Positions 1 through 64,000 of a stretch of DNA of 64,000 nt are shown in pieces. The translations under genes were made by a program, and so were the position numbers. The DNA is from Psychrosphaera saromensis (GTDB lineage: Bacteria > Pseudomonadota > Gammaproteobacteria > Enterobacterales > Alteromonadaceae), in the NCBI RefSeq assembly GCF_002954545.1, contig NZ_MSCH01000003.1:1514824-1578823 (forward strand), written 5' to 3'. The notes under the pieces were generated by a model. That model was not told where the DNA came from and made no database searches. It saw only the letters and a list, made by a program, of their open reading frames with translations. Positions within the stretch are counted from its first letter, which is position 1. Every line of letters begins with the position of its first letter.

Positions 1-1227
1 AAGTTTCGACAAATACCTGAATTGAAATACTTGGTGGCAAACTCAGTTATTCTTGAAGGTGTTAATCTGCCCATTGATAACTTATATATTTTAAATACTT
101 ATGGCTTAGATACTAAGAAGCTAATTAATCTTATCGGTCGAGTAAATCGATTGAATGAGATTTTTAGTGGCTCAGTTTCTAACATGAAAAAACTTGAACC
201 AACAATCCACTTTATTAATTCGGAAGAGTTTAACCGCAAAGACAGCAACATGTTTAATAAGATAAAAATGTTAAAATCTAATGCTTTTAAGGATGCAATT
301 CGAAACCCTACTTTACTTGAATTTGATATATCTAAATTTGATGAAGATATTGAGCGTTCAAAAGATACAGTAGATAAAATTGAAGCAATAAATAAGAAAA
401 ATGCTGTTGTTGCAATTCAAGAGCGAGAAAACTTTTTAATTTCAGAACCAGATGATGAGTTTGATAAGCTAAAAGCATCCTTTATTGAAGCTGGCCTTCA
501 TTTTACATATTACGATGCTGATTCTATATCAGATGAATTATATAACAGAGTCTTGCAATATAAATCTAATATTGAATGGATGCTGTTAGATCCAATAGAG
601 AAAGTTTATAGCGTATTTATTCAAGGGTTTGAAGAAGAGTTTAGGGACAAAGTTTTAGTCAGGCTACAAAATATAAAGGCTCGTAATTATTATCGTATGT
701 TTGTTAAAAACATACATGCCTTAACTTTAAAAGAACATATTAATTTAACCGTCAAATATTTTTACAGCAATGCGGAAGAGACTAAGAATAATATATTTTA
801 CATTGGTGAATCTTATGGAGAATTAGCTAAAGATGGCACGTCATTTGGCGCTACAACTTATATAGATTTAGCTTCTAAATCACATAAGGAGTTAGTCAAC
901 TTAGCTTTAGTTAAGCTAAAAATGGAAAGTGATTTTGTATCTTATAAGTTGAATGAATTCGTTTCGTTATTAAAAGAGTTTGATGCAATATCTGAAGATG
1001 ATTACAACGTATTCATATATGGAACAGCAAAGAAAAGAAATACTGACTTAACTAAACTTGGATTAAGTGGCGCATTAATTAAAAAATTAGAATCTGACAA
1101 GCAGCTTGATAATATTGAAGTTGATTTATATGGGCACGTTAATGCCAATGATGAATTTAAAGAGTACTTATCTCTCCAAGATGATCTGACTCAGTTTGAA
1201 ATTAATAAATATCTTCCATTAGCTTAG
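1..1227 (+). CDS. C-terminal part of a defence-type SF2 helicase (5' partial)
   Basis: The frame is open to the left edge, so the gene starts outside the window. The TTG at 22 is probably not a real start, because the seven codons before it continue the same helicase sequence. The visible part opens with helicase motif V (ILEGVNLP) and motif VI (LIGRVNRL), the end of the second RecA-like domain of a superfamily 2, Ski2-like helicase. About 350 residues of mostly charged, helical C-terminal sequence follow. This motif V/VI style and a tail of the form YG(T)xxK...LGLS...L resemble the large helicases of bacterial defence systems such as Hachiman HamB; that resemblance is from memory. Motifs I and II are not visible, so neither activity nor subfamily can be shown. 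By eye the gene is more AT-rich than the cell-wall genes that follow. A terminator-like hairpin lies 27 bp after the stop. Confidence 0.6.
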   Translation, partial: KFRQIPELKYLVANSVILEGVNLPIDNLYILNTYGLDTKKLINLIGRVNRLNEIFSGSVSNMKKLEPTIHFINSEEFNRKDSNMFNKIKMLKSNAFKDAIRNPTLLEFDISKFDEDIERSKDTVDKIEAINKKNAVVAIQERENFLISEPDDEFDKLKASFIEAGLHFTYYDADSISDELYNRVLQYKSNIEWMLLDPIEKVYSVFIQGFEEEFRDKVLVRLQNIKARNYYRMFVKNIHALTLKEHINLTVKYFYSNAEETKNNIFYIGESYGELAKDGTSFGATTYIDLASKSHKELVNLALVKLKMESDFVSYKLNEFVSLLKEFDAISEDDYNVFIYGTAKKRNTDLTKLGLSGALIKKLESDKQLDNIEVDLYGHVNANDEFKEYLSLQDDLTQFEINKYLPLA

Positions 1228-1254
1228 CTGTGTTTCATATTTTGCTCTCAACTC

Positions 1255-1276
1255 AAAGCCAGCGGAAGCTGGTTTT
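1255..1276 (+). terminator. Hairpin after the helicase gene
   Basis: The arms around CCAGC-ggaa-GCTGG extend through flanking A:T pairs and end in a run of four T. The hairpin sits 27 bp after the helicase stop, so it probably ends that transcript. The T tract is short. Confidence 0.5.
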
Positions 1277-1365
1277 ATCTTTAGCTCTTGCTCTGCTTTT
1301 ATCCTCCATCACAAAATCACTTCATTAATATTATTTTTTATAAAATTCGAAGCAGGGATGCTGAG

Positions 1366-1406
1366 AAAGGGCTGGTTATCAGGGACGATTTTCAGCCCTT
1401 TTTTTT
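1366..1406 (+). terminator. Strong intrinsic terminator
   Basis: Perfect 9-bp arms (AAAGGGCTG and CAGCCCTTT) enclose an 18-nt loop, and T residues run on to 1406. No gene lies directly in front of it: the helicase stop is 139 bp upstream and already has its own hairpin. It may be a second terminator or the 3' end of a small RNA. Confidence 0.6.
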
Positions 1407-1460
1407 GTAAACAAAAATAACTATTTAATGAAGTATTAGATTTTGTTTGGAAGCGGGCTT

Positions 1461-1514
1461 TTTCGCCTACCTTTTTTGGCTGTTGAAAAAAGGTATGGTC
1501 GCCGAGGGGCGAAA
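1461..1514. repeat. Nested inverted repeat, possible structured RNA
   Basis: The outer arms are TTTCGCC (1461-1467) and GGCGAAA (1508-1514), both perfect. Directly inside lie perfect 10-bp arms, TACCTTTTTT (1468-1477) and AAAAAAGGTA (1486-1495), with an 8-nt loop. A 12-nt one-sided bulge (1496-1507) separates the two helices on the 3' side. It does not end in a T run, so it is not an ordinary terminator. The function is unknown. Confidence 0.5.
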
Positions 1515-1765
1515 CCTGATAGTTCAGAAAATATCTATTAAAGATGATTACGAAGATATTAATATATAAAACGAATTATCTTTTAAAATAAAAGCTAAGC
1601 CTGCACCTTTTTGCTGTTACAAAACCCCCACCTGCCTCAAAGGCCTCCACCACGAATAAAACAACAACTCCCACAAAACTCCACAATAGCCAATGATTTA
1701 GCTAAAACCCTTTATTTATTGCCTCATATTAAGATTTTGTAAATGACCTCTAATACTCACGAAGC

Positions 1766-1795
1766 TTGACAATATTCACTACTGAAGCTTAAACT
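1766..1795 (+). promoter_or_regulatory. Putative dcw (Pmra) sigma-70 promoter
   Basis: A perfect -35 hexamer TTGACA (1766-1771) lies 18 bp before TAAACT (1790-1795), a four-of-six match to the -10 consensus. It sits about 140 bp before mraZ and immediately upstream of the MraZ-type boxes, the arrangement expected of an autorepressed cluster promoter. The -10 is imperfect. Confidence 0.55.
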
Positions 1796-1804
1796 GTAGT
1801 TTGG

Positions 1805-1827
1805 TGGGAAATTGTGGGGATAAATGG
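1805..1827 (+). promoter_or_regulatory. MraZ operator: phased TGGG repeats
   Basis: TGGG occurs at 1805-1808 and 1815-1818 and TGG at 1825-1827, exactly 10 bp apart. MraZ is known to bind direct repeats of TGGG separated by about one helical turn in the dcw promoter. The array lies just downstream of the predicted -10, where bound MraZ would block initiation. The third unit is degenerate. Confidence 0.75.
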
Positions 1828-1932
1828 TTCCTATGAAATCTAATACAAATTTGGTTTAAATAATAACCAAACAAGATTCAGATTGTTATCAGGCTGTAGT
1901 TAGGTTCTGTAACAAGATAATGGAGTGAATAA

Positions 1933-2391
1933 ATGTTTCGCGGTGCAAACCCTCTTTCTTTAGATAGTAAAGGCCGGTTGTCGATACCTACTCGACACCG
2001 AGACTCGTTGCTGTCTGAATCTGAAGGGAAAATGATTTGTACAGTGGATCTTCACCAACCATGCCTGTTGCTTTACCCATTAGTTGAATGGGAAGAAATT
2101 GAATATAAGTTACGTCAACTTTCGTCTATGAACCCTCATGAAAGAAGAGTTCAGCGTGTTTTGTTAGGGAATGCGCATGAAGTTGATATGGATAAAAGCG
2201 GTCGTATTTTATTACCTACCGCGTTAAGACAGCATGCAGGTTTAGATAAGCCTATTATGTTAGTAGGGCAATTGAACAAATTTGAAATTTGGTCTGACAG
2301 TAAATGGCATCAGCAAATGTTGGACGATATTGAAACTGAGCTTGAAGGCGACTTTGAGTTAACGGATAGTTTAAAAGACTTTTCGCTTTAA
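1933..2391 (+). CDS. mraZ: Transcriptional regulator MraZ
   Basis: The 152-residue product is MraZ, the DNA-binding protein encoded first in most dcw clusters. It is built of two SpoVT-AbrB swapped-hairpin domains: the first opens with [20 protein letters not shown], the second lies around residues 80-130 ([17 protein letters not shown]). Length equals that of E. coli MraZ. The ATG is preceded by TGGAGTG, a good ribosome binding site. MraZ forms ring oligomers and represses the cluster through TGGG repeats, which are present at 1805-1827. It is the first gene of the long transcript that continues with rsmH. Confidence 0.97.
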
Positions 2392-2465
2392 TTTAGTTTT
2401 ACCCTGATTGATAGATGATCAGATTAATAAATAAACCGATTCATAGATAAATAAATGGCAGGGCA

Positions 2466-3401
2466 ATGACAGAAGCACACGTTTCAGTTTTACTAAAAGA
2501 ATCAATTGATGCTTTGGCAATTAAGCCAAATGGTATTTATGTCGATTGTACATTCGGTCGTGGCGGTCATTCGGGTGAGATTTTAAAACAACTTAATAGC
2601 GATGGCCGTTTATACGCTATAGACCGTGATCCAACGGCGATAGAAGCGGCAAAAAAATTCGCAGACAATGAGAGCTTTCATATCGATCATTGTCCGTTTT
2701 CCCAGCTACAAGCTATTATTGAAAAACATGATTTAATTGGCAAGGTAGACGGTATTTTAATGGACTTAGGTGTGTCTTCACCTCAGCTAGATGAAGCGGA
2801 TAGAGGGTTTAGTTTTATGAAACCAGGCCCTTTAGATATGCGTATGGATAATACCAATGGTATTACTGCTGCGGCTTGGTTAGCTAAAGCGGAAGAAGAC
2901 GACATTGCATTTGCCTTAAAAACGTATGGTGAAGAAAAGTTTGCTAAACGTGTTGCCAGAAAAATAGTAGAGACACGTAAAGAGTCTCCTTTGGTTACAA
3001 CAACTGACTTAGCGACGTTAGTGGCGGGTTGTGTACCAAAAAGCAAAGCAGAAAAGAAACATCCTGCAACGCGTACATTCCAAGGTATTCGTATTTATAT
3101 TAATAGTGAATTGGTAGAAATTGAAGCCGCACTTGACGCGTCATTGAATGTATTAAAAGCCGGTGGCAGATTGTCTGTGATCAGTTTCCATTCTCTTGAA
3201 GACCGTATTGTAAAACAGTTTATTCGTAAAGAAAGCCAAGGTAAGCAAGTACCAAGAGGTTTACCTATGACGGAAGCTGAGTTGAATGTTGGCATTAAAC
3301 TTAAGCCTATTGGCAAAGCGTATAAACCAACAGAACAAGAAATTACTAATAATAGTCGAGCGCGCAGCTCTGTCCTTAGAGTCGCTGAAAGACTAGCCTA
3401 A
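2466..3401 (+). CDS. rsmH: 16S rRNA m4C1402 methyltransferase RsmH
   Basis: RsmH (MraW) uses S-adenosylmethionine to N4-methylate C1402 of 16S rRNA in the ribosomal P site. The N-terminus carries [12 protein letters not shown] and the nucleotide-binding loop [10 protein letters not shown]. Downstream are [11 protein letters not shown] and, near the C-terminus, [13 protein letters not shown], all hallmarks of the family. At 311 residues it has normal length. The 74-bp gap from mraZ has no terminator. Its stop overlaps the ftsL start by one base (TAATG), which suggests translational coupling. Confidence 0.97.
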
Positions 3402-3718
3402 TGAAAAATATAATCGATAGCGAATTAGCAAAACTGATCTTTAAGGACTTAAGTAAGTATAAACTTACGCTTGGGTTCTTATTGCTTAATGTTATTTTTG
3501 CTATCACTGTCGTTCATTGGGCACAACTGAATAGACAAATGGTGATCCAACAGGACGTATTGTTGCAACAACGCGATGATATCGACCTACGCTGGCGTCA
3601 CTTGTTGTTAGAACAACGATCTTTGGCGGAACATAGTCGAGTGGAAAGCATTGCTCGTAATCGCCTTGGAATGAAACGTCCAACGACGGATGAAGAAGTA
3701 GTGGTGACTTTACCGTGA
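3401..3718 (+). CDS. ftsL: Cell division protein FtsL
   Basis: FtsL is a 105-residue bitopic membrane protein of the divisome that forms a complex with FtsQ and FtsB and activates FtsWI. The sequence shows a short cytoplasmic tail, one hydrophobic segment at about residues 23-43, and a periplasmic coiled-coil helix of about 50 residues (MVIQQDVLLQQRDDIDLRW). It ends with RLGMKRPTTDEEVVV, typical of FtsL. Identification rests on size, topology and position between rsmH and ftsI, since the family is poorly conserved. Its end overlaps the ftsI start by four bases. Confidence 0.93.
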   Translation: MKNIIDSELAKLIFKDLSKYKLTLGFLLLNVIFAITVVHWAQLNRQMVIQQDVLLQQRDDIDLRWRHLLLEQRSLAEHSRVESIARNRLGMKRPTTDEEVVVTLP

Positions 3719-5562
3719 AAGATTGGCTAAATAAATCCTCAAAGTCTAATAAAAAACAAGCACAAAGCCGACGCTCTGCTAATGCAAAGTCGCTCGGAAA
3801 TAAGTCGCTTGGTAATAAATCAAACAAACAAGCCAAACAAATCGCTAAGCCCGGTTTTAACCGTTGGCGCTTTCAATTTGTGATTGTCTCTTTAGTTTTA
3901 GTATTTGGTGTTGTGGTATTTAGAGCTGCATTTTTACAAATCATTCAGCCAGACCGCTTACTTGTAGAAGGTGATAATCGCACCATTCGTATTAAAGAAG
4001 GCACAATTCAACGTGGCATGATCACCGACCGAAATGGCGAAGAGCTGGCGGTTAGTGTGCCAGTACAAACTATTTGGGCCGACCCTCAGCAAGTACTTGA
4101 GTATCCAGAATTTGAAACTGACGTTAGATGGGAAGCACTGGCGAAAGTATTAGATATGCAAGAGCATGAGTTATTAGCGCGTATCACCAACAATGCAAAA
4201 AAACGTTTTATTTATCTTAAACGTAAAACCAATCCAGTGGTTGCCGACTATGTGGAACAGCTGCGTATTCCTGGTGTTCGTTTAAGAGAAGAGTCAAAAC
4301 GTTATTATCCCGCTGGCGAAATTACCGCACATATTGTTGGCTTTACCAACATAGACGGTGAAGGTATTGAAGGGGTAGAACTACGCCACAATGATTGGAT
4401 GATAGGCACGCCAAGTAAACGTAAAATAATTAAAGACGCCAAAGGTCGAGAAATCGAAGTTTTGGAAGAAGAGAAAGGTTCAAAACCGCAAAATGTAGTG
4501 TTAACCATAGATCAAAGAATTCAATCTGCGGTATATCAAGAGCTTAAAAAAGCGGTGCAAACTTACGAAGCAACATCAGGCTCAGCCATTGTTGTTGATG
4601 TAAAAACGGCGGAAGTTTTAGCTATGGTAAATAGCCCGTCATTTAACCCTAATAATCGTAACAATGTACCACTGCGCAGTATTCGTAATCGTGCTATTAC
4701 CGACACGTTTGAACCTGGCTCAACAATGAAGCCTTTAGCGGTTATTAATGCGTTAGATTATGGTTCTTACGGCACATTAGATTTAGTCGACACTTCACCG
4801 GGTTATATGCGACTTGGCGGTAGCCGAGTATCGGACCCGAGAAATCGTGGCCAAATTAGTTTGGCTGACGTACTTAAATACTCTTCAAATATGGGGTCGA
4901 GTAAGTTGGCGTTGTCTACACCAAAAGAGTCGTTTTTAGGCATGTTCTATCGTATGGGCTTAGTCGATTACAGCGGTATAGATTTAATTGGTGAGAGTAC
5001 CGGAATATTTAATGAACGCAGACGTTGGTCTGACATTGAAGTGGCTACTTTATCTTATGGTTACGGAATTTCAGTCACCGCTGCTCAATTGGTGAAAATG
5101 TACACCACGATTGGTGCAGGTGGTGTAAGCAAGCCATTATCAATTATTAAAACAGAATTGAAAAAGCCAGAAGAACAAGTGATCAGTAAAGAGATTGCTA
5201 ATGACGTACTTGCCATGATGGAAAGTGTGGTGAGTGTTGACGGTTCAGGCAAGCGTGCAATTGTAAAAGGTTACCGCGTTGCAGGTAAAACAGGTACAAG
5301 TATAAAAGCGGTTGGCGGCGGTTATGGAAATGACTACGTCAACGTGTTTGCTGGCGTAGGTCCAGTATCAAATCCAGAAATAGCAATAGTGGTGGTGATT
5401 AATGAACCGAAAGGGGATTATTATTATGGTGGCGAAACCGCAGCCCCAACCTTTGCGAAAATAATGAGACAGACATTGAGAACATTGAACGTTGCGCCCG
5501 ATGCATTAGGGGAATCTAAAATTCAGTTGGCTGATGTAAAAAGGGAGAGCTCTGGTGACTAA
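3715..5562 (+). CDS. ftsI: Septal peptidoglycan transpeptidase FtsI (PBP3)
   Basis: FtsI crosslinks septal peptidoglycan together with the glycosyltransferase FtsW. The order is a cytoplasmic tail, one membrane helix at about residues 52-75, a pedestal domain, and a penicillin-binding transpeptidase domain with all three active-site motifs: S336-T-M-K (nucleophile Ser336), S390-S-N392 and K525-T-G. The GTG start overlaps ftsL. At 615 residues it is somewhat longer than E. coli FtsI (588). The difference includes a Lys/Ser-rich tail of about 50 residues containing a short duplication (KSLGNKSLGNKS). The class B PBP assignment is firm; the tail's role is unknown. Confidence 0.97.
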   Translation: MKDWLNKSSKSNKKQAQSRRSANAKSLGNKSLGNKSNKQAKQIAKPGFNRWRFQFVIVSLVLVFGVVVFRAAFLQIIQPDRLLVEGDNRTIRIKEGTIQRGMITDRNGEELAVSVPVQTIWADPQQVLEYPEFETDVRWEALAKVLDMQEHELLARITNNAKKRFIYLKRKTNPVVADYVEQLRIPGVRLREESKRYYPAGEITAHIVGFTNIDGEGIEGVELRHNDWMIGTPSKRKIIKDAKGREIEVLEEEKGSKPQNVVLTIDQRIQSAVYQELKKAVQTYEATSGSAIVVDVKTAEVLAMVNSPSFNPNNRNNVPLRSIRNRAITDTFEPGSTMKPLAVINALDYGSYGTLDLVDTSPGYMRLGGSRVSDPRNRGQISLADVLKYSSNMGSSKLALSTPKESFLGMFYRMGLVDYSGIDLIGESTGIFNERRRWSDIEVATLSYGYGISVTAAQLVKMYTTIGAGGVSKPLSIIKTELKKPEEQVISKEIANDVLAMMESVVSVDGSGKRAIVKGYRVAGKTGTSIKAVGGGYGNDYVNVFAGVGPVSNPEIAIVVVINEPKGDYYYGGETAAPTFAKIMRQTLRTLNVAPDALGESKIQLADVKRESSGD

Positions 5563-7057
5563 TTGGCGAGATATAGAACAGCAATTAAAAAAGGCTCAAG
5601 TTGTACTTGAGCCTTCTGCACGTTTAATACCTGATAGTAGACAGGTGACTAAAGGCGATATATTTATCGCCACAAAAGGCTTTGACCAAGACGGTGCTAG
5701 TTATATTAACAAAGCTTTAGAGCTAGGCGCCGTGGCGATTTTAGTGTCGGATGCGTGTGATGAACACTTGTATAGTAAGTTTAATAATGTGGTATTAGTA
5801 ACAGATTTAGAGAAAAAAATAGCCCACATTGCCAAAGAGTTTTACATCAAAGATCAGTCGGTCTCTATGCCTGTTATTGCCGTAACTGGCACCAATGGCA
5901 AAACGTCTATTAGTCATCTTTTAGCGCAATTAAGCCAAATTTGTTTACAGCAAGAGTCTGCAGTTATTGGCACTATTGGAACTGGGTCGATAAACGACTT
6001 ACAACCAAGCAGTAATACTACGCCAGGCGTTACAGAAATATACCGTTTGATCAGTGAGTTTTTAGTGAAAAATTACGGCTCACTAACAATGGAAGTTTCT
6101 TCTCACGCTCTAGAACAAGGGCGCATTGAAGGACTAGATTTAGACGTTGCCATATTTACCAATTTAACGTTAGACCATCTTGATTACCACGGAACGATGG
6201 AAGCGTATTTTGAAGCCAAAGCAAAACTGTTTAATGAATACCAACCTAAATGTGCCGTGATAAATGTAGATGACAAATATGGTCGTCGTCTTGCTGATAT
6301 GGTTGCTAACCAAACTCGTGTGATTGCTTATGGGCAATCAGACAACGTTAAAGCTTATTCTGATTATGTTTATATTCGTGGTTTTGAGTGTCATACACAT
6401 GGCTTATCAATCGACATAGAATGGCAAGTTATTGGTGCTAAAGAAGAGTGTTTTTTACAATTACCAATTTATGGTGAGTTTAATTGTTTAAATTTAGCTG
6501 CGGTGTTTGCCACTGCGTTAACGTTAAATTGGCCAATTGTTGCTGGCCATTTTAGTCAATTAAAACCAGTTCCGGGACGTTTAGAATTATTTGTTAAACC
6601 TAATCTACCTGTTGCTGTTGTTGATTACGCGCATACACCAGATGCCCTTGAACAGTCTTTGTTAGCAGTAAGAAAACATTTATCAGGTGAGTTGTACGTT
6701 ATCTTTGGTTGTGGTGGTGAGCGTGACGTAAGTAAACGTCCAATTATGGGGCAGCTTGCGCAAAAGCATGCTGACCATGTGATCATCACCAATGATAATC
6801 CAAGAACTGAAAACGAAGATAAGATCATCACCGACATTGAAGCCGGCATGACCGGCTCAAACTACCAAATAATTAAAAGCCGAAAAGAAGCGATTGAACT
6901 TGCGTTACAAAACGCAACAGCAAGTGATGCAATTCTGATTGCTGGTAAAGGTCATGAAACCTATCAAGTTATTGGCACCGAAAGTATTGCTTACAATGAA
7001 CGTGATTATGTTGAAAAGTTGATGGCTACCTTAACCAATCATGGCGGCATGATATGA
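5555..7057 (+). CDS. murE: UDP-MurNAc-L-Ala-D-Glu:meso-DAP ligase MurE
   Basis: MurE adds the third amino acid to the peptidoglycan precursor in the cytoplasm, using ATP. The Mur-ligase P-loop TGTNGKT (G115-K116-T117) is intact. The C-terminal domain carries D414-N-P-R417, the tetrad that recognises meso-diaminopimelate; lysine-adding enzymes have a different sequence there. The 500-residue length is usual. Translation begins at a GTG within the end of ftsI (8-base overlap), with GGGAGA as ribosome binding site. It is followed by murF with a four-base overlap. Confidence 0.97.
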   Translation: MTNWRDIEQQLKKAQVVLEPSARLIPDSRQVTKGDIFIATKGFDQDGASYINKALELGAVAILVSDACDEHLYSKFNNVVLVTDLEKKIAHIAKEFYIKDQSVSMPVIAVTGTNGKTSISHLLAQLSQICLQQESAVIGTIGTGSINDLQPSSNTTPGVTEIYRLISEFLVKNYGSLTMEVSSHALEQGRIEGLDLDVAIFTNLTLDHLDYHGTMEAYFEAKAKLFNEYQPKCAVINVDDKYGRRLADMVANQTRVIAYGQSDNVKAYSDYVYIRGFECHTHGLSIDIEWQVIGAKEECFLQLPIYGEFNCLNLAAVFATALTLNWPIVAGHFSQLKPVPGRLELFVKPNLPVAVVDYAHTPDALEQSLLAVRKHLSGELYVIFGCGGERDVSKRPIMGQLAQKHADHVIITNDNPRTENEDKIITDIEAGMTGSNYQIIKSRKEAIELALQNATASDAILIAGKGHETYQVIGTESIAYNERDYVEKLMATLTNHGGMI

Positions 7058-8535
7058 TAAATGTCCCGTTAAAATGGATTAAAGACACGTTATCGTTAAC
7101 CGATGAACAAGTGGTTAATCTGCCTAGTGATACAAGCTCAGACCAATACGCTGAATTAATAGAGCAAAAGGTCGTGGCTTTCTCAACGGACAGCCGAACG
7201 ATTAAAGCAGGGCATGTATTTATTGGATTACGTGGACCTAATTTTGACAGTAATTCGTTTATTGAAGATGTAAAAAACAAAGGCGCTATTGCGGTTATTG
7301 TTGATACACCTAGCCCCGTTGATATTCCGCAATTTATTGTAAAAGATACATTGCTTGCTTATGGCAAATTAGCTGCAAAAGTTGCAGCGACAGTGAATGC
7401 CAAAACCATTGCGATTACTGGCAGTGTGGGTAAAACCTCAGTGAAAGAAATGTGTGCGGCTATTTTACTGCCTAAAGGCAATGTATTAGCGACTAACGGT
7501 AACTTCAATAATGAAATTGGTGTACCTCATACATTAATGCGTTTAGAGCCGAGTCATGAATATGCGGTTATCGAATTAGGCGCAAATCATATTGGTGAAA
7601 TCGCTTACACCACAGAGTTAGCTCAGCCAGATGTAGCGATTTTGAATAATGTTGCTGAGGCGCATTTGGAAGGTTTTGGCGATATCCAAGGTGTGGTTCG
7701 CGCTAAAGGTGAGATTTTTAATGGTTTAACCAAAGACGGGATTGCCATTGTAAATGGTGACTCTGAATATAAAGAATATTGGTTAACTCGCCTTAATACT
7801 AAATTTAACGGTAATGCTGAACACGTAATTCAATTTGGCTTAAGTTCTGAATTGGATAAGGTCGCGCCAAGTGTTACTGCTGCAAATATCAATTTGAACA
7901 AACTGGGCTGCGCCACTTTTACCTTGCATCTTGCTCCTAGTGAAGTCCTTGGTGATAAGTCTGCGCAAAGCATAGACATTGAATTGGCGATCCCAGGTAA
8001 ACACAATGTGACCAATGCATTAGCTGCCGCCGCAGCCTGTTATTCAGTTGGCGCAACGTTACAAGAAATTAAGACTGGCTTGTTAAACATGGCCAGTGTG
8101 AAAGGTCGTGTGGATATACATCAAATCTCAGATAGTGTGTTAATCATTGATGATACTTACAATGCCAATGTGCAGTCGGTTAAAGCGGCCATCGACTTAG
8201 TGTCGAGCTATCAAGGCAAAAACATACTTGTACTAGGTGATATGGCGGAGCTGGGAACAGACGCTAAACGTTATCATCGAGATGTAGGTGAGTACGCACT
8301 AATAAAAAATATAGACATGTTGATGTCAATTGGTGAGTTAAGCCAAAGTGCATCTTCTGCAATGGATAAGCAAGGGGAACATTTTACCTCTCAAGCTGGT
8401 GTAATAACAAAACTAAACCAGTTAATAAAAGACGCTGACAGCGCAATATCAATATTAGTTAAGGGTTCCAGAAGTGCCAAGATGGAACAGATTGTTGAAC
8501 AGATAATCGCTGATAATAATTTAAGTAGTTACTAA
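7054..8535 (+). CDS. murF: UDP-MurNAc-tripeptide:D-Ala-D-Ala ligase MurF
   Basis: MurF completes the UDP-MurNAc pentapeptide by adding D-Ala-D-Ala. The N-terminal uridine-binding domain contains [19 protein letters not shown], and the ATP-binding loop is TGSVGKTS (G126-K127-T128). The central and C-terminal Mur ligase domains follow, with [12 protein letters not shown] and VLGDMAELG. At 493 residues it is about 40 longer than the E. coli enzyme, mostly from loops in the middle domain. The ATG lies inside the end of murE (ATGA-type overlap), so expression is probably coupled. Confidence 0.97.
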
Positions 8536-8554
8536 AAATAATAAAGGTAAAATT

Positions 8555-9637
8555 ATGCTAGTTTGGTTAGCGGAATATTTAACTCAGTTTCATTCTGGGT
8601 TTAATGTGTTTTCATATTTAACATTTAGAGCCATTCTAAGTGTTCTTACAGCTATGGTGTTATCGCTTTATTATGGTCCAAAATTAATACGTAAATTACA
8701 GCGTATGCAGATTGGACAAACAATTCGAGATGATGGTCCAGAAAGTCACTTAAGTAAGTCGGGTACGCCAACCATGGGCGGTCTTCTTATTTTAGGCTCA
8801 ATTGTTGTGAGTACTTTATTGTGGGCAGATCTTTCTAATCAATATGTTTGGGTTGTCTTAGCTGTTGTGCTTGGTTACGGAATTGTTGGTTTTGTTGATG
8901 ATTATCGTAAAGTTATTCGCAAAGATAGTAATGGACTTATTGCTCGTTGGAAATATTTTTGGTTGTCAGCAATTGCTATTGTTGTTGCTGTATTTTTATA
9001 TATGAATGCTGAACACCCAGTAGAAACATCGCTAGTGGTTCCGTTCTTTAAAGATGTAATGCCGCAACTTGGCCTTTTATATTTATTAGTGGTGTACTTC
9101 ACGCTTGTGGGTACCAGTAATGCTGTGAACTTAACAGACGGCTTAGATGGCCTAGCTATTGTGCCAACTATCATGGTGGCTGCCGCGTTAGCGTTAATTG
9201 CGTATTTAACCAGTAACGTTAATTTCTCTGAATATTTACATATTCCTTATATTCCAAAAGCCGATGAACTTACTGTTGTATGTACTGCAATTTTTGGTGC
9301 TGGACTAGGCTTTTTATGGTTTAACACTTACCCAGCACAAGTATTTATGGGCGATGTAGGCTCATTAGCTTTAGGCGGAGCCTTAGGCATTATTGCCGTA
9401 TTAGTTCGTCAAGAGCTTGTATTATTTATTATGGGCGGCGTATTTGTAATGGAAACCATGTCGGTTATTTTACAAGTTGGATCGTTTAAATTACGTGGTG
9501 AACGTATCTTTAAAATGGCACCAATTCATCATCACTATGAATTAAGTGGTTGGCCTGAACCTAGAGTAATTGTACGATTCTGGATCGTTTCTTTGGTCTT
9601 AGTGTTAATCGGTTTAGCAACGCTTAAACTTCGCTAA
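8555..9637 (+). CDS. mraY: Phospho-MurNAc-pentapeptide transferase MraY
   Basis: MraY transfers phospho-MurNAc-pentapeptide to undecaprenyl phosphate to make lipid I at the inner membrane. The protein is a 360-residue polytopic membrane protein, about 10 helices, with the family's signature segments: the Asp pair in [32 protein letters not shown], and the histidine cluster APIHHHYE. Length and motifs match E. coli MraY closely. A ribosome binding site (AAAGG) precedes the ATG, 19 bp after murF. Confidence 0.98.
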
Positions 9638-9659
9638 TTTCTAAAAAATAGAGAACATT

Positions 9660-11054
9660 ATGTCTGACATATTGAACAATAAATTTATTCAAGAATTACA
9701 ACGTAGCAAAGTGGCTATTGTTGGTATTGGCATGTCTGGCATGTCAGTTCTTAGATTTATGTTGGATAAAGGCATAGTACCCAAGGTTTTTGATTCTCGC
9801 TTAGTGCCGCCTATTGCAGAAAAAGATCAACAATTTATTAACCAGGTTGAACGTCAATTTGGCGAATTTAAAGCTGATGAGTTTATCGACTTTGATTACG
9901 TTATTGTCAGTCCAGGTATTAGTTTAAAAGAACCAGCTTTAGCCAATGCACAGCGTTATAACGAAAATGTATTTTGTGATGTTGAGTTATTTGCTCGTAT
10001 TAATACCAAACCTGTTATTGCGGTAACGGGCTCCAATGGTAAATCTACTGTTGTCGCTTGGCTTGAAGACTTTTTAGGTCGCATGGGTAAAAACGCAGTT
10101 GCTTGCGGTAACTTTGGTGTGCCGGTTTTAGATGTGATTGAATATGCTTATAACGGTGAGCCTGTTGATATTTTCATTATGGAATTATCCAGTTTTCAGT
10201 TGGAATCAACCCACAGCTTAATATGTGAAGCGGCAACCGTACTTAACGTTACGCCAGATCATATGGATAGATATGAGTCATTTTCTGAATATGGCCGAGC
10301 CAAACTTCGGATATATAATCACTCAAAATTATGTCTGTATAACAATGATGACTTTGAAACTAAACCATTATTGAATTGTAATAATGTGCATGCATTTGGT
10401 ACAGAAGCTCAGTCTCGTGCAGAAAGTTATTGGTACTTCAATAAAGAAACAGAAGAGATTGTATTAAACAATCAAGTCATTGGTAATTTAGGCCAGTTGT
10501 CATTATCTGGTTCTCATAATGGATTAAATGCAATTGTGGTATTGGCATTAGCTAATGCGTTAGGCGTTGATCCGGTTAAAGAATTTCATAATCTTAGTCA
10601 TTTCACTGGCTTACCACATCGTTGTAAATTCATAGCAGATGCTAATGGCATCTTGTTTGTTGATGACTCTAAAGCCACCAATGTTGCATCGACACAAGCT
10701 GCAATAAATGGCTTAGCAAAACAATCAGAGAAAAATATTGTATTGATAGCCGGAGGTGACGCCAAAGGTGCCGACCTATCTGAGCTAAGAGACGATATTA
10801 ATAAGCATGTTAAAAAAGTCATTGCCTTTGGCAAAGACAAAATCCAATTTACTGAGTTTTTAAAACCTGAACAATTGGTACTCGTAAATTCTATGGCTGA
10901 AGCTGTTGAGCAGTCGATTAAATTAGTGCAGCAAGGTGACATCGTTTTATTATCACCAGCGTGTGCAAGTATTGATATGTATAAAAACTATCAACACCGT
11001 GGTATCGACTTTAAAGAAAATGTATTGGCTGCAATCAGCGGGTTAACTCAATGA
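9660..11054 (+). CDS. murD: UDP-MurNAc-L-Ala:D-Glu ligase MurD
   Basis: MurD adds D-glutamate to UDP-MurNAc-L-alanine. An N-terminal Rossmann-like domain (IVGIGMSGMSVLRF) is followed by the ATP loop TGSNGKST (residues 123-130). The C-terminal domain starts near FVDDSKATNVAST and contains IAGGDAKGADLS. The length of 464 residues compares with 438 in E. coli. AGAGAA precedes the ATG. The stop overlaps the ftsW start by four bases. Confidence 0.97.
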   Translation: MSDILNNKFIQELQRSKVAIVGIGMSGMSVLRFMLDKGIVPKVFDSRLVPPIAEKDQQFINQVERQFGEFKADEFIDFDYVIVSPGISLKEPALANAQRYNENVFCDVELFARINTKPVIAVTGSNGKSTVVAWLEDFLGRMGKNAVACGNFGVPVLDVIEYAYNGEPVDIFIMELSSFQLESTHSLICEAATVLNVTPDHMDRYESFSEYGRAKLRIYNHSKLCLYNNDDFETKPLLNCNNVHAFGTEAQSRAESYWYFNKETEEIVLNNQVIGNLGQLSLSGSHNGLNAIVVLALANALGVDPVKEFHNLSHFTGLPHRCKFIADANGILFVDDSKATNVASTQAAINGLAKQSEKNIVLIAGGDAKGADLSELRDDINKHVKKVIAFGKDKIQFTEFLKPEQLVLVNSMAEAVEQSIKLVQQGDIVLLSPACASIDMYKNYQHRGIDFKENVLAAISGLTQ

Positions 11055-12229
11055 GTAAAATCGGCTTTGGTTTAGTTAGCTTAACTAAACGCAGCAGAAT
11101 AAAAGAACAAGAGCCGGTTTTTTATGACCGAGGTTTGTTGTTTTTAGTATTGGCTTTAATCGCATTTGGTTGGGTTATGGTGACCTCGGCGTCTTTGCCA
11201 GTATCGGAAAAGTTATATAACAATGAGTATTACATCTCTATTAAACATGCCGTGTTTATTATTGTTGCGTTAGTGTCTATGGCAATCGTTTTATTCTTTA
11301 GAATGGAATGGTGGCAGCGGTTTAACATGGAGTTGCTGTTTGTTGCAATTGTGCTTTTGGTGGCGGTACTCATTGTTGGTTCAACGGTAAATGGTAGTCG
11401 TAGATGGTTGCCATTAGGTATATTTAATTTACAAGCGGCGGAAGTGGCTAAGTTGTTTTTCTTTAGCTTTTTGGCTGGGTACTTGGTACGTCAGCATGAA
11501 CAGCTAAGAGAGAATGTAATTGGCTTTGCCAAACCACTCGCTGTGTTTATGATTTTGGCTATCTTGTTATTGATGCAACCAGATTTAGGAACGGTAATTG
11601 TGATGTTTGTTACAACCGTTGCTTTGTTGTTTTTGGCTGGCGCAAAGATTTGGCAGTTTATTGCCTTAATCGCCAGTGGTTTATTGGCAATATCGAGCCT
11701 GATAATTTTAGAACCTTATCGCATGCGACGTGTTGTATCTTTTGTTGATCCTTGGGCTGACCCATTTGGTAGCGGATATCAGTTAACACAATCATTGATG
11801 GCTTATGGCCGTGGTGGTTGGTCTGGCTTAGGACTTGGTAATAGTATTCAAAAATTAGATTATTTACCTGAATCCCATACCGACTTTATTGCCGCTGTTA
11901 TTGCAGAAGAAATTGGCTTTGTAGGCTTATCTATTTTGATATTTGCTCTTGGTTGGTTGGTATATAAGATTTTAAATATTGGGCGATTGGCAATGGAAAA
12001 GTCGCAGCACTACAATGGTTTCTTTGCTTATGCAATTGGTATTTGGATTGCGTTTCAGGCATTTGTAAACATAGGCGCGAGTGCCGGTATGTTGCCAACA
12101 AAGGGCTTAACCTTACCTTTTATTTCATACGGTGGTAGTAGTTTAATCATATTCTCTGTGGCGATAGCCATTGTATTAAGAATTGATTTTGAAAGACGTG
12201 CACTTGAACGGTCGGAAGCAAATGAATAA
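11051..12229 (+). CDS. ftsW: Septal peptidoglycan glycosyltransferase FtsW
   Basis: FtsW is the SEDS-family glycosyltransferase that polymerises lipid II at the septum with FtsI. The 392-residue sequence has about ten hydrophobic segments, the motif MQPDLGTVIVM, and the C-terminal signature LPFISYGGSS. The ESHTDFIAAVIAEE loop is also typical. A short cytoplasmic N-terminus of about 35 residues precedes the first helix. It overlaps murD and murG at its two ends, so the three are probably co-translated. Confidence 0.97.
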   Translation: MSKIGFGLVSLTKRSRIKEQEPVFYDRGLLFLVLALIAFGWVMVTSASLPVSEKLYNNEYYISIKHAVFIIVALVSMAIVLFFRMEWWQRFNMELLFVAIVLLVAVLIVGSTVNGSRRWLPLGIFNLQAAEVAKLFFFSFLAGYLVRQHEQLRENVIGFAKPLAVFMILAILLLMQPDLGTVIVMFVTTVALLFLAGAKIWQFIALIASGLLAISSLIILEPYRMRRVVSFVDPWADPFGSGYQLTQSLMAYGRGGWSGLGLGNSIQKLDYLPESHTDFIAAVIAEEIGFVGLSILIFALGWLVYKILNIGRLAMEKSQHYNGFFAYAIGIWIAFQAFVNIGASAGMLPTKGLTLPFISYGGSSLIIFSVAIAIVLRIDFERRALERSEANE

Positions 12230-13343
12230 TAACAATACATCTAAATCAGCAGTGATCATGGCTGGCGGAACTGGCGGGCATATATTCCCAGGATTAGCGT
12301 TAGCTAAAGCCTTAACCGCCGAAGGTTGGAATGTTGAGTGGATTGGAACGGCAGATAGAATGGAAGCTGATATAGTTCCAAAATATAACGTACCTATTCA
12401 TTATATTGAAGTTAAAGGTGTTCGTGGTAATGGCATTAAGCGTTTAGTTAAAGCGCCATTTATGTTGTTAAAAGCCTTTTTACAGGCAAGAAAAATATTT
12501 AAGCAATTAAAGCCTAACTTAGTGATAGGTTTTGGTGGTTATGCTTCAGGCCCTGGCGGAATTGCCGCATGGTCGTTAGGTTTACCTTTGATAGTGCATG
12601 AGCAAAATGCTGTTGCTGGGATGACGAATCGCTGGTTAGCAAAAATAGCAAAAAAGACACTGTTGGCGTTTCCAAACGCAAAAGCGTCGTTGCATGCAAT
12701 TGACACTGAAGTCGTTGGTAACCCAGTTCGAGCTGATATTGCCGATTTGAACAAAATACCAAAACGTGAATTAACCGCGCAAGATGAAATTAGAATATTA
12801 GTGATAGGGGGAAGCTTAGGGGCGAGACCTTTAAACCAACAATTGCCTGAGGTATTTTATCAACTTCATCAGCAAGGTTTAAACATTAATATTCATCATC
12901 AAGTGGGTAAAGGTAATAAACAAAGTGTGACTGATGAATATGTTAAAGCGAAACAAGCTTCTGCATCAGAGTTGGTTGTCACCATTGACGAATTTATTGA
13001 TGATATGCCATCTGTCTTGTCATGGGCTGATTTGGTAATATGCAGAGCTGGTGCATTAACGGTTTCTGAACTGGCAGCATCTGGCAATCTAGGGGTATTT
13101 ATTCCGTTGCCTTATGCGGTAGATGATCATCAAACTGCCAATGCAAATTGGCTAGTAGCAGCTAATGCTGCGGTATTAATGCCGCAAAACGAAATTAAAC
13201 AAAAGCTTGTGTCTACGTTAACTGAGTTGATTAATGATCCAATTAATATCAACAAAATGCAGAATAACGCCAAACAACAAGCAATATTAACCACAACCGA
13301 CCGTATGGTTGAATTGTGCCAAGAAATGGAATTAAGTCATTGA
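12222..13343 (+). CDS. murG: Lipid II synthase MurG
   Basis: MurG transfers GlcNAc from UDP-GlcNAc to lipid I on the cytoplasmic face of the membrane. The glycine-rich N-terminal loop [16 protein letters not shown] and the second-domain segment [16 protein letters not shown] define the GT28 fold. I chose the ATG at 12222, with GGAAG just upstream and an 8-base overlap with ftsW; an in-frame ATA at 12183 would add 13 non-conserved residues within ftsW. The resulting 373 residues fit the family (355 in E. coli). Confidence 0.95.
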
Positions 13344-14785
13344 GTATTCAAACTAACTTCGTAAATACAGCGATGCGCAGATTAAACACTATCCACTTTG
13401 TTGGGATTGGTGGCGCGGGTATGGGTGGTATTGCGGAAGTTTTATTAAATGAAGGTTATCAAGTCGCAGGTTCTGATATTAATGAGAACACAGTAACCAA
13501 ACGACTTAGAAAACAAGGTGCCCTAGTGCACATTGGCCATAGTGAAGATAATTTAACTAACGTTAGTGTTGTTGTGGTATCAAGCGCAATTGATGAATCT
13601 AATATTGAAATTCAAACCGCGCGTAAACGCCGTATTCCAATTGTTCGCCGTGCAGAAATGTTGGCTGAGCTAATGCGTTTTCGTTTTGGTATTGCAATTT
13701 CTGGTACTCATGGCAAAACCACTACGACTAGCTTAATTGCTAGCATTTTTGGTGAAGCTAAAAAGGATCCAACTTTCATAATTGGTGGCCTGTTAAATAG
13801 CGCGGGTACAAATGCGCGTTTAGGCAAAAGCCATTATTTAATAGCTGAAGCGGATGAAAGTGACGCGTCGTTTTTACATTTACAACCTATGATCTCGGTT
13901 GTAACAAATATTGAAGCGGATCATATGGAAACATATGGTGGTGACTTCGAAAAAATGAAACAAACATATATCGAATTTTTACATAACCTACCATTTTATG
14001 GCCTTGCTGTTGTGTGCGGCGATGACGCTGTAGTACAAGAAATTTGTACTAACTTAGGCCGTAAAGTTGTGACTTATGGGTTTAATGAAGATAACGATTA
14101 TGTGATCACTGATTTCAAACAAACAGGCACTTCTACGTCATTTGTTGTTACCTCAAATGGTAAAACGTTACCAGTAACGCTTAACTTACCCGGCGTGCAT
14201 AACGCATTAAATGCGACCGCGGCTATTGCCGTTGCCCATGAAGAAGGCATTGATGATAGTTATATTATTACTGCGTTACAAAAATTTGAAGGCATAGGTC
14301 GTCGTTTTCAACAACATGGTGATTTTGAAACAGGTCGTGGTGTTGTTAAGTTAATGGATGATTATGGCCATCACCCAACAGAAGTGGCGGCAACTATTGC
14401 TGCGGTTCGTGCTGCTTGGCCAGAAAGACGAGTTGTCATGTGTTATCAACCACACAGATATAGCCGTACTAATGACTTATACGATGATTTTATCCGAGTA
14501 CTATCTAAAGTTGATTGTTTATTATTGTTAGATGTTTACAGCGCTGGCGAAAAGCCAATTGTAGGTGCTGACAGCCGTAGCTTGGCTCAGTCTATCCGTG
14601 TGCGTAATCATATCGATCCTATTTTTGTCGCAACCCCTGCAGACTTACCACGTGAGTTAGCAAATGTGATCAATGATGGGGATATTATTATTACTCAAGG
14701 TGCGGGTAATATAAATTCTGTATTAAAAACATTAATTGCATGTGAAATGAAAGTTGAAAAATTAGCTGAGGTTACTGAGTTATGA
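13340..14785 (+). CDS. murC: UDP-MurNAc:L-alanine ligase MurC
   Basis: MurC adds L-alanine to UDP-MurNAc, the first step of stem-peptide assembly. The N-terminal domain shows [18 protein letters not shown], the ATP loop is [10 protein letters not shown], and further on come [10 protein letters not shown] and [13 protein letters not shown], all typical. The start is uncertain. I prefer the TTG at 13340, overlapping the murG stop, because MurC proteins usually carry about 20 residues before the MRR(I/V)xxIHFVG segment. GTG 13316 and ATG 13373 are alternatives. The stop overlaps ddlB. Confidence 0.93.
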
Positions 14786-15705
14786 GCTTAGATGTTAATG
14801 CCTTTGGGAAAGTTGCGGTTATGTTTGGCGGTGAGTCGGCAGAACGAACGGTTTCATTAAATTCAGGTGCGGCGGTATTAAATGCATTGGTTGCTCAGGG
14901 CATAGATGCACATAAATTTGATCCCAAAGACAGCCCACTGACTGACTTAACAAAACATAACTTTGATCGTGTGTTTATTGTTTTACACGGTCGTGGTGGC
15001 GAAGATGGTGCTTTGCAGGGCGCATTAAGTTATATGGGACTGCCGTTTACTGGCACTGGCGCTCAAGGTTCCGCTTTTGCTATGGATAAAGTCCGTAGTA
15101 AGTACTTATTTTTAGGCGCTAAATTACCAACGGCGCCATTTTGTGTTGTGAATAAAGGCGAAGATTTTGATTGCCAACAAATATTAAGTCAGTTATCTGG
15201 CAAAGTAATGGTTAAACCGGCCAATGAAGGTTCTAGTATTGGGATGGGGGAAGCGCATTCGGTTGAGCAGTTAGCATCAGCGATTAATAATGCGTTTAAT
15301 TATGACTCTGAAGTATTAGTTGAACAGTGGGTGACGGGACGTGAAGTTACCGTGAGCATCTTAAATGGTGTGGCGTTACCTATTATTGAAATGCGTACAT
15401 CACATGAATTCTATGATTACGACGCTAAGTACATCACAGGCGACACTGAATACTTATGTCCTGCGCCATTAGGGGCTGAGTTGACTAAAGAAGTTCAGGA
15501 TGTCGCAGTAAAGGTATTTAACATCGTAGGAGGTTCTGGTTGGGGACGTGTGGACTTCATTATTGATGAAAATAATAAGTTGAATGTATTAGAAGTTAAC
15601 ACTGTACCGGGTATGACGGAAACATCGTTAGTACCAAAAGCGGCCGCTGCTAATAACATCGACTTTTCGAGTTTAGTGATAGATATTTTAAAGGGCACTC
15701 TTTAA
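14782..15705 (+). CDS. ddlB: D-alanine-D-alanine ligase DdlB
   Basis: Ddl joins two D-alanines with ATP to provide the substrate of MurF. The ATP-grasp architecture is clear: [14 protein letters not shown] at the N-terminus, [26 protein letters not shown] in the nucleotide-binding domain, and the metal-binding end [17 protein letters not shown]. The 307-residue length matches DdlB. It sits between murC and ftsQ as in most gammaproteobacteria, with a four-base overlap upstream and one base downstream. Confidence 0.97.
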
Positions 15706-16430
15706 TGACAGAGAAACCAATGAAGAAATTGAAAAGTTCTAGCTTTTTAGGCGGAATTGTTTTCTTTTTTTTGGTTATCTTCTTGATTATATGGGGGTAT
15801 AATACCCTGCTAAGTTGGGCTCAGAGCAAAAATGATTCACCAATTAATGCCGTGGTTGTTCATGGTGAATTTCGTTATTTAAAACGTGAAGAATTAGAAC
15901 AAAAAATTGTACAAAAGTTAGACGGCAGTTTCTTTTCGTTAGATGTTGTTCGCTTACAGAATAAAATAGAAGAAAACCCTTGGGTTTACAGTGCTTCTAT
16001 CCGTAAAGAGTGGCCTAGAAAGCTGCATATTTATGTTGTAGAGCAAGACGCTTTTGCTATTTGGAATAATGATTTACTTTTAAACAAATTTGGTGACGTG
16101 TTTTACGCTAATGATGTTAAAGTAGACGATACTCTAGCTCGTCTTTACGGGCCAGAGGGAAACGAAAAAGATGTATTAAAAGGTTATGTAGATATGGAAT
16201 ATCTATTGAAGCTACATAACTTTAAAATTAGCGAGTTAGTTTTATCAGAAAGATATGCTTGGCAGGTGTGGCTAAAGTCAGGCATTCATTTGAATTTAGG
16301 TCGTTCTGATAAAATGTCCAGGGTACAAAGATTTTTAGATTTACAACCTTTGCTGGTTGAATACGGAAACAAAAAGATAGCGCGTGTAGATTTACGCTAT
16401 GACATAGGTTTAGCGGTGTCATGGCAATAA
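15705..16430 (+). CDS. ftsQ: Cell division protein FtsQ
   Basis: FtsQ is a bitopic divisome scaffold that binds FtsB and FtsL. The 241-residue protein has a cytoplasmic tail, one hydrophobic segment at about residues 16-34, a POTRA domain beginning near INAVVVHGEFRYL, and a beta domain with GDVFYANDVKVDDTLARLYGPEG. Sequence conservation in this family is low, but size, topology and place between ddlB and ftsA fix the identity. It starts one base inside the ddlB stop. Confidence 0.95.
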   Translation: MTEKPMKKLKSSSFLGGIVFFFLVIFLIIWGYNTLLSWAQSKNDSPINAVVVHGEFRYLKREELEQKIVQKLDGSFFSLDVVRLQNKIEENPWVYSASIRKEWPRKLHIYVVEQDAFAIWNNDLLLNKFGDVFYANDVKVDDTLARLYGPEGNEKDVLKGYVDMEYLLKLHNFKISELVLSERYAWQVWLKSGIHLNLGRSDKMSRVQRFLDLQPLLVEYGNKKIARVDLRYDIGLAVSWQ

Positions 16431-16470
16431 ATATTATTATTACAACAAATAAGTGCGATAAGCGAAAAGT

Positions 16471-17700
16471 ATGAACTCAAGTGCAAAGGCCAACGACCGA
16501 AATTTAATAGTCGGTTTAGATGTAGGTACTTCAAAAGTAGTTGCTGTAGTTGGTGAAATTACCCCAGATCAACAAATAAGTATTGTTGGTGTTGGACATC
16601 ATGCTAGTCATGGTATGGATAAAGGCGGAGTGAATGACTTAAATTTAGTTATTGGCTCGGTACAGAGAGCGATTAATGAAGCTGAGTTAATGGCTGATTG
16701 TCGTATCTCGTCTGTTTATTTAGCAATAAGTGGAAAACACATCTCTTGTCAGAATGAGAGTGGCATGGTGCCAATTAATGATTCTGAAGTAACCGCTGAC
16801 GATGTTGAAAACGTCATCCATGCTGCAAAAGCGGTTCCTATGGCAGCTGAAAGAAAAATGTTACATGTTTTACCACAAGAGTTTTCAGTGGATATGCAAG
16901 AAGGAATTAAAAGTCCGGTTGGTATGTCTGGTGTTAGAATGGAAGCCAAAGTACATATAGTGACTTGTGCTAATGACATGGCGAAGAACATAGTAAAATG
17001 TGTTGAACGTTGTGAACTAAAAGAAGATCAGTTGATTTTTAGTGCTTTAGCCTCAAGTTATTCTGTTCTAACAGATGATGAAAGAGAATTAGGTGTTTGT
17101 GTTGTTGATATGGGCGGTGGAACATTAGACATCGCTATTTATGTTAACGGTGCAATTAGACATTCTGCTGTATTACCTATAGCAGGTAACCAAGTTACAA
17201 ACGATATAGCTAAGATATTTCGCACGCCAATTAGTCATGCGGAAGATATCAAAGTTAAATACGGTGCGGCGTATCGTAACTTGGCAAGTGCAGAAGAAAG
17301 TATAGAAGTACCTAGTGTTGGCGGTCGACCTTCAAGAACTATGTCCAGGCATATGTTGGCAGAAGTGATTGAACCTAGATATCAGGAAATATTTGAATTG
17401 ATTTTAGATGAAATTCGAAAATCAGGCCTTGGCGATCAAATTGCGGCAGGCATAGTTCTAACTGGTGGTACGTCAAAAATGACGGGCGCTGTTGAATATG
17501 CTGAGCAAATCTTCCAAATGCCAGTTCGAATTGGTACGCCCGTTGGTGTTAAAGGGCTAACAGAATATGTGCAGGACCCTAGTTATGCTACCGCTGTTGG
17601 TTTGTTGTTATATGGAATGGAAAAGCAACAATCTAACGATGAAGAAAAAGAACAAAGCTGGTGGCACAGAATAGCAAGCTGGTTCAAAGGCGAATTTTAA
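16471..17700 (+). CDS. ftsA: Cell division protein FtsA
   Basis: FtsA is the actin-like protein that tethers FtsZ to the membrane. ATP-site motifs are present: [16 protein letters not shown] (phosphate 1), [14 protein letters not shown] (phosphate 2) and [11 protein letters not shown] (adenosine). The SHS2 subdomain lies between the first two. The C-terminal end [14 protein letters not shown] is the expected amphipathic membrane-targeting helix. The 409-residue length is near the 420 of E. coli. A 40-bp gap separates it from ftsQ, and it is followed by ftsZ within 30 bp. Confidence 0.98.
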
Positions 17701-17726
17701 AGAATTTTAGACGGAGAGATATGACG

Positions 17727-18899
17727 ATGTTTGAGTTAATGGATAATCATAACGAAGAAGCTGTCATTAAAGTATTTGGTGTAGGTGGCGGCGGCGGTAA
17801 CGCAGTTGATCACATGGTTAAAGAATCTATCGAAGGGGTAGATTTTATTGCTGCAAATACAGATGCACAAGCATTACGCAATTCAGGTGCTGGCACGACA
17901 TTGCAGTTAGGCAAAGAAGTAACTAAAGGTTTAGGCGCTGGCGCAAATCCTGATGTTGGACGTCAATCAGCGTTGGAAGATAGAGCTAATATAGCTGCTT
18001 CTATGGAAGGTGCTGATATGGTGTTTATAGCAGCTGGAATGGGCGGTGGAACTGGAACTGGTGCGGCTCCTGTTGTTGCTGAAATTGCCAAAGAATTAGG
18101 CATATTAACAGTTGCAGTTGTTACTAAGCCTTTTGCTTTTGAAGGCAAGAAACGTTTAAGTTATGCAGACCAAGGAATTGAAGAATTATCACGTAGTGTT
18201 GACTCTTTGATCACAATTCCAAATGACAAATTATTAAAAGTATTAGGGCCAAAAACGAGCTTGCTAGACGCATTTAAAGAAGCAAATAACGTGCTTCTTG
18301 GTGCCGTTCAAGGTATTGCTGAGTTAATCACTCGCCCTGGTCTAATTAATGTCGATTTCGCGGACGTAAGAACGGTTATGTCGGAAATGGGTACAGCTAT
18401 GATGGGAACAGGTTCTTCATCTGGTCCAGACCGAGCGCAAGAAGCGGCTGAAGCTGCAATCTCTTCTCCATTGTTAGAAGATATTGATTTAGCAGGTGCT
18501 AAAGGTATTTTGGTTAACATCACTGCTGGTTTAGATATTAGTATTGAAGAGTTTGAAACTGTTGGTAATACGGTTAAAGCATTTGCATCAGAAAACGCAA
18601 CGGTTGTTGTTGGTGCTGTAATCGATATGGATATGCAAGATGAGCTAAGAGTAACGGTTGTTGCAACTGGTATTGGCGCTGATAAGCGTGCTGATATCTC
18701 TTTAGTTCCGGCAACGCCTATGGCAGCAACTGGTACATCGGGCATGTCTAGTATGACTGGAACATCAGGTATGTCAGCTCAAGCAAATCCAGTAGCTCAG
18801 CCTATGCAAGAGCAACAACCTCTAATTGAACCAGAAGAGAAAAAAGAAGAAGAAAATTACTTTGATATCCCAGCTTTTTTACGTAAACAAGCTGACTAA
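17727..18899 (+). CDS. ftsZ: Cell division GTPase FtsZ
   Basis: FtsZ is the tubulin-like GTPase of the Z ring. The nucleotide loop [14 protein letters not shown], the tubulin signature [12 protein letters not shown] and the synergy-loop region [11 protein letters not shown] are all present. A Met/Thr/Ser- and Gln/Glu-rich linker leads to the C-terminal peptide [11 protein letters not shown], which binds FtsA and ZipA. I chose the ATG at 17727 (MFELMD..., as in E. coli MFEPME), which gives GGAG a 10-nt spacing. The ATG at 17721 is a possible start, and a longer frame reaching into ftsA is not credible. Confidence 0.97.
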
Positions 18900-18910
18900 A
18901 TGTTGAACTA

Positions 18911-18943
18911 TTGCGGATTTTACAAATTACCTGTATAATCCGC
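18911..18943 (+). promoter_or_regulatory. Putative lpxC promoter with overlapping inverted repeat
   Basis: TTGCGG (18911-18916) and a perfect TATAAT (18934-18939) are separated by 17 bp, giving a good sigma-70 promoter about 50 bp before lpxC. Inverted 7-bp arms GCGGATT (18913-18919) and AATCCGC (18937-18943) overlie it. The repeat, followed by a run of T at about 18950, could alternatively help to end the ftsZ transcript. Confidence 0.6.
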
Positions 18944-18991
18944 CGACATTTTTTAATATACAGTTTAGATAGTGAGAATAAGGTTAATTAA

Positions 18992-19903
18992 ATGATTAAG
19001 CAACGTACTATCAAATCTTCAGTTACTACAACTGGAATTGGTTTGCACAAAGGTGAGAAGGTTACTTTAACCTTACGTCCTGCTGCGGATAATACAGGCA
19101 TTGTATTTATGCGTACGGATTTATCTCCTGTGGCAGAATTTATAGCATCTCCAGAATTAGTTGGCGATACTCAAATGTGCACGTGTTTAATTAATGATCA
19201 AAACCAACGCTTATCTACTACTGAACATTTAATGGCTGCAATTGCGAGCCTATCAATTGATAACTTAATTGTTGAAGTTGATTCTTCTGAAATTCCAATT
19301 ATGGATGGTAGTTCACTGCCGTTTATCTTCTTATTACAAGAAGCAGAAGTTGTAGAGCAAACTGCATTGCGCCGTTATATTAAAATAACTAAACCTGTAC
19401 GTGTTGAAATTGGTGATAAATGGGCAGAGTTAAGACCATACAATGGTTTTAAAATTGACTTTAAAATTGAATTTGATCACCCAATCATTTCAAAATCAGC
19501 ACAACGTATTAGTGTAGATATTACAGCCGAGTCATTTCTTAAAGAAATTAGCCGTGCAAGAACCTTTGGTTTTATGCGTGACATCGAATATTTAAGAAAT
19601 AACAATTTAGCGTTAGGTGGCAACATGGATAACGCAATTGTTTTGGATGAATACCGAGTGTTAAATCCAGACGGTTTACGTTATGAAGATGAATTTGTTA
19701 AACACAAAATTCTTGATGCAGTTGGTGACTTGTATATGGCTGGTAAGCCTTTGCTTGCTGAATTTGTTGCATTTAAATCAGGCCACGACTTAAACAATAA
19801 AGTTTTAGTGGAATTGATGAACAACAAAGATTGTTGGGAATATGTGACGTTTGAAAACGAAACACCTGAATTGGTGATCGACAGCTTACCTCAATTAGCA
19901 TAA
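18992..19903 (+). CDS. lpxC: UDP-3-O-acyl-N-acetylglucosamine deacetylase LpxC
   Basis: LpxC catalyses the committed deacetylation step of lipid A synthesis in the cytoplasm and is a zinc enzyme. The zinc-site segments [10 protein letters not shown] and [16 protein letters not shown] are intact, as is the opening [24 protein letters not shown]. The 303-residue length is standard (305 in E. coli). It lies at its usual place after ftsZ, behind its own promoter, and ends in a strong terminator. No secM-secA follows within the window. Confidence 0.98.
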
Positions 19904-19917
19904 AACAATATTTCTTG

Positions 19918-19943
19918 AAAAAAGCGCTTACGGCGCTTTTTTT
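19918..19943 (+). terminator. Terminator after lpxC
   Basis: Arms AAAGCGC and GCGCTTT, extended by A:T pairs, enclose the loop TTACG and are followed by seven T. It closes the cell-division and lipid A block. Confidence 0.9.
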
Positions 19944-20263
19944 GTGCCTGTTACTTTATTACCAATTACTTAACCGTATTTTTTTTCAGCGCTTTCCTCA
20001 GAGATTCCCTTTATCTTTATGTAAACACAACGATGCACACGAAGGTTTATTGTAAACATAAGTTGCCTATAAAAACCGTTAAACATTAACTCCAGTAATT
20101 AACTGATATTTGGGCTATTTGCTATATTGCAGCCATATCAATAGAAGTTGTTTTGAGGTTTTTGCTATTCATTGCTTAAGCGTTAAACAAATATAATAAC
20201 AATAACTATGAAAAATAATCATAGATATAACTTAAGACTTAACAGTTTAATGGGGAAGGTAAC
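19944..20263. promoter_or_regulatory. Upstream region of the tyrosine-degradation operon
   Basis: There is no gene in this 320-bp stretch. The octamer TGTAAACA occurs twice in direct orientation at 20020-20027 and 20051-20058, exactly 31 bp or about three helical turns apart. The second copy is part of GTTTA-TTG-TAAAC. These could be operator half-sites of the regulator of tyrosine catabolism, but I cannot name the protein. No convincing -35/-10 pair was found. Confidence 0.4.
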
Positions 20264-21343
20264 TTGGCTGATTTATTTGAAAACCCAATGGGGTTAGACG
20301 GATTTGAATTCGTAGAATTTTGTGCTCCTGAAAAAGGAATACTTGAACCTATTTTTACAGCAATGGGCTTTAGTAAAGTTGCTGCGCACAAATCGAAAGA
20401 TGTGCAGTTATGGCGTCAAGGTGACATTAGCTTCATCTGTAATTATGAAAAGGGCAGCCACGCAGATTACTACGCTCAAGAGCACGGCCCTTCAGCGTGT
20501 GGTTTAGCATTTAGAGTTAAAGATGCTCAGTTTGCTTACTCTGAAGTATTAAAAAAAGGCGCTCAGCCAGTTCATATTGAAACTGGCCCAATGGAATTAC
20601 GTTTACCTGCTATTAAAGGCATAGGTGGCGCTACGCTGTATTTAATTGACCGTTATAAAGATACTAATACTATTTACGACATCGATTTTAACTGGGTTGA
20701 AGGTGTTGACCGTAACCCTGAAGGTTGTGGATTCCATACGTTAGATCACTTAACTCATAATGTTTATCGCGGCCGTATGGATTATTGGGCTTCTTATTAT
20801 GAAGACTTATTTAACTTCCGTGAAATTCGTTACTTTGATATTAAAGGTGAATACACAGGTTTGTTATCAAAAGCCATGAGTGCACCAGATGGTAAAATTC
20901 GTATTCCGTTAAATGAAGAAGCAGCTGGCGGCGGTGGTCAGATTGAAGAATTCTTAATGCAATATAACGGTGAAGGTATTCAGCATATTGCATTCTCTTG
21001 TGATGATTTGATTTCATGCTGGGATAGACTTAAAAAATCTGGTATGAAGTTTATGACAGCACCTCCGGAAACCTATTACGATATGTTAGCTGAACGTTTA
21101 CCTGGTCATGGTGAACCTGTTGATGAGCTACAAGCGCGTGGCATTTTATTAGACGGAACTACAGGTGATGGTCAACCTAGACTACTTTTACAGATATTCT
21201 CTGAAGCATCATTAGGCCCTGTATTTTTCGAATTTATTCAGCGTAAAGAAGATGATGGATTTGGTGAAGGCAACTTCAAAGCGTTATTTGAGTCGATAGA
21301 ACGTGACCAAGTAAACCGTGGCGTTATCGGTGACGACAAATAA
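20264..21343 (+). CDS. hppD: 4-hydroxyphenylpyruvate dioxygenase
   Basis: This enzyme converts 4-hydroxyphenylpyruvate to homogentisate in tyrosine degradation. It consists of two VOC-type halves. The non-heme iron ligands in the second half are H162 ([12 protein letters not shown]), H241 (GIQHIAF) and E323 (GPVFFEF), and the C-terminus has the family's [15 protein letters not shown]. It is 359 residues long, like the Pseudomonas enzyme. The start is a TTG behind a strong GGGGAAGG site. The next ATG (20288) would remove conserved residues MADLFENP. It leads a three-gene operon. Confidence 0.95.
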
Positions 21344-21395
21344 GATAGCTAAGGCTTTTTGGAGTACTTGTTAGAAGTACCTACTAGGAGGAATT

Positions 21396-21941
21396 ATGAA
21401 AACTCAAGGTATTCACCATGTTGCGTATCGATGCATCAACGCGAAAAAAACCATGGAATTCTATCGTGATTTGTTGAACATGGAGTTTATGTTAGCGATT
21501 GCTGAAGATAATGTGCCTTCAACAGGCGCTCCTGATCCATACATGCATATTTTTATGGACTCAGGGCGCGGTAATGTACTGGCTTTTTTTGAAATACCAA
21601 ACTCGCCGGACATGGGCCGTGATGAAAACACGCCGGCTTGGGTTCAACACATTGCTTTTAAAGTTGACTCAATGGATGACCTGTTAGAGGCTAAAGATAA
21701 GTTGGAGGACGCGGGTATTGATGTTCTAGGTCCAACTAATCATACTATTTTTAAGTCGATATACTTTTTTGACCCAAATGGCCACCGCATTGAATTAGCC
21801 GCAAATACTGGTAAACCTGGTATGTTAGACGAATTAAAACGAGTAGCACCTGCTATGTTAGATGAGTGGGACAAAACTAAAAAAGCACCACAACACGCAG
21901 CTTGGTTGCACAGTGGTGAAGATTTTCCAGGAAGTAAATAA
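21396..21941 (+). CDS. VOC-family protein in the tyrosine operon
   Basis: This 181-residue protein belongs to the vicinal oxygen chelate superfamily (glyoxalase I, extradiol dioxygenases). Paired beta-alpha-beta-beta-beta modules are visible, with candidate metal ligands H7 or H8, E66, H85 and E133 (GHRIELA). The substrate is unknown. It lies between hppD and a fumarylacetoacetase-type gene, exactly where homogentisate dioxygenase would be expected, but it is not HmgA, which is a cupin. An AGGAGGAA site precedes the ATG and the stop overlaps the next start by one base. A ring-cleavage or glutathione-linked role in tyrosine breakdown is inference. Confidence 0.8.
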   Translation: MKTQGIHHVAYRCINAKKTMEFYRDLLNMEFMLAIAEDNVPSTGAPDPYMHIFMDSGRGNVLAFFEIPNSPDMGRDENTPAWVQHIAFKVDSMDDLLEAKDKLEDAGIDVLGPTNHTIFKSIYFFDPNGHRIELAANTGKPGMLDELKRVAPAMLDEWDKTKKAPQHAAWLHSGEDFPGSK

Positions 21942-22948
21942 TGAAATTAGCAAGTTTGAAATCAGGCCGTGATGGCAAGTTAGTGGTTGTGAATAACACA
22001 TTGACCAAAATGGTTAGTGCGACAGATATAGCGCCAACGATGCAAGCCGCGTTAGATGATTGGGATAATGTAGAGCCTAAACTTAACGCCTTATACGCAG
22101 ACCTAGAAAGTGGTGATGTAGTAGGTGAAATATTTGATCAAACAAACTGTGAGTCGCCTTTACCACGAGCATATCAATGGGCCGATGGCAGTGCTTATGT
22201 TAACCACGTTGAGCTTGTGCGCAAAGCGCGTAATGCAGAAATGCCTGCTACCTTCTGGACAGATCCATTAATGTATCAAGGTGGCTCTGACAGTTTTTTA
22301 GCACCAAGATCTCCAATCGTTATGCCTCAAACAGATGGATTTGGTGTTGATTTTGAAGCGGAAGTTGCAGTTATAACTGGTGATGTTCCTATGGGCGTAT
22401 CGGCAGATGATGCAGTAAATTACATTCGTTTAATCATGATAGTGAATGATGTGTCATTACGCGGCTTAATACCTAATGAGCTTGGTAAAGGGTTTGGTTT
22501 CTTTCAATCAAAACCATCAAGTGCATTTAGTCCCGTTTGTGCAACACCTAAACAACTTGGTGATGTATGGCAGGATGGTAAATTGTCTTTGCCTCTACTG
22601 TCAATTTTGAATGATGATATGTTTGGGAAACCGGAAGCGGGTGTTGATATGACATTCAACTTTGGTCAATTGATTGCTCATGCTGCTAAAACGCGTCCAT
22701 TATGTGCAGGTACTGTTATTGGCTCTGGTACTGTGTCTAATAAATTAGATGGTGGTGCAGGAAAACCAGTTAAAGACGGTGGCGTTGGTTATAGCTGTAT
22801 TGCAGAAATTAGAATGATTGAAACCATCGAGCACGGTAAACCAACAACTCCATTTATGCAGTTTGGTGACAAAATACAAATAGAGATGTTTGATAAACAA
22901 GGCCAGTCTTTGTTTGGTCAAATTAATCAGACACTGCAACAGCAGTGA
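21941..22948 (+). CDS. Fumarylacetoacetate hydrolase family protein
   Basis: The product probably hydrolyses fumarylacetoacetate to fumarate and acetoacetate, the last step of tyrosine degradation. The C-terminal two thirds carry the FAH fold: a metal-site region around VDFEAEVAVITGDVPMG, NDVSLRGLIPNELGKGFGFFQSKPSS, and GSGTVSNK. An N-terminal domain of about 75 residues is also seen in bacterial fumarylacetoacetases of this 330-residue type. Position behind hppD supports the substrate, though FAH-family members vary. Its ATG overlaps the VOC gene stop. No maleylacetoacetate isomerase gene follows. Confidence 0.85.
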   Translation: MKLASLKSGRDGKLVVVNNTLTKMVSATDIAPTMQAALDDWDNVEPKLNALYADLESGDVVGEIFDQTNCESPLPRAYQWADGSAYVNHVELVRKARNAEMPATFWTDPLMYQGGSDSFLAPRSPIVMPQTDGFGVDFEAEVAVITGDVPMGVSADDAVNYIRLIMIVNDVSLRGLIPNELGKGFGFFQSKPSSAFSPVCATPKQLGDVWQDGKLSLPLLSILNDDMFGKPEAGVDMTFNFGQLIAHAAKTRPLCAGTVIGSGTVSNKLDGGAGKPVKDGGVGYSCIAEIRMIETIEHGKPTTPFMQFGDKIQIEMFDKQGQSLFGQINQTLQQQ

Positions 22949-22965
22949 TCTTCATCAGTATAAAT

Positions 22966-22995
22966 AGCCTCATTGTTTAATGGGGCTTTTTTTTG
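22966..22995 (+). terminator. Terminator after the tyrosine operon
   Basis: Arms AGCCTCATT and AATGGGGCT (one G:T pair) with a 4-nt loop are followed by at least eight T. It sits 17 bp after the FAH-family stop and isolates that operon from the Hsp70-like gene. Confidence 0.88.
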
Positions 22996-23165
22996 TCTAA
23001 TTTTGCCTTACCTGCCAGTTAAGTTTTGCTCAATAAAGTTAAGATATTCATGATAAAAATAAAGTAATTTTTTTAACTGAAATTATTCATGGCCTTTTGA
23101 TTAAATATGGGTAGAATTGCTTGCCGATTTTTCTGGTAAATTTAACGAATAAAAAAGAGGGTTCA

Positions 23166-24662
23166 ATGGTAACTGTAGGTATTGATTACGGAACATCTAA
23201 CTCCGAAGTTGTATTATTTGATGGTAAAGAACATCATTATATTGAGCTGGATAGAGATTCAAAAACACCGTTTAAGATCCGTTCTTCGGTATTTATTTAT
23301 TATGAAGACGATTTACCTCTTCCTCCGGTTGAAGTTATTCAAGAAAAAGTTCAGCGTATCAAACGTGCTATCACCGCGCAGCTAGATAAAGCTAAAGACA
23401 AATATGAAGAAGCAAAGAACCCAGCTGACGAGCGCCGTTATTTAAAACAAATCGACCAACTACGAGCTGAATTCCATAATACGCCTGCGTTACAACGTAG
23501 AGCGATTAATGAATTGTTAAAAAATCAGTCGGTAGATGATCTGCCTTTACATAAAATGGTAGAGACGGGGACATTCTTATTTGGTGAAGCTGGATTTAAA
23601 CAGTATTTAAAAACACCAGAAAAAGGTCGTTTGATTTATTCTCCTAAAAACTTTTTAGGGGCAAATTTATTGTCAGGCCAAAAAGATGCATTTGTTGGTT
23701 TGATTGCTAAGCAGTTAAGTTTCTTTAAAGAGTCTGCAGAAGCGCAATTAGGTAAGAAAGTGACTGGAGCCGTAATTGGTCGACCGGTTAAGTATCATGG
23801 AACTCGTGGCGAAGACGGAAATTCACAAGCAATCATGATAATGACCGAAGCTTCAAAATTAGCTGGGTTTGAAAAAATCGATTTCTTGGAAGAGCCAATT
23901 GCTGCAGCTTATCGCATAGAGCAAAACCTAACAGAAGAAAAAGTTGCACTGGTTATAGATATCGGTGGTGGTACAACAGACGTATGTTGTATACGTTTAG
24001 GTACTCAAAAACAACATGAGTACGATAGACAGCAAGATGTATTATCTGTTACAGGTACACGCCTTGGTGGGATGGAATGTGATAAAAACCTAATCTTAAA
24101 ATGTATTGCTCCTTCTATGGGATTAGGTACGGAAACCACTAATGGTATACCAATTCCTCCACTGTATTACAGTGACATGGTTGCGGTAGATGACATCCCA
24201 AGACTGAATAAATTCTTTACCGATGAAACTGGCCTAGAGATAGCACAAACTATATCTGTAGCCAAAGAACCGAAAAAATTAGAAAAGCTATTAATAGTGC
24301 AAGAAGAAAAACAGTCAGCGCGTTTGGTTAACTCTTCTAGAATGGCAAAAGAAATGCTGTCTGAAAAAGATCACATTGTATTACCACTAAAATACATTGA
24401 GCCTGACTTTACCGTAGAGCTGACTGAAAACGATTTAAAACGTTCTATGGTTGGTTGGATGTCTAGAGTTCGAGCCTTGGTAAATGAATGTTTGAATAAC
24501 AGTAGTGAAAAACCAGACATACTATTCTTAACCGGTGGTATGAGCTTGTCACCTGTGGTGCAAAAGGACATTAAAGAAATGTTACCGGATTTACCAATGG
24601 TGACGGCGGATGCATTTAAGTCAATATCGGAAGGATTGAGTATTCAGGCTAATAAACTTTAG
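23166..24662 (+). CDS. yegD: YegD-like Hsp70-family protein
   Basis: This is a stand-alone actin/Hsp70-fold ATPase related to E. coli YegD. Nucleotide-site motifs are GIDYGTSNSEVVLF (phosphate 1), VIDIGGGTTDVCCI (phosphate 2) and FLTGGMSLSPVV (adenosine). The segments SPKNFLGA and AVIGRPVKYHG also match YegD. Residues about 50-110 form a charged, probably coiled-coil insertion. There is no canonical C-terminal substrate-binding domain and no J-protein neighbour. At 498 residues it is longer than YegD (450). I chose the ATG at 23166 behind AAGAGGG; an upstream in-frame start adds an unconserved 15 residues. The cellular role is unknown. Confidence 0.85.
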   Translation: MVTVGIDYGTSNSEVVLFDGKEHHYIELDRDSKTPFKIRSSVFIYYEDDLPLPPVEVIQEKVQRIKRAITAQLDKAKDKYEEAKNPADERRYLKQIDQLRAEFHNTPALQRRAINELLKNQSVDDLPLHKMVETGTFLFGEAGFKQYLKTPEKGRLIYSPKNFLGANLLSGQKDAFVGLIAKQLSFFKESAEAQLGKKVTGAVIGRPVKYHGTRGEDGNSQAIMIMTEASKLAGFEKIDFLEEPIAAAYRIEQNLTEEKVALVIDIGGGTTDVCCIRLGTQKQHEYDRQQDVLSVTGTRLGGMECDKNLILKCIAPSMGLGTETTNGIPIPPLYYSDMVAVDDIPRLNKFFTDETGLEIAQTISVAKEPKKLEKLLIVQEEKQSARLVNSSRMAKEMLSEKDHIVLPLKYIEPDFTVELTENDLKRSMVGWMSRVRALVNECLNNSSEKPDILFLTGGMSLSPVVQKDIKEMLPDLPMVTADAFKSISEGLSIQANKL

Positions 24663-24687
24663 CCAATACGTATCAACCTTTTAAGCT

Positions 24688-24734
24688 AATCGTCCAAATC
24701 CATTGAAAATCTCAATATTTGGGCGATTTTTTTT
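24688..24734 (+). terminator. Terminator after the Hsp70-like gene
   Basis: Twelve-bp arms (AATCGTCCAAAT and ATTTGGGCGATT, one G:T pair) close a 17-nt loop and run into nine T. The symmetry suggests it may act in both directions. Confidence 0.85.
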
Positions 24735-25009
24735 TATTAATTTTTAACAATCTTATTTTTAATCCCATTTTTGTGTGTATTCAGTCGTTTAATATCTAAA
24801 TATGCAGAGGTATTTAGCTGTTCTAACCTATATTTCATCTCAAATTACCTATTATGGTTAACCAATGGTAAATAATTGGTTGACATTGAGTTGAATACTG
24901 GTTAGTTTCTCTTCTCTACTAGCTTCAGAGCGAATAAAGGAGTGCGGTTCTTTTTACTGTATGAAGTTAGAAATTTTTAATATTAGATAATTAAGTTCTG
25001 GAGAATAGA
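24735..25009 (+). promoter_or_regulatory. Promoter and operator region of the SDR gene
   Basis: This AT-rich region carries the perfect palindrome TGGTTAACCA (24855-24864) and TGGTTGACA (24878-24886), with a partial copy TGGTTAG (24899-24905). TTGACA inside the second (24880-24885) could be the -35. The matching -10 is weak. The same palindrome lies before both TonB receptor genes of the locus, and a FadR-family regulator gene is nearby, so repression by that regulator is likely. Confidence 0.65.
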
Positions 25010-25759
25010 ATGTCGATGAAAGGCAAAGTAGCAATTATAGCAGGCGGTGGACGAGATATAGGCCGTGCATGTGCAATCGATTTAGCAGAAAAAGGCGCGA
25101 ACATTGTTCTTACTTATCATTCAAGTAAAGAAACCGCGCAATCTGCAGTGGCAGAGATTGAAGCTTTAGGTTGTAAAGCAATTGCAATCAAAGCTGATTT
25201 AACTTTAAAAGCTGATGTTGATGCAACCGTTGCAGCAGCATTAGAAACTTTCGGTTCAATTGATACGTTAGTACATGTATCTGGTGGATTAATTGGACGT
25301 GTTAAAGTGTCTGAAATGTCTTTAGAGCATTGGACAAACGTTATGAACTTAAACTTAACGTCTTTATTCATGATGTCTAACGCATGTATCCAGCATATGA
25401 AACCTGGAAGTACTATTGTGACTTTCGCTTCTCAAGCAGCACGTGATGGCGGTGGCCCAGGATCTGCAGCTTATGCAGCATCTAAAGGCGCTGTAATGTC
25501 ATTCACTCGTGGTCTTGCTAAAGAGCTAGGTGTTAATAACATCCGTGTAAATAGCGTATGTCCTGGTATGATAAGTACTGGTTTCCACGATACGTTCACT
25601 AAAGATGAAGTTCGTAAAAACGTAGCGGGTGCAACTGCCCTTAAACGTGAAGGTACTTCACAAGAAGTAGCTAAGTTAGTAACTTTCTTAGCAAGTGATG
25701 ATTCATCATATATGACAGGTAACTGTGTAGATATTAACGCTGGTATCTTATTCTCTTAA
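25010..25759 (+). CDS. SDR oxidoreductase, probable DEH reductase
   Basis: This is a classical short-chain dehydrogenase of 249 residues: cofactor loop GGGRDIG (12-18), catalytic S141, Y155 and K159, and a conserved C-terminal [10 protein letters not shown]. In alginate loci such SDRs reduce 4-deoxy-L-erythro-5-hexoseulose uronate (DEH) to 2-keto-3-deoxygluconate, and kdgK and eda are present downstream. The end of the second strand (LTYHSSK) lacks the Asp typical of NAD-specific SDRs, so NADPH use is plausible. The gene has a good TCTGGAGA site, its own operator-bearing promoter and a bidirectional terminator. Substrate assignment rests on context. Confidence 0.8.
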
Positions 25760-25784
25760 TAAGCCTAGTTTAAATATTTAACAT

Positions 25785-25817
25785 AAAAAAAAGAAACCAT
25801 ATCGGTTTCTTTTTTTT
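25785..25817. terminator. Bidirectional terminator between convergent genes
   Basis: GAAACC-atatc-GGTTTC is flanked by eight A on one side and eight T on the other. It can therefore end both the SDR transcript (plus) and the GntR transcript (minus). Confidence 0.88.
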
Positions 25818-25868
25818 ATGCTTTTTTTATGACAAAACACAATTGTTTAGTCATAAATACCAGCTTAC

Positions 25869-26600
25869 TTAGCTCACTAAGTGACTTAAAGAGTATAAAT
25901 CACGAGTTTCATTATTCTTTCTCTTAACTTCTTCTAACGCTTTAGCTTCTGTTGCATCAAATAATGCATTGATAAGACGATTAAAGTGCTCATGCATTGC
26001 TATACGAGCTTTCTGTGCATCACCAGCCTTTAATGCATTGTAGATATCTCTGTGTTCATCTTTACGTTTATTTACGTTTGATTGACACACCATACGATAA
26101 GCTTCTTTAATATTCTCTTTGCTCTCTCTTAAAGACCAAAAATTTTGAACAGCAAATAAAATAGCGTTGTTACGTGTGGCTCTAGAAATAATAGAATGGA
26201 ATTCTTTATCGGCTTGATCTGCGTCGATCCCAGCTTCCATTTTAACTAAATTTGTATGCAGCTGTTCTAATTCTTCTTTGGTTATACTTCCAGCAGCCAA
26301 TGCAGCAGCTTCACCTTCCACCAAAGCTCTGGCTTGAGTCAATTCAAACGCGGTAACAAATAACTGTTTGTTTGCTTCATCTGGCTTTTCAATAACGTAT
26401 ACACCAGAGCTGGTTTTTACTTCAACACGTTGACGAACTTCTAATGCAATAATTGCTTCGCGGATTGTAGGGCGACTGACGTCAAACTGCTCTGCTAGTA
26501 AACGTTCAGGAGGCAAACGACTACCAGGTGGATAATTACCAGAATCAATAAGTAATTCGATTTTGTCCACGATATCCCAAAATAATCGGCGGTTTTGCAT
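25869..26600 (-). CDS. FadR-subfamily GntR transcriptional regulator
   Basis: The protein has an N-terminal winged helix-turn-helix (about residues 5-72, with RLPPERLLAEQFDVSRPTIREAI split between recognition helices) and a C-terminal all-helical FCD effector domain. The FCD metal ligands are visible: D131, H135, H183 and H205. Members of this subfamily bind TGGT-N(2-3)-ACCA palindromes and respond to sugar acids or other small carboxylates. Such palindromes lie before the SDR gene and both receptor genes. The gene is divergent from receptor 1, sharing a promoter region with an operator, so autoregulation is likely. The effector is probably an alginate breakdown product such as DEH or KDG (inference). 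Confidence 0.9.
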   Translation of the reverse strand: MQNRRLFWDIVDKIELLIDSGNYPPGSRLPPERLLAEQFDVSRPTIREAIIALEVRQRVEVKTSSGVYVIEKPDEANKQLFVTAFELTQARALVEGEAAALAAGSITKEELEQLHTNLVKMEAGIDADQADKEFHSIISRATRNNAILFAVQNFWSLRESKENIKEAYRMVCQSNVNKRKDEHRDIYNALKAGDAQKARIAMHEHFNRLINALFDATEAKALEEVKRKNNETRDLYSLSHLVS

Positions 26601-26696
26601 TTTTGGTCTCTTTGTCTATCTGCAGCTAAGCTGGATTTATTGAAAATTTAATTACTGTTAGTATATCGTTATATCAGCTTTTATTGAATAATCAAA

Positions 26697-26786
26697 TTGG
26701 TTAATGAATTAGTTTTATTTGGTAGGGTGGAATTTGTCAAGTGGTTAACCAAAGTGGTTGACAATCTACCGATATATTGGTTGAAT
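26697..26786. promoter_or_regulatory. Operator cluster in the gntR/receptor divergent region
   Basis: The palindrome TGGTTAACCA lies at 26742-26751. Half-site-like copies are TTGGTTAA (26697-26704), TGGTTGACA (26755-26763) and TTGGTTGAA (26777-26785). TTGACA (26758-26763) and TTGAAT (26781-26786), 17 bp apart, make a plausible promoter for the receptor gene, with the palindrome just upstream and half-sites over both elements. This fits control by the adjacent FadR-type regulator. Confidence 0.7.
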
Positions 26787-26831
26787 GAGCCTGCTGTATA
26801 TAAAAAAAACAATAATTATAAGAGAATCTCG

Positions 26832-29800
26832 ATGGCTACTCACAACAAATTAAACAGGGTTAGTAGAGTGTTACGTCAAAACATTCACAACCATAAAAAT
26901 TTTTTATACACCTCTACCATCTTATCTATGCTGGCATTTCCAGCCTTAGCTGCGGAACCAAGCAGCACAGATCAAGTTGAGGCAGAAGTTGAAGTAATTG
27001 AAGTCAGGGGCCTTAGAGGCACAATGACTCGTTCGTTAAATGAAAAGAAAAACAATACGGCTATCGTCGACGCGGTAGCAGCTTCTGACTTTGGTGAGCT
27101 GCCAGGCCTTTCTCTTTCAGACATTATTGAAAATATCTCAGGCGCTTCAGGTCATAGACTTAAAGGTAGCCAAAATGAAATATCAGTTCGTGGCTTAGGA
27201 TCTTATTGGGGATACTCTACCTTCAATAATCGTACTATTACCAACGCCGGACCAGGCCGAGCGGTAAACTTTAAAAAATTCCCATCTGAGTTAGTTGATA
27301 AAGTTGTTATATACAAATCTCAACAAGCTAACTTAGTTGAAGGTGGTACATCAGGTACTATCGACGTTAACTCCTTACGTGCTGTTGATTATGGTAAGAG
27401 TCAAACAACAGTTGAAGCAACCGGTATCTATAACTCTTATTATGGTGATGTAGAAGGTGATGCAAGTCCTTGGGGCAATAAGTTTGTTGTTTCTACCGTG
27501 CAAAGTTTTGAAACTGATGATTATGGTGATATTGGCTTCTCATTTGGTATAAACCGTACTGATTCATCAAACCCAGAAGAAAACTACGGTGGTAGTTCTC
27601 AAATGGGTGTATGTGCTCTGCGTGATTCAGATGGTAACGATCTATCTGATGATGGTGGCGATTGTACCGGAGGTAGTTCGGAACAAGCCGTTAGTGCTGG
27701 CCGTGCAGGTCGTTCACCAACAATAGGTGAAGATACTTTCTTAGCTGATTATGATCAAAGTTCGATTTTTTATGTACCAAATGATGTTTTCTGGCGTACA
27801 GGCGAAGATTCAGACCAACGTACTGGCGCAGTAGCAACGGTACAATGGAAGCCAACAGACCGTTGGGATATAAATGCAGATTTTGAATATTCAGACTTAG
27901 AATATACAGAAAAACGTATGGAGTTAGGACTTGATTCACGTCGTCGTAACTTAGAAGACCATATAATTGCTGATGATCACACATTGTTGTATGCCACAGG
28001 TGAAGCGAAGCCGCAGCTAAATGGTGAAGACAGAAACCAGGTTGATGAATATCGTGGTGGTGGCATCAGCATAGAGTATCTAGCAACTGACGTTTTAAAA
28101 CTGGCGTTAGATGTTTCTTATTCAGAGTCTTACCGTTATCGCTTACGCCAACGTACAAAATTTCGCTCACAAACTCGTTATAACTACGGATTAGACTTCC
28201 GTGATAGTGACGTTCCAGTGCTAACTTGGTTAGATGATGACCGTAATGCTCCTGGCGATGCTGGTTTTGATTCCGATGAAGTATTTGATGCATCTGATAT
28301 GACTAACTTCATTCACGATGATCATGCTTATGTTGAATATCGTCGTACCCATGAAGAGCGTAAAGATGATATTTTAGCTGTGAATTTTGATGTTGAATAT
28401 GACATCGATAATCCATTCATATCAAGCTTTACTGCAGGTGTTCGTTTATCAGAAGAACATTTAGTGGATTATGTAACTAATGATGTTTCACTCATTCTTA
28501 CCGATGGCTCTCAAAAGTATGGCGCTAGTGATAACGAAGATGATGACTGGGATGAATTAAATCATGAGGCAAACTTAGCATTAGTAAACGGTATCGTTGA
28601 TAGCTGTCAAAATGGCCACGATAACGGAAACTTATTCAGTGAAGAAGCTGGTTCTGGCGGCGATGCGTCAAACTTTGCAACTTACGACTCTAAATGTTTT
28701 ATTGGTCAAGTTTTAGGTCAAATACCTGGAAGTACAGGAACTGATTTTTATGACATCGGCGAACGTGAAGACGGCAGAGATGGTGCTGACCGTGATGTAA
28801 CTGAAACTATCACCGCTGCATATTTTATGGCAAATATTGATGCTGAAATATTTGATATGCCTGTATACGGTAATGTAGGTTTACGTGTTGTTCAAACTGA
28901 AACTCACTCAGAAGGTTGGGGAGATAAGGTTTATATTAGAACCAATTCTGATGGTACGTTTACTTCAGATATTAACTCAAGTGGTGAAATTGAAGCGGTA
29001 ACTTTAGATTCAAGTTATACCGAAGCATTACCTAGCTTAAATTTAACATTCCAAGTATCGGAAGAGCTTTATATAAGAGCTGCAGTGTACCGTGCTATGT
29101 CACGTTTTCAAATGAATGCGATGTCAGCGGGTGTTAGTTACGAGTTGTGTCAGGATGAAGATGAGACTGTTTGTGATCAAGCAACAAACACTGACTTTTC
29201 AGCAGTTATAACTGGCGGTAGTGCTAGTGGTAACCATATGAAACCTTACCTTTCAACTAACTATGACGTGTCTTTTGAGTATTACCCAAATCAAGATGCG
29301 GCCATTACATTAGCCTTATACACCAAACAATTTACTGGTGGTTATGTTAACTCTGTTGAGTACCGTGATATTACAGTTGATCTTGATGGCGTAGATACAT
29401 TATATGAAAATGTAGCCCACGTAGTTCGTCAAACCTCAGATGACACATCAACTATCTCAGGTGCAGAATTTACTGTTCAAAAACACTTTTCTGAGTTACC
29501 TGAGCCATTTGATGGTTTAGGTGCAAAAATGGCATACAACTTAGCTGATTCTGACTTTGTTACAGAAGAGCCTGGTTCTCCTGGTTTAGTTGATGATGCT
29601 AACTTATTCGGTTTCTCAAAAAATGTAGCCTCGGCTTCTGTTTATTGGGAAGGCGATAGTACAACCTTACGTTTATTATGGAAATATCGCTCTAAATACT
29701 TCCAGCCAAACAGCTTACCATTCCCAGATCGTTCTAATCGTTATGTGCAGGACGCATCATATTTAGACTTTACTGCAAAATATAACATTTCTGATGACGT

Positions 29801-29930
29801 ATCAGTGTTCTTTAAAGGCTTAAACCTTTTAGACACTGCACAAGTAATGACTCGTGGTAATGATACGACAATTGCGGATTACTCTCGTTCAGGAATGAAA
29901 TTTGAAATGGGCGTTAAAGCGAAGTTTTAA
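26832..29930 (+). CDS. TonB-dependent receptor 1 of the alginate locus
   Basis: This outer-membrane receptor, probably for oligoalginate, is 1032 residues from the ATG at 26832. A signal peptide ends near FPALAA. A TonB-box-like segment EVIEVRG follows, then a plug domain (DIIENISGASGH, ISVRGLG) and a large beta-barrel with many aromatic and acidic repeats, ending in an F residue (GVKAKF). An in-frame upstream start at 26697 would put 45 residues over the operator region and before the signal peptide, so I reject it. There is no SusD partner, as usual in gammaproteobacteria. Substrate comes from context with PL6 and PL17 genes downstream. Confidence 0.88.
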   Translation: MATHNKLNRVSRVLRQNIHNHKNFLYTSTILSMLAFPALAAEPSSTDQVEAEVEVIEVRGLRGTMTRSLNEKKNNTAIVDAVAASDFGELPGLSLSDIIENISGASGHRLKGSQNEISVRGLGSYWGYSTFNNRTITNAGPGRAVNFKKFPSELVDKVVIYKSQQANLVEGGTSGTIDVNSLRAVDYGKSQTTVEATGIYNSYYGDVEGDASPWGNKFVVSTVQSFETDDYGDIGFSFGINRTDSSNPEENYGGSSQMGVCALRDSDGNDLSDDGGDCTGGSSEQAVSAGRAGRSPTIGEDTFLADYDQSSIFYVPNDVFWRTGEDSDQRTGAVATVQWKPTDRWDINADFEYSDLEYTEKRMELGLDSRRRNLEDHIIADDHTLLYATGEAKPQLNGEDRNQVDEYRGGGISIEYLATDVLKLALDVSYSESYRYRLRQRTKFRSQTRYNYGLDFRDSDVPVLTWLDDDRNAPGDAGFDSDEVFDASDMTNFIHDDHAYVEYRRTHEERKDDILAVNFDVEYDIDNPFISSFTAGVRLSEEHLVDYVTNDVSLILTDGSQKYGASDNEDDDWDELNHEANLALVNGIVDSCQNGHDNGNLFSEEAGSGGDASNFATYDSKCFIGQVLGQIPGSTGTDFYDIGEREDGRDGADRDVTETITAAYFMANIDAEIFDMPVYGNVGLRVVQTETHSEGWGDKVYIRTNSDGTFTSDINSSGEIEAVTLDSSYTEALPSLNLTFQVSEELYIRAAVYRAMSRFQMNAMSAGVSYELCQDEDETVCDQATNTDFSAVITGGSASGNHMKPYLSTNYDVSFEYYPNQDAAITLALYTKQFTGGYVNSVEYRDITVDLDGVDTLYENVAHVVRQTSDDTSTISGAEFTVQKHFSELPEPFDGLGAKMAYNLADSDFVTEEPGSPGLVDDANLFGFSKNVASASVYWEGDSTTLRLLWKYRSKYFQPNSLPFPDRSNRYVQDASYLDFTAKYNISDDVSVFFKGLNLLDTAQVMTRGNDTTIADYSRSGMKFEMGVKAKF

Positions 29931-29948
29931 TTAGATTTTTGTGAAAAA

Positions 29949-30025
29949 TCTCAGTTGTGTTTTGTTGTGGACCAACTGAGAGCTCTTTGGAAACCTTTGA
30001 ATATCGCACATTTCAAAGGTTTCCA
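29949..30025 (+). other. Two tandem intercistronic hairpins
   Basis: The first has perfect 9-bp arms TCTCAGTTG (29949-29957) and CAACTGAGA (29973-29981). The second has perfect 14-bp arms TGGAAACCTTTGAA (29988-30001) and TTCAAAGGTTTCCA (30012-30025) with a 10-nt loop. Neither is followed by a clear T run. They may stabilise the receptor mRNA 3' end or attenuate read-through into the lyase genes. Confidence 0.65.
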
Positions 30026-30063
30026 ATTCCATTTTGCAGGTCAGTTTAAGTGAGTGAATTTGT

Positions 30064-32352
30064 ATGTTAAATAAATCAAAGAATATGAAATCGTTAACTA
30101 AGTCGATTATTAAGCTTAGTGTTATTGTTGGTCTAATGCAGTCAAATCTTGTATTAGCAAAAGATTATTTAGTAAAAAATCAATCCGAATATAAAAAAGC
30201 ATCTAAAAAATTAGAGGCGGGTGACAAGGTTATTTTAGCCAACGGTACATGGAAAAACTTCGAAGTCGTTTTCCAAGGCCAAGGCTCAGAGAATCAGCCA
30301 ATTACTTTACAAGCAGAAACCAAAGGTGAAGTATTTTTAACTGGTAACTCTAATTTACGTTTATCTGGTGAATACTTAGTTGTTTCTGGTTTAGTATTTA
30401 AAGATGGTTACTCACCAACTAGTGAAGTTATTTCATTTCGTCGTAATAAAGAAAATTTAGCAAACCATTCACGTGTAACAGAAGTTGTTATCGATAACTT
30501 CAGTAACCCAGACAAATACGACCAAGATAAATGGGTTGTTATGTATGGTAAGCATAATCGATTTGATCACAGCTATTTGGCTGGTAAACGCAACGCTGGT
30601 GTAACCATGACGGTTAGATTAAACAGTGAAGATAGCCAAGAAAACTATCACAGAATAGATCATAACTATTTTGGCCCTCGTCCAATCTTAGGCTCAAATG
30701 GTGGTGAAACATTAAGAATAGGCACTAGCCATTATTCTTTAACAAATTCATTTACTACCATTGAAAATAACTATTTTGACCGTTGTGATGGTGAAGTAGA
30801 GATCATCTCTAACAAGTCAGGCAAAAACAAAATAGTAAATAACGTATTTTACGAATCTCGCGGGACATTAACACTACGTCACGGCAACGGAAATTTAGTT
30901 GAAGGTAATGTGTTCTTTGGTAATGGTAAAGATCACACCGGTGGTATTCGTGTTATCAACGCTGACCAAATTATTCGTAATAACTACATGGAAGGATTAA
31001 CAGGCTATCGCTTTGGTAGTGGTTTGACTGTGATGAATGGAGTTCCAAACTCATCAATTAATCGTTATCACCAAGTAAATAATGCGCTTATTACAAATAA
31101 CAGTTTAATCAATGTTGACCACATTCAACTCGCGGCAGGCAGCGATGCTGAACGTTCAGCTGCACCAATTAATAGTAAGTTTCAAAATAACTTAATTGTG
31201 CATAATGAAAACAAAGATGGTTTTACGTTATTTGATGATATCAGTGGCATTAACTTCTCTGCTAATCAATTACATAACGTAAACAAACCAACAATATCTT
31301 CAGGCTTTAAAAGTGCAAACGTAGAATTAAAACGTGCATCTAATGGTTTGTTATATCCAGTTGATGAAACGTTCGCAAAAATGGGTATTGATAAATCTGT
31401 ATCACCAATTACAAAAGCGGAAGTTGGTCCAAGTTGGTATGCCAAAAAAGAACCTTTAGTTCAGTTTGATTCAGGTAAAACAATTACCGTTTATCCTGGT
31501 GAAGATGCCTTAATCGATGCCGTTAAAACTGCAAACGACGGAGATGTTATTTATTTAACGCCTGGCCAATATACGGTCAGTAAAACCTTGTTCCTGACCA
31601 AAGTTCTTACGTTCAAAGGTGACAAAGATAAAGTCGATGTTGTCTTTCAACGTAAGACTTTATTTACCATTGAAGATAAAGGCAGCTTAAAAATATCTGG
31701 CTTAAATATCAGCGGTAAAGAAGCGCCAGATTCAGCAGGAAATGTATTGATAAGTAATACGAAATTACCAACAATTTATAATTTCAGATTAGAGATCCTA
31801 GACTCAAAAATTAGTGACCTTGATGTTAACCATTCATTCCATGTGTTTGACTCTGGTTACCGAGCGTTTGCTGATGAAATTGTGATAAAAAATTCACAAT
31901 TTACTAACATCACAGGCGACATTTTACGTTTAAACAAAGAACTTGATGACCTAGGTATTTATAACGCTGAATACGTTACGTTAGACAACAATGTATTTAG
32001 AGATGTTGAAGGTACGATTGCTAACTTATACCGCGGTGGAACAGATGAAAGTACATTTGGACCGCATTTTATTATGACCAACAACAAGCTTAAGCAAGTT
32101 GGTAACGGTAAACGTAATAAATCAAAAGCAGTAATGACTATTCATGGTGCGCAAGTAACTAACATTGAAAATAATGTATTTTCAATGACCCCAGCTATAG
32201 TGATTAACCATACGGTTGGTGAGCCTCAAACTGTTATTAAAAACAATACCTTTGACCAAGCAACAGAAATTAATGTTGTAGAGTTAAATGTAGATGGTCC
32301 ACATACAGCAATATTAGAAAATAACTCGTTTAAAAAAACGACAAGTAAATAG
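30064..32352 (+). CDS. PL6 family alginate lyase
   Basis: The product is a secreted beta-elimination lyase acting on alginate. A signal peptide (cleavage near LVLA-KD) precedes a right-handed parallel beta-helix of the polysaccharide lyase 6 type. K251 (SNKSGKNK) and R272 (TLRHGNGN), 21 residues apart, match the catalytic Lys/Arg pair of PL6 enzymes such as AlyGC (K220/R241). A second beta-helix region follows from about residue 470 (VYPGEDALIDAVKTANDGD), so this is the long two-domain form of 762 residues. Exo- or endo-activity and M/G preference cannot be read from sequence. It is followed 8 bp later by the PL17 gene. Confidence 0.9.
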   Translation: MLNKSKNMKSLTKSIIKLSVIVGLMQSNLVLAKDYLVKNQSEYKKASKKLEAGDKVILANGTWKNFEVVFQGQGSENQPITLQAETKGEVFLTGNSNLRLSGEYLVVSGLVFKDGYSPTSEVISFRRNKENLANHSRVTEVVIDNFSNPDKYDQDKWVVMYGKHNRFDHSYLAGKRNAGVTMTVRLNSEDSQENYHRIDHNYFGPRPILGSNGGETLRIGTSHYSLTNSFTTIENNYFDRCDGEVEIISNKSGKNKIVNNVFYESRGTLTLRHGNGNLVEGNVFFGNGKDHTGGIRVINADQIIRNNYMEGLTGYRFGSGLTVMNGVPNSSINRYHQVNNALITNNSLINVDHIQLAAGSDAERSAAPINSKFQNNLIVHNENKDGFTLFDDISGINFSANQLHNVNKPTISSGFKSANVELKRASNGLLYPVDETFAKMGIDKSVSPITKAEVGPSWYAKKEPLVQFDSGKTITVYPGEDALIDAVKTANDGDVIYLTPGQYTVSKTLFLTKVLTFKGDKDKVDVVFQRKTLFTIEDKGSLKISGLNISGKEAPDSAGNVLISNTKLPTIYNFRLEILDSKISDLDVNHSFHVFDSGYRAFADEIVIKNSQFTNITGDILRLNKELDDLGIYNAEYVTLDNNVFRDVEGTIANLYRGGTDESTFGPHFIMTNNKLKQVGNGKRNKSKAVMTIHGAQVTNIENNVFSMTPAIVINHTVGEPQTVIKNNTFDQATEINVVELNVDGPHTAILENNSFKKTTSK

Positions 32353-32360
32353 GACGGATT

Positions 32361-34607
32361 ATGAATTATTTCACTCGTATTACCTCGTCGCCAAAACAGA
32401 TTTTAGCGGTTGTTGTATTTCTAACTTTGTTGGTTTTAGCATTTTCCATTAAAGCTGAAAGTGAAAGCCCTCGACTCGTTTCGACGCAAGATGATATCGC
32501 TGAAATGCGTTTAGCTATTGAAAAGCCAGGCTCATTTAAAACTAAATTTGAACAGCAAAAACGTAGTGTAGATAAACAAATGGAACAGGCTATTACTGTT
32601 CCAGTTCCTGCTGATGGCGGTGGTGGTTATACCCACGAACGTCATAAGAAAAATTATAAACTTATGTATCAAGCCGGAATGTTATTCCAGCTTACACAGG
32701 ATAAAAAATACGCTGATTTAGTACGTGATATGTTGCTGCAATACGCAGACTTGTATCCAACGCTAGATGTTCATCCAAAACGTAAAGCTGGGGCAAATAA
32801 TCCAGGTAAGCTTTTTTGGCAGAGTTTAAATGAAGCTGTTTGGTTGGTTTATAGCATTCAAGCGTATGACTTTGTTTTACCTAACTTAACAGAAAAAGAA
32901 ATAACTAAAATTGAGCAAGGTATCTTTCGCCCAATCGTTAAATTCTTATCTGTTGACTCACCAGCAACCTTTAACAAGGTTCACAACCACGGAACTTGGT
33001 TAACCTCAGGTGTGGGGATGGCTGGATATGTATTAAATGAGCCTGAATGGGTTGAGCAAGCACTTTACGACTTAGATAAGTCTGGTAAAGGCGGATTTTT
33101 AAAACAGTTAGACGAGTTGTTCTCGCCTCAAGGTTATTATAATGAAGGTCCGTATTATCAACGTTACGCATTAATGCCTTTTATTACGTTCGCTAAAGCC
33201 ATTGAAACTAATGAACCGGAGCGCAAAATTTTTGAATATCGTGATGGCATCGTTTTAAAAGCGATTACTACAACAATTCAGTTAAGTTATAACGGTCTGT
33301 TTTTCCCAATCAATGATGCAATTAAAAGCAAAGGCATTGACACAATTGAGTTAGTTAACGGCGTTACTATCGCTTACGGATTAACTGGTGATACTGGCTT
33401 ATTAGAGATAGCTCAAATTCAAGACCAAATTATATTAACGGGTGATGGTCTTAAAGTTGCCCAGGCACTAGACGCAGGTAAAGCCACGCCGTATGAATTT
33501 GAATCTGTGGCCTTTGGTGACGGAGCAGACGGTACGCAAGGTGCGTTAGTTATTATGCGTCAAGCTAGCTCTAATAAAGCGACTGAAACGGATAGCCAAG
33601 CGGTATTATTTAAGCCTGCGGCACAAGGTTTAGGTCACGGTCACTTTGATAAATTAACTTGGCAGTTTTATGACAAAGGTGCAGAGATTGTTTCTGATTA
33701 TGGTGCAGCTCGTTTCTTAAATGTAGAAGCAAAATACGGCGGCCGTTATTTACCTGAAAATAAAACTTATGCTAAACAAACCATTTCTCATAATACGGTT
33801 GTAGTTGATGAACGTTCGCACTTTGATGCAAATTTAGAAAAAGGCAATGCAAATCACCCAGAGCATTTGTTTTTTGTAAATGACAAAAACGTTAAGTTAA
33901 GTTCAGCGACAATTGATTCGGCTTATGAAGGTGTTGAATTAACTAGAACTTTAGCGTTAATTAATTTACCAGAGCAAGATCAGACGCTAGTAATTGACGT
34001 GTTTGATGTTAATTCTAAAAAACAGCATCAGTTTGACTTACCGGTTCACTATCAAGGTCAATTTATTGATAGTAACTTTGCTCTAAACGCAAATGATAAA
34101 ACTATGTCGGCATTAGGTAATGAAAATGGTTATCAGCATTTATGGTTGAAAGCGCAAGCTACGCCAGACGCAGGTTTAGCACGCGTTACTTGGTTGCATG
34201 ATAATGGCCGTTTCTACACTCAAAGTTCAATTGAAACTGGTGACAGCCAAATATTGTTCACTCAAATTGGTGCTAACGATCCTAACTTTAACTTACGTAA
34301 TGAAAATGCATTTATTCATCGTGTTAAAAACACTAAAAAGCATAGCTTCATAAGCGTACTTGAGCCGCATGGTGAATATAACCCATCAAAAGAGTTCACT
34401 ATATCGGCAACCAGTAAAGTAAGTGGTTTAGCTCATGTAGATAATGATAACGTCACTGCGGTATTAATTACCTTCCTTGACGGTAAAGAATGGGTATTGG
34501 CCTACAACAAGCAATCAGTGACAAAGACTAAAAAGTCAGAGTTCAGCTTGAAAGGTAAAAAATATAAATTTAGTGGTCAATATCTATTACAAAAAATAAC
34601 TAAATAG
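32361..34607 (+). CDS. PL17 oligoalginate lyase
   Basis: This exolytic lyase releases unsaturated uronate monomers, which rearrange to DEH, from alginate oligomers. After an N-terminal hydrophobic export segment (residues 13-32) comes an alpha-barrel domain and a C-terminal heparinase II/III-like beta-sheet domain. Catalytic candidates match Saccharophagus Alg17c: N209 and H210 (VHNHGTW), Y266 and Y459. GHGHFDKLTW and ISHNTVVVDE are further family marks. At 748 residues it has the normal length. GGACGG precedes the ATG, and it is probably co-transcribed with the PL6 gene. Periplasmic location is likely; no lipobox is seen. Confidence 0.92.
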   Translation: MNYFTRITSSPKQILAVVVFLTLLVLAFSIKAESESPRLVSTQDDIAEMRLAIEKPGSFKTKFEQQKRSVDKQMEQAITVPVPADGGGGYTHERHKKNYKLMYQAGMLFQLTQDKKYADLVRDMLLQYADLYPTLDVHPKRKAGANNPGKLFWQSLNEAVWLVYSIQAYDFVLPNLTEKEITKIEQGIFRPIVKFLSVDSPATFNKVHNHGTWLTSGVGMAGYVLNEPEWVEQALYDLDKSGKGGFLKQLDELFSPQGYYNEGPYYQRYALMPFITFAKAIETNEPERKIFEYRDGIVLKAITTTIQLSYNGLFFPINDAIKSKGIDTIELVNGVTIAYGLTGDTGLLEIAQIQDQIILTGDGLKVAQALDAGKATPYEFESVAFGDGADGTQGALVIMRQASSNKATETDSQAVLFKPAAQGLGHGHFDKLTWQFYDKGAEIVSDYGAARFLNVEAKYGGRYLPENKTYAKQTISHNTVVVDERSHFDANLEKGNANHPEHLFFVNDKNVKLSSATIDSAYEGVELTRTLALINLPEQDQTLVIDVFDVNSKKQHQFDLPVHYQGQFIDSNFALNANDKTMSALGNENGYQHLWLKAQATPDAGLARVTWLHDNGRFYTQSSIETGDSQILFTQIGANDPNFNLRNENAFIHRVKNTKKHSFISVLEPHGEYNPSKEFTISATSKVSGLAHVDNDNVTAVLITFLDGKEWVLAYNKQSVTKTKKSEFSLKGKKYKFSGQYLLQKITK

Positions 34608-34664
34608 TAAAACTTGAGCTAAATTGTTATAAGAAAGATGTACTTATACATTTAGTACAATTTG

Positions 34665-34695
34665 AGAGAGCATTTAACAAAAGTTAAAGCTCTCT
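34665..34695 (+). other. Hairpin between PL17 and transporter genes
   Basis: Arms AGAGAGC and TTTAAC on the left pair with GTTAAA and GCTCTCT on the right (one bulged A), around an AAAA loop, for 13 bp. A run of T is absent, so it is more likely a processing or attenuation element than a full terminator. A GTACT/AGTAC repeat lies just upstream (34640-34657). Confidence 0.55.
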
Positions 34696-34793
34696 TAAAA
34701 ACACAACAAATATAAAAAATATAAAAATATAAAAATCAAATTATCAATTATAAAAATAACTAAAATATAAAACATGGGTCAATGGGGAACACA

Positions 34794-36089
34794 ATGAAAA
34801 TGAAAAATTTAAGATGGTGGGTTATTGCCTTAATCGCACTAGCTACCGTTATTAACTATATAGACCGTTCTGCGCTTAGCGTATTGTGGCCAGATATAGT
34901 AGAAGATCTGTTTCCTGACGAATCAGCTTTAGAGCGCAAACAAATATATGCCAACATTTCTATTGTTTTCATATTGTCTTATGCCTTTGGTCAAGCCATT
35001 TTTGGCAAAATATTTGACTGGGTTGGAACTCGTTTAGGTTTTGTTTTATCTATCGGTGTTTGGTCGTTGGCAACCGCTGCTCATGCACTTGCTCAGGGCG
35101 TACTAAGCTTTAGTATTTTCCGTGCAATCTTAGGTGTAGCAGAAGCCGGTAATTGGCCTGGTGCAGCTAAAAGTAACGCAGATTGGTTTCCAACCAAGGA
35201 ACGTGCTTTAGCTCAAGGCATCTTTAATTCAGGTGCCGCTATCGGTGGTATCGTCGCAATTCCTTTAATTGCTTATTTAACTGTATTTTTTAACTGGCAA
35301 ATGGTGTTTGTTGTTATCGGTCTAGTTGGTTTGTTATGGCTAATACCTTGGATAATTTTAGTTAAAGCGCCACCTAAGTCTCATCCTTGGATAACAGACG
35401 AAGAACGCGAATATATTTTAACGGGTCAAAGAAATACTGAAGCAAACATAGATTCTGATGAAGAAGAATATAACCCTACAACGGGTGAGTTACTTTCTCA
35501 TAAGCAAAGCTGGGGTGTCATTATCGCTTCTGCAGCTATCGACCCTATCTGGTGGTTATTTGTATTTTGGATCCCAATTTACCTTAACGAAGTTTACGGT
35601 ATGGATGTAAAAGCGATTGGTATTTACGGTTGGGTTCCATATGTAGGCGCTATGTTCGGAGCTTGGTTTGGTGGGCTTTTAGCACAAAATAGAATTAAAT
35701 CTGGTTGGAATACAGATAAAACTCGTAAGTTAACGATTACATTAGGTTGCTTGATAATGTTACCAGCACTATTAGCTATGGCTAATCCTGGTGGACCAAC
35801 TGCTGCGGTTATCATCATGGCTGTTATCTTATTTGGTTTCCAAACGGCTATTGGTAACGTTCAAACACTACCAAGTGACTTATTTGGCAAGAAAGCGGTA
35901 GGAACACTTGCTGGTTTCTCTGGAATGGCCGCTAAATTTGGTGCGTTAGGTTTAACTGCTTTGGTACCGATTTTAACTGCTGATGGTAACTATGCTCCTG
36001 CATTTATTATTGGCGCGTCTTTAGCTGTTATTGCTATTGCGGCGATTTGGATCCTTATTCCAAAAATTGAACCACTAAAAGCTAAGTAA
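34794..36089 (+). CDS. MFS transporter, hexuronate (ExuT-like) type
   Basis: This 431-residue, 12-helix inner-membrane permease belongs to the anion:cation symporter branch of the major facilitator superfamily. The opening RWWVIALIALATVINYIDRSALSVLWP is typical of ExuT and related uronate carriers, and RAILGVAEAGNWPGAAK is the conserved motif of the branch. In this locus it probably imports DEH or unsaturated uronates from the periplasm. I chose the ATG at 34794 because TGGGGA lies directly before it. The ATG at 34782 would add four residues. kdgK follows after 38 bp. Confidence 0.88.
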   Translation: MKMKNLRWWVIALIALATVINYIDRSALSVLWPDIVEDLFPDESALERKQIYANISIVFILSYAFGQAIFGKIFDWVGTRLGFVLSIGVWSLATAAHALAQGVLSFSIFRAILGVAEAGNWPGAAKSNADWFPTKERALAQGIFNSGAAIGGIVAIPLIAYLTVFFNWQMVFVVIGLVGLLWLIPWIILVKAPPKSHPWITDEEREYILTGQRNTEANIDSDEEEYNPTTGELLSHKQSWGVIIASAAIDPIWWLFVFWIPIYLNEVYGMDVKAIGIYGWVPYVGAMFGAWFGGLLAQNRIKSGWNTDKTRKLTITLGCLIMLPALLAMANPGGPTAAVIIMAVILFGFQTAIGNVQTLPSDLFGKKAVGTLAGFSGMAAKFGALGLTALVPILTADGNYAPAFIIGASLAVIAIAAIWILIPKIEPLKAK

Positions 36090-36127
36090 CTTAGTAATTA
36101 ACAACGATTAGTTTAGGAAGTAACCTT

Positions 36128-37096
36128 GTGAAAAAAGTAGTTTTATTTGGCGAATGCATGATTGAGTTAAAACAAACAGGTAATAGCAATACTGTACCTG
36201 TTCAAATGCAACAAGGATTTGCCGGAGATGTGTTTAATGCAGCGGTTTACTTAACCCGATGCTTTAATGATATAGACATCCAGTTGTTTACTGCATTAGG
36301 TCGTGATGACTATAGCAACAACATGAAAGACTACTTAAAAGCAGAGAACGTAGGTACGGATTTAATATTAACCTCAGAAGATAAAATTCCGGGGTTATAT
36401 TCAATCCAAACCGACAGTTCTGGTGAACGCAGTTTTACCTATTGGCGTAACGATGCAGCTGCACGTTACACAATGGAGCTGTTGACTGACGATATAATAG
36501 AAAAGCTAAAGCAAAGCGATATGTTTGTTTTCTCTGGCATTTCATTAGCCGTTATTAAACCAGAATTAAGAGAACGTTTTTGGCAGCTAATTGCACAATT
36601 AAAACAGGCTGGGGTCGAAATTGTATTCGACCCTAACTATCGCCCCCGTTTATGGGCTGATACCACAGAGACTAAAACTCAATACGAGCTGGCATTACAA
36701 GCAAGTGACTATGTATTACCAGGTATAGAAGATTTTGAAGTGTTATACGGTTTAAGCACGTTTGAAGACGTAGCTGACTTTTGTAAACCTTATAATATTC
36801 AAGAGTTAGTGATTAAAGATGGGCCAAATGGCGTCTTAATCATCCAACAACAAAGCAGTGAAAAAAATGATAACCAGCCAACTCAGCAGTTTATCAATAT
36901 TGAACCTGTTAAAACTGTAATAGATACAACATCAGCTGGCGATTCATTTAATGGTGTCTACTTAGGCGCTAGATTAAGTGATTTAACGGTTGAACAAGCT
37001 GTTTCAAAAGCAGCCAAGACAGCTGGGTTTGTTATTCAACACCCTGGTGCCATTGTCGAAAAGTCTATATTCCATCAATTTACCAAGACGTTATAA
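36128..37096 (+). CDS. kdgK: 2-keto-3-deoxygluconate kinase KdgK
   Basis: KdgK phosphorylates KDG to KDPG with ATP. The PfkB/ribokinase fold is shown by the opening VLFGECMIEL, the sugar-binding region QGFAGDVFNAAVYL and the C-terminal signature DTTSAGDSFNG with catalytic-base D272. The 322-residue length is normal. The start is a GTG after AGGAAG. With the SDR and Eda it completes conversion of alginate-derived DEH to pyruvate and glyceraldehyde 3-phosphate. A weak 6-bp hairpin (37150-37168) follows. Confidence 0.92.
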   Translation: MKKVVLFGECMIELKQTGNSNTVPVQMQQGFAGDVFNAAVYLTRCFNDIDIQLFTALGRDDYSNNMKDYLKAENVGTDLILTSEDKIPGLYSIQTDSSGERSFTYWRNDAAARYTMELLTDDIIEKLKQSDMFVFSGISLAVIKPELRERFWQLIAQLKQAGVEIVFDPNYRPRLWADTTETKTQYELALQASDYVLPGIEDFEVLYGLSTFEDVADFCKPYNIQELVIKDGPNGVLIIQQQSSEKNDNQPTQQFINIEPVKTVIDTTSAGDSFNGVYLGARLSDLTVEQAVSKAAKTAGFVIQHPGAIVEKSIFHQFTKTL

Positions 37097-37276
37097 GGAA
37101 ATTTTTATCAATAAAAACCTAATAACGTTAAGCGTACTAATAAAGTAGAGCTAACCACTTAAGTTAGCCCTTTAATTTGGTTGTCACGACCATGATCACC
37201 CAAAATATTAACATTCGTTCTGGCGCATGCTGTTTGGTGCTAGGGGATTTTTACGTCTCAAATTTGAGGAGCAATT
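37097..37276. promoter_or_regulatory. Spacer before pntAA with possible operator
   Basis: A hairpin GCTAAC-N7-GTTAGC (37150-37168) with a weak T-rich tail may partly end the upstream transcript. TGGTTGTCACGACCA (37178-37192) has matching TGGT/ACCA ends and could be a divergent copy of the locus operator. No clear promoter was recognised. Confidence 0.35.
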
Positions 37277-38443
37277 ATGCCAACTCTAGCTTTTCCAAAA
37301 GAAACCTTAAATGGTGAAAAGCGCTGTGCATTGCTACCAAGCAATGTAAAAGCATACAAACTCTTAGGTGCAGCAGTCATTATTGAAGCTGGTCTTGGAG
37401 AGGGTATCCATATTACGGATGAAGAATATAAACAGGCAGGAGCCGAAATTATTAACAAGCGTGAAGACTTGTTAAAACAAGCTGACATCGTGTTATCGAT
37501 TCATAAATTACCATTGTCAGAACTAAGTTTAATCGCCAATAAAGTCGTGATCAGCTTTTTAGACCCATTTAATAACGCCGATTATGTTGAGCAACTTTGT
37601 CAGCAAAACGTAACGAGTTTCAGTATGGAGATGATCCCTAGAAGTACTCGTTGTCAGAAAATGGATGCACTAAGTTCACAGGCTAGTTTGGCTGGTTATG
37701 TGATGGTGGTGAAAGGCATTAGTGAATTGCCTTCAGTATTACCTATGATGATGACAGCCGCAGGGACAATTAAACCGGCCAAAGTATTTGTTATCGGTGC
37801 TGGTGTTGCAGGATTACAAGCCATTGCAACGGCAAAACGATTAGGCGCTGCGGTTACTGCATTTGATACTCGTGCGGTTGTGGCTGAGCAAGTTCATTCA
37901 TTGGGTGCAAAATTCTTAGATATTGATTTAGGTGAAACTGGCCAAACGGCTCAAGGTTATGCGCAAGCATTAACACCTGAACAAATGCAAATTCAACAAC
38001 AAGAGCAAGCTAAATGTATTGCTGATTCCGACATAGTGATCACAACTGCGCAATTGTTTGGCCGTAAACCTCCAGTATTAATTAACAAAGATACCGTTGC
38101 ATTGATGAAGCCGGGGTCTGTGATTGTTGATATGGCAGCAGAAAATGGCGGCAACGTTGAAGGTTCTGTTGCTGGCGAAACCGTTGTGGTAAATGGTGTA
38201 ACGGTTGTAGGTACAGGTAACTGGTCAAACGATGTGGCTAAAAATGCCACTCAAATGTACGGCAATAATATATTCAATTTGGTGAGTGAGTTTTGGCAAG
38301 AACAAGAGTCAGAAAATGAATTAAAACAATGTGAATTTGTTATTGACCTAGAAGACGATATTCAAGCCAACGCGGTGATCACTCACCAAGGTTTGATTTC
38401 AAATGAAATGATTAAAAATCACTTACAGAAGGAACAAGCATAA
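37277..38443 (+). CDS. pntAA: NAD(P) transhydrogenase alpha part 1 (PntAA, domain I)
   Basis: This is the NAD(H)-binding domain I of the membrane transhydrogenase, as a separate 388-residue subunit. The Rossmann loop GAGVAGL (174-180) and the RQD loop residues R122, Q127 and D130 (PRSTRCQKMD), which organise NADH for hydride transfer, are present. The alanine-dehydrogenase-like N-terminal opening PKETLNGEKR is also seen. In E. coli domain I is fused to membrane helices; here, as in Rhodospirillum, the helices are encoded by the next gene. GAGGAG precedes the ATG. It overlaps pntAB by one base. Confidence 0.95.
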   Translation: MPTLAFPKETLNGEKRCALLPSNVKAYKLLGAAVIIEAGLGEGIHITDEEYKQAGAEIINKREDLLKQADIVLSIHKLPLSELSLIANKVVISFLDPFNNADYVEQLCQQNVTSFSMEMIPRSTRCQKMDALSSQASLAGYVMVVKGISELPSVLPMMMTAAGTIKPAKVFVIGAGVAGLQAIATAKRLGAAVTAFDTRAVVAEQVHSLGAKFLDIDLGETGQTAQGYAQALTPEQMQIQQQEQAKCIADSDIVITTAQLFGRKPPVLINKDTVALMKPGSVIVDMAAENGGNVEGSVAGETVVVNGVTVVGTGNWSNDVAKNATQMYGNNIFNLVSEFWQEQESENELKQCEFVIDLEDDIQANAVITHQGLISNEMIKNHLQKEQA

Positions 38444-38718
38444 TGACTGCAATTTATCTTTTATTTATCTTAATGTTATCTGTGTTTGTCGGCTTTGAGT
38501 TAATCCGAAAAGTACCTGCGACTTTGCATACTCCACTTATGTCTGGAGCGAATGCGATTTCTGGTATTACGGTAATTGGCGCTTTAGCTTTAGCGGGTGG
38601 TGAGTATGGGCAATGGTCTACTTGGTTAGGTGCAATTGCGGTGTTTTTAGCAACGGTTAATGTTGTCGGTGGTTACTTAGTAACTGACCGTATGTTAGCT
38701 ATGTTCAAGAAAAAGTAG
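38443..38718 (+). CDS. pntAB: NAD(P) transhydrogenase alpha part 2 (PntAB)
   Basis: This 91-residue membrane protein supplies the alpha-side helices of domain II. Three hydrophobic segments are visible, with the conserved stretch VPATLHTPLMSGANAISGITVIGAL between helices and a cytoplasmic Lys end (FKKK). It starts one base inside the pntAA stop and is followed 6 bp later by pntB, confirming the three-gene transhydrogenase arrangement. Confidence 0.94.
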   Translation: MTAIYLLFILMLSVFVGFELIRKVPATLHTPLMSGANAISGITVIGALALAGGEYGQWSTWLGAIAVFLATVNVVGGYLVTDRMLAMFKKK

Positions 38719-38724
38719 GGCTGG

Positions 38725-40110
38725 ATGATGCTTGATTCTATTATAGATACTTCATTATTAATAAACTTTGTTTATGTTATATCCGCTACGTTATTTATCT
38801 TTGGTTTAAAGTTATTAAGCCACCCATCGACAGCGCGTAAAGGTAATTTATTATCTGCACTTGCTATGTTAATCGCGATTGTTGTTACTTTGTTGGATAA
38901 ACAAATTATATCGTTTGAATTGATATTAGTTAGCATATTGGCAGGCTCTGCCGTCGGTGTGTATGCCGCTAAGAAAATTGAAATGACTTCAATGCCTGAG
39001 CTTGTCTCTTTGTTTAATGGTATTGGTGGTTTAGCGAGTTTAGCGGTTGCTTGGGCAACAATTGCAGGTGGCGTTAACTTATCGACGTTTGTATTGTTTG
39101 TTAGTTTCTTAGCTTTACTTATTGGTGCTATTACATTTTCAGGCAGTGTGGTTGCTTGGGCTAAATTGAGTGAGCGAATGATAGGCCGCCCAGTTGTATT
39201 TAAAGGCCAAGCTATTGTTAACGTATTGCTAATTGCGGCAATTGTGGCATCCGCTACTTTATTAATACAGCAACCTGAAGTGACAACCTGGCATTATTTA
39301 GTTATTGGTTTGGCGCTATTAATGGGCGTGATGTTTGTACTCCCGATTGGTGGTGCGGACATGCCAGTGGTTATTTCATTGTTAAATAGCTACTCAGGTT
39401 TAGCTGCGTGTGCGGCTGGTTTCGCGTTAGAGAATAATCTTCTGATTGTTGCAGGTTCGTTAGTTGGTGCCAGTGGCATTATCTTAACTAATATCATGTG
39501 TAAAGCCATGAACCGTTCGTTAGTGAGTGTGTTAACTTCAGGTTTTCAACCTGTCGTAACAAGCGAGATGGTAATTGAAGGGGAAGTAAAACCTTTATCT
39601 GCCGACGATGCATTTTATGTATTGGAAGCGGCTCAGTCGGTTTTAGTTATTCCAGGTTACGGTATGGCAGTAGCACAAGCACAACATGCAATGAAAGAGC
39701 TACAAGGTCTATTAGAAGACAACGGCGCTGAAGTGGCCTATGCGATTCATCCTGTTGCGGGGCGTATGCCTGGTCATATGAATGTATTGCTGGCAGAAGC
39801 CGACGTTTCTTATGAGCAGTTATTTGAAATGGACGAAATCAATTCACGTATTGAAGGTTTTGACGTTGCTATAGTTATAGGGGCGAACGATGTAGTTAAC
39901 CCTGCAGCACGTGAAATGAAAGGTAGTCCAATTTACGGTATGCCAGTTATTAACGCCGATTTAGCTAAAAATGTATTTGTCCTCAAACGTGGAATGGCGT
40001 CTGGTTTTGCAGGGGTTGATAATCCTCTGTTCTTTAAACCAAACTGTCGCATGATTTTTGGTGACGCAAAAGAAACGTTAAACAATATTATTCGTCAGTT
40101 TTCTGATTAA
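38725..40110 (+). CDS. pntB: NAD(P) transhydrogenase beta subunit PntB
   Basis: PntB carries the proton-translocating helices of domain II (about nine segments in residues 10-265) and the NADP(H)-binding domain III. Domain III has the loop IPGYGMAVAQAQHA, HPVAGRMPGHMNVLLAEA, and GANDVVNPAAR, all characteristic. The 461-residue length is standard. Together with pntAA and pntAB it should couple proton entry to reduction of NADP by NADH. In this locus that would supply the reductant for an NADPH-dependent DEH reductase and for biosynthesis (inference). Confidence 0.95.
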   Translation: MMLDSIIDTSLLINFVYVISATLFIFGLKLLSHPSTARKGNLLSALAMLIAIVVTLLDKQIISFELILVSILAGSAVGVYAAKKIEMTSMPELVSLFNGIGGLASLAVAWATIAGGVNLSTFVLFVSFLALLIGAITFSGSVVAWAKLSERMIGRPVVFKGQAIVNVLLIAAIVASATLLIQQPEVTTWHYLVIGLALLMGVMFVLPIGGADMPVVISLLNSYSGLAACAAGFALENNLLIVAGSLVGASGIILTNIMCKAMNRSLVSVLTSGFQPVVTSEMVIEGEVKPLSADDAFYVLEAAQSVLVIPGYGMAVAQAQHAMKELQGLLEDNGAEVAYAIHPVAGRMPGHMNVLLAEADVSYEQLFEMDEINSRIEGFDVAIVIGANDVVNPAAREMKGSPIYGMPVINADLAKNVFVLKRGMASGFAGVDNPLFFKPNCRMIFGDAKETLNNIIRQFSD

Positions 40111-40135
40111 TATTGTTAAGTGTTAACAACAACAG

Positions 40136-40166
40136 CCTTGAAGAGGAAATCCTCTTCGAGGTTTTA
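40136..40166 (+). terminator. Hairpin between pntB and eda
   Basis: Eleven-bp arms (CCTTGAAGAGG and CCTCTTCGAGG, one G:T pair) with an AAAT loop are followed by only four T, then ATATT. It could be a weak terminator or attenuator; eda follows 62 bp later. Confidence 0.55.
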
Positions 40167-40228
40167 TATTAAAATTTGTATTCATAAATTTACGATTCAT
40201 AACTCACAATAAATATAAAGGTAACTTA

Positions 40229-40846
40229 ATGACTTCTTTTTCTAGTTTAATGGGCTCACAGACTTTACTGCCAATTATTCAAGCTAACTCCGTAGAGCAA
40301 GGTGTAAATATCGCAAAGGCGATGGCTGCAGCTGGCTTAAAATTAGTAGAAGTAGTATTGCGTACAGATGCATCATTACAGGCTATAACGGCAATTAAAC
40401 AGCAGGTTCCAGAGTTAATTGTTGGCGCGGGGACAGTAACAAACGAAACTATTCTACAACAAGCAATTGATGCCGGCTCCGACTTTATCGTCACGCCTGC
40501 GGTATCAGAAAAACTACTGGGCTTTTTAGTGGATTGCGGTGTTCCTGTGTTACCTGGTGTTTCCAATACAGGTGATATTTTGATGGCGAGAGAGTTTGGT
40601 TTTACTGAATTAAAACTTTTCCCAGCAGCTTTGTCTGGTGGCGTACCATTTTTATCTGCGGTAAACTCTGTTTTTCAAGACATAAAGTTTTGTCCAACTG
40701 GCGGTGTATCTCCTAAAAATAAAAACGATTACTTATCATTAACTAATGTAATAGCAGTTGGTGGTACGTGGGTATGCCTTAAAGAGTGGGCAGAAAATGA
40801 AAACTGGCAAGCGATTACAGACGCCTGTAAAGAAGCAATTAACTGA
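40229..40846 (+). CDS. eda: KDPG aldolase Eda
   Basis: Eda splits 2-keto-3-deoxy-6-phosphogluconate into pyruvate and glyceraldehyde 3-phosphate. Active-site marks are E41 in LVEVVLRTD, the Schiff-base lysine K129 (ELKLFPA) and the phosphate-binding FCPTGGVSP. The 205-residue length is usual. A ribosome binding site AAAGG precedes the ATG. It lies 11 bp before a fructose-bisphosphate aldolase gene, so the two aldolases are likely translated from one message. It could also serve the Entner-Doudoroff pathway for glucose, but kdgK nearby favours uronates. Confidence 0.93.
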   Translation: MTSFSSLMGSQTLLPIIQANSVEQGVNIAKAMAAAGLKLVEVVLRTDASLQAITAIKQQVPELIVGAGTVTNETILQQAIDAGSDFIVTPAVSEKLLGFLVDCGVPVLPGVSNTGDILMAREFGFTELKLFPAALSGGVPFLSAVNSVFQDIKFCPTGGVSPKNKNDYLSLTNVIAVGGTWVCLKEWAENENWQAITDACKEAIN

Positions 40847-40857
40847 GGAAGCAAGTA

Positions 40858-41937
40858 ATGTCCAAACTTACTGAAATGTTAAAACCTGGGGTGATTTTAG
40901 CAGATGATGTTCAGCATTTATATGATCATGCAAGAGCGAATCAATATGCATTACCAGCGGTAAATGTCATAGGAACTCATTCTATAAATGCGACTTTGGA
41001 AGCGGCTGTCAAAGTGAAGTCGCCTGTGATCATTCAGTTATCAAATGGTGGAGCTGCATTTTTTGTAGGTAAAAGCATTGGATTAGAAGGCCAAGGTGCT
41101 GCAATTGCTGGAGCAATAGCGGCTGCAAAATATGTTCATGCTGTTGCTGGTTTATATGGTGTTCCTGTTATTTTAAATACCGACCATGCCGCTAAAAACC
41201 TACTTCCTTGGATAGATGGTTTATTGGATGCTGGTGAGCAACATTATGCTGAAACTGGTAAGCCATTATACAGTTCTCATATGATAGATTTATCGGAAGA
41301 ACCACTAGAAGAAAATATCGAGATTTGCGCACAATACTTAGCTCGCATGAGTAAAATAGGTATGACGCTAGAAATCGAACTAGGTTGTACTGGTGGCGAA
41401 GAAGACGGTGTTGATAACTCTCACATGGACAGCTCTGAGCTTTACACTCAGCCAGAAGACGTTGCCTATGCATATGAGCAGCTTTCTAAGGTGAGTGATA
41501 AATTTATTATTGCGGCTTCGTTTGGTAATGTTCATGGAGTTTATAAGCCAGGTAACGTAGTGCTAACACCTGAAATTTTAAAGAACTCTCAAGCTTATGT
41601 TTCTGAAAAGTTTGGTTTACCAACTAATAGTCTTAACTTTGTATTTCATGGTGGTTCAGGCTCTGAGCCTGAAAAAATTGCTGAGTCGTTAACTTATGGC
41701 GTCATAAAAATGAATATTGACACCGACACCCAGTGGGCGAGTTGGGAAGGTGTTTTGAATTATTACAATGACAAACAAGGTTATCTACAAGGCCAAATTG
41801 GTAATCCAGATGGCGATGATAAACCTAATAAGAAATACTATGATCCACGTGTTTGGTTACGTCATGCAGAAACATCAATGACAACTCGACTTGAACAGTG
41901 TTTTGCAGAATTAAATTGTATAAATAGATATAGCTAA
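40858..41937 (+). CDS. fbaA: Class II fructose-bisphosphate aldolase
   Basis: This zinc-dependent aldolase interconverts fructose 1,6-bisphosphate with DHAP and glyceraldehyde 3-phosphate. Zinc and substrate segments are VILNTDHAAKNLLPW, LEIELGCTGGEEDGVDN, FGNVHGVYKPG and FVFHGGSGS, as in E. coli FbaA, with the same length (359). GAGGAAG precedes the ATG. Position between eda and fbp suggests it runs in the gluconeogenic direction, condensing triose phosphates made from alginate. Confidence 0.96.
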   Translation: MSKLTEMLKPGVILADDVQHLYDHARANQYALPAVNVIGTHSINATLEAAVKVKSPVIIQLSNGGAAFFVGKSIGLEGQGAAIAGAIAAAKYVHAVAGLYGVPVILNTDHAAKNLLPWIDGLLDAGEQHYAETGKPLYSSHMIDLSEEPLEENIEICAQYLARMSKIGMTLEIELGCTGGEEDGVDNSHMDSSELYTQPEDVAYAYEQLSKVSDKFIIAASFGNVHGVYKPGNVVLTPEILKNSQAYVSEKFGLPTNSLNFVFHGGSGSEPEKIAESLTYGVIKMNIDTDTQWASWEGVLNYYNDKQGYLQGQIGNPDGDDKPNKKYYDPRVWLRHAETSMTTRLEQCFAELNCINRYS

Positions 41938-41946
41938 GGGTTTCTG

Positions 41947-42912
41947 ATGAAAAGATTAGTACCAGTATTAAAAAAAGATAATGTGAACTTGGAGCTGATC
42001 ATGTTGATCAGAACCATCTTAGCTGCATCTAAAGAGATTGCATTTCGTGTAAGCCAAGGCGACTTAGCTGGTGTTTTAGGTTCTACTTTGGATGAAAATA
42101 TCCAAGGTGAAGTACAAAAAAAACTAGATGTGTTATCTAATCAATTGCTCAAAGATATGCTGCTAGATGACGACTCTGTTCGTGCTATCGCATCTGAAGA
42201 AGAAGACTTTGTAGTAGCCGGTCATAAAGGCGCTCCTTATATTGTTGCGTTTGATCCACTTGATGGTTCATCTAATGTCGATATTAATGGGCAGATAGGG
42301 ACTATTTTCACTATTTATGCAGCTAGAGACGATGTTGCCGACGACAGTGAATTACAATTTGCTCAGCAAGGTAAAGATCAGCTTTGTGCTGGTTATGTGC
42401 TTTATGGCGCTTCAACCTTACTAGTGATGACAACTGGCGGACCAACACGTTGTTTTACATTAGATTTAACTCACGGTGGATACCTACTCACTGAGAGTGA
42501 ATGTGAGATACCTGTTGAGACAAAAGAGTTTGCGGTAAATATAGCTAATTACCGCTATTGGTCTGAGCATACTAAAACATACTTTAATGATGTGTTATAT
42601 GCATCTGAAGACTATGCCGGTTCATCAATGCGTTGGAATGCAGCTATGGTTGGCGATATGCACCGTATTATCAGCCGCGGTGGTTTATTTTTATACCCTG
42701 AAGATAGCCGTCCTGGTAACCAAAATGGCAAAATTAGATTGTTATACGAAGCGAACCCATTAGCTATGCTTGCAGAGAATGCAGGTGGTAAAGCAACGGC
42801 CGCAGGTAAGCGCATTCTAGATATACAACCAAGCTCATTACATCAACGTGTGCCAGTGACTTTAGGCTCAGTTAAACAAGTGGATGAATTTAATAAAGTA
42901 ACGGTGAAGTAA
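41947..42912 (+). CDS. fbp: Class 1 fructose-1,6-bisphosphatase
   Basis: Fbp hydrolyses fructose 1,6-bisphosphate to fructose 6-phosphate, the committed gluconeogenic step. The metal site EEEDFV and FDPLDGSSNVDINGQIGTIF, the substrate region YAGSSMRWNAAMVGDMHRI and RIRLLYEANPLAMLAENAGG-like sequence (split here as KIRLLYEANPLAM) are typical of class 1 enzymes. It has 321 residues, compared with about 332 in E. coli. It begins 9 bp after fbaA and ends the operon at a strong terminator. Confidence 0.95.
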   Translation: MKRLVPVLKKDNVNLELIMLIRTILAASKEIAFRVSQGDLAGVLGSTLDENIQGEVQKKLDVLSNQLLKDMLLDDDSVRAIASEEEDFVVAGHKGAPYIVAFDPLDGSSNVDINGQIGTIFTIYAARDDVADDSELQFAQQGKDQLCAGYVLYGASTLLVMTTGGPTRCFTLDLTHGGYLLTESECEIPVETKEFAVNIANYRYWSEHTKTYFNDVLYASEDYAGSSMRWNAAMVGDMHRIISRGGLFLYPEDSRPGNQNGKIRLLYEANPLAMLAENAGGKATAAGKRILDIQPSSLHQRVPVTLGSVKQVDEFNKVTVK

Positions 42913-42940
42913 GTACGTTTCTTTCTTTTGTATACTTATA

Positions 42941-42966
42941 AAAACCTAGCTTTGCTAGGTTTTTTT
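42941..42966 (+). terminator. Terminator after fbp
   Basis: Arms AAAACCTAGC and GCTAGGTTTT with a TTT loop run into seven T. It ends the run of catabolic genes from kdgK or pntAA onward. Confidence 0.92.
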
Positions 42967-43683
42967 ACGTATACGGGTATTGAAATAAAGCAAATACCGG
43001 TTCCATACTCAATCGTATTGTATGTGTAGATTCATAATTTTTAACGTTGAAATAATACCCTATTATTTTACAGTGAAAGCTCCTTCATTAAATTCCCCAT
43101 ATACCTCCCCATATAACTCTGCGAACTTAATTTAAAAAACTCGACCAATTGTTTCATGAATTTTTACCATGAATGGCTATATTTAATTTATGTAGTTTCA
43201 TTTTGGTAAGTTGATTACAGAAAAAACAATCTAATAGTAGTTAACGTGACTCAAACTTTAGTCATAAACTGATTTTTTTTGTACAAGATAAAGTGACTTT
43301 TGTCATACAAATTGGTAAAAATATGCTGTGTAAATAGTTTTATTTTATATATTTTTTATTCTATAGGTGAAAATAATTAAGTTATAACTTATTGAATGTA
43401 CTCGTTTATTTTTTAATCTAAGTGCGTATTTAATTTAACCTAACAAAAACATTTATAACTTAAGCCTATTTGTGGTTTGAATTGGGATGTTAATTGTATT
43501 ATAAATGGTTAACCAAATTAAAAAAATAAAGAATAATAAATTCGAGTTTGGTTATTCATTTACCACATTTTGGTAATACCAAAATATTAAGTGAGTGAAT
43601 AAAAGGTATGTGTCTAGTTGTACTTTGGCTATGCCAAAGATAGATGCCTCGATAAGTAGAATCAATCAACAGGGTTATACAAC
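42967..43683 (+). promoter_or_regulatory. Long regulatory region of TonB receptor 2
   Basis: There is no credible gene in this 717-bp AT-rich region. It carries the locus palindrome TGGTTAACCA at 43506-43515 and a perfect 19-bp palindrome at 43567-43585 centred on TTGGTAATACCAA, the TTGGT-N3-ACCAA form of FadR-family operators. A TTCATG/CATGAA repeat lies at 43153-43173. The leader between the palindromes and the ATG is about 100 bp. I could not fix a -35/-10 pair. Confidence 0.65.
43567..43585. promoter_or_regulatory. 19-bp perfect palindrome, FadR-family-type operator
   Basis: ATTTTGGTAATACCAAAAT is a perfect palindrome about one central A. Its core TTGGTAATACCAA has the TTGGT-N3-ACCAA form bound by FadR-subfamily GntR proteins such as LldR and PdhR. 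It lies 99 bp before TonB receptor 2 and 52 bp after a TGGTTAACCA site. Confidence 0.7.
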
Positions 43684-46600
43684 ATGAAACTTAATAAAAT
43701 AATGTCTGCACTTAGTATGCAGAACAAATTAAACCGTAATATATACGCATCTTCATTAGCTGCACTTTTACTGGCAACACCAACTTATGCTGCAGAGCCT
43801 GAAGATACAAACGTCGAAGTTATCGAGGTTACAGGCATAAGAAGTTCGCTTGCAAGCGCTATGCTGGAAAAAAAGGCTGCGAATAATCTAATTGAAGTAA
43901 TTGCATCTGAAGATATTGGTAAGTTACCAGACCAAAACCTTGCAGAAGTACTTGAAAATATTACCGGTATTCAAATCACTAGAACAGCCGGAATCGGTAC
44001 TGGTGTGCAAATCCGTGGTAGTAACTCTAATATCGTACAAATTAACGGTATGCAAACGGTAGGCACAGGTGATGGCCGCTCGGGAATGAAATTTGAAGAT
44101 CTTTCTGCTGCGATTATTGCAGGCGTTGAAGTAACTAAAGCTTCAGATGCTAAAACAACAGAAGGATCAGTCGGTGGTACTGTAAATTTACGTACTATTC
44201 GTCCTCTTGCATTAACTGAAATGTTAGGTTCTATACGCGTACAGGGTGAAGATAGTAGTTTAACTGAAGACGGTATTATGCCAAGAATTTCAGGCGCCTA
44301 CGGCGATAACTGGGAATTGGATAATGGTGGTAAATTTGGTGTTGTAATTAGTGGTAGTATCACTAAACAAGAAGCGACCTCTTTTCGACCTCGTGTTGAC
44401 CGCGACGGTGCGTTAGTCGAAAATAGTAGCGCAAATATATATAGACTTGATGATCACGACGACGATGAAGATACAGATGATATACCTGTACTCCAATCAA
44501 ACCCTGCTGCAGGCCAAGATTTTGATTTTATTGGCGTTCAATTTTTAAATCAAGAATTAGAAAATTTTGAGTATGAAACCAAAAACTTTTCAGCTTCATT
44601 TGAGTATGCACCTAATGATGACATGAAGTTTTTCTTTGATGCAGTTTTGACTGACCAAGAAGTACGTCAAGAAAGCACACGTGTGCAAGGATCTGGTGTT
44701 AGTAGTTTAGTTGACTATAGTGTGCCAACATCATTTGAAACTCTTAACTTTGGTTCTCTTGATGGTGTGAATTTAGGTAGTATTCAAGCTGCGCAAACTG
44801 GTGTTATTGAGCCTGATTTATCTGTAGATGACGATGATCCAAATTTACGTTTTAACAGTGATACAGGCGCCCGTATTTCAGAAAGTAAAATGTTTAGATT
44901 TGGTGGCGAATGGCAAGCAACTAATAATCTATTTGTAAGCGCTGAAATATCACATGCAAGTTCGGAAACTAGAACGCCAAAACTTGATACTCAATTAAAT
45001 TACATCAACCCTAACATTGCACTAGATGCACTTGATGGTAACGGTGATATCACTGCGGATACAAGTAATGATAATGCAGTACCATTTGCTTATGACTTAA
45101 CCGGTGACATGTTGTCATTTGGTATTAATTCAGATTCTGTTTATGCACCTACAGCTGCACAACTGACGAATGTTAATAATGTTGTACTTGATCAAGTTGA
45201 CTTTAGCAATGGCAGCACAGAAAACTCAGATACTGCATTCCGTATTGATACAACTTACTATATAGATGACAGCATTATCACCACGGTTGATGCTGGTATT
45301 CGTTATAATACTGTAAAACATGAATCTATTTCAGTATCAGATAGAATTGGTGGCTTCAGTAAAATGGTTGATAGCCCTAATGGCAGTTTATTTGCCGATA
45401 TTTTAGTCGCAGGTCCAAGTAACTTTGGAGAAGCGGATGGACGTGCACTTGCATTCCGTGACTTCCTCATTGTTAATCCGGATCTTGCCTATAATAATCC
45501 TCAATCAGTTATCGATACGCTGCAAGCTGCTATGACAACTCATCGTGCGAATATGGAAGCTGATGGTGTTAGTGACTTTATTGATGATGAAACTGGTGAA
45601 TATATCGATCTAGACTTTTTAAATACAGAACCTGGAAGTACAGCTGGTTTTGAAGTGGAAGAGTCTACAACCGCTTTATATGCTCAAGCGAACTTTGAAT
45701 ATGAAATGATACGCGGTAATGTAGGTGTACGTCATGTAATGACAGATATTACCTCTATTGGTAATACTGAAATCAATGGTGTCGTATCGAAAGTAAATAA
45801 TGAAGGTGATTACAGTTACACATTACCTCGTATAAACATTGTTGCTGATGTTGCTGATGATGTGATTGTTCGTATGAGTTGGGGACAAGACATTCGTCGT
45901 CCTGATTTTGGTAACTTAAATACGTCAGTTTCATATAGTCAAAACGAAAATTCAGCTGTAGATTTTGGTAATCCAAACCTAGAGCCAGAAGAAGTAACTT
46001 CATTTGATATTGCAACAGAATGGTATTTCACTGAAGCTGCTGTTGTTAGTATTGGTTACTTTGAAAAAGAACGTACCAATATATTTAGCTCTATTTTAGA
46101 TTCTGCACCTGTAGATTCAGATGGAATGCGTTATTTCGATTTAGCGTGTGCTGATGGCGGTACTTATAACCCAGCGGTTATTCCAAATTCGTTTGGTGAT
46201 GCAAGTACAGTTGGTCTATGTGTTGATGCTAATACTACAATAAATGACACTGCAACTCTGACTCAAACTGGTATTGAAATGGCATTTCAATACGACCTTT
46301 CAAGCTTTGAAAGTGATTTAGGTTGGGCTTCTGGTTTTGGTGTTCAAGCTAACTATACAGTTCAAGAGTTCTCTGGTGGTTCAACGGTTTACACTTCGGC
46401 TTCTCGTGGTACAGATATCTTTAATGCTATCAATAATGTTTATGATGATTCTCAATTTGTAGAATATACATCAAATCAAGGATTATTAGATTTCTCTGAG
46501 AACGCTTATAACTTAACGTTCTACTATGAAAAACATGATATTTCTGCAAGAGTACGTTACACATGGCGTGAAGCATACCGCACTGAAGATACAGCTGCTG

Positions 46601-46827
46601 GAGCATCGTTAAACTCAACATTAGGTTTCCCTGTTGTAACACACGACCGTGGCCAACTTAATGCAAGTATTAGCTATGATGTGAATGAGAAGTTAAATCT
46701 TGGTATTGAAGCTATTAACTTAACTGAAGCTGACATTATCCAATCTTGCGTTAATGAAGGTGCTATGCAATGTGCTGAAGGTATCACTGACCGTCGTATA
46801 ACGTTTGGTGCTAGCTATAAATTCTAA
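43684..46827 (+). CDS. TonB-dependent receptor 2 of the alginate regulon
   Basis: This 1047-residue outer-membrane receptor has a signal peptide ending at TPTYAAEP, then a TonB-box-like VEVIEVTGIRSSLASAM. The plug shows DIGKLPDQNLAEVLENITGIQ and VQIRGSNSN. The barrel ends RRITFGASYKF with the C-terminal Phe typical of outer-membrane proteins. The N-terminal pattern is that of the large TonB receptor group tied to carbohydrate uptake. It differs clearly from receptor 1, so the two may take up different oligomers. It has its own operator-bearing promoter and terminator. Substrate is inferred from the shared operator and location. Confidence 0.87.
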   Translation: MKLNKIMSALSMQNKLNRNIYASSLAALLLATPTYAAEPEDTNVEVIEVTGIRSSLASAMLEKKAANNLIEVIASEDIGKLPDQNLAEVLENITGIQITRTAGIGTGVQIRGSNSNIVQINGMQTVGTGDGRSGMKFEDLSAAIIAGVEVTKASDAKTTEGSVGGTVNLRTIRPLALTEMLGSIRVQGEDSSLTEDGIMPRISGAYGDNWELDNGGKFGVVISGSITKQEATSFRPRVDRDGALVENSSANIYRLDDHDDDEDTDDIPVLQSNPAAGQDFDFIGVQFLNQELENFEYETKNFSASFEYAPNDDMKFFFDAVLTDQEVRQESTRVQGSGVSSLVDYSVPTSFETLNFGSLDGVNLGSIQAAQTGVIEPDLSVDDDDPNLRFNSDTGARISESKMFRFGGEWQATNNLFVSAEISHASSETRTPKLDTQLNYINPNIALDALDGNGDITADTSNDNAVPFAYDLTGDMLSFGINSDSVYAPTAAQLTNVNNVVLDQVDFSNGSTENSDTAFRIDTTYYIDDSIITTVDAGIRYNTVKHESISVSDRIGGFSKMVDSPNGSLFADILVAGPSNFGEADGRALAFRDFLIVNPDLAYNNPQSVIDTLQAAMTTHRANMEADGVSDFIDDETGEYIDLDFLNTEPGSTAGFEVEESTTALYAQANFEYEMIRGNVGVRHVMTDITSIGNTEINGVVSKVNNEGDYSYTLPRINIVADVADDVIVRMSWGQDIRRPDFGNLNTSVSYSQNENSAVDFGNPNLEPEEVTSFDIATEWYFTEAAVVSIGYFEKERTNIFSSILDSAPVDSDGMRYFDLACADGGTYNPAVIPNSFGDASTVGLCVDANTTINDTATLTQTGIEMAFQYDLSSFESDLGWASGFGVQANYTVQEFSGGSTVYTSASRGTDIFNAINNVYDDSQFVEYTSNQGLLDFSENAYNLTFYYEKHDISARVRYTWREAYRTEDTAAGASLNSTLGFPVVTHDRGQLNASISYDVNEKLNLGIEAINLTEADIIQSCVNEGAMQCAEGITDRRITFGASYKF

Positions 46828-46881
46828 GCTAGAGATATAAGAATTTGATTACATATTAAAATAATCCTCTTATCTTAATTA

Positions 46882-46914
46882 AAAAAAGCCTACTTCTTTG
46901 AAGTAGGCTTTTTT
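46882..46914 (+). terminator. Terminator after TonB receptor 2
   Basis: Arms GCCTACTTC and GAAGTAGGC with a TTT loop, flanked by A and T runs, form a strong intrinsic terminator about 55 bp after the stop. Confidence 0.92.
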
Positions 46915-47272
46915 ATTTGCGGCTTTCGAGTTTCAAGTATCTCGATAATAATTCTGTCCATTAAGTTACTGATCACAAAATATACATTACGCTTAAAATA
47001 GATTGCTCGTTCATTATCGGTTGTTGAGCGCAAGTGTATTTGTGCATGTTAATTAGCTAGGTAGAATAAGGTAAAGTTATAGCGTTAATTAATAAAGTTC
47101 CTTATTTGAGGATATGTATATCCCCATATCGGGATAAGTAAATGTTAAAGTAAAGATTTGATATTTAGCCTGTTTTAACGCATTGAAATATAAGAATAAA
47201 AATGTCGGTATGAATCTTGATTGTTTTGCCGATTATCGTTTTAAAAACCTTAAATTATTTGGATTTGGATAA
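46915..47272. promoter_or_regulatory. Upstream region of the efflux operon
   Basis: This 358-bp region has no gene. Two overlapping inverted repeats stand out: GGATAT-gt-ATATCC (47110-47123) and TATCCC-N6-GGGATA (47119-47136). They could be the operator of a regulator of the efflux pump; no regulator gene is adjacent. TTTCGAGTTTCAAG near 46923 resembles the heptamer motif of the guaB-guaA spacer. Confidence 0.4.
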
Positions 47273-48676
47273 ATGTTGTTTCAAAAAAAGTCATATCTAA
47301 GTTTCATATTAGCCAGTAGTTTTATTGTTGCAGGTTGCACAACAAACTCAGCAATTGAAATCAAAATGGATTCTCTACCAACTCCTGAAAATTGGTCGGA
47401 CAAAAATGTATTAACTGAAAAAGTTAATTCAGAAAATAACGGTCAATGGTTAGTTAAGTTAATGACGCCTGAATTACAGCGCAATATTGAGTTAGCATTA
47501 ATCAATAACAGAAGCTTAAAGCAGCAGAGATTGGCTGTGGAAATTGCAGAGCAGAATGTGATTGTTAGTGGCGCAACATTATGGCCATCGTTAGATCTTA
47601 ACTTATCAACCTCTAAACGCGATTATGGTGTCTCAACGACGAGTAACGATTTATCGCTATCACTAAAATACGAATTTGATATTTGGGGTAAATTGAGCGC
47701 GTCGGAACGTCAGATTAATTTAAATTACGCTGCGTTATTGGCTCAATACGAACAACAAAAAAGAGAACTGATTTCGGATGTGATTTTAGGTTGGTATCAA
47801 GTTATAGAGCAAAATCAGCAATTAACTTTGGCTAAAGAAAGTCTAAAAAGCATAGAGCAAAACTTAGCGATTATTGAAGCTGGTTATAACAGTGGTTTGA
47901 ATACCTCGTTAGATGTATACCTAGCACGTAACGATGTAGCAAGCGAACGCTCAACCGTTGCAACGCAGAAGACAAGATTACAGTCAAATATTCGTGACCT
48001 AGAATTGCTACTTGGGCAATATCCAAGTGCTGCATTACAAACGGATGTTTCTGACATACCTGAATTAAGCCAGGCTGTTGCCGTTGGTATTCCATCTGAG
48101 ATAGTGGCAAATAATCCAGAACTACAATACATGTGGAATTTGTTACTCGCTAAAGATGCGGGATTAGCATATGCCCATAAACAACGATTCCCAAGTTTAA
48201 GCTTAACGGCAAGCGCAGGAACCTCTAGTACAGAGTTGTCTGATTTATTGTCTTCAGATTTAGGTTGGTCATTGGTTGGAAGTTTAACGGCACCTATCTT
48301 CAATGCTGGGCGGTTAGCTGCAAATGAAGAAAGTGCACGATTAAGTACCAAACAAGCAGAACAAGCTTATTTAGAAACTCTTTACACTGCATTTTCAACA
48401 ATTGAAAACAGCTTAACGGAAACTGACAATTTAAAACTAAGCTATCAAGCAAATATAGACGCAGCCGAAAATGCACAACTTGCAGAAGAAGTGTCATTTG
48501 AACAGTATTTAAAAGGACTAGTGAGCTATACCACAGTGTTGGATGCACAAAATCGTGCTTTTACAGCTCAAAGCTCAGTGATTCAACTTAAATACGAAAT
48601 GCTAAACATTCGCCTACAATTATTTATCGCCCTTGGTGGTGATTTCAGTTCAATCTTACCTAAGGACGTGAAGTAA
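47273..48676 (+). CDS. Outer-membrane efflux lipoprotein (NodT/OprM type)
   Basis: This is the TolC-like outer-membrane channel of a tripartite efflux system. The signal peptide ends in a lipobox V-A-G-C with C22 as the lipidated residue. Two outer-membrane-efflux repeats follow, rich in amphipathic helices (PELQRNIELALINNRSLKQQRL and the related PELQYMWNLLLAKDAGL region). At 467 residues it has the normal length. Adaptor and pump genes follow at 2-bp spacings, so the three are one operon. The exported substrate is unknown. Confidence 0.9.
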   Translation: MLFQKKSYLSFILASSFIVAGCTTNSAIEIKMDSLPTPENWSDKNVLTEKVNSENNGQWLVKLMTPELQRNIELALINNRSLKQQRLAVEIAEQNVIVSGATLWPSLDLNLSTSKRDYGVSTTSNDLSLSLKYEFDIWGKLSASERQINLNYAALLAQYEQQKRELISDVILGWYQVIEQNQQLTLAKESLKSIEQNLAIIEAGYNSGLNTSLDVYLARNDVASERSTVATQKTRLQSNIRDLELLLGQYPSAALQTDVSDIPELSQAVAVGIPSEIVANNPELQYMWNLLLAKDAGLAYAHKQRFPSLSLTASAGTSSTELSDLLSSDLGWSLVGSLTAPIFNAGRLAANEESARLSTKQAEQAYLETLYTAFSTIENSLTETDNLKLSYQANIDAAENAQLAEEVSFEQYLKGLVSYTTVLDAQNRAFTAQSSVIQLKYEMLNIRLQLFIALGGDFSSILPKDVK

Positions 48677-48678
48677 TT

Positions 48679-50034
48679 ATGTCTCAATCAATTTCAAAAT
48701 TTAAAAAATACGGGATTCCTGCAACTATTTTAGGTGGTACGATTCTCTTGGCGATATTCATTTTCTCCAATCCACCAAAAGCTCAACGTCAAAGGGCTTC
48801 AAAAGCACCTCAAATGACAGTTGAAGTACAAAATTTAGAGCCGCAGTTATATCAAATAAAGTTAAGTAGTTTTGGCAGAATTAGACCTAGAACAGAAAGT
48901 GTTTTAGTAGCACAAGCATCAGGGCAAATTAATTATATAAGTGATGATTTTCGTGATGGTGGCTTTTTTGAAAAGGGCGAAGTTTTACTAAAATTAGATG
49001 ACCGTGATCATCAAGCTGATGTGAAAATTGCACAAGCGAGCTTATTGGAAGCAAAACAAGTATTAGCAGAAGAGCAAGCTCGTTCAGATCAAGCGTTAAC
49101 AGATTGGCAGCGTTTGGGTAAAAAAGGGCAACCAAACTCATTAGTATTAAGAGTGCCGCAATTAGAGGCTGCTAAGGCTCAATTGTTATCAGCGGAAGCT
49201 CAGCTAGATAAAGCTAAATTGACTTTAGAACGCACCAAAATCGTTGCGCCATACGCCGGTCGTGTTTTAAATAAAAATGTAGATGTAGGTCAAGTGATTT
49301 CAGCTAACAGTGAATTAGCGGATATTTATGCAGTTGATTATGTTGAAGTTCGTTTGCCTCTTAAAAATCAAGATTTAGAGTTGATTGACTTACCTGAAGA
49401 ATATCGTAATAAAAAAATAGACAAAGAACCCGCTCTAGTTATGTTTGAATCAGAAATGAGCAATAAACATAAATGGCAAGGTAGTTTAGTAAGAACCGAA
49501 GGTGCAATTGATAGCGATTCACAGCAACTTTATGTTGTGGCACAAATTGAAGACCCTTATGCATTAACCAAAGCCAACGACTCTGCCATTAAAATTGGTC
49601 AATACGTGAGTGCTCAAGTTTCAGGTAAATTGTTGTCAGACGTTTTGGTGATCCCAAATAAATCAATATACCAAGGTAACTACGTTTACATCGTAGAAGA
49701 AGGTGTATTAAAACGCCGTGAAGTAACCTTGTTATGGAAAAATGAAACCGACGCTATTATCAAATCTGGCTTAACAGAAAATGAACAGTTGGTAACGACA
49801 TCGTTAGGCCAAGTGAGTTCAGGTACTCGTGTTTCTATCGCGGGTGCTGAGCCAGAAAAGAAAATGGCTGAAGGTCCAGGTGCTATGAGAAAAAAATCTC
49901 GTAGCTTGAGTGACTTACCGCAAGATAGGCAAGATGAAATAAAAAAAATGGCTGAAGAAGAGGGTGTTTCAGCAGAGAAAATGTTTGAGCAAATGCAAGC
50001 CAAACGCAAACAACGTACGTCTAGTGGAGACTGA
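48679..50034 (+). CDS. Periplasmic adaptor (MFP) of RND pump
   Basis: The adaptor links pump and channel. The sequence gives one N-terminal membrane segment (residues about 14-30), a lipoyl domain split around a helical hairpin of coiled-coil type (residues about 95-170), a beta-barrel and a membrane-proximal domain. GVSAEKMFEQMQAKRKQR forms a charged C-terminal tail of about 50 residues, longer than usual and probably helical. It starts 2 bp after the channel gene and ends 2 bp before the pump gene. Confidence 0.9.
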   Translation: MSQSISKFKKYGIPATILGGTILLAIFIFSNPPKAQRQRASKAPQMTVEVQNLEPQLYQIKLSSFGRIRPRTESVLVAQASGQINYISDDFRDGGFFEKGEVLLKLDDRDHQADVKIAQASLLEAKQVLAEEQARSDQALTDWQRLGKKGQPNSLVLRVPQLEAAKAQLLSAEAQLDKAKLTLERTKIVAPYAGRVLNKNVDVGQVISANSELADIYAVDYVEVRLPLKNQDLELIDLPEEYRNKKIDKEPALVMFESEMSNKHKWQGSLVRTEGAIDSDSQQLYVVAQIEDPYALTKANDSAIKIGQYVSAQVSGKLLSDVLVIPNKSIYQGNYVYIVEEGVLKRREVTLLWKNETDAIIKSGLTENEQLVTTSLGQVSSGTRVSIAGAEPEKKMAEGPGAMRKKSRSLSDLPQDRQDEIKKMAEEEGVSAEKMFEQMQAKRKQRTSSGD

Positions 50035-50036
50035 TC

Positions 50037-53000
50037 ATGATTGCTTGGTTTACCAAAAATCACGTTGCAGCAAATTTACTGCTGATAACCATTTTACTGG
50101 CCGGAATATTTTCCTTAACTAATCGTATTCCGCTTGAAGTATTCCCGTCATTTGAGTCCGATGTTGTATCGGTTAAAGTGAGTTTACGCGGCGCAACACC
50201 AGAAGATGTTGAGCAAGGTGTTTCTATTCGTGTAGAAGAGGCGGTACAGGACTTGGAAGGTATTGAGCGCATTACAAGTCGCTCTTCTGAGGGCAGTGCT
50301 TCAATTAGTATTGAGATAGAATCTGGTTATGAACCTCGCGATATGTTGGCCGACATTAAAAGTCGAGTTGACGCGATTAATACCTTTCCAGCCGATGCTG
50401 AAAATCCAGTAGTTGGATTGAATCAGCGTATTAGAGAAGTGTTAACTGTGACCATAGCTGGTGATTATAGTGAAGCTGAAATTCGCGAATACGCTGAGCT
50501 TATTCGTGATGATATGTTACGTATACCTGGCATTACTCAATTAGAATTAACCGGTGTTCGTAACTACGAGATCACAATATCCGTTGACCAAGATAAACTG
50601 CGTCAATACGACTTAACATTAAGTGAAGTATCACAGTCGGTAGGTAACAGCTCATTAGACATTTCAGCGGGTAATTTACGCAGCTCAGGCGGTGACATTT
50701 TACTACGCTCTAAAGGTCAGGCTTATCACAAAGATGAATTCGCTAGTATTGTGGTTAAAAACAATAGCGACGGCTCTATTATTCATCTAGAAGATGTAGC
50801 AACAATTAATGACGGTTTTGAAGAATACCCAATCCGTACCCGCTTTAATGGTAAACAAGCGGTATTTATTGATGTTTACCGTATAGGTCAACAAAGTGCG
50901 ATTGACGTTGCGGATAAAGTAAAAGAATACATTGTTGAACAGCAAAATAATTTACCACAAGGTTATGAATTAAGTTACTGGGATGACAATTCGCAGGTGG
51001 TTAAAAACCGTTTATCGACATTAACATCAAGTGCGATACAAGGTGGTATTCTTGTGCTCTTGTTATTGACCTTGTTCTTACGTCCTGCAATTGCGTTTTG
51101 GGTATTTATTGGTATCCCAATTTCCTTTATGGGCGCGTTTATCGTTATGCCGTTTTTCGGCATCACGCTTAATATCATGAGTTTGTTCGGCTTTATTCTG
51201 GTGCTAGGGATTGTGGTGGATGATGCCATCGTCACCGGTGAAAATGTTTACACTCACATGCGGCATAGTAAGTCGAGTGAAGAAGCCGCGATAAAAGGAA
51301 CACAGGAAGTCGCAACACCTGTAACATTTGGTGTGTTAACAACTGTGGTTGCCTTTTTACCGTTAGCCTTTATTGAAGGTAACCGAGGGGCGTTGTTTGC
51401 TCAATTACCTGTGGTGATCATTCCGGTATTAATATTCTCATTAATAGAATCAAAATTTGTTTTACCTGCGCATTTAAAATACATCAAATATCGTCATGAG
51501 TCAGAGCTTACCGGTTTTGCTAAATTCCAACGTAATTTCGCAGATGGCTTTGAGCGTTCAATCATTAAATATTATCAACCTGTACTCAAAAAAGCTTTGA
51601 GTAATAAAGGGACAACAATCTCAATGTTTGTTGGTGCTTTTATTTTAGTGGTTAGTTTAATCATGTCAGGCTGGACTAAGTTTGTATTCTTCCCTCGTAT
51701 TCCAAGCGAAACCATTTCTATGAACTTGTCTATGCCAACTGGAACGCCATTTGAAGTAACAGATAAATTTATTAGAAAAATATCTGGCGCTGCAACCGAG
51801 TTACAAGAAAAGTACGTAGATGAAGATGGTCAATCGATTGTGTTAAATACATTAGCCATTACAGGTGGTCGTGGCGGAACAACGCATCAAGGTCTTGTAC
51901 GCTTTGAAATTATTCCCCCAGAGCAACGTGAATCAACCATTACGTCAAGTCAGTTATTAACAGAGTGGCGCGGGTTAATCGGCACGATTCCAGGAGCTGA
52001 AACTATTACCTTTAGAGCTGAGATTGGTCGTTCTTCTGATCCGATTGATGTACAGTTATCTGCAACCTCCATCAAAACTTTGCAAGAAGTTGCAGAGAAA
52101 GTAAAAGAACGACTTGCTACTTATCCAACAGTGTTTGATATTGCCGATAGCATGTCAAATGGTAAACAAGAGTTGCAAATTGAACTAACTAAACAAGGTG
52201 AAGCCCTAGGTTTAACGCGTAATAGCATCACTCAGCAGATTAGAACTGCTTACTATGGCTCAGAGGTACAACGCATCCAACGTGGTCGTGATGATGTACG
52301 TGTATTAGTGCGTTTGCCACTTGAAGAGAGAGAAGCCATTTCTAATTTAGAGCATATCTTAATTACCACACCGTCAGGCGGCCAAGTTCCGCTGTCGCAT
52401 GTTGCACAATTAATACCTGGGCAAAGTCCGTCGACAATTAGTCGAATAGACAGATACCGCGTATTAAATGTCACTGCAGATATAGATAAAACTGATACTA
52501 ATATGACGGCATTAAATGCTGACTTAAAAGTGTATTTAGATGACTTAGTGGCTAAATACCCTGGGGTGAGTCATTCATTGGAAGGGGAAGCTAAGGAACA
52601 AAGAGAATCTTTCGGTTCGTTACAATGGGGATTATTATTAGTCTTCTTTGCAATCTATTGTCTATTAGCCATACCATTTAAGTCATATTGGCAGCCTGTT
52701 GCGGTTATGAGTGTTATTCCTTTTGGTATTCTAGGAGCCGTTGTTGGGCACTGGATAATGGGAATGGACTTAACCATCATGAGTATCCTAGGTATGCTGG
52801 CCCTAGTTGGTGTTGTGGTTAATGACTCCTTGGTATTGGTAGATTACATTAACAAAAAACGCAGTGAAGGTATGGCCTTGCTTGATGCTGTATCAACAGC
52901 AGGTGCCGCTAGGTTTAGGCCGGTAATGTTAACAAGTTTAACTACCTTTATCGGTTTATTGCCTTTGTTGTTTGAAGAGTCAACACAAGCACAATTTTTA

Positions 53001-53120
53001 ATACCTATGGGTGTTTCATTGGGCTTTGGTATCTTGTTTGCCACCTTCATCACACTAATATTGGTGCCAGTTAATTACATGTTATTGGATAAGTTAGTGG
53101 CATATAAGCCTGCGACTTAA
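50037..53120 (+). CDS. RND-family efflux pump, AcrB type
   Basis: This 1027-residue inner-membrane proton antiporter has 12 expected helices in two halves: the first helix near residues 10-25, two large periplasmic loops, and helix clusters at about 335-480 and 860-1015. GIVVDDAIVTGENVY in helix 4 carries the aspartate pair of the proton relay, and LVGVVVNDSLVLVDYIN is its counterpart in the second half. It belongs to the hydrophobe or drug efflux branch rather than the heavy-metal branch by these motifs. Drug range cannot be inferred. A strong terminator follows. Confidence 0.93.
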   Translation: MIAWFTKNHVAANLLLITILLAGIFSLTNRIPLEVFPSFESDVVSVKVSLRGATPEDVEQGVSIRVEEAVQDLEGIERITSRSSEGSASISIEIESGYEPRDMLADIKSRVDAINTFPADAENPVVGLNQRIREVLTVTIAGDYSEAEIREYAELIRDDMLRIPGITQLELTGVRNYEITISVDQDKLRQYDLTLSEVSQSVGNSSLDISAGNLRSSGGDILLRSKGQAYHKDEFASIVVKNNSDGSIIHLEDVATINDGFEEYPIRTRFNGKQAVFIDVYRIGQQSAIDVADKVKEYIVEQQNNLPQGYELSYWDDNSQVVKNRLSTLTSSAIQGGILVLLLLTLFLRPAIAFWVFIGIPISFMGAFIVMPFFGITLNIMSLFGFILVLGIVVDDAIVTGENVYTHMRHSKSSEEAAIKGTQEVATPVTFGVLTTVVAFLPLAFIEGNRGALFAQLPVVIIPVLIFSLIESKFVLPAHLKYIKYRHESELTGFAKFQRNFADGFERSIIKYYQPVLKKALSNKGTTISMFVGAFILVVSLIMSGWTKFVFFPRIPSETISMNLSMPTGTPFEVTDKFIRKISGAATELQEKYVDEDGQSIVLNTLAITGGRGGTTHQGLVRFEIIPPEQRESTITSSQLLTEWRGLIGTIPGAETITFRAEIGRSSDPIDVQLSATSIKTLQEVAEKVKERLATYPTVFDIADSMSNGKQELQIELTKQGEALGLTRNSITQQIRTAYYGSEVQRIQRGRDDVRVLVRLPLEEREAISNLEHILITTPSGGQVPLSHVAQLIPGQSPSTISRIDRYRVLNVTADIDKTDTNMTALNADLKVYLDDLVAKYPGVSHSLEGEAKEQRESFGSLQWGLLLVFFAIYCLLAIPFKSYWQPVAVMSVIPFGILGAVVGHWIMGMDLTIMSILGMLALVGVVVNDSLVLVDYINKKRSEGMALLDAVSTAGAARFRPVMLTSLTTFIGLLPLLFEESTQAQFLIPMGVSLGFGILFATFITLILVPVNYMLLDKLVAYKPAT

Positions 53121-53144
53121 TCTAATAAGTTAATTGGTTTTATT

Positions 53145-53172
53145 AAAAAGGTCACATTTGTGACCTTTTTTG
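53145..53172 (+). terminator. Terminator after the efflux operon
   Basis: Arms AAAAAGGTCACA and TGTGACCTTTTT with a 2-3 nt apparent loop are followed by T. It is strong and may be bidirectional. Confidence 0.9.
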
Positions 53173-53347
53173 ATCCAATTTATAAGAGAATTTATAAACA
53201 TTAATAGCTTAAAATGTATATTTATTATGGAGATACGCAGGTTTCTCATATTACTACTAGAAAAATTCCTATATTTTACGTATGATAGGCGGCCTTTTAG
53301 TCATACCGATTATACTGATTGGTTAAAGTACTGAGTATAAATTTTCA

Positions 53348-54532
53348 ATGAGAAAACTGTTAGCTTCCCCTGTAAAAATGGCATTGTCAGATGCAGAAAA
53401 CACCATTTATCAAAGCATTTTACAATATGCGACTGAATTAAGTTTAAATCTTATGGCAGTCAAAGTGGTTGATCATCCTGAGAATTTTTTAAACTGGAGT
53501 ACTGAACTACTAAGAATCACGAATGAGGACTTAAATCAAGATTTGATGGATCCTCCTCAGTTTGTGCCACTTAAAAAAATGCAAGACTTGCTAGAAAAAG
53601 CAATCAGCCTTGCTAAATTAAAAATGGTTAAAATATCTCCTTGGGTTATTTACTCTGATTTTATCCAAGCGCAAAGCACAGTTCAGGCTTTAGACGAAAG
53701 ATTTAGATTGTTAGATCATATCGACAGCATTCGTTCTACTCCATTAGCCCAAATGACAGAATTAGATTTATTAGCGTTTGCTGGTAAACATACTAATCAG
53801 CATGACTTCAACATTTACGATTTCGATTGTGAATGGTTTGGCTCTACTAAAGGCGCTAAAGTTTTCCATGCGATACTACAAACTAAAGCACATGAATTAG
53901 ATAAAGCGTTAGCTCACATCCCTCTAGAAGGTGAAGTGACACACGATCATTATCAAGCATTTGTTACTGCTTACACAGAATTGTTCACTACGTACACTGA
54001 AAACAAACCTGCGGGCGAAAAAGCGGGTGTTGCACCAGCAAGTCGTTTATTGGCAATGCGTCGTCCAGATCAATTTGTAGCGCTTACAAACGCTAAAGTT
54101 GATGTTGTTTGCCAAGGTTTGTCGATCACTAAGTTTAATAACTTTAGTTTCGACGGTTACTGGAATGAACTAGTGACAGCAGTAAGATCGTTTGCTTGGT
54201 GGCGTAAAACCCAACCAGAAGACGAAATGGAACAAAAAATCTGGCGTAATCGAGCCATCTTAATGGATCTATACTTATTTGCTGGGCCTGAATTAGCAGG
54301 TCAATCAAACTACGTTAGATTACGCGATAAGCCAATCTCAACAAGAAAAGCATCAGGCGCAACTCGTACAAAACGTACTAAAGAAACGGCTGAGATGATT
54401 GTTGATAAACGTCTTGCTAGCGATGACATGCCTGCTTACATGCAAAACAAACGTAATGCATTGATCAGTGAAGTTAAGTTAGGTAAAAATATTGACCAAG
54501 TTATTACGTTAATGCGTAAAATATTTGGTTAA
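53348..54532 (+). CDS. Conserved-looking protein of unknown function
   Basis: I do not recognise this 394-residue protein. It is soluble, without signal peptide or membrane segment, and mostly helical. A stretch at residues 228-250 (VAPASRLLAMRRPDQFVALTN) looks like a conserved core. Residues 335-365 are Lys/Arg-rich (ISTRKASGATRTKRTKE), which could contact nucleic acid. The ribosome binding site is weak, and the Met at residue 11 is an alternative start. It stands alone, between the efflux operon terminator and a terminator shared with the convergent response-regulator genes. Confidence 0.75.
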   Translation: MRKLLASPVKMALSDAENTIYQSILQYATELSLNLMAVKVVDHPENFLNWSTELLRITNEDLNQDLMDPPQFVPLKKMQDLLEKAISLAKLKMVKISPWVIYSDFIQAQSTVQALDERFRLLDHIDSIRSTPLAQMTELDLLAFAGKHTNQHDFNIYDFDCEWFGSTKGAKVFHAILQTKAHELDKALAHIPLEGEVTHDHYQAFVTAYTELFTTYTENKPAGEKAGVAPASRLLAMRRPDQFVALTNAKVDVVCQGLSITKFNNFSFDGYWNELVTAVRSFAWWRKTQPEDEMEQKIWRNRAILMDLYLFAGPELAGQSNYVRLRDKPISTRKASGATRTKRTKETAEMIVDKRLASDDMPAYMQNKRNALISEVKLGKNIDQVITLMRKIFG

Positions 54533-54559
54533 TACTTAGCTAACCGCTAATGAATAAAA

Positions 54560-54587
54560 GAAGGGGCTGTTTTTACAGCCCTTTTTT
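54560..54587. terminator. Bidirectional terminator between convergent genes
   Basis: AAGGGGCTGT-tttt-ACAGCCCTT is followed by six T on the plus strand and preceded by A residues. It lies between the unknown gene and the minus-strand response regulators. Confidence 0.85.
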
Positions 54588-54665
54588 GATCGTCTTTTTT
54601 AAAATGAAGAACCGTTGTGCTTACTGGAAGTGTAGGGGAAATGTTAAAACGCGAAAAACTAACCT

Positions 54666-55076
54666 TTAGCTTTTCTGTTTTGATAATCTTTTTAGGTAGT
54701 TTTCTACCGTTTCTAAAATACGGCCAGAGTTAAAAGGTTTTACAATAAAACCGTTAGCACCATCTCTTATTGACGTCGTTACATTGCCTATCGAGCTTTC
54801 ACCTGAAACCATAACGACCATGAGATTAGGATACGTTTCACGAATTTCTTTTAACACTTTAAGCCCACTGGTGTGGGGCAATTCAATGTCTAAATAAACC
54901 AAATCAATATCATTATATTTAATCGTGTCAGTGATATCTTCGCCTGTAGAAGAATGAAAGAAGTTAGCTTCAAGATCTTTTTTATGATCATGCACGCATG
55001 TTAACAAAGCCCCGCGTAACAACTCTCTACTGTATTCAACATCATCAACTAATAATATGTTAATCGTTATACTCAT
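54666..55076 (-). CDS. Single-domain response regulator
   Basis: This 136-residue CheY-like receiver has the acidic pair D11-D12, the phosphoacceptor D63 (VYLDIELP) and K113 (IVKPFN). No output domain is present, so it acts through protein contact or as a phosphorelay intermediate. Its start lies inside the 3' end of the preceding receiver-Hpt gene (17-base overlap), which means the two are co-translated and probably work together. No histidine kinase gene is adjacent. Confidence 0.88.
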   Translation of the reverse strand: MSITINILLVDDVEYSRELLRGALLTCVHDHKKDLEANFFHSSTGEDITDTIKYNDIDLVYLDIELPHTSGLKVLKEIRETYPNLMVVMVSGESSIGNVTTSIRDGANGFIVKPFNSGRILETVENYLKRLSKQKS

Positions 55077-55833
55077 TTAATACTTCCGCTACTTTCTGAT
55101 TGAGGCTACTACAATGTTGAATTGCTTGTTGGTATTGCTTATTTCTAAGAAATCGCAACGATTCTGCTGCTAAGTCAGTTAACTCATCATAGCCAAAATT
55201 TCCTGCTAAACCATTGATAACATGTATCACTTTTATTAATTCTGAATAGTTAAGTTCTTGTATATATTCAGTGATTTCAGAATGCTGTTTGGCTAAGTCA
55301 GTGTAAAACATCGCTCTGATCTTTGGGTCTTGAACTAATATTTTATCCCTTTGCGCGGTATTATGCACTTTATCGTTACAATTGGTTAGATGTTGGCCGA
55401 GTATTTGATAGAGGATAGTTAGCTCTACGGGTTTACTTAAGGTTCCACGAAAGCCGATAACTGAATATTCTGCAATATCCGAGGGCATATTATTGGCTGT
55501 TAGTGCATAGACGGGGGTATTAATACCAAGTTGCACCAGTGAGCTCATCACTTCTTTGCCATCCATCAATGGCATTTCAATATCCATCAAGATTAAATCA
55601 TAATGATTAGACAACGCTTTTTGTAAACCTTCTTGGCCATTTTCGGCTAAATCGACTTTAGCGCCTGTTTTTTCGATATTAAAGGTGAACAAATGCTGAT
55701 TCACTTTATTATCTTCTACCAATAGGACATCGCCAGATAATGACGGAATTGACTGGGCTTTAGCTACAGAATCTGGGTTCGGTTTATTTTCCAATTCAGA
55801 CGCCTTTGAGTTATTGCTTGTATTCCATGTCAT
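55060..55833 (-). CDS. Receiver-Hpt phosphorelay protein
   Basis: The 257-residue protein has a disordered N-terminus of about 32 residues and a receiver domain (E40-D41, phosphoacceptor D84 in LMDIEMPLMDG, K134 in LSKP). A C-terminal histidine phosphotransfer domain follows, with H204 in KVIHVINGLAGNFG, matching the HxxxG core of Hpt domains (usual HTLKG, here HVING). Both phosphate-carrying residues are kept. It resembles the tail of a BarA/ArcB-type hybrid kinase without the kinase. The partner kinase is not in the window. Confidence 0.82.
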   Translation of the reverse strand: MTWNTSNNSKASELENKPNPDSVAKAQSIPSLSGDVLLVEDNKVNQHLFTFNIEKTGAKVDLAENGQEGLQKALSNHYDLILMDIEMPLMDGKEVMSSLVQLGINTPVYALTANNMPSDIAEYSVIGFRGTLSKPVELTILYQILGQHLTNCNDKVHNTAQRDKILVQDPKIRAMFYTDLAKQHSEITEYIQELNYSELIKVIHVINGLAGNFGYDELTDLAAESLRFLRNKQYQQAIQHCSSLNQKVAEVLNEYND

Positions 55834-55982
55834 ATATTACTCCTGAAACTTAATACCAGATTAAGTGAACAATAGTGTGTATTAGGACGGAACAGAACCA
55901 ACAAGGTTTATTCCGATTTTAACCAAGTCGGCCCATCTATATTTAACTAGAGTTGATGATAAATCTAGTGTAATAGTCATGA

Positions 55983-56741
55983 TTAACTAACCGTGACGGC
56001 CTCGTAAGCAGAAATTACATCCGCCACATCTAAACGTCCACCTAATTGCATGCGTTTATAATGCTGTAAGGTTTTGGCTAAATACTGTTTTGCGGTTTTA
56101 TATTCTTGTTCACTTGCTGTTTGCCAAAAATCGTTGCCGGTTAGTGTGACCGCTTTTATATTAGCTTTAATATCCGTTTTTGCATTGAGGTTGGCTTTTA
56201 CTAACAGCACCTCATAAAAGCGCTTGTTCTCTTCTACTAAAACGTCTTGTTCTAAACGAAAGTCCAGATTGATTAACTGTTGGCGTAAAGTGTATTGATG
56301 ATGAACAGGACATAACAAAAAGTCGATATCTAGACTGGCGTGTGTTTTACAAATATTACTAACAAATTCACACATTAAGTCACCACCAACGCCGGCAATG
56401 ATCACTAAGTGTTTGGCTTGGTTTGTGCTGTTATAAGATGCTAAGGGCAGGGTATTTACGTCTATGCAGTGTGTTTGCCATCGTATTTTATTATCTGAGT
56501 TGGTTAGTGGTTGCGACCTTGAACTTTCCTGCGGATAAAACTGCTTTAGCTTAAGGTGCAACTCACTCATTAATTCTGGGACTATATCAACAAAATGAAT
56601 AACACTAGATGGTTGTTTATTTAGTAATGCAGCCCCCAATAAACCATGATCACAGCAACAGTCCCAAATATGGTCATAGTTGGTAATTACTAACTTCTCT
56701 ATTGTTTGTAGGCGCTTACCCAGTTTTACCATGCTAGTCAT
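55983..56741 (-). CDS. trmK: tRNA (adenine-22-N1)-methyltransferase TrmK
   Basis: TrmK methylates A22 of tRNA with S-adenosylmethionine. The family marks are KLGKRLQTIEKLV at the start, the SAM loop DCCCDHGLLGAALL, IIAGVGGDLM as the catalytic segment, and the C-terminal LEQDVLVEENKRFYEVLLV. The length of 252 residues is close to other gammaproteobacterial members. It lies 20 bp after xseA on the same strand, so the two are probably one operon. The specificity is known for the Bacillus family and inferred here. Confidence 0.85.
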   Translation of the reverse strand: MTSMVKLGKRLQTIEKLVITNYDHIWDCCCDHGLLGAALLNKQPSSVIHFVDIVPELMSELHLKLKQFYPQESSRSQPLTNSDNKIRWQTHCIDVNTLPLASYNSTNQAKHLVIIAGVGGDLMCEFVSNICKTHASLDIDFLLCPVHHQYTLRQQLINLDFRLEQDVLVEENKRFYEVLLVKANLNAKTDIKANIKAVTLTGNDFWQTASEQEYKTAKQYLAKTLQHYKRMQLGGRLDVADVISAYEAVTVS

Positions 56742-56761
56742 ATTATTTAATAACGCTTACT

Positions 56762-58129
56762 TTATTGTCCTGACTCTACAACTTTGACCGCAATGTCGCC
56801 ATCGGCCACTTTTATGGTTAACTTATCGTCAATATTCACTTGCGTTGTATTGGTTATAACCTTGCCAGTATCAGATGTGGCAATCGCGTAACCGCGTTGT
56901 AAAGTCGCTAATGGACTGACAATCTGTAACTTCTCTATGTTACTGGCAAAACGTTGCTGAGTTTTGGCAAAATAACTATTAAAGCTAGTGTGTAAGTCGT
57001 GAGTTAGTTGTGCTTGTTTATTTTTGGCTAACTGCAATTGATGTTTTGGCGTATTAGCTAACAGCATTTCTTTGCCAATGGATGAGCGTTGTTGCTTTTG
57101 CGCCATGGTTTGTTTTATTAAGCTGTTTAGCTTTAAATTTAGTTCGTCCGTTTGTTGCTGGGCCAATCTAATTTTATGACTCGGATGCAACAGACTTAAG
57201 GTTTTATTCAGCTGGCCAAACTGTGCTTTTCGATTTTTATGGATATTGGTATAAGCCATCAATAAACGTGAATACAGTTGCGTGGTTTTATTAACCAGTT
57301 CTGAATTATCCGTTGAAACTATTTCGGCTGCGGCAGAAGGGGTTGGTGCGCGTAAGTCGGCAACAAAGTCAGAAATAGACACATCAACTTCATGACCAAC
57401 GGCACTGATAATTGGCAAAGCTGAATTATAAATAGTGTGAGCGAGTGCTTCGTCATTAAAACACCACATGTCTTCTAATGAACCACCACCGCGACCAACA
57501 ATTAATACGTCAACTTCGTTTCTATGATTGGCTGCGTTAATGGCCCAAATAATATTTTGTGCCGCTTGCTCACCTTGCACCATAGTTGGATAAATAATGA
57601 CTTCAGTTTGTGGTGAACGGCGTTTTAATACGGTTAAAATATCGTGTACTGCAGCGCCCGTTGGGGAGGTGACAATACCAACACGTTTTGGTGAAACAGG
57701 AATAGGGCGTTTAACGTCTTGGTCAAATAAGCCCATTTGCGCCAATTGCTGTTTAAGTTGTTCAAATTGTTGTTTTAATAATCCTTCGCCAGCAGGTTCC
57801 ATCACCTCGGCAATAAACTGAAAATCGCCTCTTGGTTCATACAGACTAACTCGCCCGCGAACTAATACTTGTGTGCCATTTTCAACCACGGCGCGTACTG
57901 AACGATTGTTACCTTTAAACATGGCACTTTTAATTTGTGCACGTTTATCTTTTAACGAAAAATACCAATGGCCGCTAGATGCTTTAACTAAGTTTGAAAT
58001 TTCACCCGAAATCCAAATATTTACAAACTCACCTTCCAATAACATACGGGCTTTTTGATTAAGCTCCGAGACTTGATATATATGTTGCTGTTGGGCGTTA
58101 TTAAGAGTTTGCACTAATTTACATTTCAA
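56762..58129 (-). CDS. xseA: Exonuclease VII large subunit XseA
   Basis: XseA is the catalytic subunit of the single-strand-specific exonuclease VII. An N-terminal OB-fold (residues about 18-105, YQVSELNQKARMLLEGEF to RGDFQFIAE) precedes the catalytic core with RVGIVTSPTGAAVHDIL, VLIVGRGGGSLEDMWCFNDE and AVGHEVDVSISDFVADLRAPTPSAAAE. A long coiled coil follows. At 455 residues the length is normal. The ribosome binding site at the ATG is weak. The xseB subunit is not nearby. Confidence 0.95.
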   Translation of the reverse strand: MKCKLVQTLNNAQQQHIYQVSELNQKARMLLEGEFVNIWISGEISNLVKASSGHWYFSLKDKRAQIKSAMFKGNNRSVRAVVENGTQVLVRGRVSLYEPRGDFQFIAEVMEPAGEGLLKQQFEQLKQQLAQMGLFDQDVKRPIPVSPKRVGIVTSPTGAAVHDILTVLKRRSPQTEVIIYPTMVQGEQAAQNIIWAINAANHRNEVDVLIVGRGGGSLEDMWCFNDEALAHTIYNSALPIISAVGHEVDVSISDFVADLRAPTPSAAAEIVSTDNSELVNKTTQLYSRLLMAYTNIHKNRKAQFGQLNKTLSLLHPSHKIRLAQQQTDELNLKLNSLIKQTMAQKQQRSSIGKEMLLANTPKHQLQLAKNKQAQLTHDLHTSFNSYFAKTQQRFASNIEKLQIVSPLATLQRGYAIATSDTGKVITNTTQVNIDDKLTIKVADGDIAVKVVESGQ

Positions 58130-58310
58130 TTTTAGGTTGGATGGTTGGAGTCTAACAAGAGTGTAATTGAAAGTCAGTTATTCAATCGATTGTTGTATCA
58201 GTTGTGCATCGTTTGTTACATATATTCAATAAATATTGGACGGTAAAATAATAGGTATTTGGCGATTTAAAAAATACTTAACATTATTTCGCTGATTTTT
58301 ACAAATTTCA

Positions 58311-58350
58311 TTTACCTAGCGTGCTTTTTAGACTAAAATCCCGCCGCAAC
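58311..58350 (+). promoter_or_regulatory. Putative guaB promoter
   Basis: TTTACC (58311-58316) and TAAAAT (58334-58339) are 17 bp apart. Directly after the -10 comes a G/C-rich stretch (CCCGCCGC), the kind of discriminator that makes guaBA promoters sensitive to growth rate and ppGpp in E. coli. The xseA gene diverges on the other side. Confidence 0.6.
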
Positions 58351-58392
58351 GTAATCACCTCCTTCCAAATATTAAGTTAAGGTAAAATTTCC

Positions 58393-59862
58393 ATGTTGCG
58401 CATAGCTAAAGAAGCTCTAACATTTGATGATGTCCTACTTGTTCCAGGACATTCTACGATTCTTCCTCACGAAGCCAATCTAAAAACTCGTTTAACTCGT
58501 AACATCGAATTAAATATCCCTATGGTGTCCTCAGCAATGGACACAGTTACAGAAAGCCGTTTAGCAATCGCCCTTGCGCAAGAAGGTGGATTAGGTTTTA
58601 TTCATAAGAATATGTCTATTGAAGCTCAAGCTAACGAAGTGCGTCGTGTAAAAAAATTCGAAGCTGGTGTTGTTTCTGACCCTGTTACTGTTTCTACTGC
58701 CATTAATGTTGGCGAAGTAATGGCTATGGCTGACGAGCATGGCTTCTCAGGTTTCCCAGTTGTAGATAAAGACAATAATTTACAAGGTATTGTAACTGGC
58801 CGAGATCTCCGTTTTGAAGCGAATTTAAAAACCAACGTAACTAGTATCATGACACCAAAAGAGCGTCTGATCACAGTGAAAGAAGGTGAAGCAAACGAAG
58901 TTGTTTTCAAGCTTATGCACGAAAACCGCATCGAAAAAATCTTAGTTGTAGATGATGAATTTAAACTTAAAGGCATGATCACAGTAAAAGACTTCCAAAA
59001 AGCAGACAGTAAACCAAATGCATGTAAAGATTCTTTAGGAAGATTACGTGTAGGAGCAGCGGTAGGCGTTGGCGCAGGTACAGATGAACGTATTGAAGCT
59101 TTAGTAGCAGCAGGTGTAGATGTTTTATTAATTGACACATCTCATGGTCACTCTCAAGGTGTACTAGACCGTGTTGCTAAAACAAGAGCCGCATACCCAG
59201 ATTTAGATATCGTAGGTGGTAACGTAGCAACTGCTTCAGGCGCATTAGCTTTAGTAGAAGCTGGCGTTGACGCAGTTAAAGTAGGAATTGGCCCAGGTTC
59301 AATTTGTACAACACGTATCGTTACTGGCTGTGGTGTTCCACAAATTACTGCCATTTCAGATGCAGTTGAAGCTGTTGCAGGCAAAGATATCCCAGTAATC
59401 GCAGACGGTGGTATCCGTTTCTCAGGTGACATTTCAAAAGCTCTAGTCGCAGGCGCAAGCTGCGTTATGGTTGGTTCAATGTTAGCTGGTACAGAAGAAG
59501 CACCAGGCGAAGTTGAGTTATACCAAGGCCGTTACTACAAATCATACCGCGGCATGGGAAGCTTAGGCGCAATGAACCAGTCTCATGGTTCATCAGATCG
59601 CTACTTCCAAAAATCAGACAACAAAGAAAAATTAGTACCAGAAGGTATTGAAGGACGTGTTGCATACAAAGGCCCAATCGAAAACATAATCCACCAACAA
59701 TTAGGTGGCATACGTTCAGCAATGGGTCTAACAGGCTGTGGTTCAATTCCAGAATTAAACACCAAACCTGTATTTGTACGCGTAACATCAGCAGGCATGG
59801 GCGAGTCTCATGTGCATGATGTGCAAATTACAAAGGAAGCACCAAACTACCGTATGGGCTAG
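58393..59862 (+). CDS. guaB: IMP dehydrogenase GuaB
   Basis: GuaB oxidises IMP to XMP with NAD, the first step of guanine nucleotide synthesis. The TIM barrel is interrupted by a CBS pair (residues about 95-205, VVSDPVTV to KDFQKADS). The catalytic loop [15 protein letters not shown] has C305, the same number as in E. coli. [10 protein letters not shown] and the flap with RVAYKGP are also present. The 489-residue length is typical. AAGG precedes the ATG. guaA follows, but only after a 521-bp repeat-rich spacer. Confidence 0.98.
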
Positions 59863-60013
59863 TTTATTCTTTGTTTTGTCGTCAGTTTAACTGATCTCGG
59901 TGTCAGCAATGCTCAAGTAGACTTCTACGTTCCGCGTTGCCTCCTTGACCTCAATTAAACTGACTTAAAAACAAATGAAGAAACGGGTGAAAATAGCTTG
60001 TCTCTTTGCTCCC

Positions 60014-60078
60014 GTTCAAGAAATAGCGCGTCGAGAGTGCTCATGTATTGGCATACACTGCGCGCGCTCTTCTTGAAC
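60014..60078. repeat. Long imperfect hairpin
   Basis: Perfect 9-bp arms GTTCAAGAA (60014-60022) and TTCTTGAAC (60070-60078) are followed inward by AGCGCG (60025-60030) and CGCGCT (60063-60068), then AGTG (60036-60039) and CACT (60056-60059). This resembles a REP- or MITE-like mobile palindrome. I saw no second copy in the window. Confidence 0.6.
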
Positions 60079-60169
60079 TGAAACAAATATTCGGCGCTAT
60101 AAATTAGAAATTAAATTATGTTTTTTTGCCAGTTTGACTGATCTCGTTATCAGCAATGCTCTTGAGCTA

Positions 60170-60260
60170 CGAGTCACGAGTTTCGAGTTTCGAGAGGCGA
60201 GCTTAAGACTTACAGCTTATAGCTTACGGCTTACAGCTTACAGCTTACAGCTTAAGACTA
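60170..60260. repeat. Heptanucleotide tandem repeat, 13 units
   Basis: An unbroken 7-bp period runs for 91 bp. The first five units are variants of CGAGTTT; the rest are variants of ACAGCTT, with three perfect copies in a row and AAGACTT/AAGACTA at the two ends of that block. No reading frame spans it. Confidence 0.85.
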
Positions 60261-60307
60261 AAAACTTGCAGCCTATAGCTTCAAGTTGTACATAAAAATT
60301 ATTAAAC

Positions 60308-60333
60308 AAAGTCGGATTATATATCCGGCTTTT
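60308..60333 (+). terminator. Terminator-like hairpin before guaA
   Basis: AAAGTCGGAT and ATCCGGCTTT (one G:T pair) with a short loop are followed by TTT-C-T. It would end guaB read-through about 50 bp before guaA, or act as an attenuator in the guaA leader. Confidence 0.6.
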
Positions 60334-60383
60334 CTATTACTAGGTTTAGGGTTACCTGACCGTTCAATTAAAAAGGCTAAAAC

Positions 60384-61967
60384 ATGTCAGTAAAACAAGA
60401 CATTCACCAGCATAAGATTTTAATTTTAGATTTTGGTTCTCAATACACTCAATTGATTGCTCGTCGTGTACGTGAAATTGGTGTTTATTGTGAATTATGG
60501 GCTTGGGATGTTACCGAAGAACAAATCAAAGGCTTTAATCCAAACGGGATTATATTAGCTGGTGGACCTGAGTCTGTTACCGAATATGACTCTCCACGTG
60601 CGCCTGAGTATGTATTTAACGCTGGTATTCCAGTGCTTGGTATTTGTTACGGCATGCAAACTATGTCACAGCAATTAGGTGGTTCAGTAGAAACATCTGA
60701 TGATCGTGAGTTTGGTTATGCTCAAGTTGAAGTTATCAAATCATCTCCATTGATTAAAGATATTGAAGATGCAATCACAGCAGACGGTAATGCGTTATTA
60801 GACGTATGGATGAGTCATGGTGATAAAGTTAGTTCAATCCCTGCAGACTTCACTACAGTAGCTAAAACTGAATCTTGCCCTTATGCAATTATGGCCAATG
60901 AAGATAAGCAGTTTTATGGTGTGCAATTCCACCCAGAAGTAACGCATACCAAACAAGGTTTACAATTATTAGAAAACTTTATTTGTAACATTTGTGCTTG
61001 TGAGAAGTTATGGACGTCAGCGACTATTATTGAAGACGCGATTGCCAAAATGAAAGAGCAAGTTGGCGACGACGAAGTTGTACTCGGTTTATCTGGTGGT
61101 GTTGACTCTTCTGTTGTGGCTATGTTGTTACATAGAGCTATCGGTAAAAAACTAACTTGTGTATTTGTTGATAACGGTTTACTTCGTTTAAACGAAGGCG
61201 AACAAGTTATGGACATGTTTGGCGATAAATTTGGCTTGAACATTATCCACGTTAAAGCTGAAGACAGATTTTTAGACCGTTTAGCGACAGAAAATGACCC
61301 TGAGAAAAAACGTAAAATCATCGGTAACGTATTTGTTGAAATTTTTGATGAAGAAGCCAGTAAATTAACCAATGCAAAATGGTTAGCGCAAGGCACTATT
61401 TATCCAGACGTAATCGAATCTGCTGCATCTGCAACGGGTAAAGCGCATGTGATTAAATCACACCACAATGTTGGTGGCCTTCCTGATGATATGGAGCTTG
61501 GTTTAGTTGAGCCTTTACGTGAGTTGTTTAAAGACGAAGTACGTAAAATTGGTTTAGAACTTGGCTTGCCATACGACATGTTATATCGCCACCCATTCCC
61601 TGGGCCTGGTTTAGGTGTTCGTATCTTAGGTGAAGTGAAAAAAGAATACGCAGACTTGTTACGTCGTGCGGATCATATCTTCATTGAAGAACTTCACGCT
61701 GCTGATTTATACAATAAAGTAAGCCAAGCGTTTACTGTATTTTTACCAGTGCGTTCTGTTGGCGTTATGGGCGACGGTCGTAAATACGACTGGGTTGTTA
61801 GCTTACGTGCAGTAGAAACTATCGACTTTATGACGGCGCATTGGGCACATTTACCTTATGATTTCTTAGGTAAAGTATCTAATCGTATTATCAATGAAAT
61901 TGATGGTATTTCTCGTGTCGTTTATGACATTAGTGGTAAGCCGCCAGCTACCATTGAATGGGAATAA
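60384..61967 (+). CDS. guaA: GMP synthase (glutamine-hydrolysing) GuaA
   Basis: GuaA aminates XMP to GMP with ATP and glutamine. The N-terminal class I amidotransferase domain has the nucleophile C88 (LGICYGMQ) and [10 protein letters not shown]. The ATP-pyrophosphatase domain starts with [15 protein letters not shown], and the C-terminal dimerisation domain ends PPATIEWE. The 527-residue length is near E. coli (525). It is probably co-regulated with guaB, although the spacer and its hairpin may uncouple them. Confidence 0.98.
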
Positions 61968-62015
61968 CGATTAGAACTGTGATCACTAGCTAGTCTAGAG
62001 CATCAGTTAAAAATA

Positions 62016-62046
62016 AAAACGGAGCATATTATGCTCCGTTTTTTTA
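62016..62046. terminator. Terminator after guaA
   Basis: AAAACGGAGCAT and ATGCTCCGTTTT with a 3-nt loop continue into a T run. The A run on the other side lets it also serve the convergent minus-strand protease gene. Confidence 0.92.
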
Positions 62047-62094
62047 TTAGCGCGTTTAACTTAACCTAGCTTGATCTAGTTTTACCTAATTGGA

Positions 62095-63273
62095 TTAATT
62101 CACAGCCAGTATTAATAGATTGTTCTGCTGATCAATTTTAAAAGCAAAGTGTTTTAGAAAATTCATCCCTAATAAACCATCTGCTTTATCCATACTTTCT
62201 AAGTCCATAACCGCAAACTCAATAGATTTTACTCGATAACCACTAATTTGAAATTGCTCGAAACGATATACCGACGTAGTTACTACACCACCTGCGGTAT
62301 TCATCTCTACTTTTCGATTAAAGGTAGGGTTCAACCAGCTCGGCAAATTATCAAAAGCGGCTTGGGATAATACCGATAAGGATGCGCCAGTATCTATCAT
62401 CAAGTTTACTGGACTTTGTGCATCAAACTGTCCTTTAACAATATAATGAGCGCCACGCTTTAATAGGGGGACTGCAGACTCACCTAACATCATATCTTCT
62501 ACTTTTTGTAACAAGGCTTCAACCTGAGCAGAGGATTGATCAAACTCATTTAATTGCTGTAATATTTCTTGTGCGGAAGTTAACTGGTTCAGTTCAATTT
62601 TAGCTTTACTGAGCATAAGCAGATACGGCGGATAATTAGGCTCATCAAAGAGTAAAGGCTCAATGAGTTCAACAACGTCATTCCATAAACTCTGTTGGCT
62701 TAATATCGCATACTGTTTTTGTGCTAATAGATGAATTTGGTTTTCGCTGCTTTGTTCAATTTCGATATTAAATGAGTTATCGATAATTTCCTTGTACAGC
62801 TTTATTGCTGCTTGGTATTGCTGTAAATGTGAAAATCGCTGCGCTTCTAATTGTAATACTCCAATGTGATAAGCATTGTCATTAAAGAAATAGCGAGTGA
62901 ATTCTGCCACAACCTTATGTTCATCATTTTTTAAATCACGGAATAAGCTGTGCAACCAAGAACTTAATAATTTATCGGCTAATACATCATCTTGAACAAG
63001 GATGTCACTATAAATTTCAATCGCCAAATCAAATTCTTGTTTGTTAAAGTACTGATTTGCTTGTTGAAAAAGCTCGTCGTTAGACATGCTTTGCTCATTA
63101 GAAACGCTAAAAGGATTGTGTTCTACAGAACTCTCTTTCGCTAAAGGTGGCGTTATCGGCGGGGCTATTTGATTAGACGAATCGGTATGATCATTAACAT
63201 TAAGATAAAAATATAGGTTTAAGCTTAATGATAAAAACAATATCAAAATTAACAGCTTAATTTTAATTTGCAT
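62095..63273 (-). CDS. Membrane-anchored TPR and retropepsin-like protein
   Basis: This 392-residue protein has an N-terminal membrane anchor (residues about 6-25), a Pro/Ser-rich linker, and TPR-like helical repeats (about 63-255, e.g. ANQYFNKQEFDLAIEIYSDIL). The C-terminal retropepsin-like aspartic protease domain has D294-T-G-A-S as active site and a second-strand signature ADGLLGMNFL. Single-domain retropepsins act as dimers. Substrate unknown; it would face the periplasm. Two small membrane-protein genes lie upstream on the same strand, separated by a 13-bp hairpin. Confidence 0.82.
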   Translation of the reverse strand: MQIKIKLLILILFLSLSLNLYFYLNVNDHTDSSNQIAPPITPPLAKESSVEHNPFSVSNEQSMSNDELFQQANQYFNKQEFDLAIEIYSDILVQDDVLADKLLSSWLHSLFRDLKNDEHKVVAEFTRYFFNDNAYHIGVLQLEAQRFSHLQQYQAAIKLYKEIIDNSFNIEIEQSSENQIHLLAQKQYAILSQQSLWNDVVELIEPLLFDEPNYPPYLLMLSKAKIELNQLTSAQEILQQLNEFDQSSAQVEALLQKVEDMMLGESAVPLLKRGAHYIVKGQFDAQSPVNLMIDTGASLSVLSQAAFDNLPSWLNPTFNRKVEMNTAGGVVTTSVYRFEQFQISGYRVKSIEFAVMDLESMDKADGLLGMNFLKHFAFKIDQQNNLLILAVN

Positions 63274-63330
63274 TTTTCTCTCGTTTGTTAAGTGAACCTT
63301 TAGTGAATATACCTTAATTGAATCTATTTA

Positions 63331-63366
63331 TTAAGTTAGCTAAATGGATTCAATTAGCTAACTTAA
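63331..63366. repeat. Perfect 13-bp inverted repeat
   Basis: TTAAGTTAGCTAA (63331-63343) and TTAGCTAACTTAA (63354-63366) enclose a 10-nt loop. There is no T run on either side. It separates the PspB-like gene from the protease gene and may be an attenuator or RNA-processing site. Confidence 0.6.
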
Positions 63367-63388
63367 CAAACTTGTTATAAATGTTTAT

Positions 63389-63640
63389 TTATAGTGAGTT
63401 GATCTCATTTTTTAAATCGTAATCCTGGCTTGTTACAATTTTTTCTAACACAGCGGTACGCTCTTTTACTTCAGCAAGTTCTTGTTGTAATTGAGTAATC
63501 TGCTTGTTTAATTGTTCAGAGATATTTTTGGCGTTGTCTGTGCTTTGACTTTTAGCTTTAAGATTTGCTTTGTAAGCGGAAAGTAAAATGCCTCCAACAA
63601 TAGCGACAATAGGGATTAAAAATACGATGTTACCTGACAT
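63389..63640 (-). CDS. Small membrane protein, PspB-like, copy 1
   Basis: The 83-residue protein has one N-terminal hydrophobic segment (residues 4-20) and then a charged helix with heptad character. It ends ERTAVLEKIVTSQDYDLKNEINSL. This topology and the R-x-x-x-L-E-x-I-(V/L) core resemble phage-shock protein B, a 74-residue membrane partner of PspC; the resemblance is moderate. It is a paralogue of the next gene, with the segment VLEKIVT shared. AAGAG precedes the ATG. No pspA or pspC is in the window. Confidence 0.7.
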   Translation of the reverse strand: MSGNIVFLIPIVAIVGGILLSAYKANLKAKSQSTDNAKNISEQLNKQITQLQQELAEVKERTAVLEKIVTSQDYDLKNEINSL

Positions 63641-63681
63641 AATGTTAACTCTTGGTTTGTTATTACAAAAATATAATTTAG

Positions 63682-63915
63682 TTAGCTCACTTTGCTTAAT
63701 TTGTTAATTTCATCTTTTAACAAATATTTTTCATCAGTGACAATTTTCTCTAGTACTTCAATTCGCTGTTTTAATTCATTAATAATGGCTTGGGTATCTT
63801 CATCAGTTTTTGATATTTGTTGTTTAAGTTGTAATTTTACATACTCAGCATAGGCTGAGTAACCTAGGCCACCAATGATAGCGACTAATGCAATTATAAA
63901 ATGTGCAGTTTCCAT
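63682..63915 (-). CDS. Small membrane protein, PspB-like, copy 2
   Basis: This 77-residue protein has an N-terminal hydrophobic segment (residues 5-23) followed by a coiled-coil helix ending ELKQRIEVLEKIVTDEKYLLKDEINKL-type sequence (residues 49-74). It is closer to PspB than its neighbour in the QRIEVLEKIV core. The gap to the next copy is 41 bp, so the pair likely arose by tandem duplication and is co-transcribed. AAAGGAATTAAC precedes the ATG. The function is not established; a role in envelope stress is a guess. Confidence 0.7.
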   Translation of the reverse strand: METAHFIIALVAIIGGLGYSAYAEYVKLQLKQQISKTDEDTQAIINELKQRIEVLEKIVTDEKYLLKDEINKLSKVS

Positions 63916-64000
63916 GTTAATTCCTTTTTATTATTTTGCCGGTTCGAGTTTGGTTTAATTATAAAGTTGTTAAATCGGTTTAGTAGCTTTTATTTTACTT

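Follow-up and report, generated by a model that had tools for sequence, protein, structure and literature searches.

A degenerate heptanucleotide array between guaB and guaA of Psychrosphaera saromensis: related arrays, strand orientation and a possible origin in replication slippage

In Psychrosphaera saromensis, the spacer which separates guaB from guaA contains a run of 7-base units of two kinds. How such an array arises, whether it bears on the expression of guaA, and why its units are constant in some positions and variable in others are the questions raised by this locus. The window, which is the whole stretch of DNA analysed here, is 64,000 nucleotides long and corresponds to positions 1514824-1578823 of the contig NZ_MSCH01000003.1, whose length is 3,632,126 bases.

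The array between guaB and guaA and its counterparts in the genus

The array spans about 60160-60285 of the window and, by direct reading of the sequence, consists of 18 heptads in a single register (Table 1). The original prediction described thirteen units without a frame break, which the sequence at 60167-60257 bears out. It called the first five of them CGAGTTT-like. There are indeed five type B units at 60167-60201 (CTACGAG, TCACGAG, TTTCGAG, TTTCGAG and AGGCGAG), but TTTCGAG occurs exactly in only two of them, and the constant part is CGAG, which reads CTCG, the type B core, on the minus strand. The eight following units, described as ACAGCTT-like, are indeed eight CTTNNNN units in the register of the type B units (CTTAAGA, CTTACAG, CTTATAG, CTTACGG, CTTACAG, CTTACAG, CTTACAG and CTTAAGA). 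The degenerate type A tail is also found in the sister species G036. TRF divides the array in two.

Table 1. Features of the guaB-guaA region (window coordinates)
Feature	Position	Strand	Basis or remark
guaB (IMP dehydrogenase), upstream of the array	58393..59862	+	ORF; Pfam IMPDH, E 1.8e-159
Type B block	60160..60201	+	TCTTGAG (60160-60166) and five CGAG-ending units; sequence; TRF 60177-60194
Inverted repeat bracketing the type B block, TCTTGAGCT / AGCTTAAGA	60160..60208	+	can fold back
CGAGCTT, B/A hybrid at the switch point	60198..60204	+	at the switch in P. saromensis, G036 and G154
Type A block, eight CTTNNNN units (ACAGCTT-like)	60202..60257	+	sequence; TRF 60200-60254
Four degenerate type A units in the register of the array	60258..60285	+	CTAAAAA CTTGCAG CCTATAG CTTCAAG
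Terminator-like hairpin with T-rich tail, between the array and guaA	60308..60332	+	fold -12.4 kcal/mol, z -5.7
guaA (GMP synthase), downstream of the array	60384..61967	+	ORF; Pfam GATase and GMP_synt_C

The array is real and exceeds chance: the spacer scores 44 for period 7, whereas 5000 first-order Markov versions of it reach at most 16, and 60 Markov versions of the whole 64 kb at most 14. The units are thus repeated head to tail beyond what base composition and neighbour frequencies produce.

The spacer contains other repeated elements. An inverted-repeat element at 59882-59968, upstream of the array, folds with a z of -4.2, and its first third is repeated at 60130-60161, immediately 5' of the array; this partial copy is the sole further one in the P. 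saromensis DNA that was searched. G154 has only a partial form of the element, fused to its array. A stretch of 30 bp (60036-60065) recurs with 97% identity at 3416722-3416751 of the contig, where a further type A array lies at a distance of about 140 bp. The fold of 60160-60292, in which the type B block can pair back on itself, has a z of -2.5 relative to shuffled sequences.

The comparison covered seven further genomes of the genus (G036, G154, G077, G190, G134, G108 and G173). An array of type B followed by type A is common to P. saromensis, G036 and G154, and is absent from the five others. The period-7 score of the spacer is 28 in G154 and 11 in G036, compared to 5, 5, 3, 2 and 3 in G077, G190, G134, G108 and G173, respectively; the array of G036 is counted by homology, because the score of so short an array lies within chance. 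The distance between the guaB stop and the guaA start is 521 bases in P. saromensis, 460 in G036, 212 in G154, 123 in G077, 296 in G190, 109 in G134, 107 in G108 and 128 in G173. From anchor to anchor, the array region measures 102 bases in P. saromensis, 74 in G154 and 39 in G036, and the differences (28, 35 and 63) are exact multiples of 7. The number of units thus varies in 7-base steps among three closely related species, which here take the place of strains.

The original prediction proposed growth by slippage, and the common register and the lengths that differ by whole units in three species support it well. Since five of the seven congeners also have no array, the comparison supports both gain and loss of whole 7-base units by slippage at the guaB-guaA spacer.

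The change from type B to type A units had been ascribed either to divergence or to a fusion of two arrays. In all three carriers the switch occurs through CGAGCTT, in a shared register. This hybrid unit fits both types, so divergence through it accounts for the switch at least as well as fusion does. That separate type B and type A arrays were fused here by deletion or rearrangement is in keeping with the presence of adjoining A and B units at two further loci (47 kb and 2327 kb), but the junction unit and the single register in three species make fusion unnecessary, and we consider it unlikely.

Other orthologous spacers of P. saromensis and G036 also differ (the names ychF, ald and dapD come from reading the proteins, not from a family search). 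AAGCTGT occurs 14 times after ychF in P. saromensis, three times in G036 and not at all in five others; after ald, the copies number two and five, with none in three others. After dapD, P. saromensis has five CTCGTAG and G036 eight AAGCTGT, and five others have neither. Nine AAGCTGT follow a gene at 202 kb, compared to seven GCGAAAA in G036, and type B units follow a gene at 2355 kb where G036 has an 8-base unit. Since these spacers differ both in unit number and in unit sequence, units are gained, lost and replaced at fixed sites. At two loci, the units of G036 have 8 bases (AAGGTTAG and AAGGCTGT) where those of P. saromensis have 7.

Related arrays in the genome and their relation to genes

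The array is not alone in its genome: dozens of period-7 arrays were found elsewhere. An array identical in all strains and without other copies would have spoken against the original prediction; neither applies here, species being taken in place of strains. A fragment mentioned near 46923 proved to be a single TTTCGAGTTTC, with no array.

An even sample of the genome (59 stretches of 20 kb and the window, 1.244 Mb) together with targeted stretches covers about 1.38 Mb of the 3.6-Mb genome, N excluded, and contains 57 period-7 segments, 28 of which come from the sample; the targeted arrays derive from the matches listed, and outside the sample type B is incompletely covered beyond about 2.9 Mb. 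The segments are dispersed and mostly intergenic, six of the 57 being flagged inside a simple ORF call. In the even sample, period 7 accounts for 29 segments, periods 4, 5, 10, 11 and 13 for 3-10 each, periods 6, 8, 9, 12 and 15 for 15-56 each, and period 14 for 37; each of these counts includes one run of N, and the shuffle control gave 0 or 1.

Genome-wide, two tandem ACAGCTT give 71 overlapping matches and the reversed pattern none, while three CTCGNNN give 254 matches and the reversed pattern 23. The reversed controls of other degenerate patterns are not zero either (19 against 115 matches, and 13 against 67 for AGCTTNN x4). The likely reason in each case is that one type, when reversed, looks like units of the other. 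An assembly gap of N lies inside a CTCGAAA array at 1837914-1837990 of the contig, so the assembled length of that array is provisional. Facing pairs of type B units (CGAG units, then CTCG units), which are potential hairpins, occur mixed with GCTTTT runs at about 169-186 kb, 1151 kb and 2289 kb.

With genes taken from simple ORF calls, the closest gene end is a stop for 39 and a start for 16 of the 55 arrays that have genes on both sides, and the gene ends within 20 nt of an array are 24 stops and three starts. Twenty-three arrays lie at most 15 nt from a stop; for 16 of them the preceding gene is head-on, and AAGC/CGAG is found on the sense strand of that gene.

Some arrays adjoin a mobile element. 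Right ends of an IS3-type element lie at 890413, 2401540, 3545901 and 3632006 of the contig, with solo right ends at 622943 and 1403568 and a diverged one at 482641. An origin or spread of the arrays by this element, the right end of which is the one next to type A arrays, would agree with the four IS copies, of which one is interrupted and another truncated by the contig end, and the two solo ends that precede a type A array. It would also agree with a register that, by eye, is identical at seven of seven junctions, the diverged end included. Most arrays, that of guaB-guaA among them, have no such end, however, and the even sample contains no trace of the element except the solo end at 1403 kb. 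The copy at 890 kb, moreover, has a TTC duplication and an adjacent remnant right end, which fits insertion into a pre-existing site. The association also carries an ascertainment bias, because most IS copies were met by fetching arrays. The element is thus a weak candidate, and we regard this origin as highly doubtful.

The solo right-end copies measure 20-40 bp, and in G036 a solo right end is also found beside ACAGCTT arrays. No array adjoins the left end in the three copies where this end was seen.

The original prediction added that the array could alter the expression of guaA. It would then be a switch of variable length, which acts through spacing, RNA structure or a binding site. The position of the array before guaA and its different lengths among species suit this reading. 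Against it, the terminator-like hairpin separates the array from guaA, and five of the seven congeners have no array; an effect on guaA therefore appears unsupported. A similar hairpin was recognized by eye in the guaB-guaA spacers of all seven congeners; in P. saromensis, a pattern scan reports a stem at 60308-60332 on the minus strand only. No promoter-like site was found in the guaB-guaA spacer, and the single Rfam match to this spacer scores far below the gathering score. Besides, similar arrays occur beside many unrelated genes and nearer to stops than to starts. The regulatory reading, which we rejected on these grounds, seems very improbable.

Strand orientation and conserved core

The dnaA gene is at 800711 of the contig, and the GC skew changes sign near it and near a dif-like site at 2567914. 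GCTT or CTCG lies on the leading strand in 39 of the 53 arrays that have a clear motif (p 0.0008) and in 20 of the 24 arrays of the even sample (p 0.0015); four arrays lack such a motif. Merging the sample by locus gives 15 concordant, one mixed and three discordant loci (n = 19). Type B alone is significant, with 10 of 11 arrays in the sample and 23 of 31 overall, whereas type A alone is not (10 of 13, p 0.09, and 16 of 22, p 0.053). Between genes of the same strand, the motif is on the leading strand in 23 of 30 cases, compared to only 17 of 30 on the sense strand. These counts show that the arrays of this genome are biased in orientation with respect to the replication fork. The type B block of the guaB-guaA array, with CTCG on the lagging-sense strand, is an exception to this bias. 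Near the origin, four array sites are discordant (681, 890 and 1048 kb, and 978 kb by eye).

The weakest explanation, that the arrays are a polar chromosome signal which reads fork direction in the manner of KOPS, has the orientation of these 39 arrays in its favor but was rejected as next to negligible in probability, since the arrays are sparse, ACAGCTT x3 is missing from four of the eight genomes of the genus, and the lone motifs outside arrays have no leading-strand bias (106 leading and 123 lagging for ACAGCTT, 27 and 20 for CTCGAAA).

Four tandem ACAGCTT were found in at least 112 stretches of public genomes, 80 of which are listed by name; the hosts among the matches listed include Gammaproteobacteria, Bacteroidota, deltaproteobacterial lineages, Planctomycetota, Chloroflexota and others. 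GC skew stands in here for the leading strand, which it indicates only indirectly. Of the 110 usable loci among these at least 112 matches, 81 have a positive skew on the ACAGCTT strand, in line with the polarity of this genome (56 of the 79 listed first, 25 of the other 31); two stretches were too short for skew. After correction for the coding strand, the intercept of the skew is 0.027 +/- 0.005 for the ACAGCTT loci among these matches. The skew is positive in 27 of 35 taxon groups, drawn from titles, among the 79 listed loci. The end of a gene on the opposite strand lies at most 12 nt from the array in 42 of the 110 usable loci, compared to 3 of 110 for a gene on the same strand. These loci are not independent, because several are Pseudoalteromonas orthologues.

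For type B in other families, a test of the strand bias gave no support: in 20 further places of six genomes, 13 of 21 arrays, mostly type B, agree with the bias. Agreement is found in 4 of 9 arrays of G373 and in all three of G159, the latter being type A. The arrays are patchily distributed. AGCTTNN x4 was found in one of 114 genomes of the class, which is this one, CTCGNNN x4 in 8 of 99 genomes of the order and ACAGCTT x3 in 9 of 295 genomes of the family, this genome being included in both counts. Four genomes of one genus of another family (G314, G337, G356 and G373) have many CTCGNNN x4 matches; G373 has 161, with near-perfect units.

The variation of the units is uneven. In 226 type B units, the deviations from the consensus of each array number 3, 2, 5 and 27 in the four positions of CTCG, compared to 84, 43 and 80 in the other columns. 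Similarly, 89 type A units have 0, 0, 4 and 0 deviations in CTTA and 19, 15 and 20 elsewhere. The core thus takes 37 of 244 deviations (0.15) in type B and 4 of 58 (0.07) in type A, whereas uniform decay under a like filter predicts shares of 0.46 and 0.50. The count covers arrays of either type that have at least five usable units and at least one deviation, and in them the units with at most one change in the core. As far as sequences can tell, the count shows a core of four bases (CTCG or CTTA) that is kept while three positions vary.

Together, a direction that follows the fork and a constant core suggest that the cause is mutational and linked to replication. We therefore consider, with moderate confidence, that the array is a degenerate heptanucleotide array which slipped-strand mispairing has lengthened and shortened by whole 7-base units, a process that would also explain the orientation and the core of such arrays. 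Slippage would arise during lagging-strand synthesis, and expansion would occur mostly where the nascent lagging strand is the one that folds slightly better (AAGCTGT / CGAGTTT). Re-annealing and renewed copying would be restricted to units whose core is intact, which may be why the core persists while the other positions drift. Arrays would survive only where they are harmless, often right after stop codons, where the TAAGCTG unit, which supplies stops in all three frames, might make them tolerated. A control function for guaA is not needed in this explanation.

The nascent lagging strand folds better than the other strand in 41 of 57 arrays, worse in 13 and equally well in three. Folding differs little from one strand to the other, however, and this is not independent evidence, because the energy difference follows the orientation of the motif.

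More tentatively, the heptad arrays could as a class be replication-polar products of core-primed slippage. The four-base core (CTCG or CTTA) would be the primer that re-anneals on the nascent lagging strand, so that three positions drift while the core stays fixed, and the direction of an array would record the direction of the fork, for the ACAGCTT type across phyla. This generalization is a possibility to which we give limited credence.

Comparison with known repeats

Heptanucleotide repeats are already known in bacteria. Heptameric long simple sequence repeats were reportedly described in 2007 in work attributed to Mrazek (reference 33 of the second paper discussed below), and Elhai is said to have described heptameric repeats in Nostoc in 2008. 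Literature searches of open-licence papers returned no report of CTCGNNN or ACAGCTT arrays, of their replication polarity or of the conservation of their core.

A close likeness is with the TAACTGA heptamers. They lie between genes, occur in some genomes together with other heptamers and are patchily distributed across distant phyla, and in two Cyanothece strains they differ by indels whose lengths go in steps of 7 nt (MacGregor 2015, PMC4679880). The present arrays share with them the intergenic 7-base unit, the mixture with different heptamers, the 7-nt steps and the patchy presence across phyla. The unit is another one (CGAGNNN and CTTNNNN), and the arrays are nearer to stops, whereas most TAACTGA sets of a Beggiatoaceae genome are just upstream of start codons (MacGregor 2015, PMC4679880). 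In a Microcystis sample, eight sets between stop codons had one chromosomal orientation, and the author asked whether this holds genome-wide (MacGregor 2015, PMC4679880).

The G-rich heptamers of Xanthomonas and Nostoc (GGGAATC and GGGGA(C/T)T) are dispersed, intergenic, close to ORFs and quadruplex-forming; their length and sequence vary among related species, and some form inverted pairs (Rehm 2015, PMC4692102). The dispersed, intergenic, near-ORF variability is common to both systems, as is the occurrence of some inverted pairs. The quadruplex-forming units belong to theirs, GGG being found in none of the 18 heptads here, and so does the missing strand preference, as none between leading and lagging strands is reported for GGGAATC of Xanthomonas. 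The same paper states that heptamers are over-represented among bacterial long repeats, for a cause that is unsettled, and that slippage was proposed in its reference 33 (Rehm 2015, PMC4692102). Both the over-representation of a 7-base unit and the proposed cause are matched here.

The expansion of CTG/CAG repeats is favored in one replication orientation, with CAG as the lagging-strand template (reviewed in PMC3310812). The dependence on orientation is alike, and the fold count given above fits this effect; theirs is a trinucleotide studied in vitro, in yeast and in human, and the present case is made from sequence evidence alone. The heptad arrays could act as fast strain markers, and their orientation answers, for another unit, the kind of genome-wide question raised for Microcystis by MacGregor (2015).
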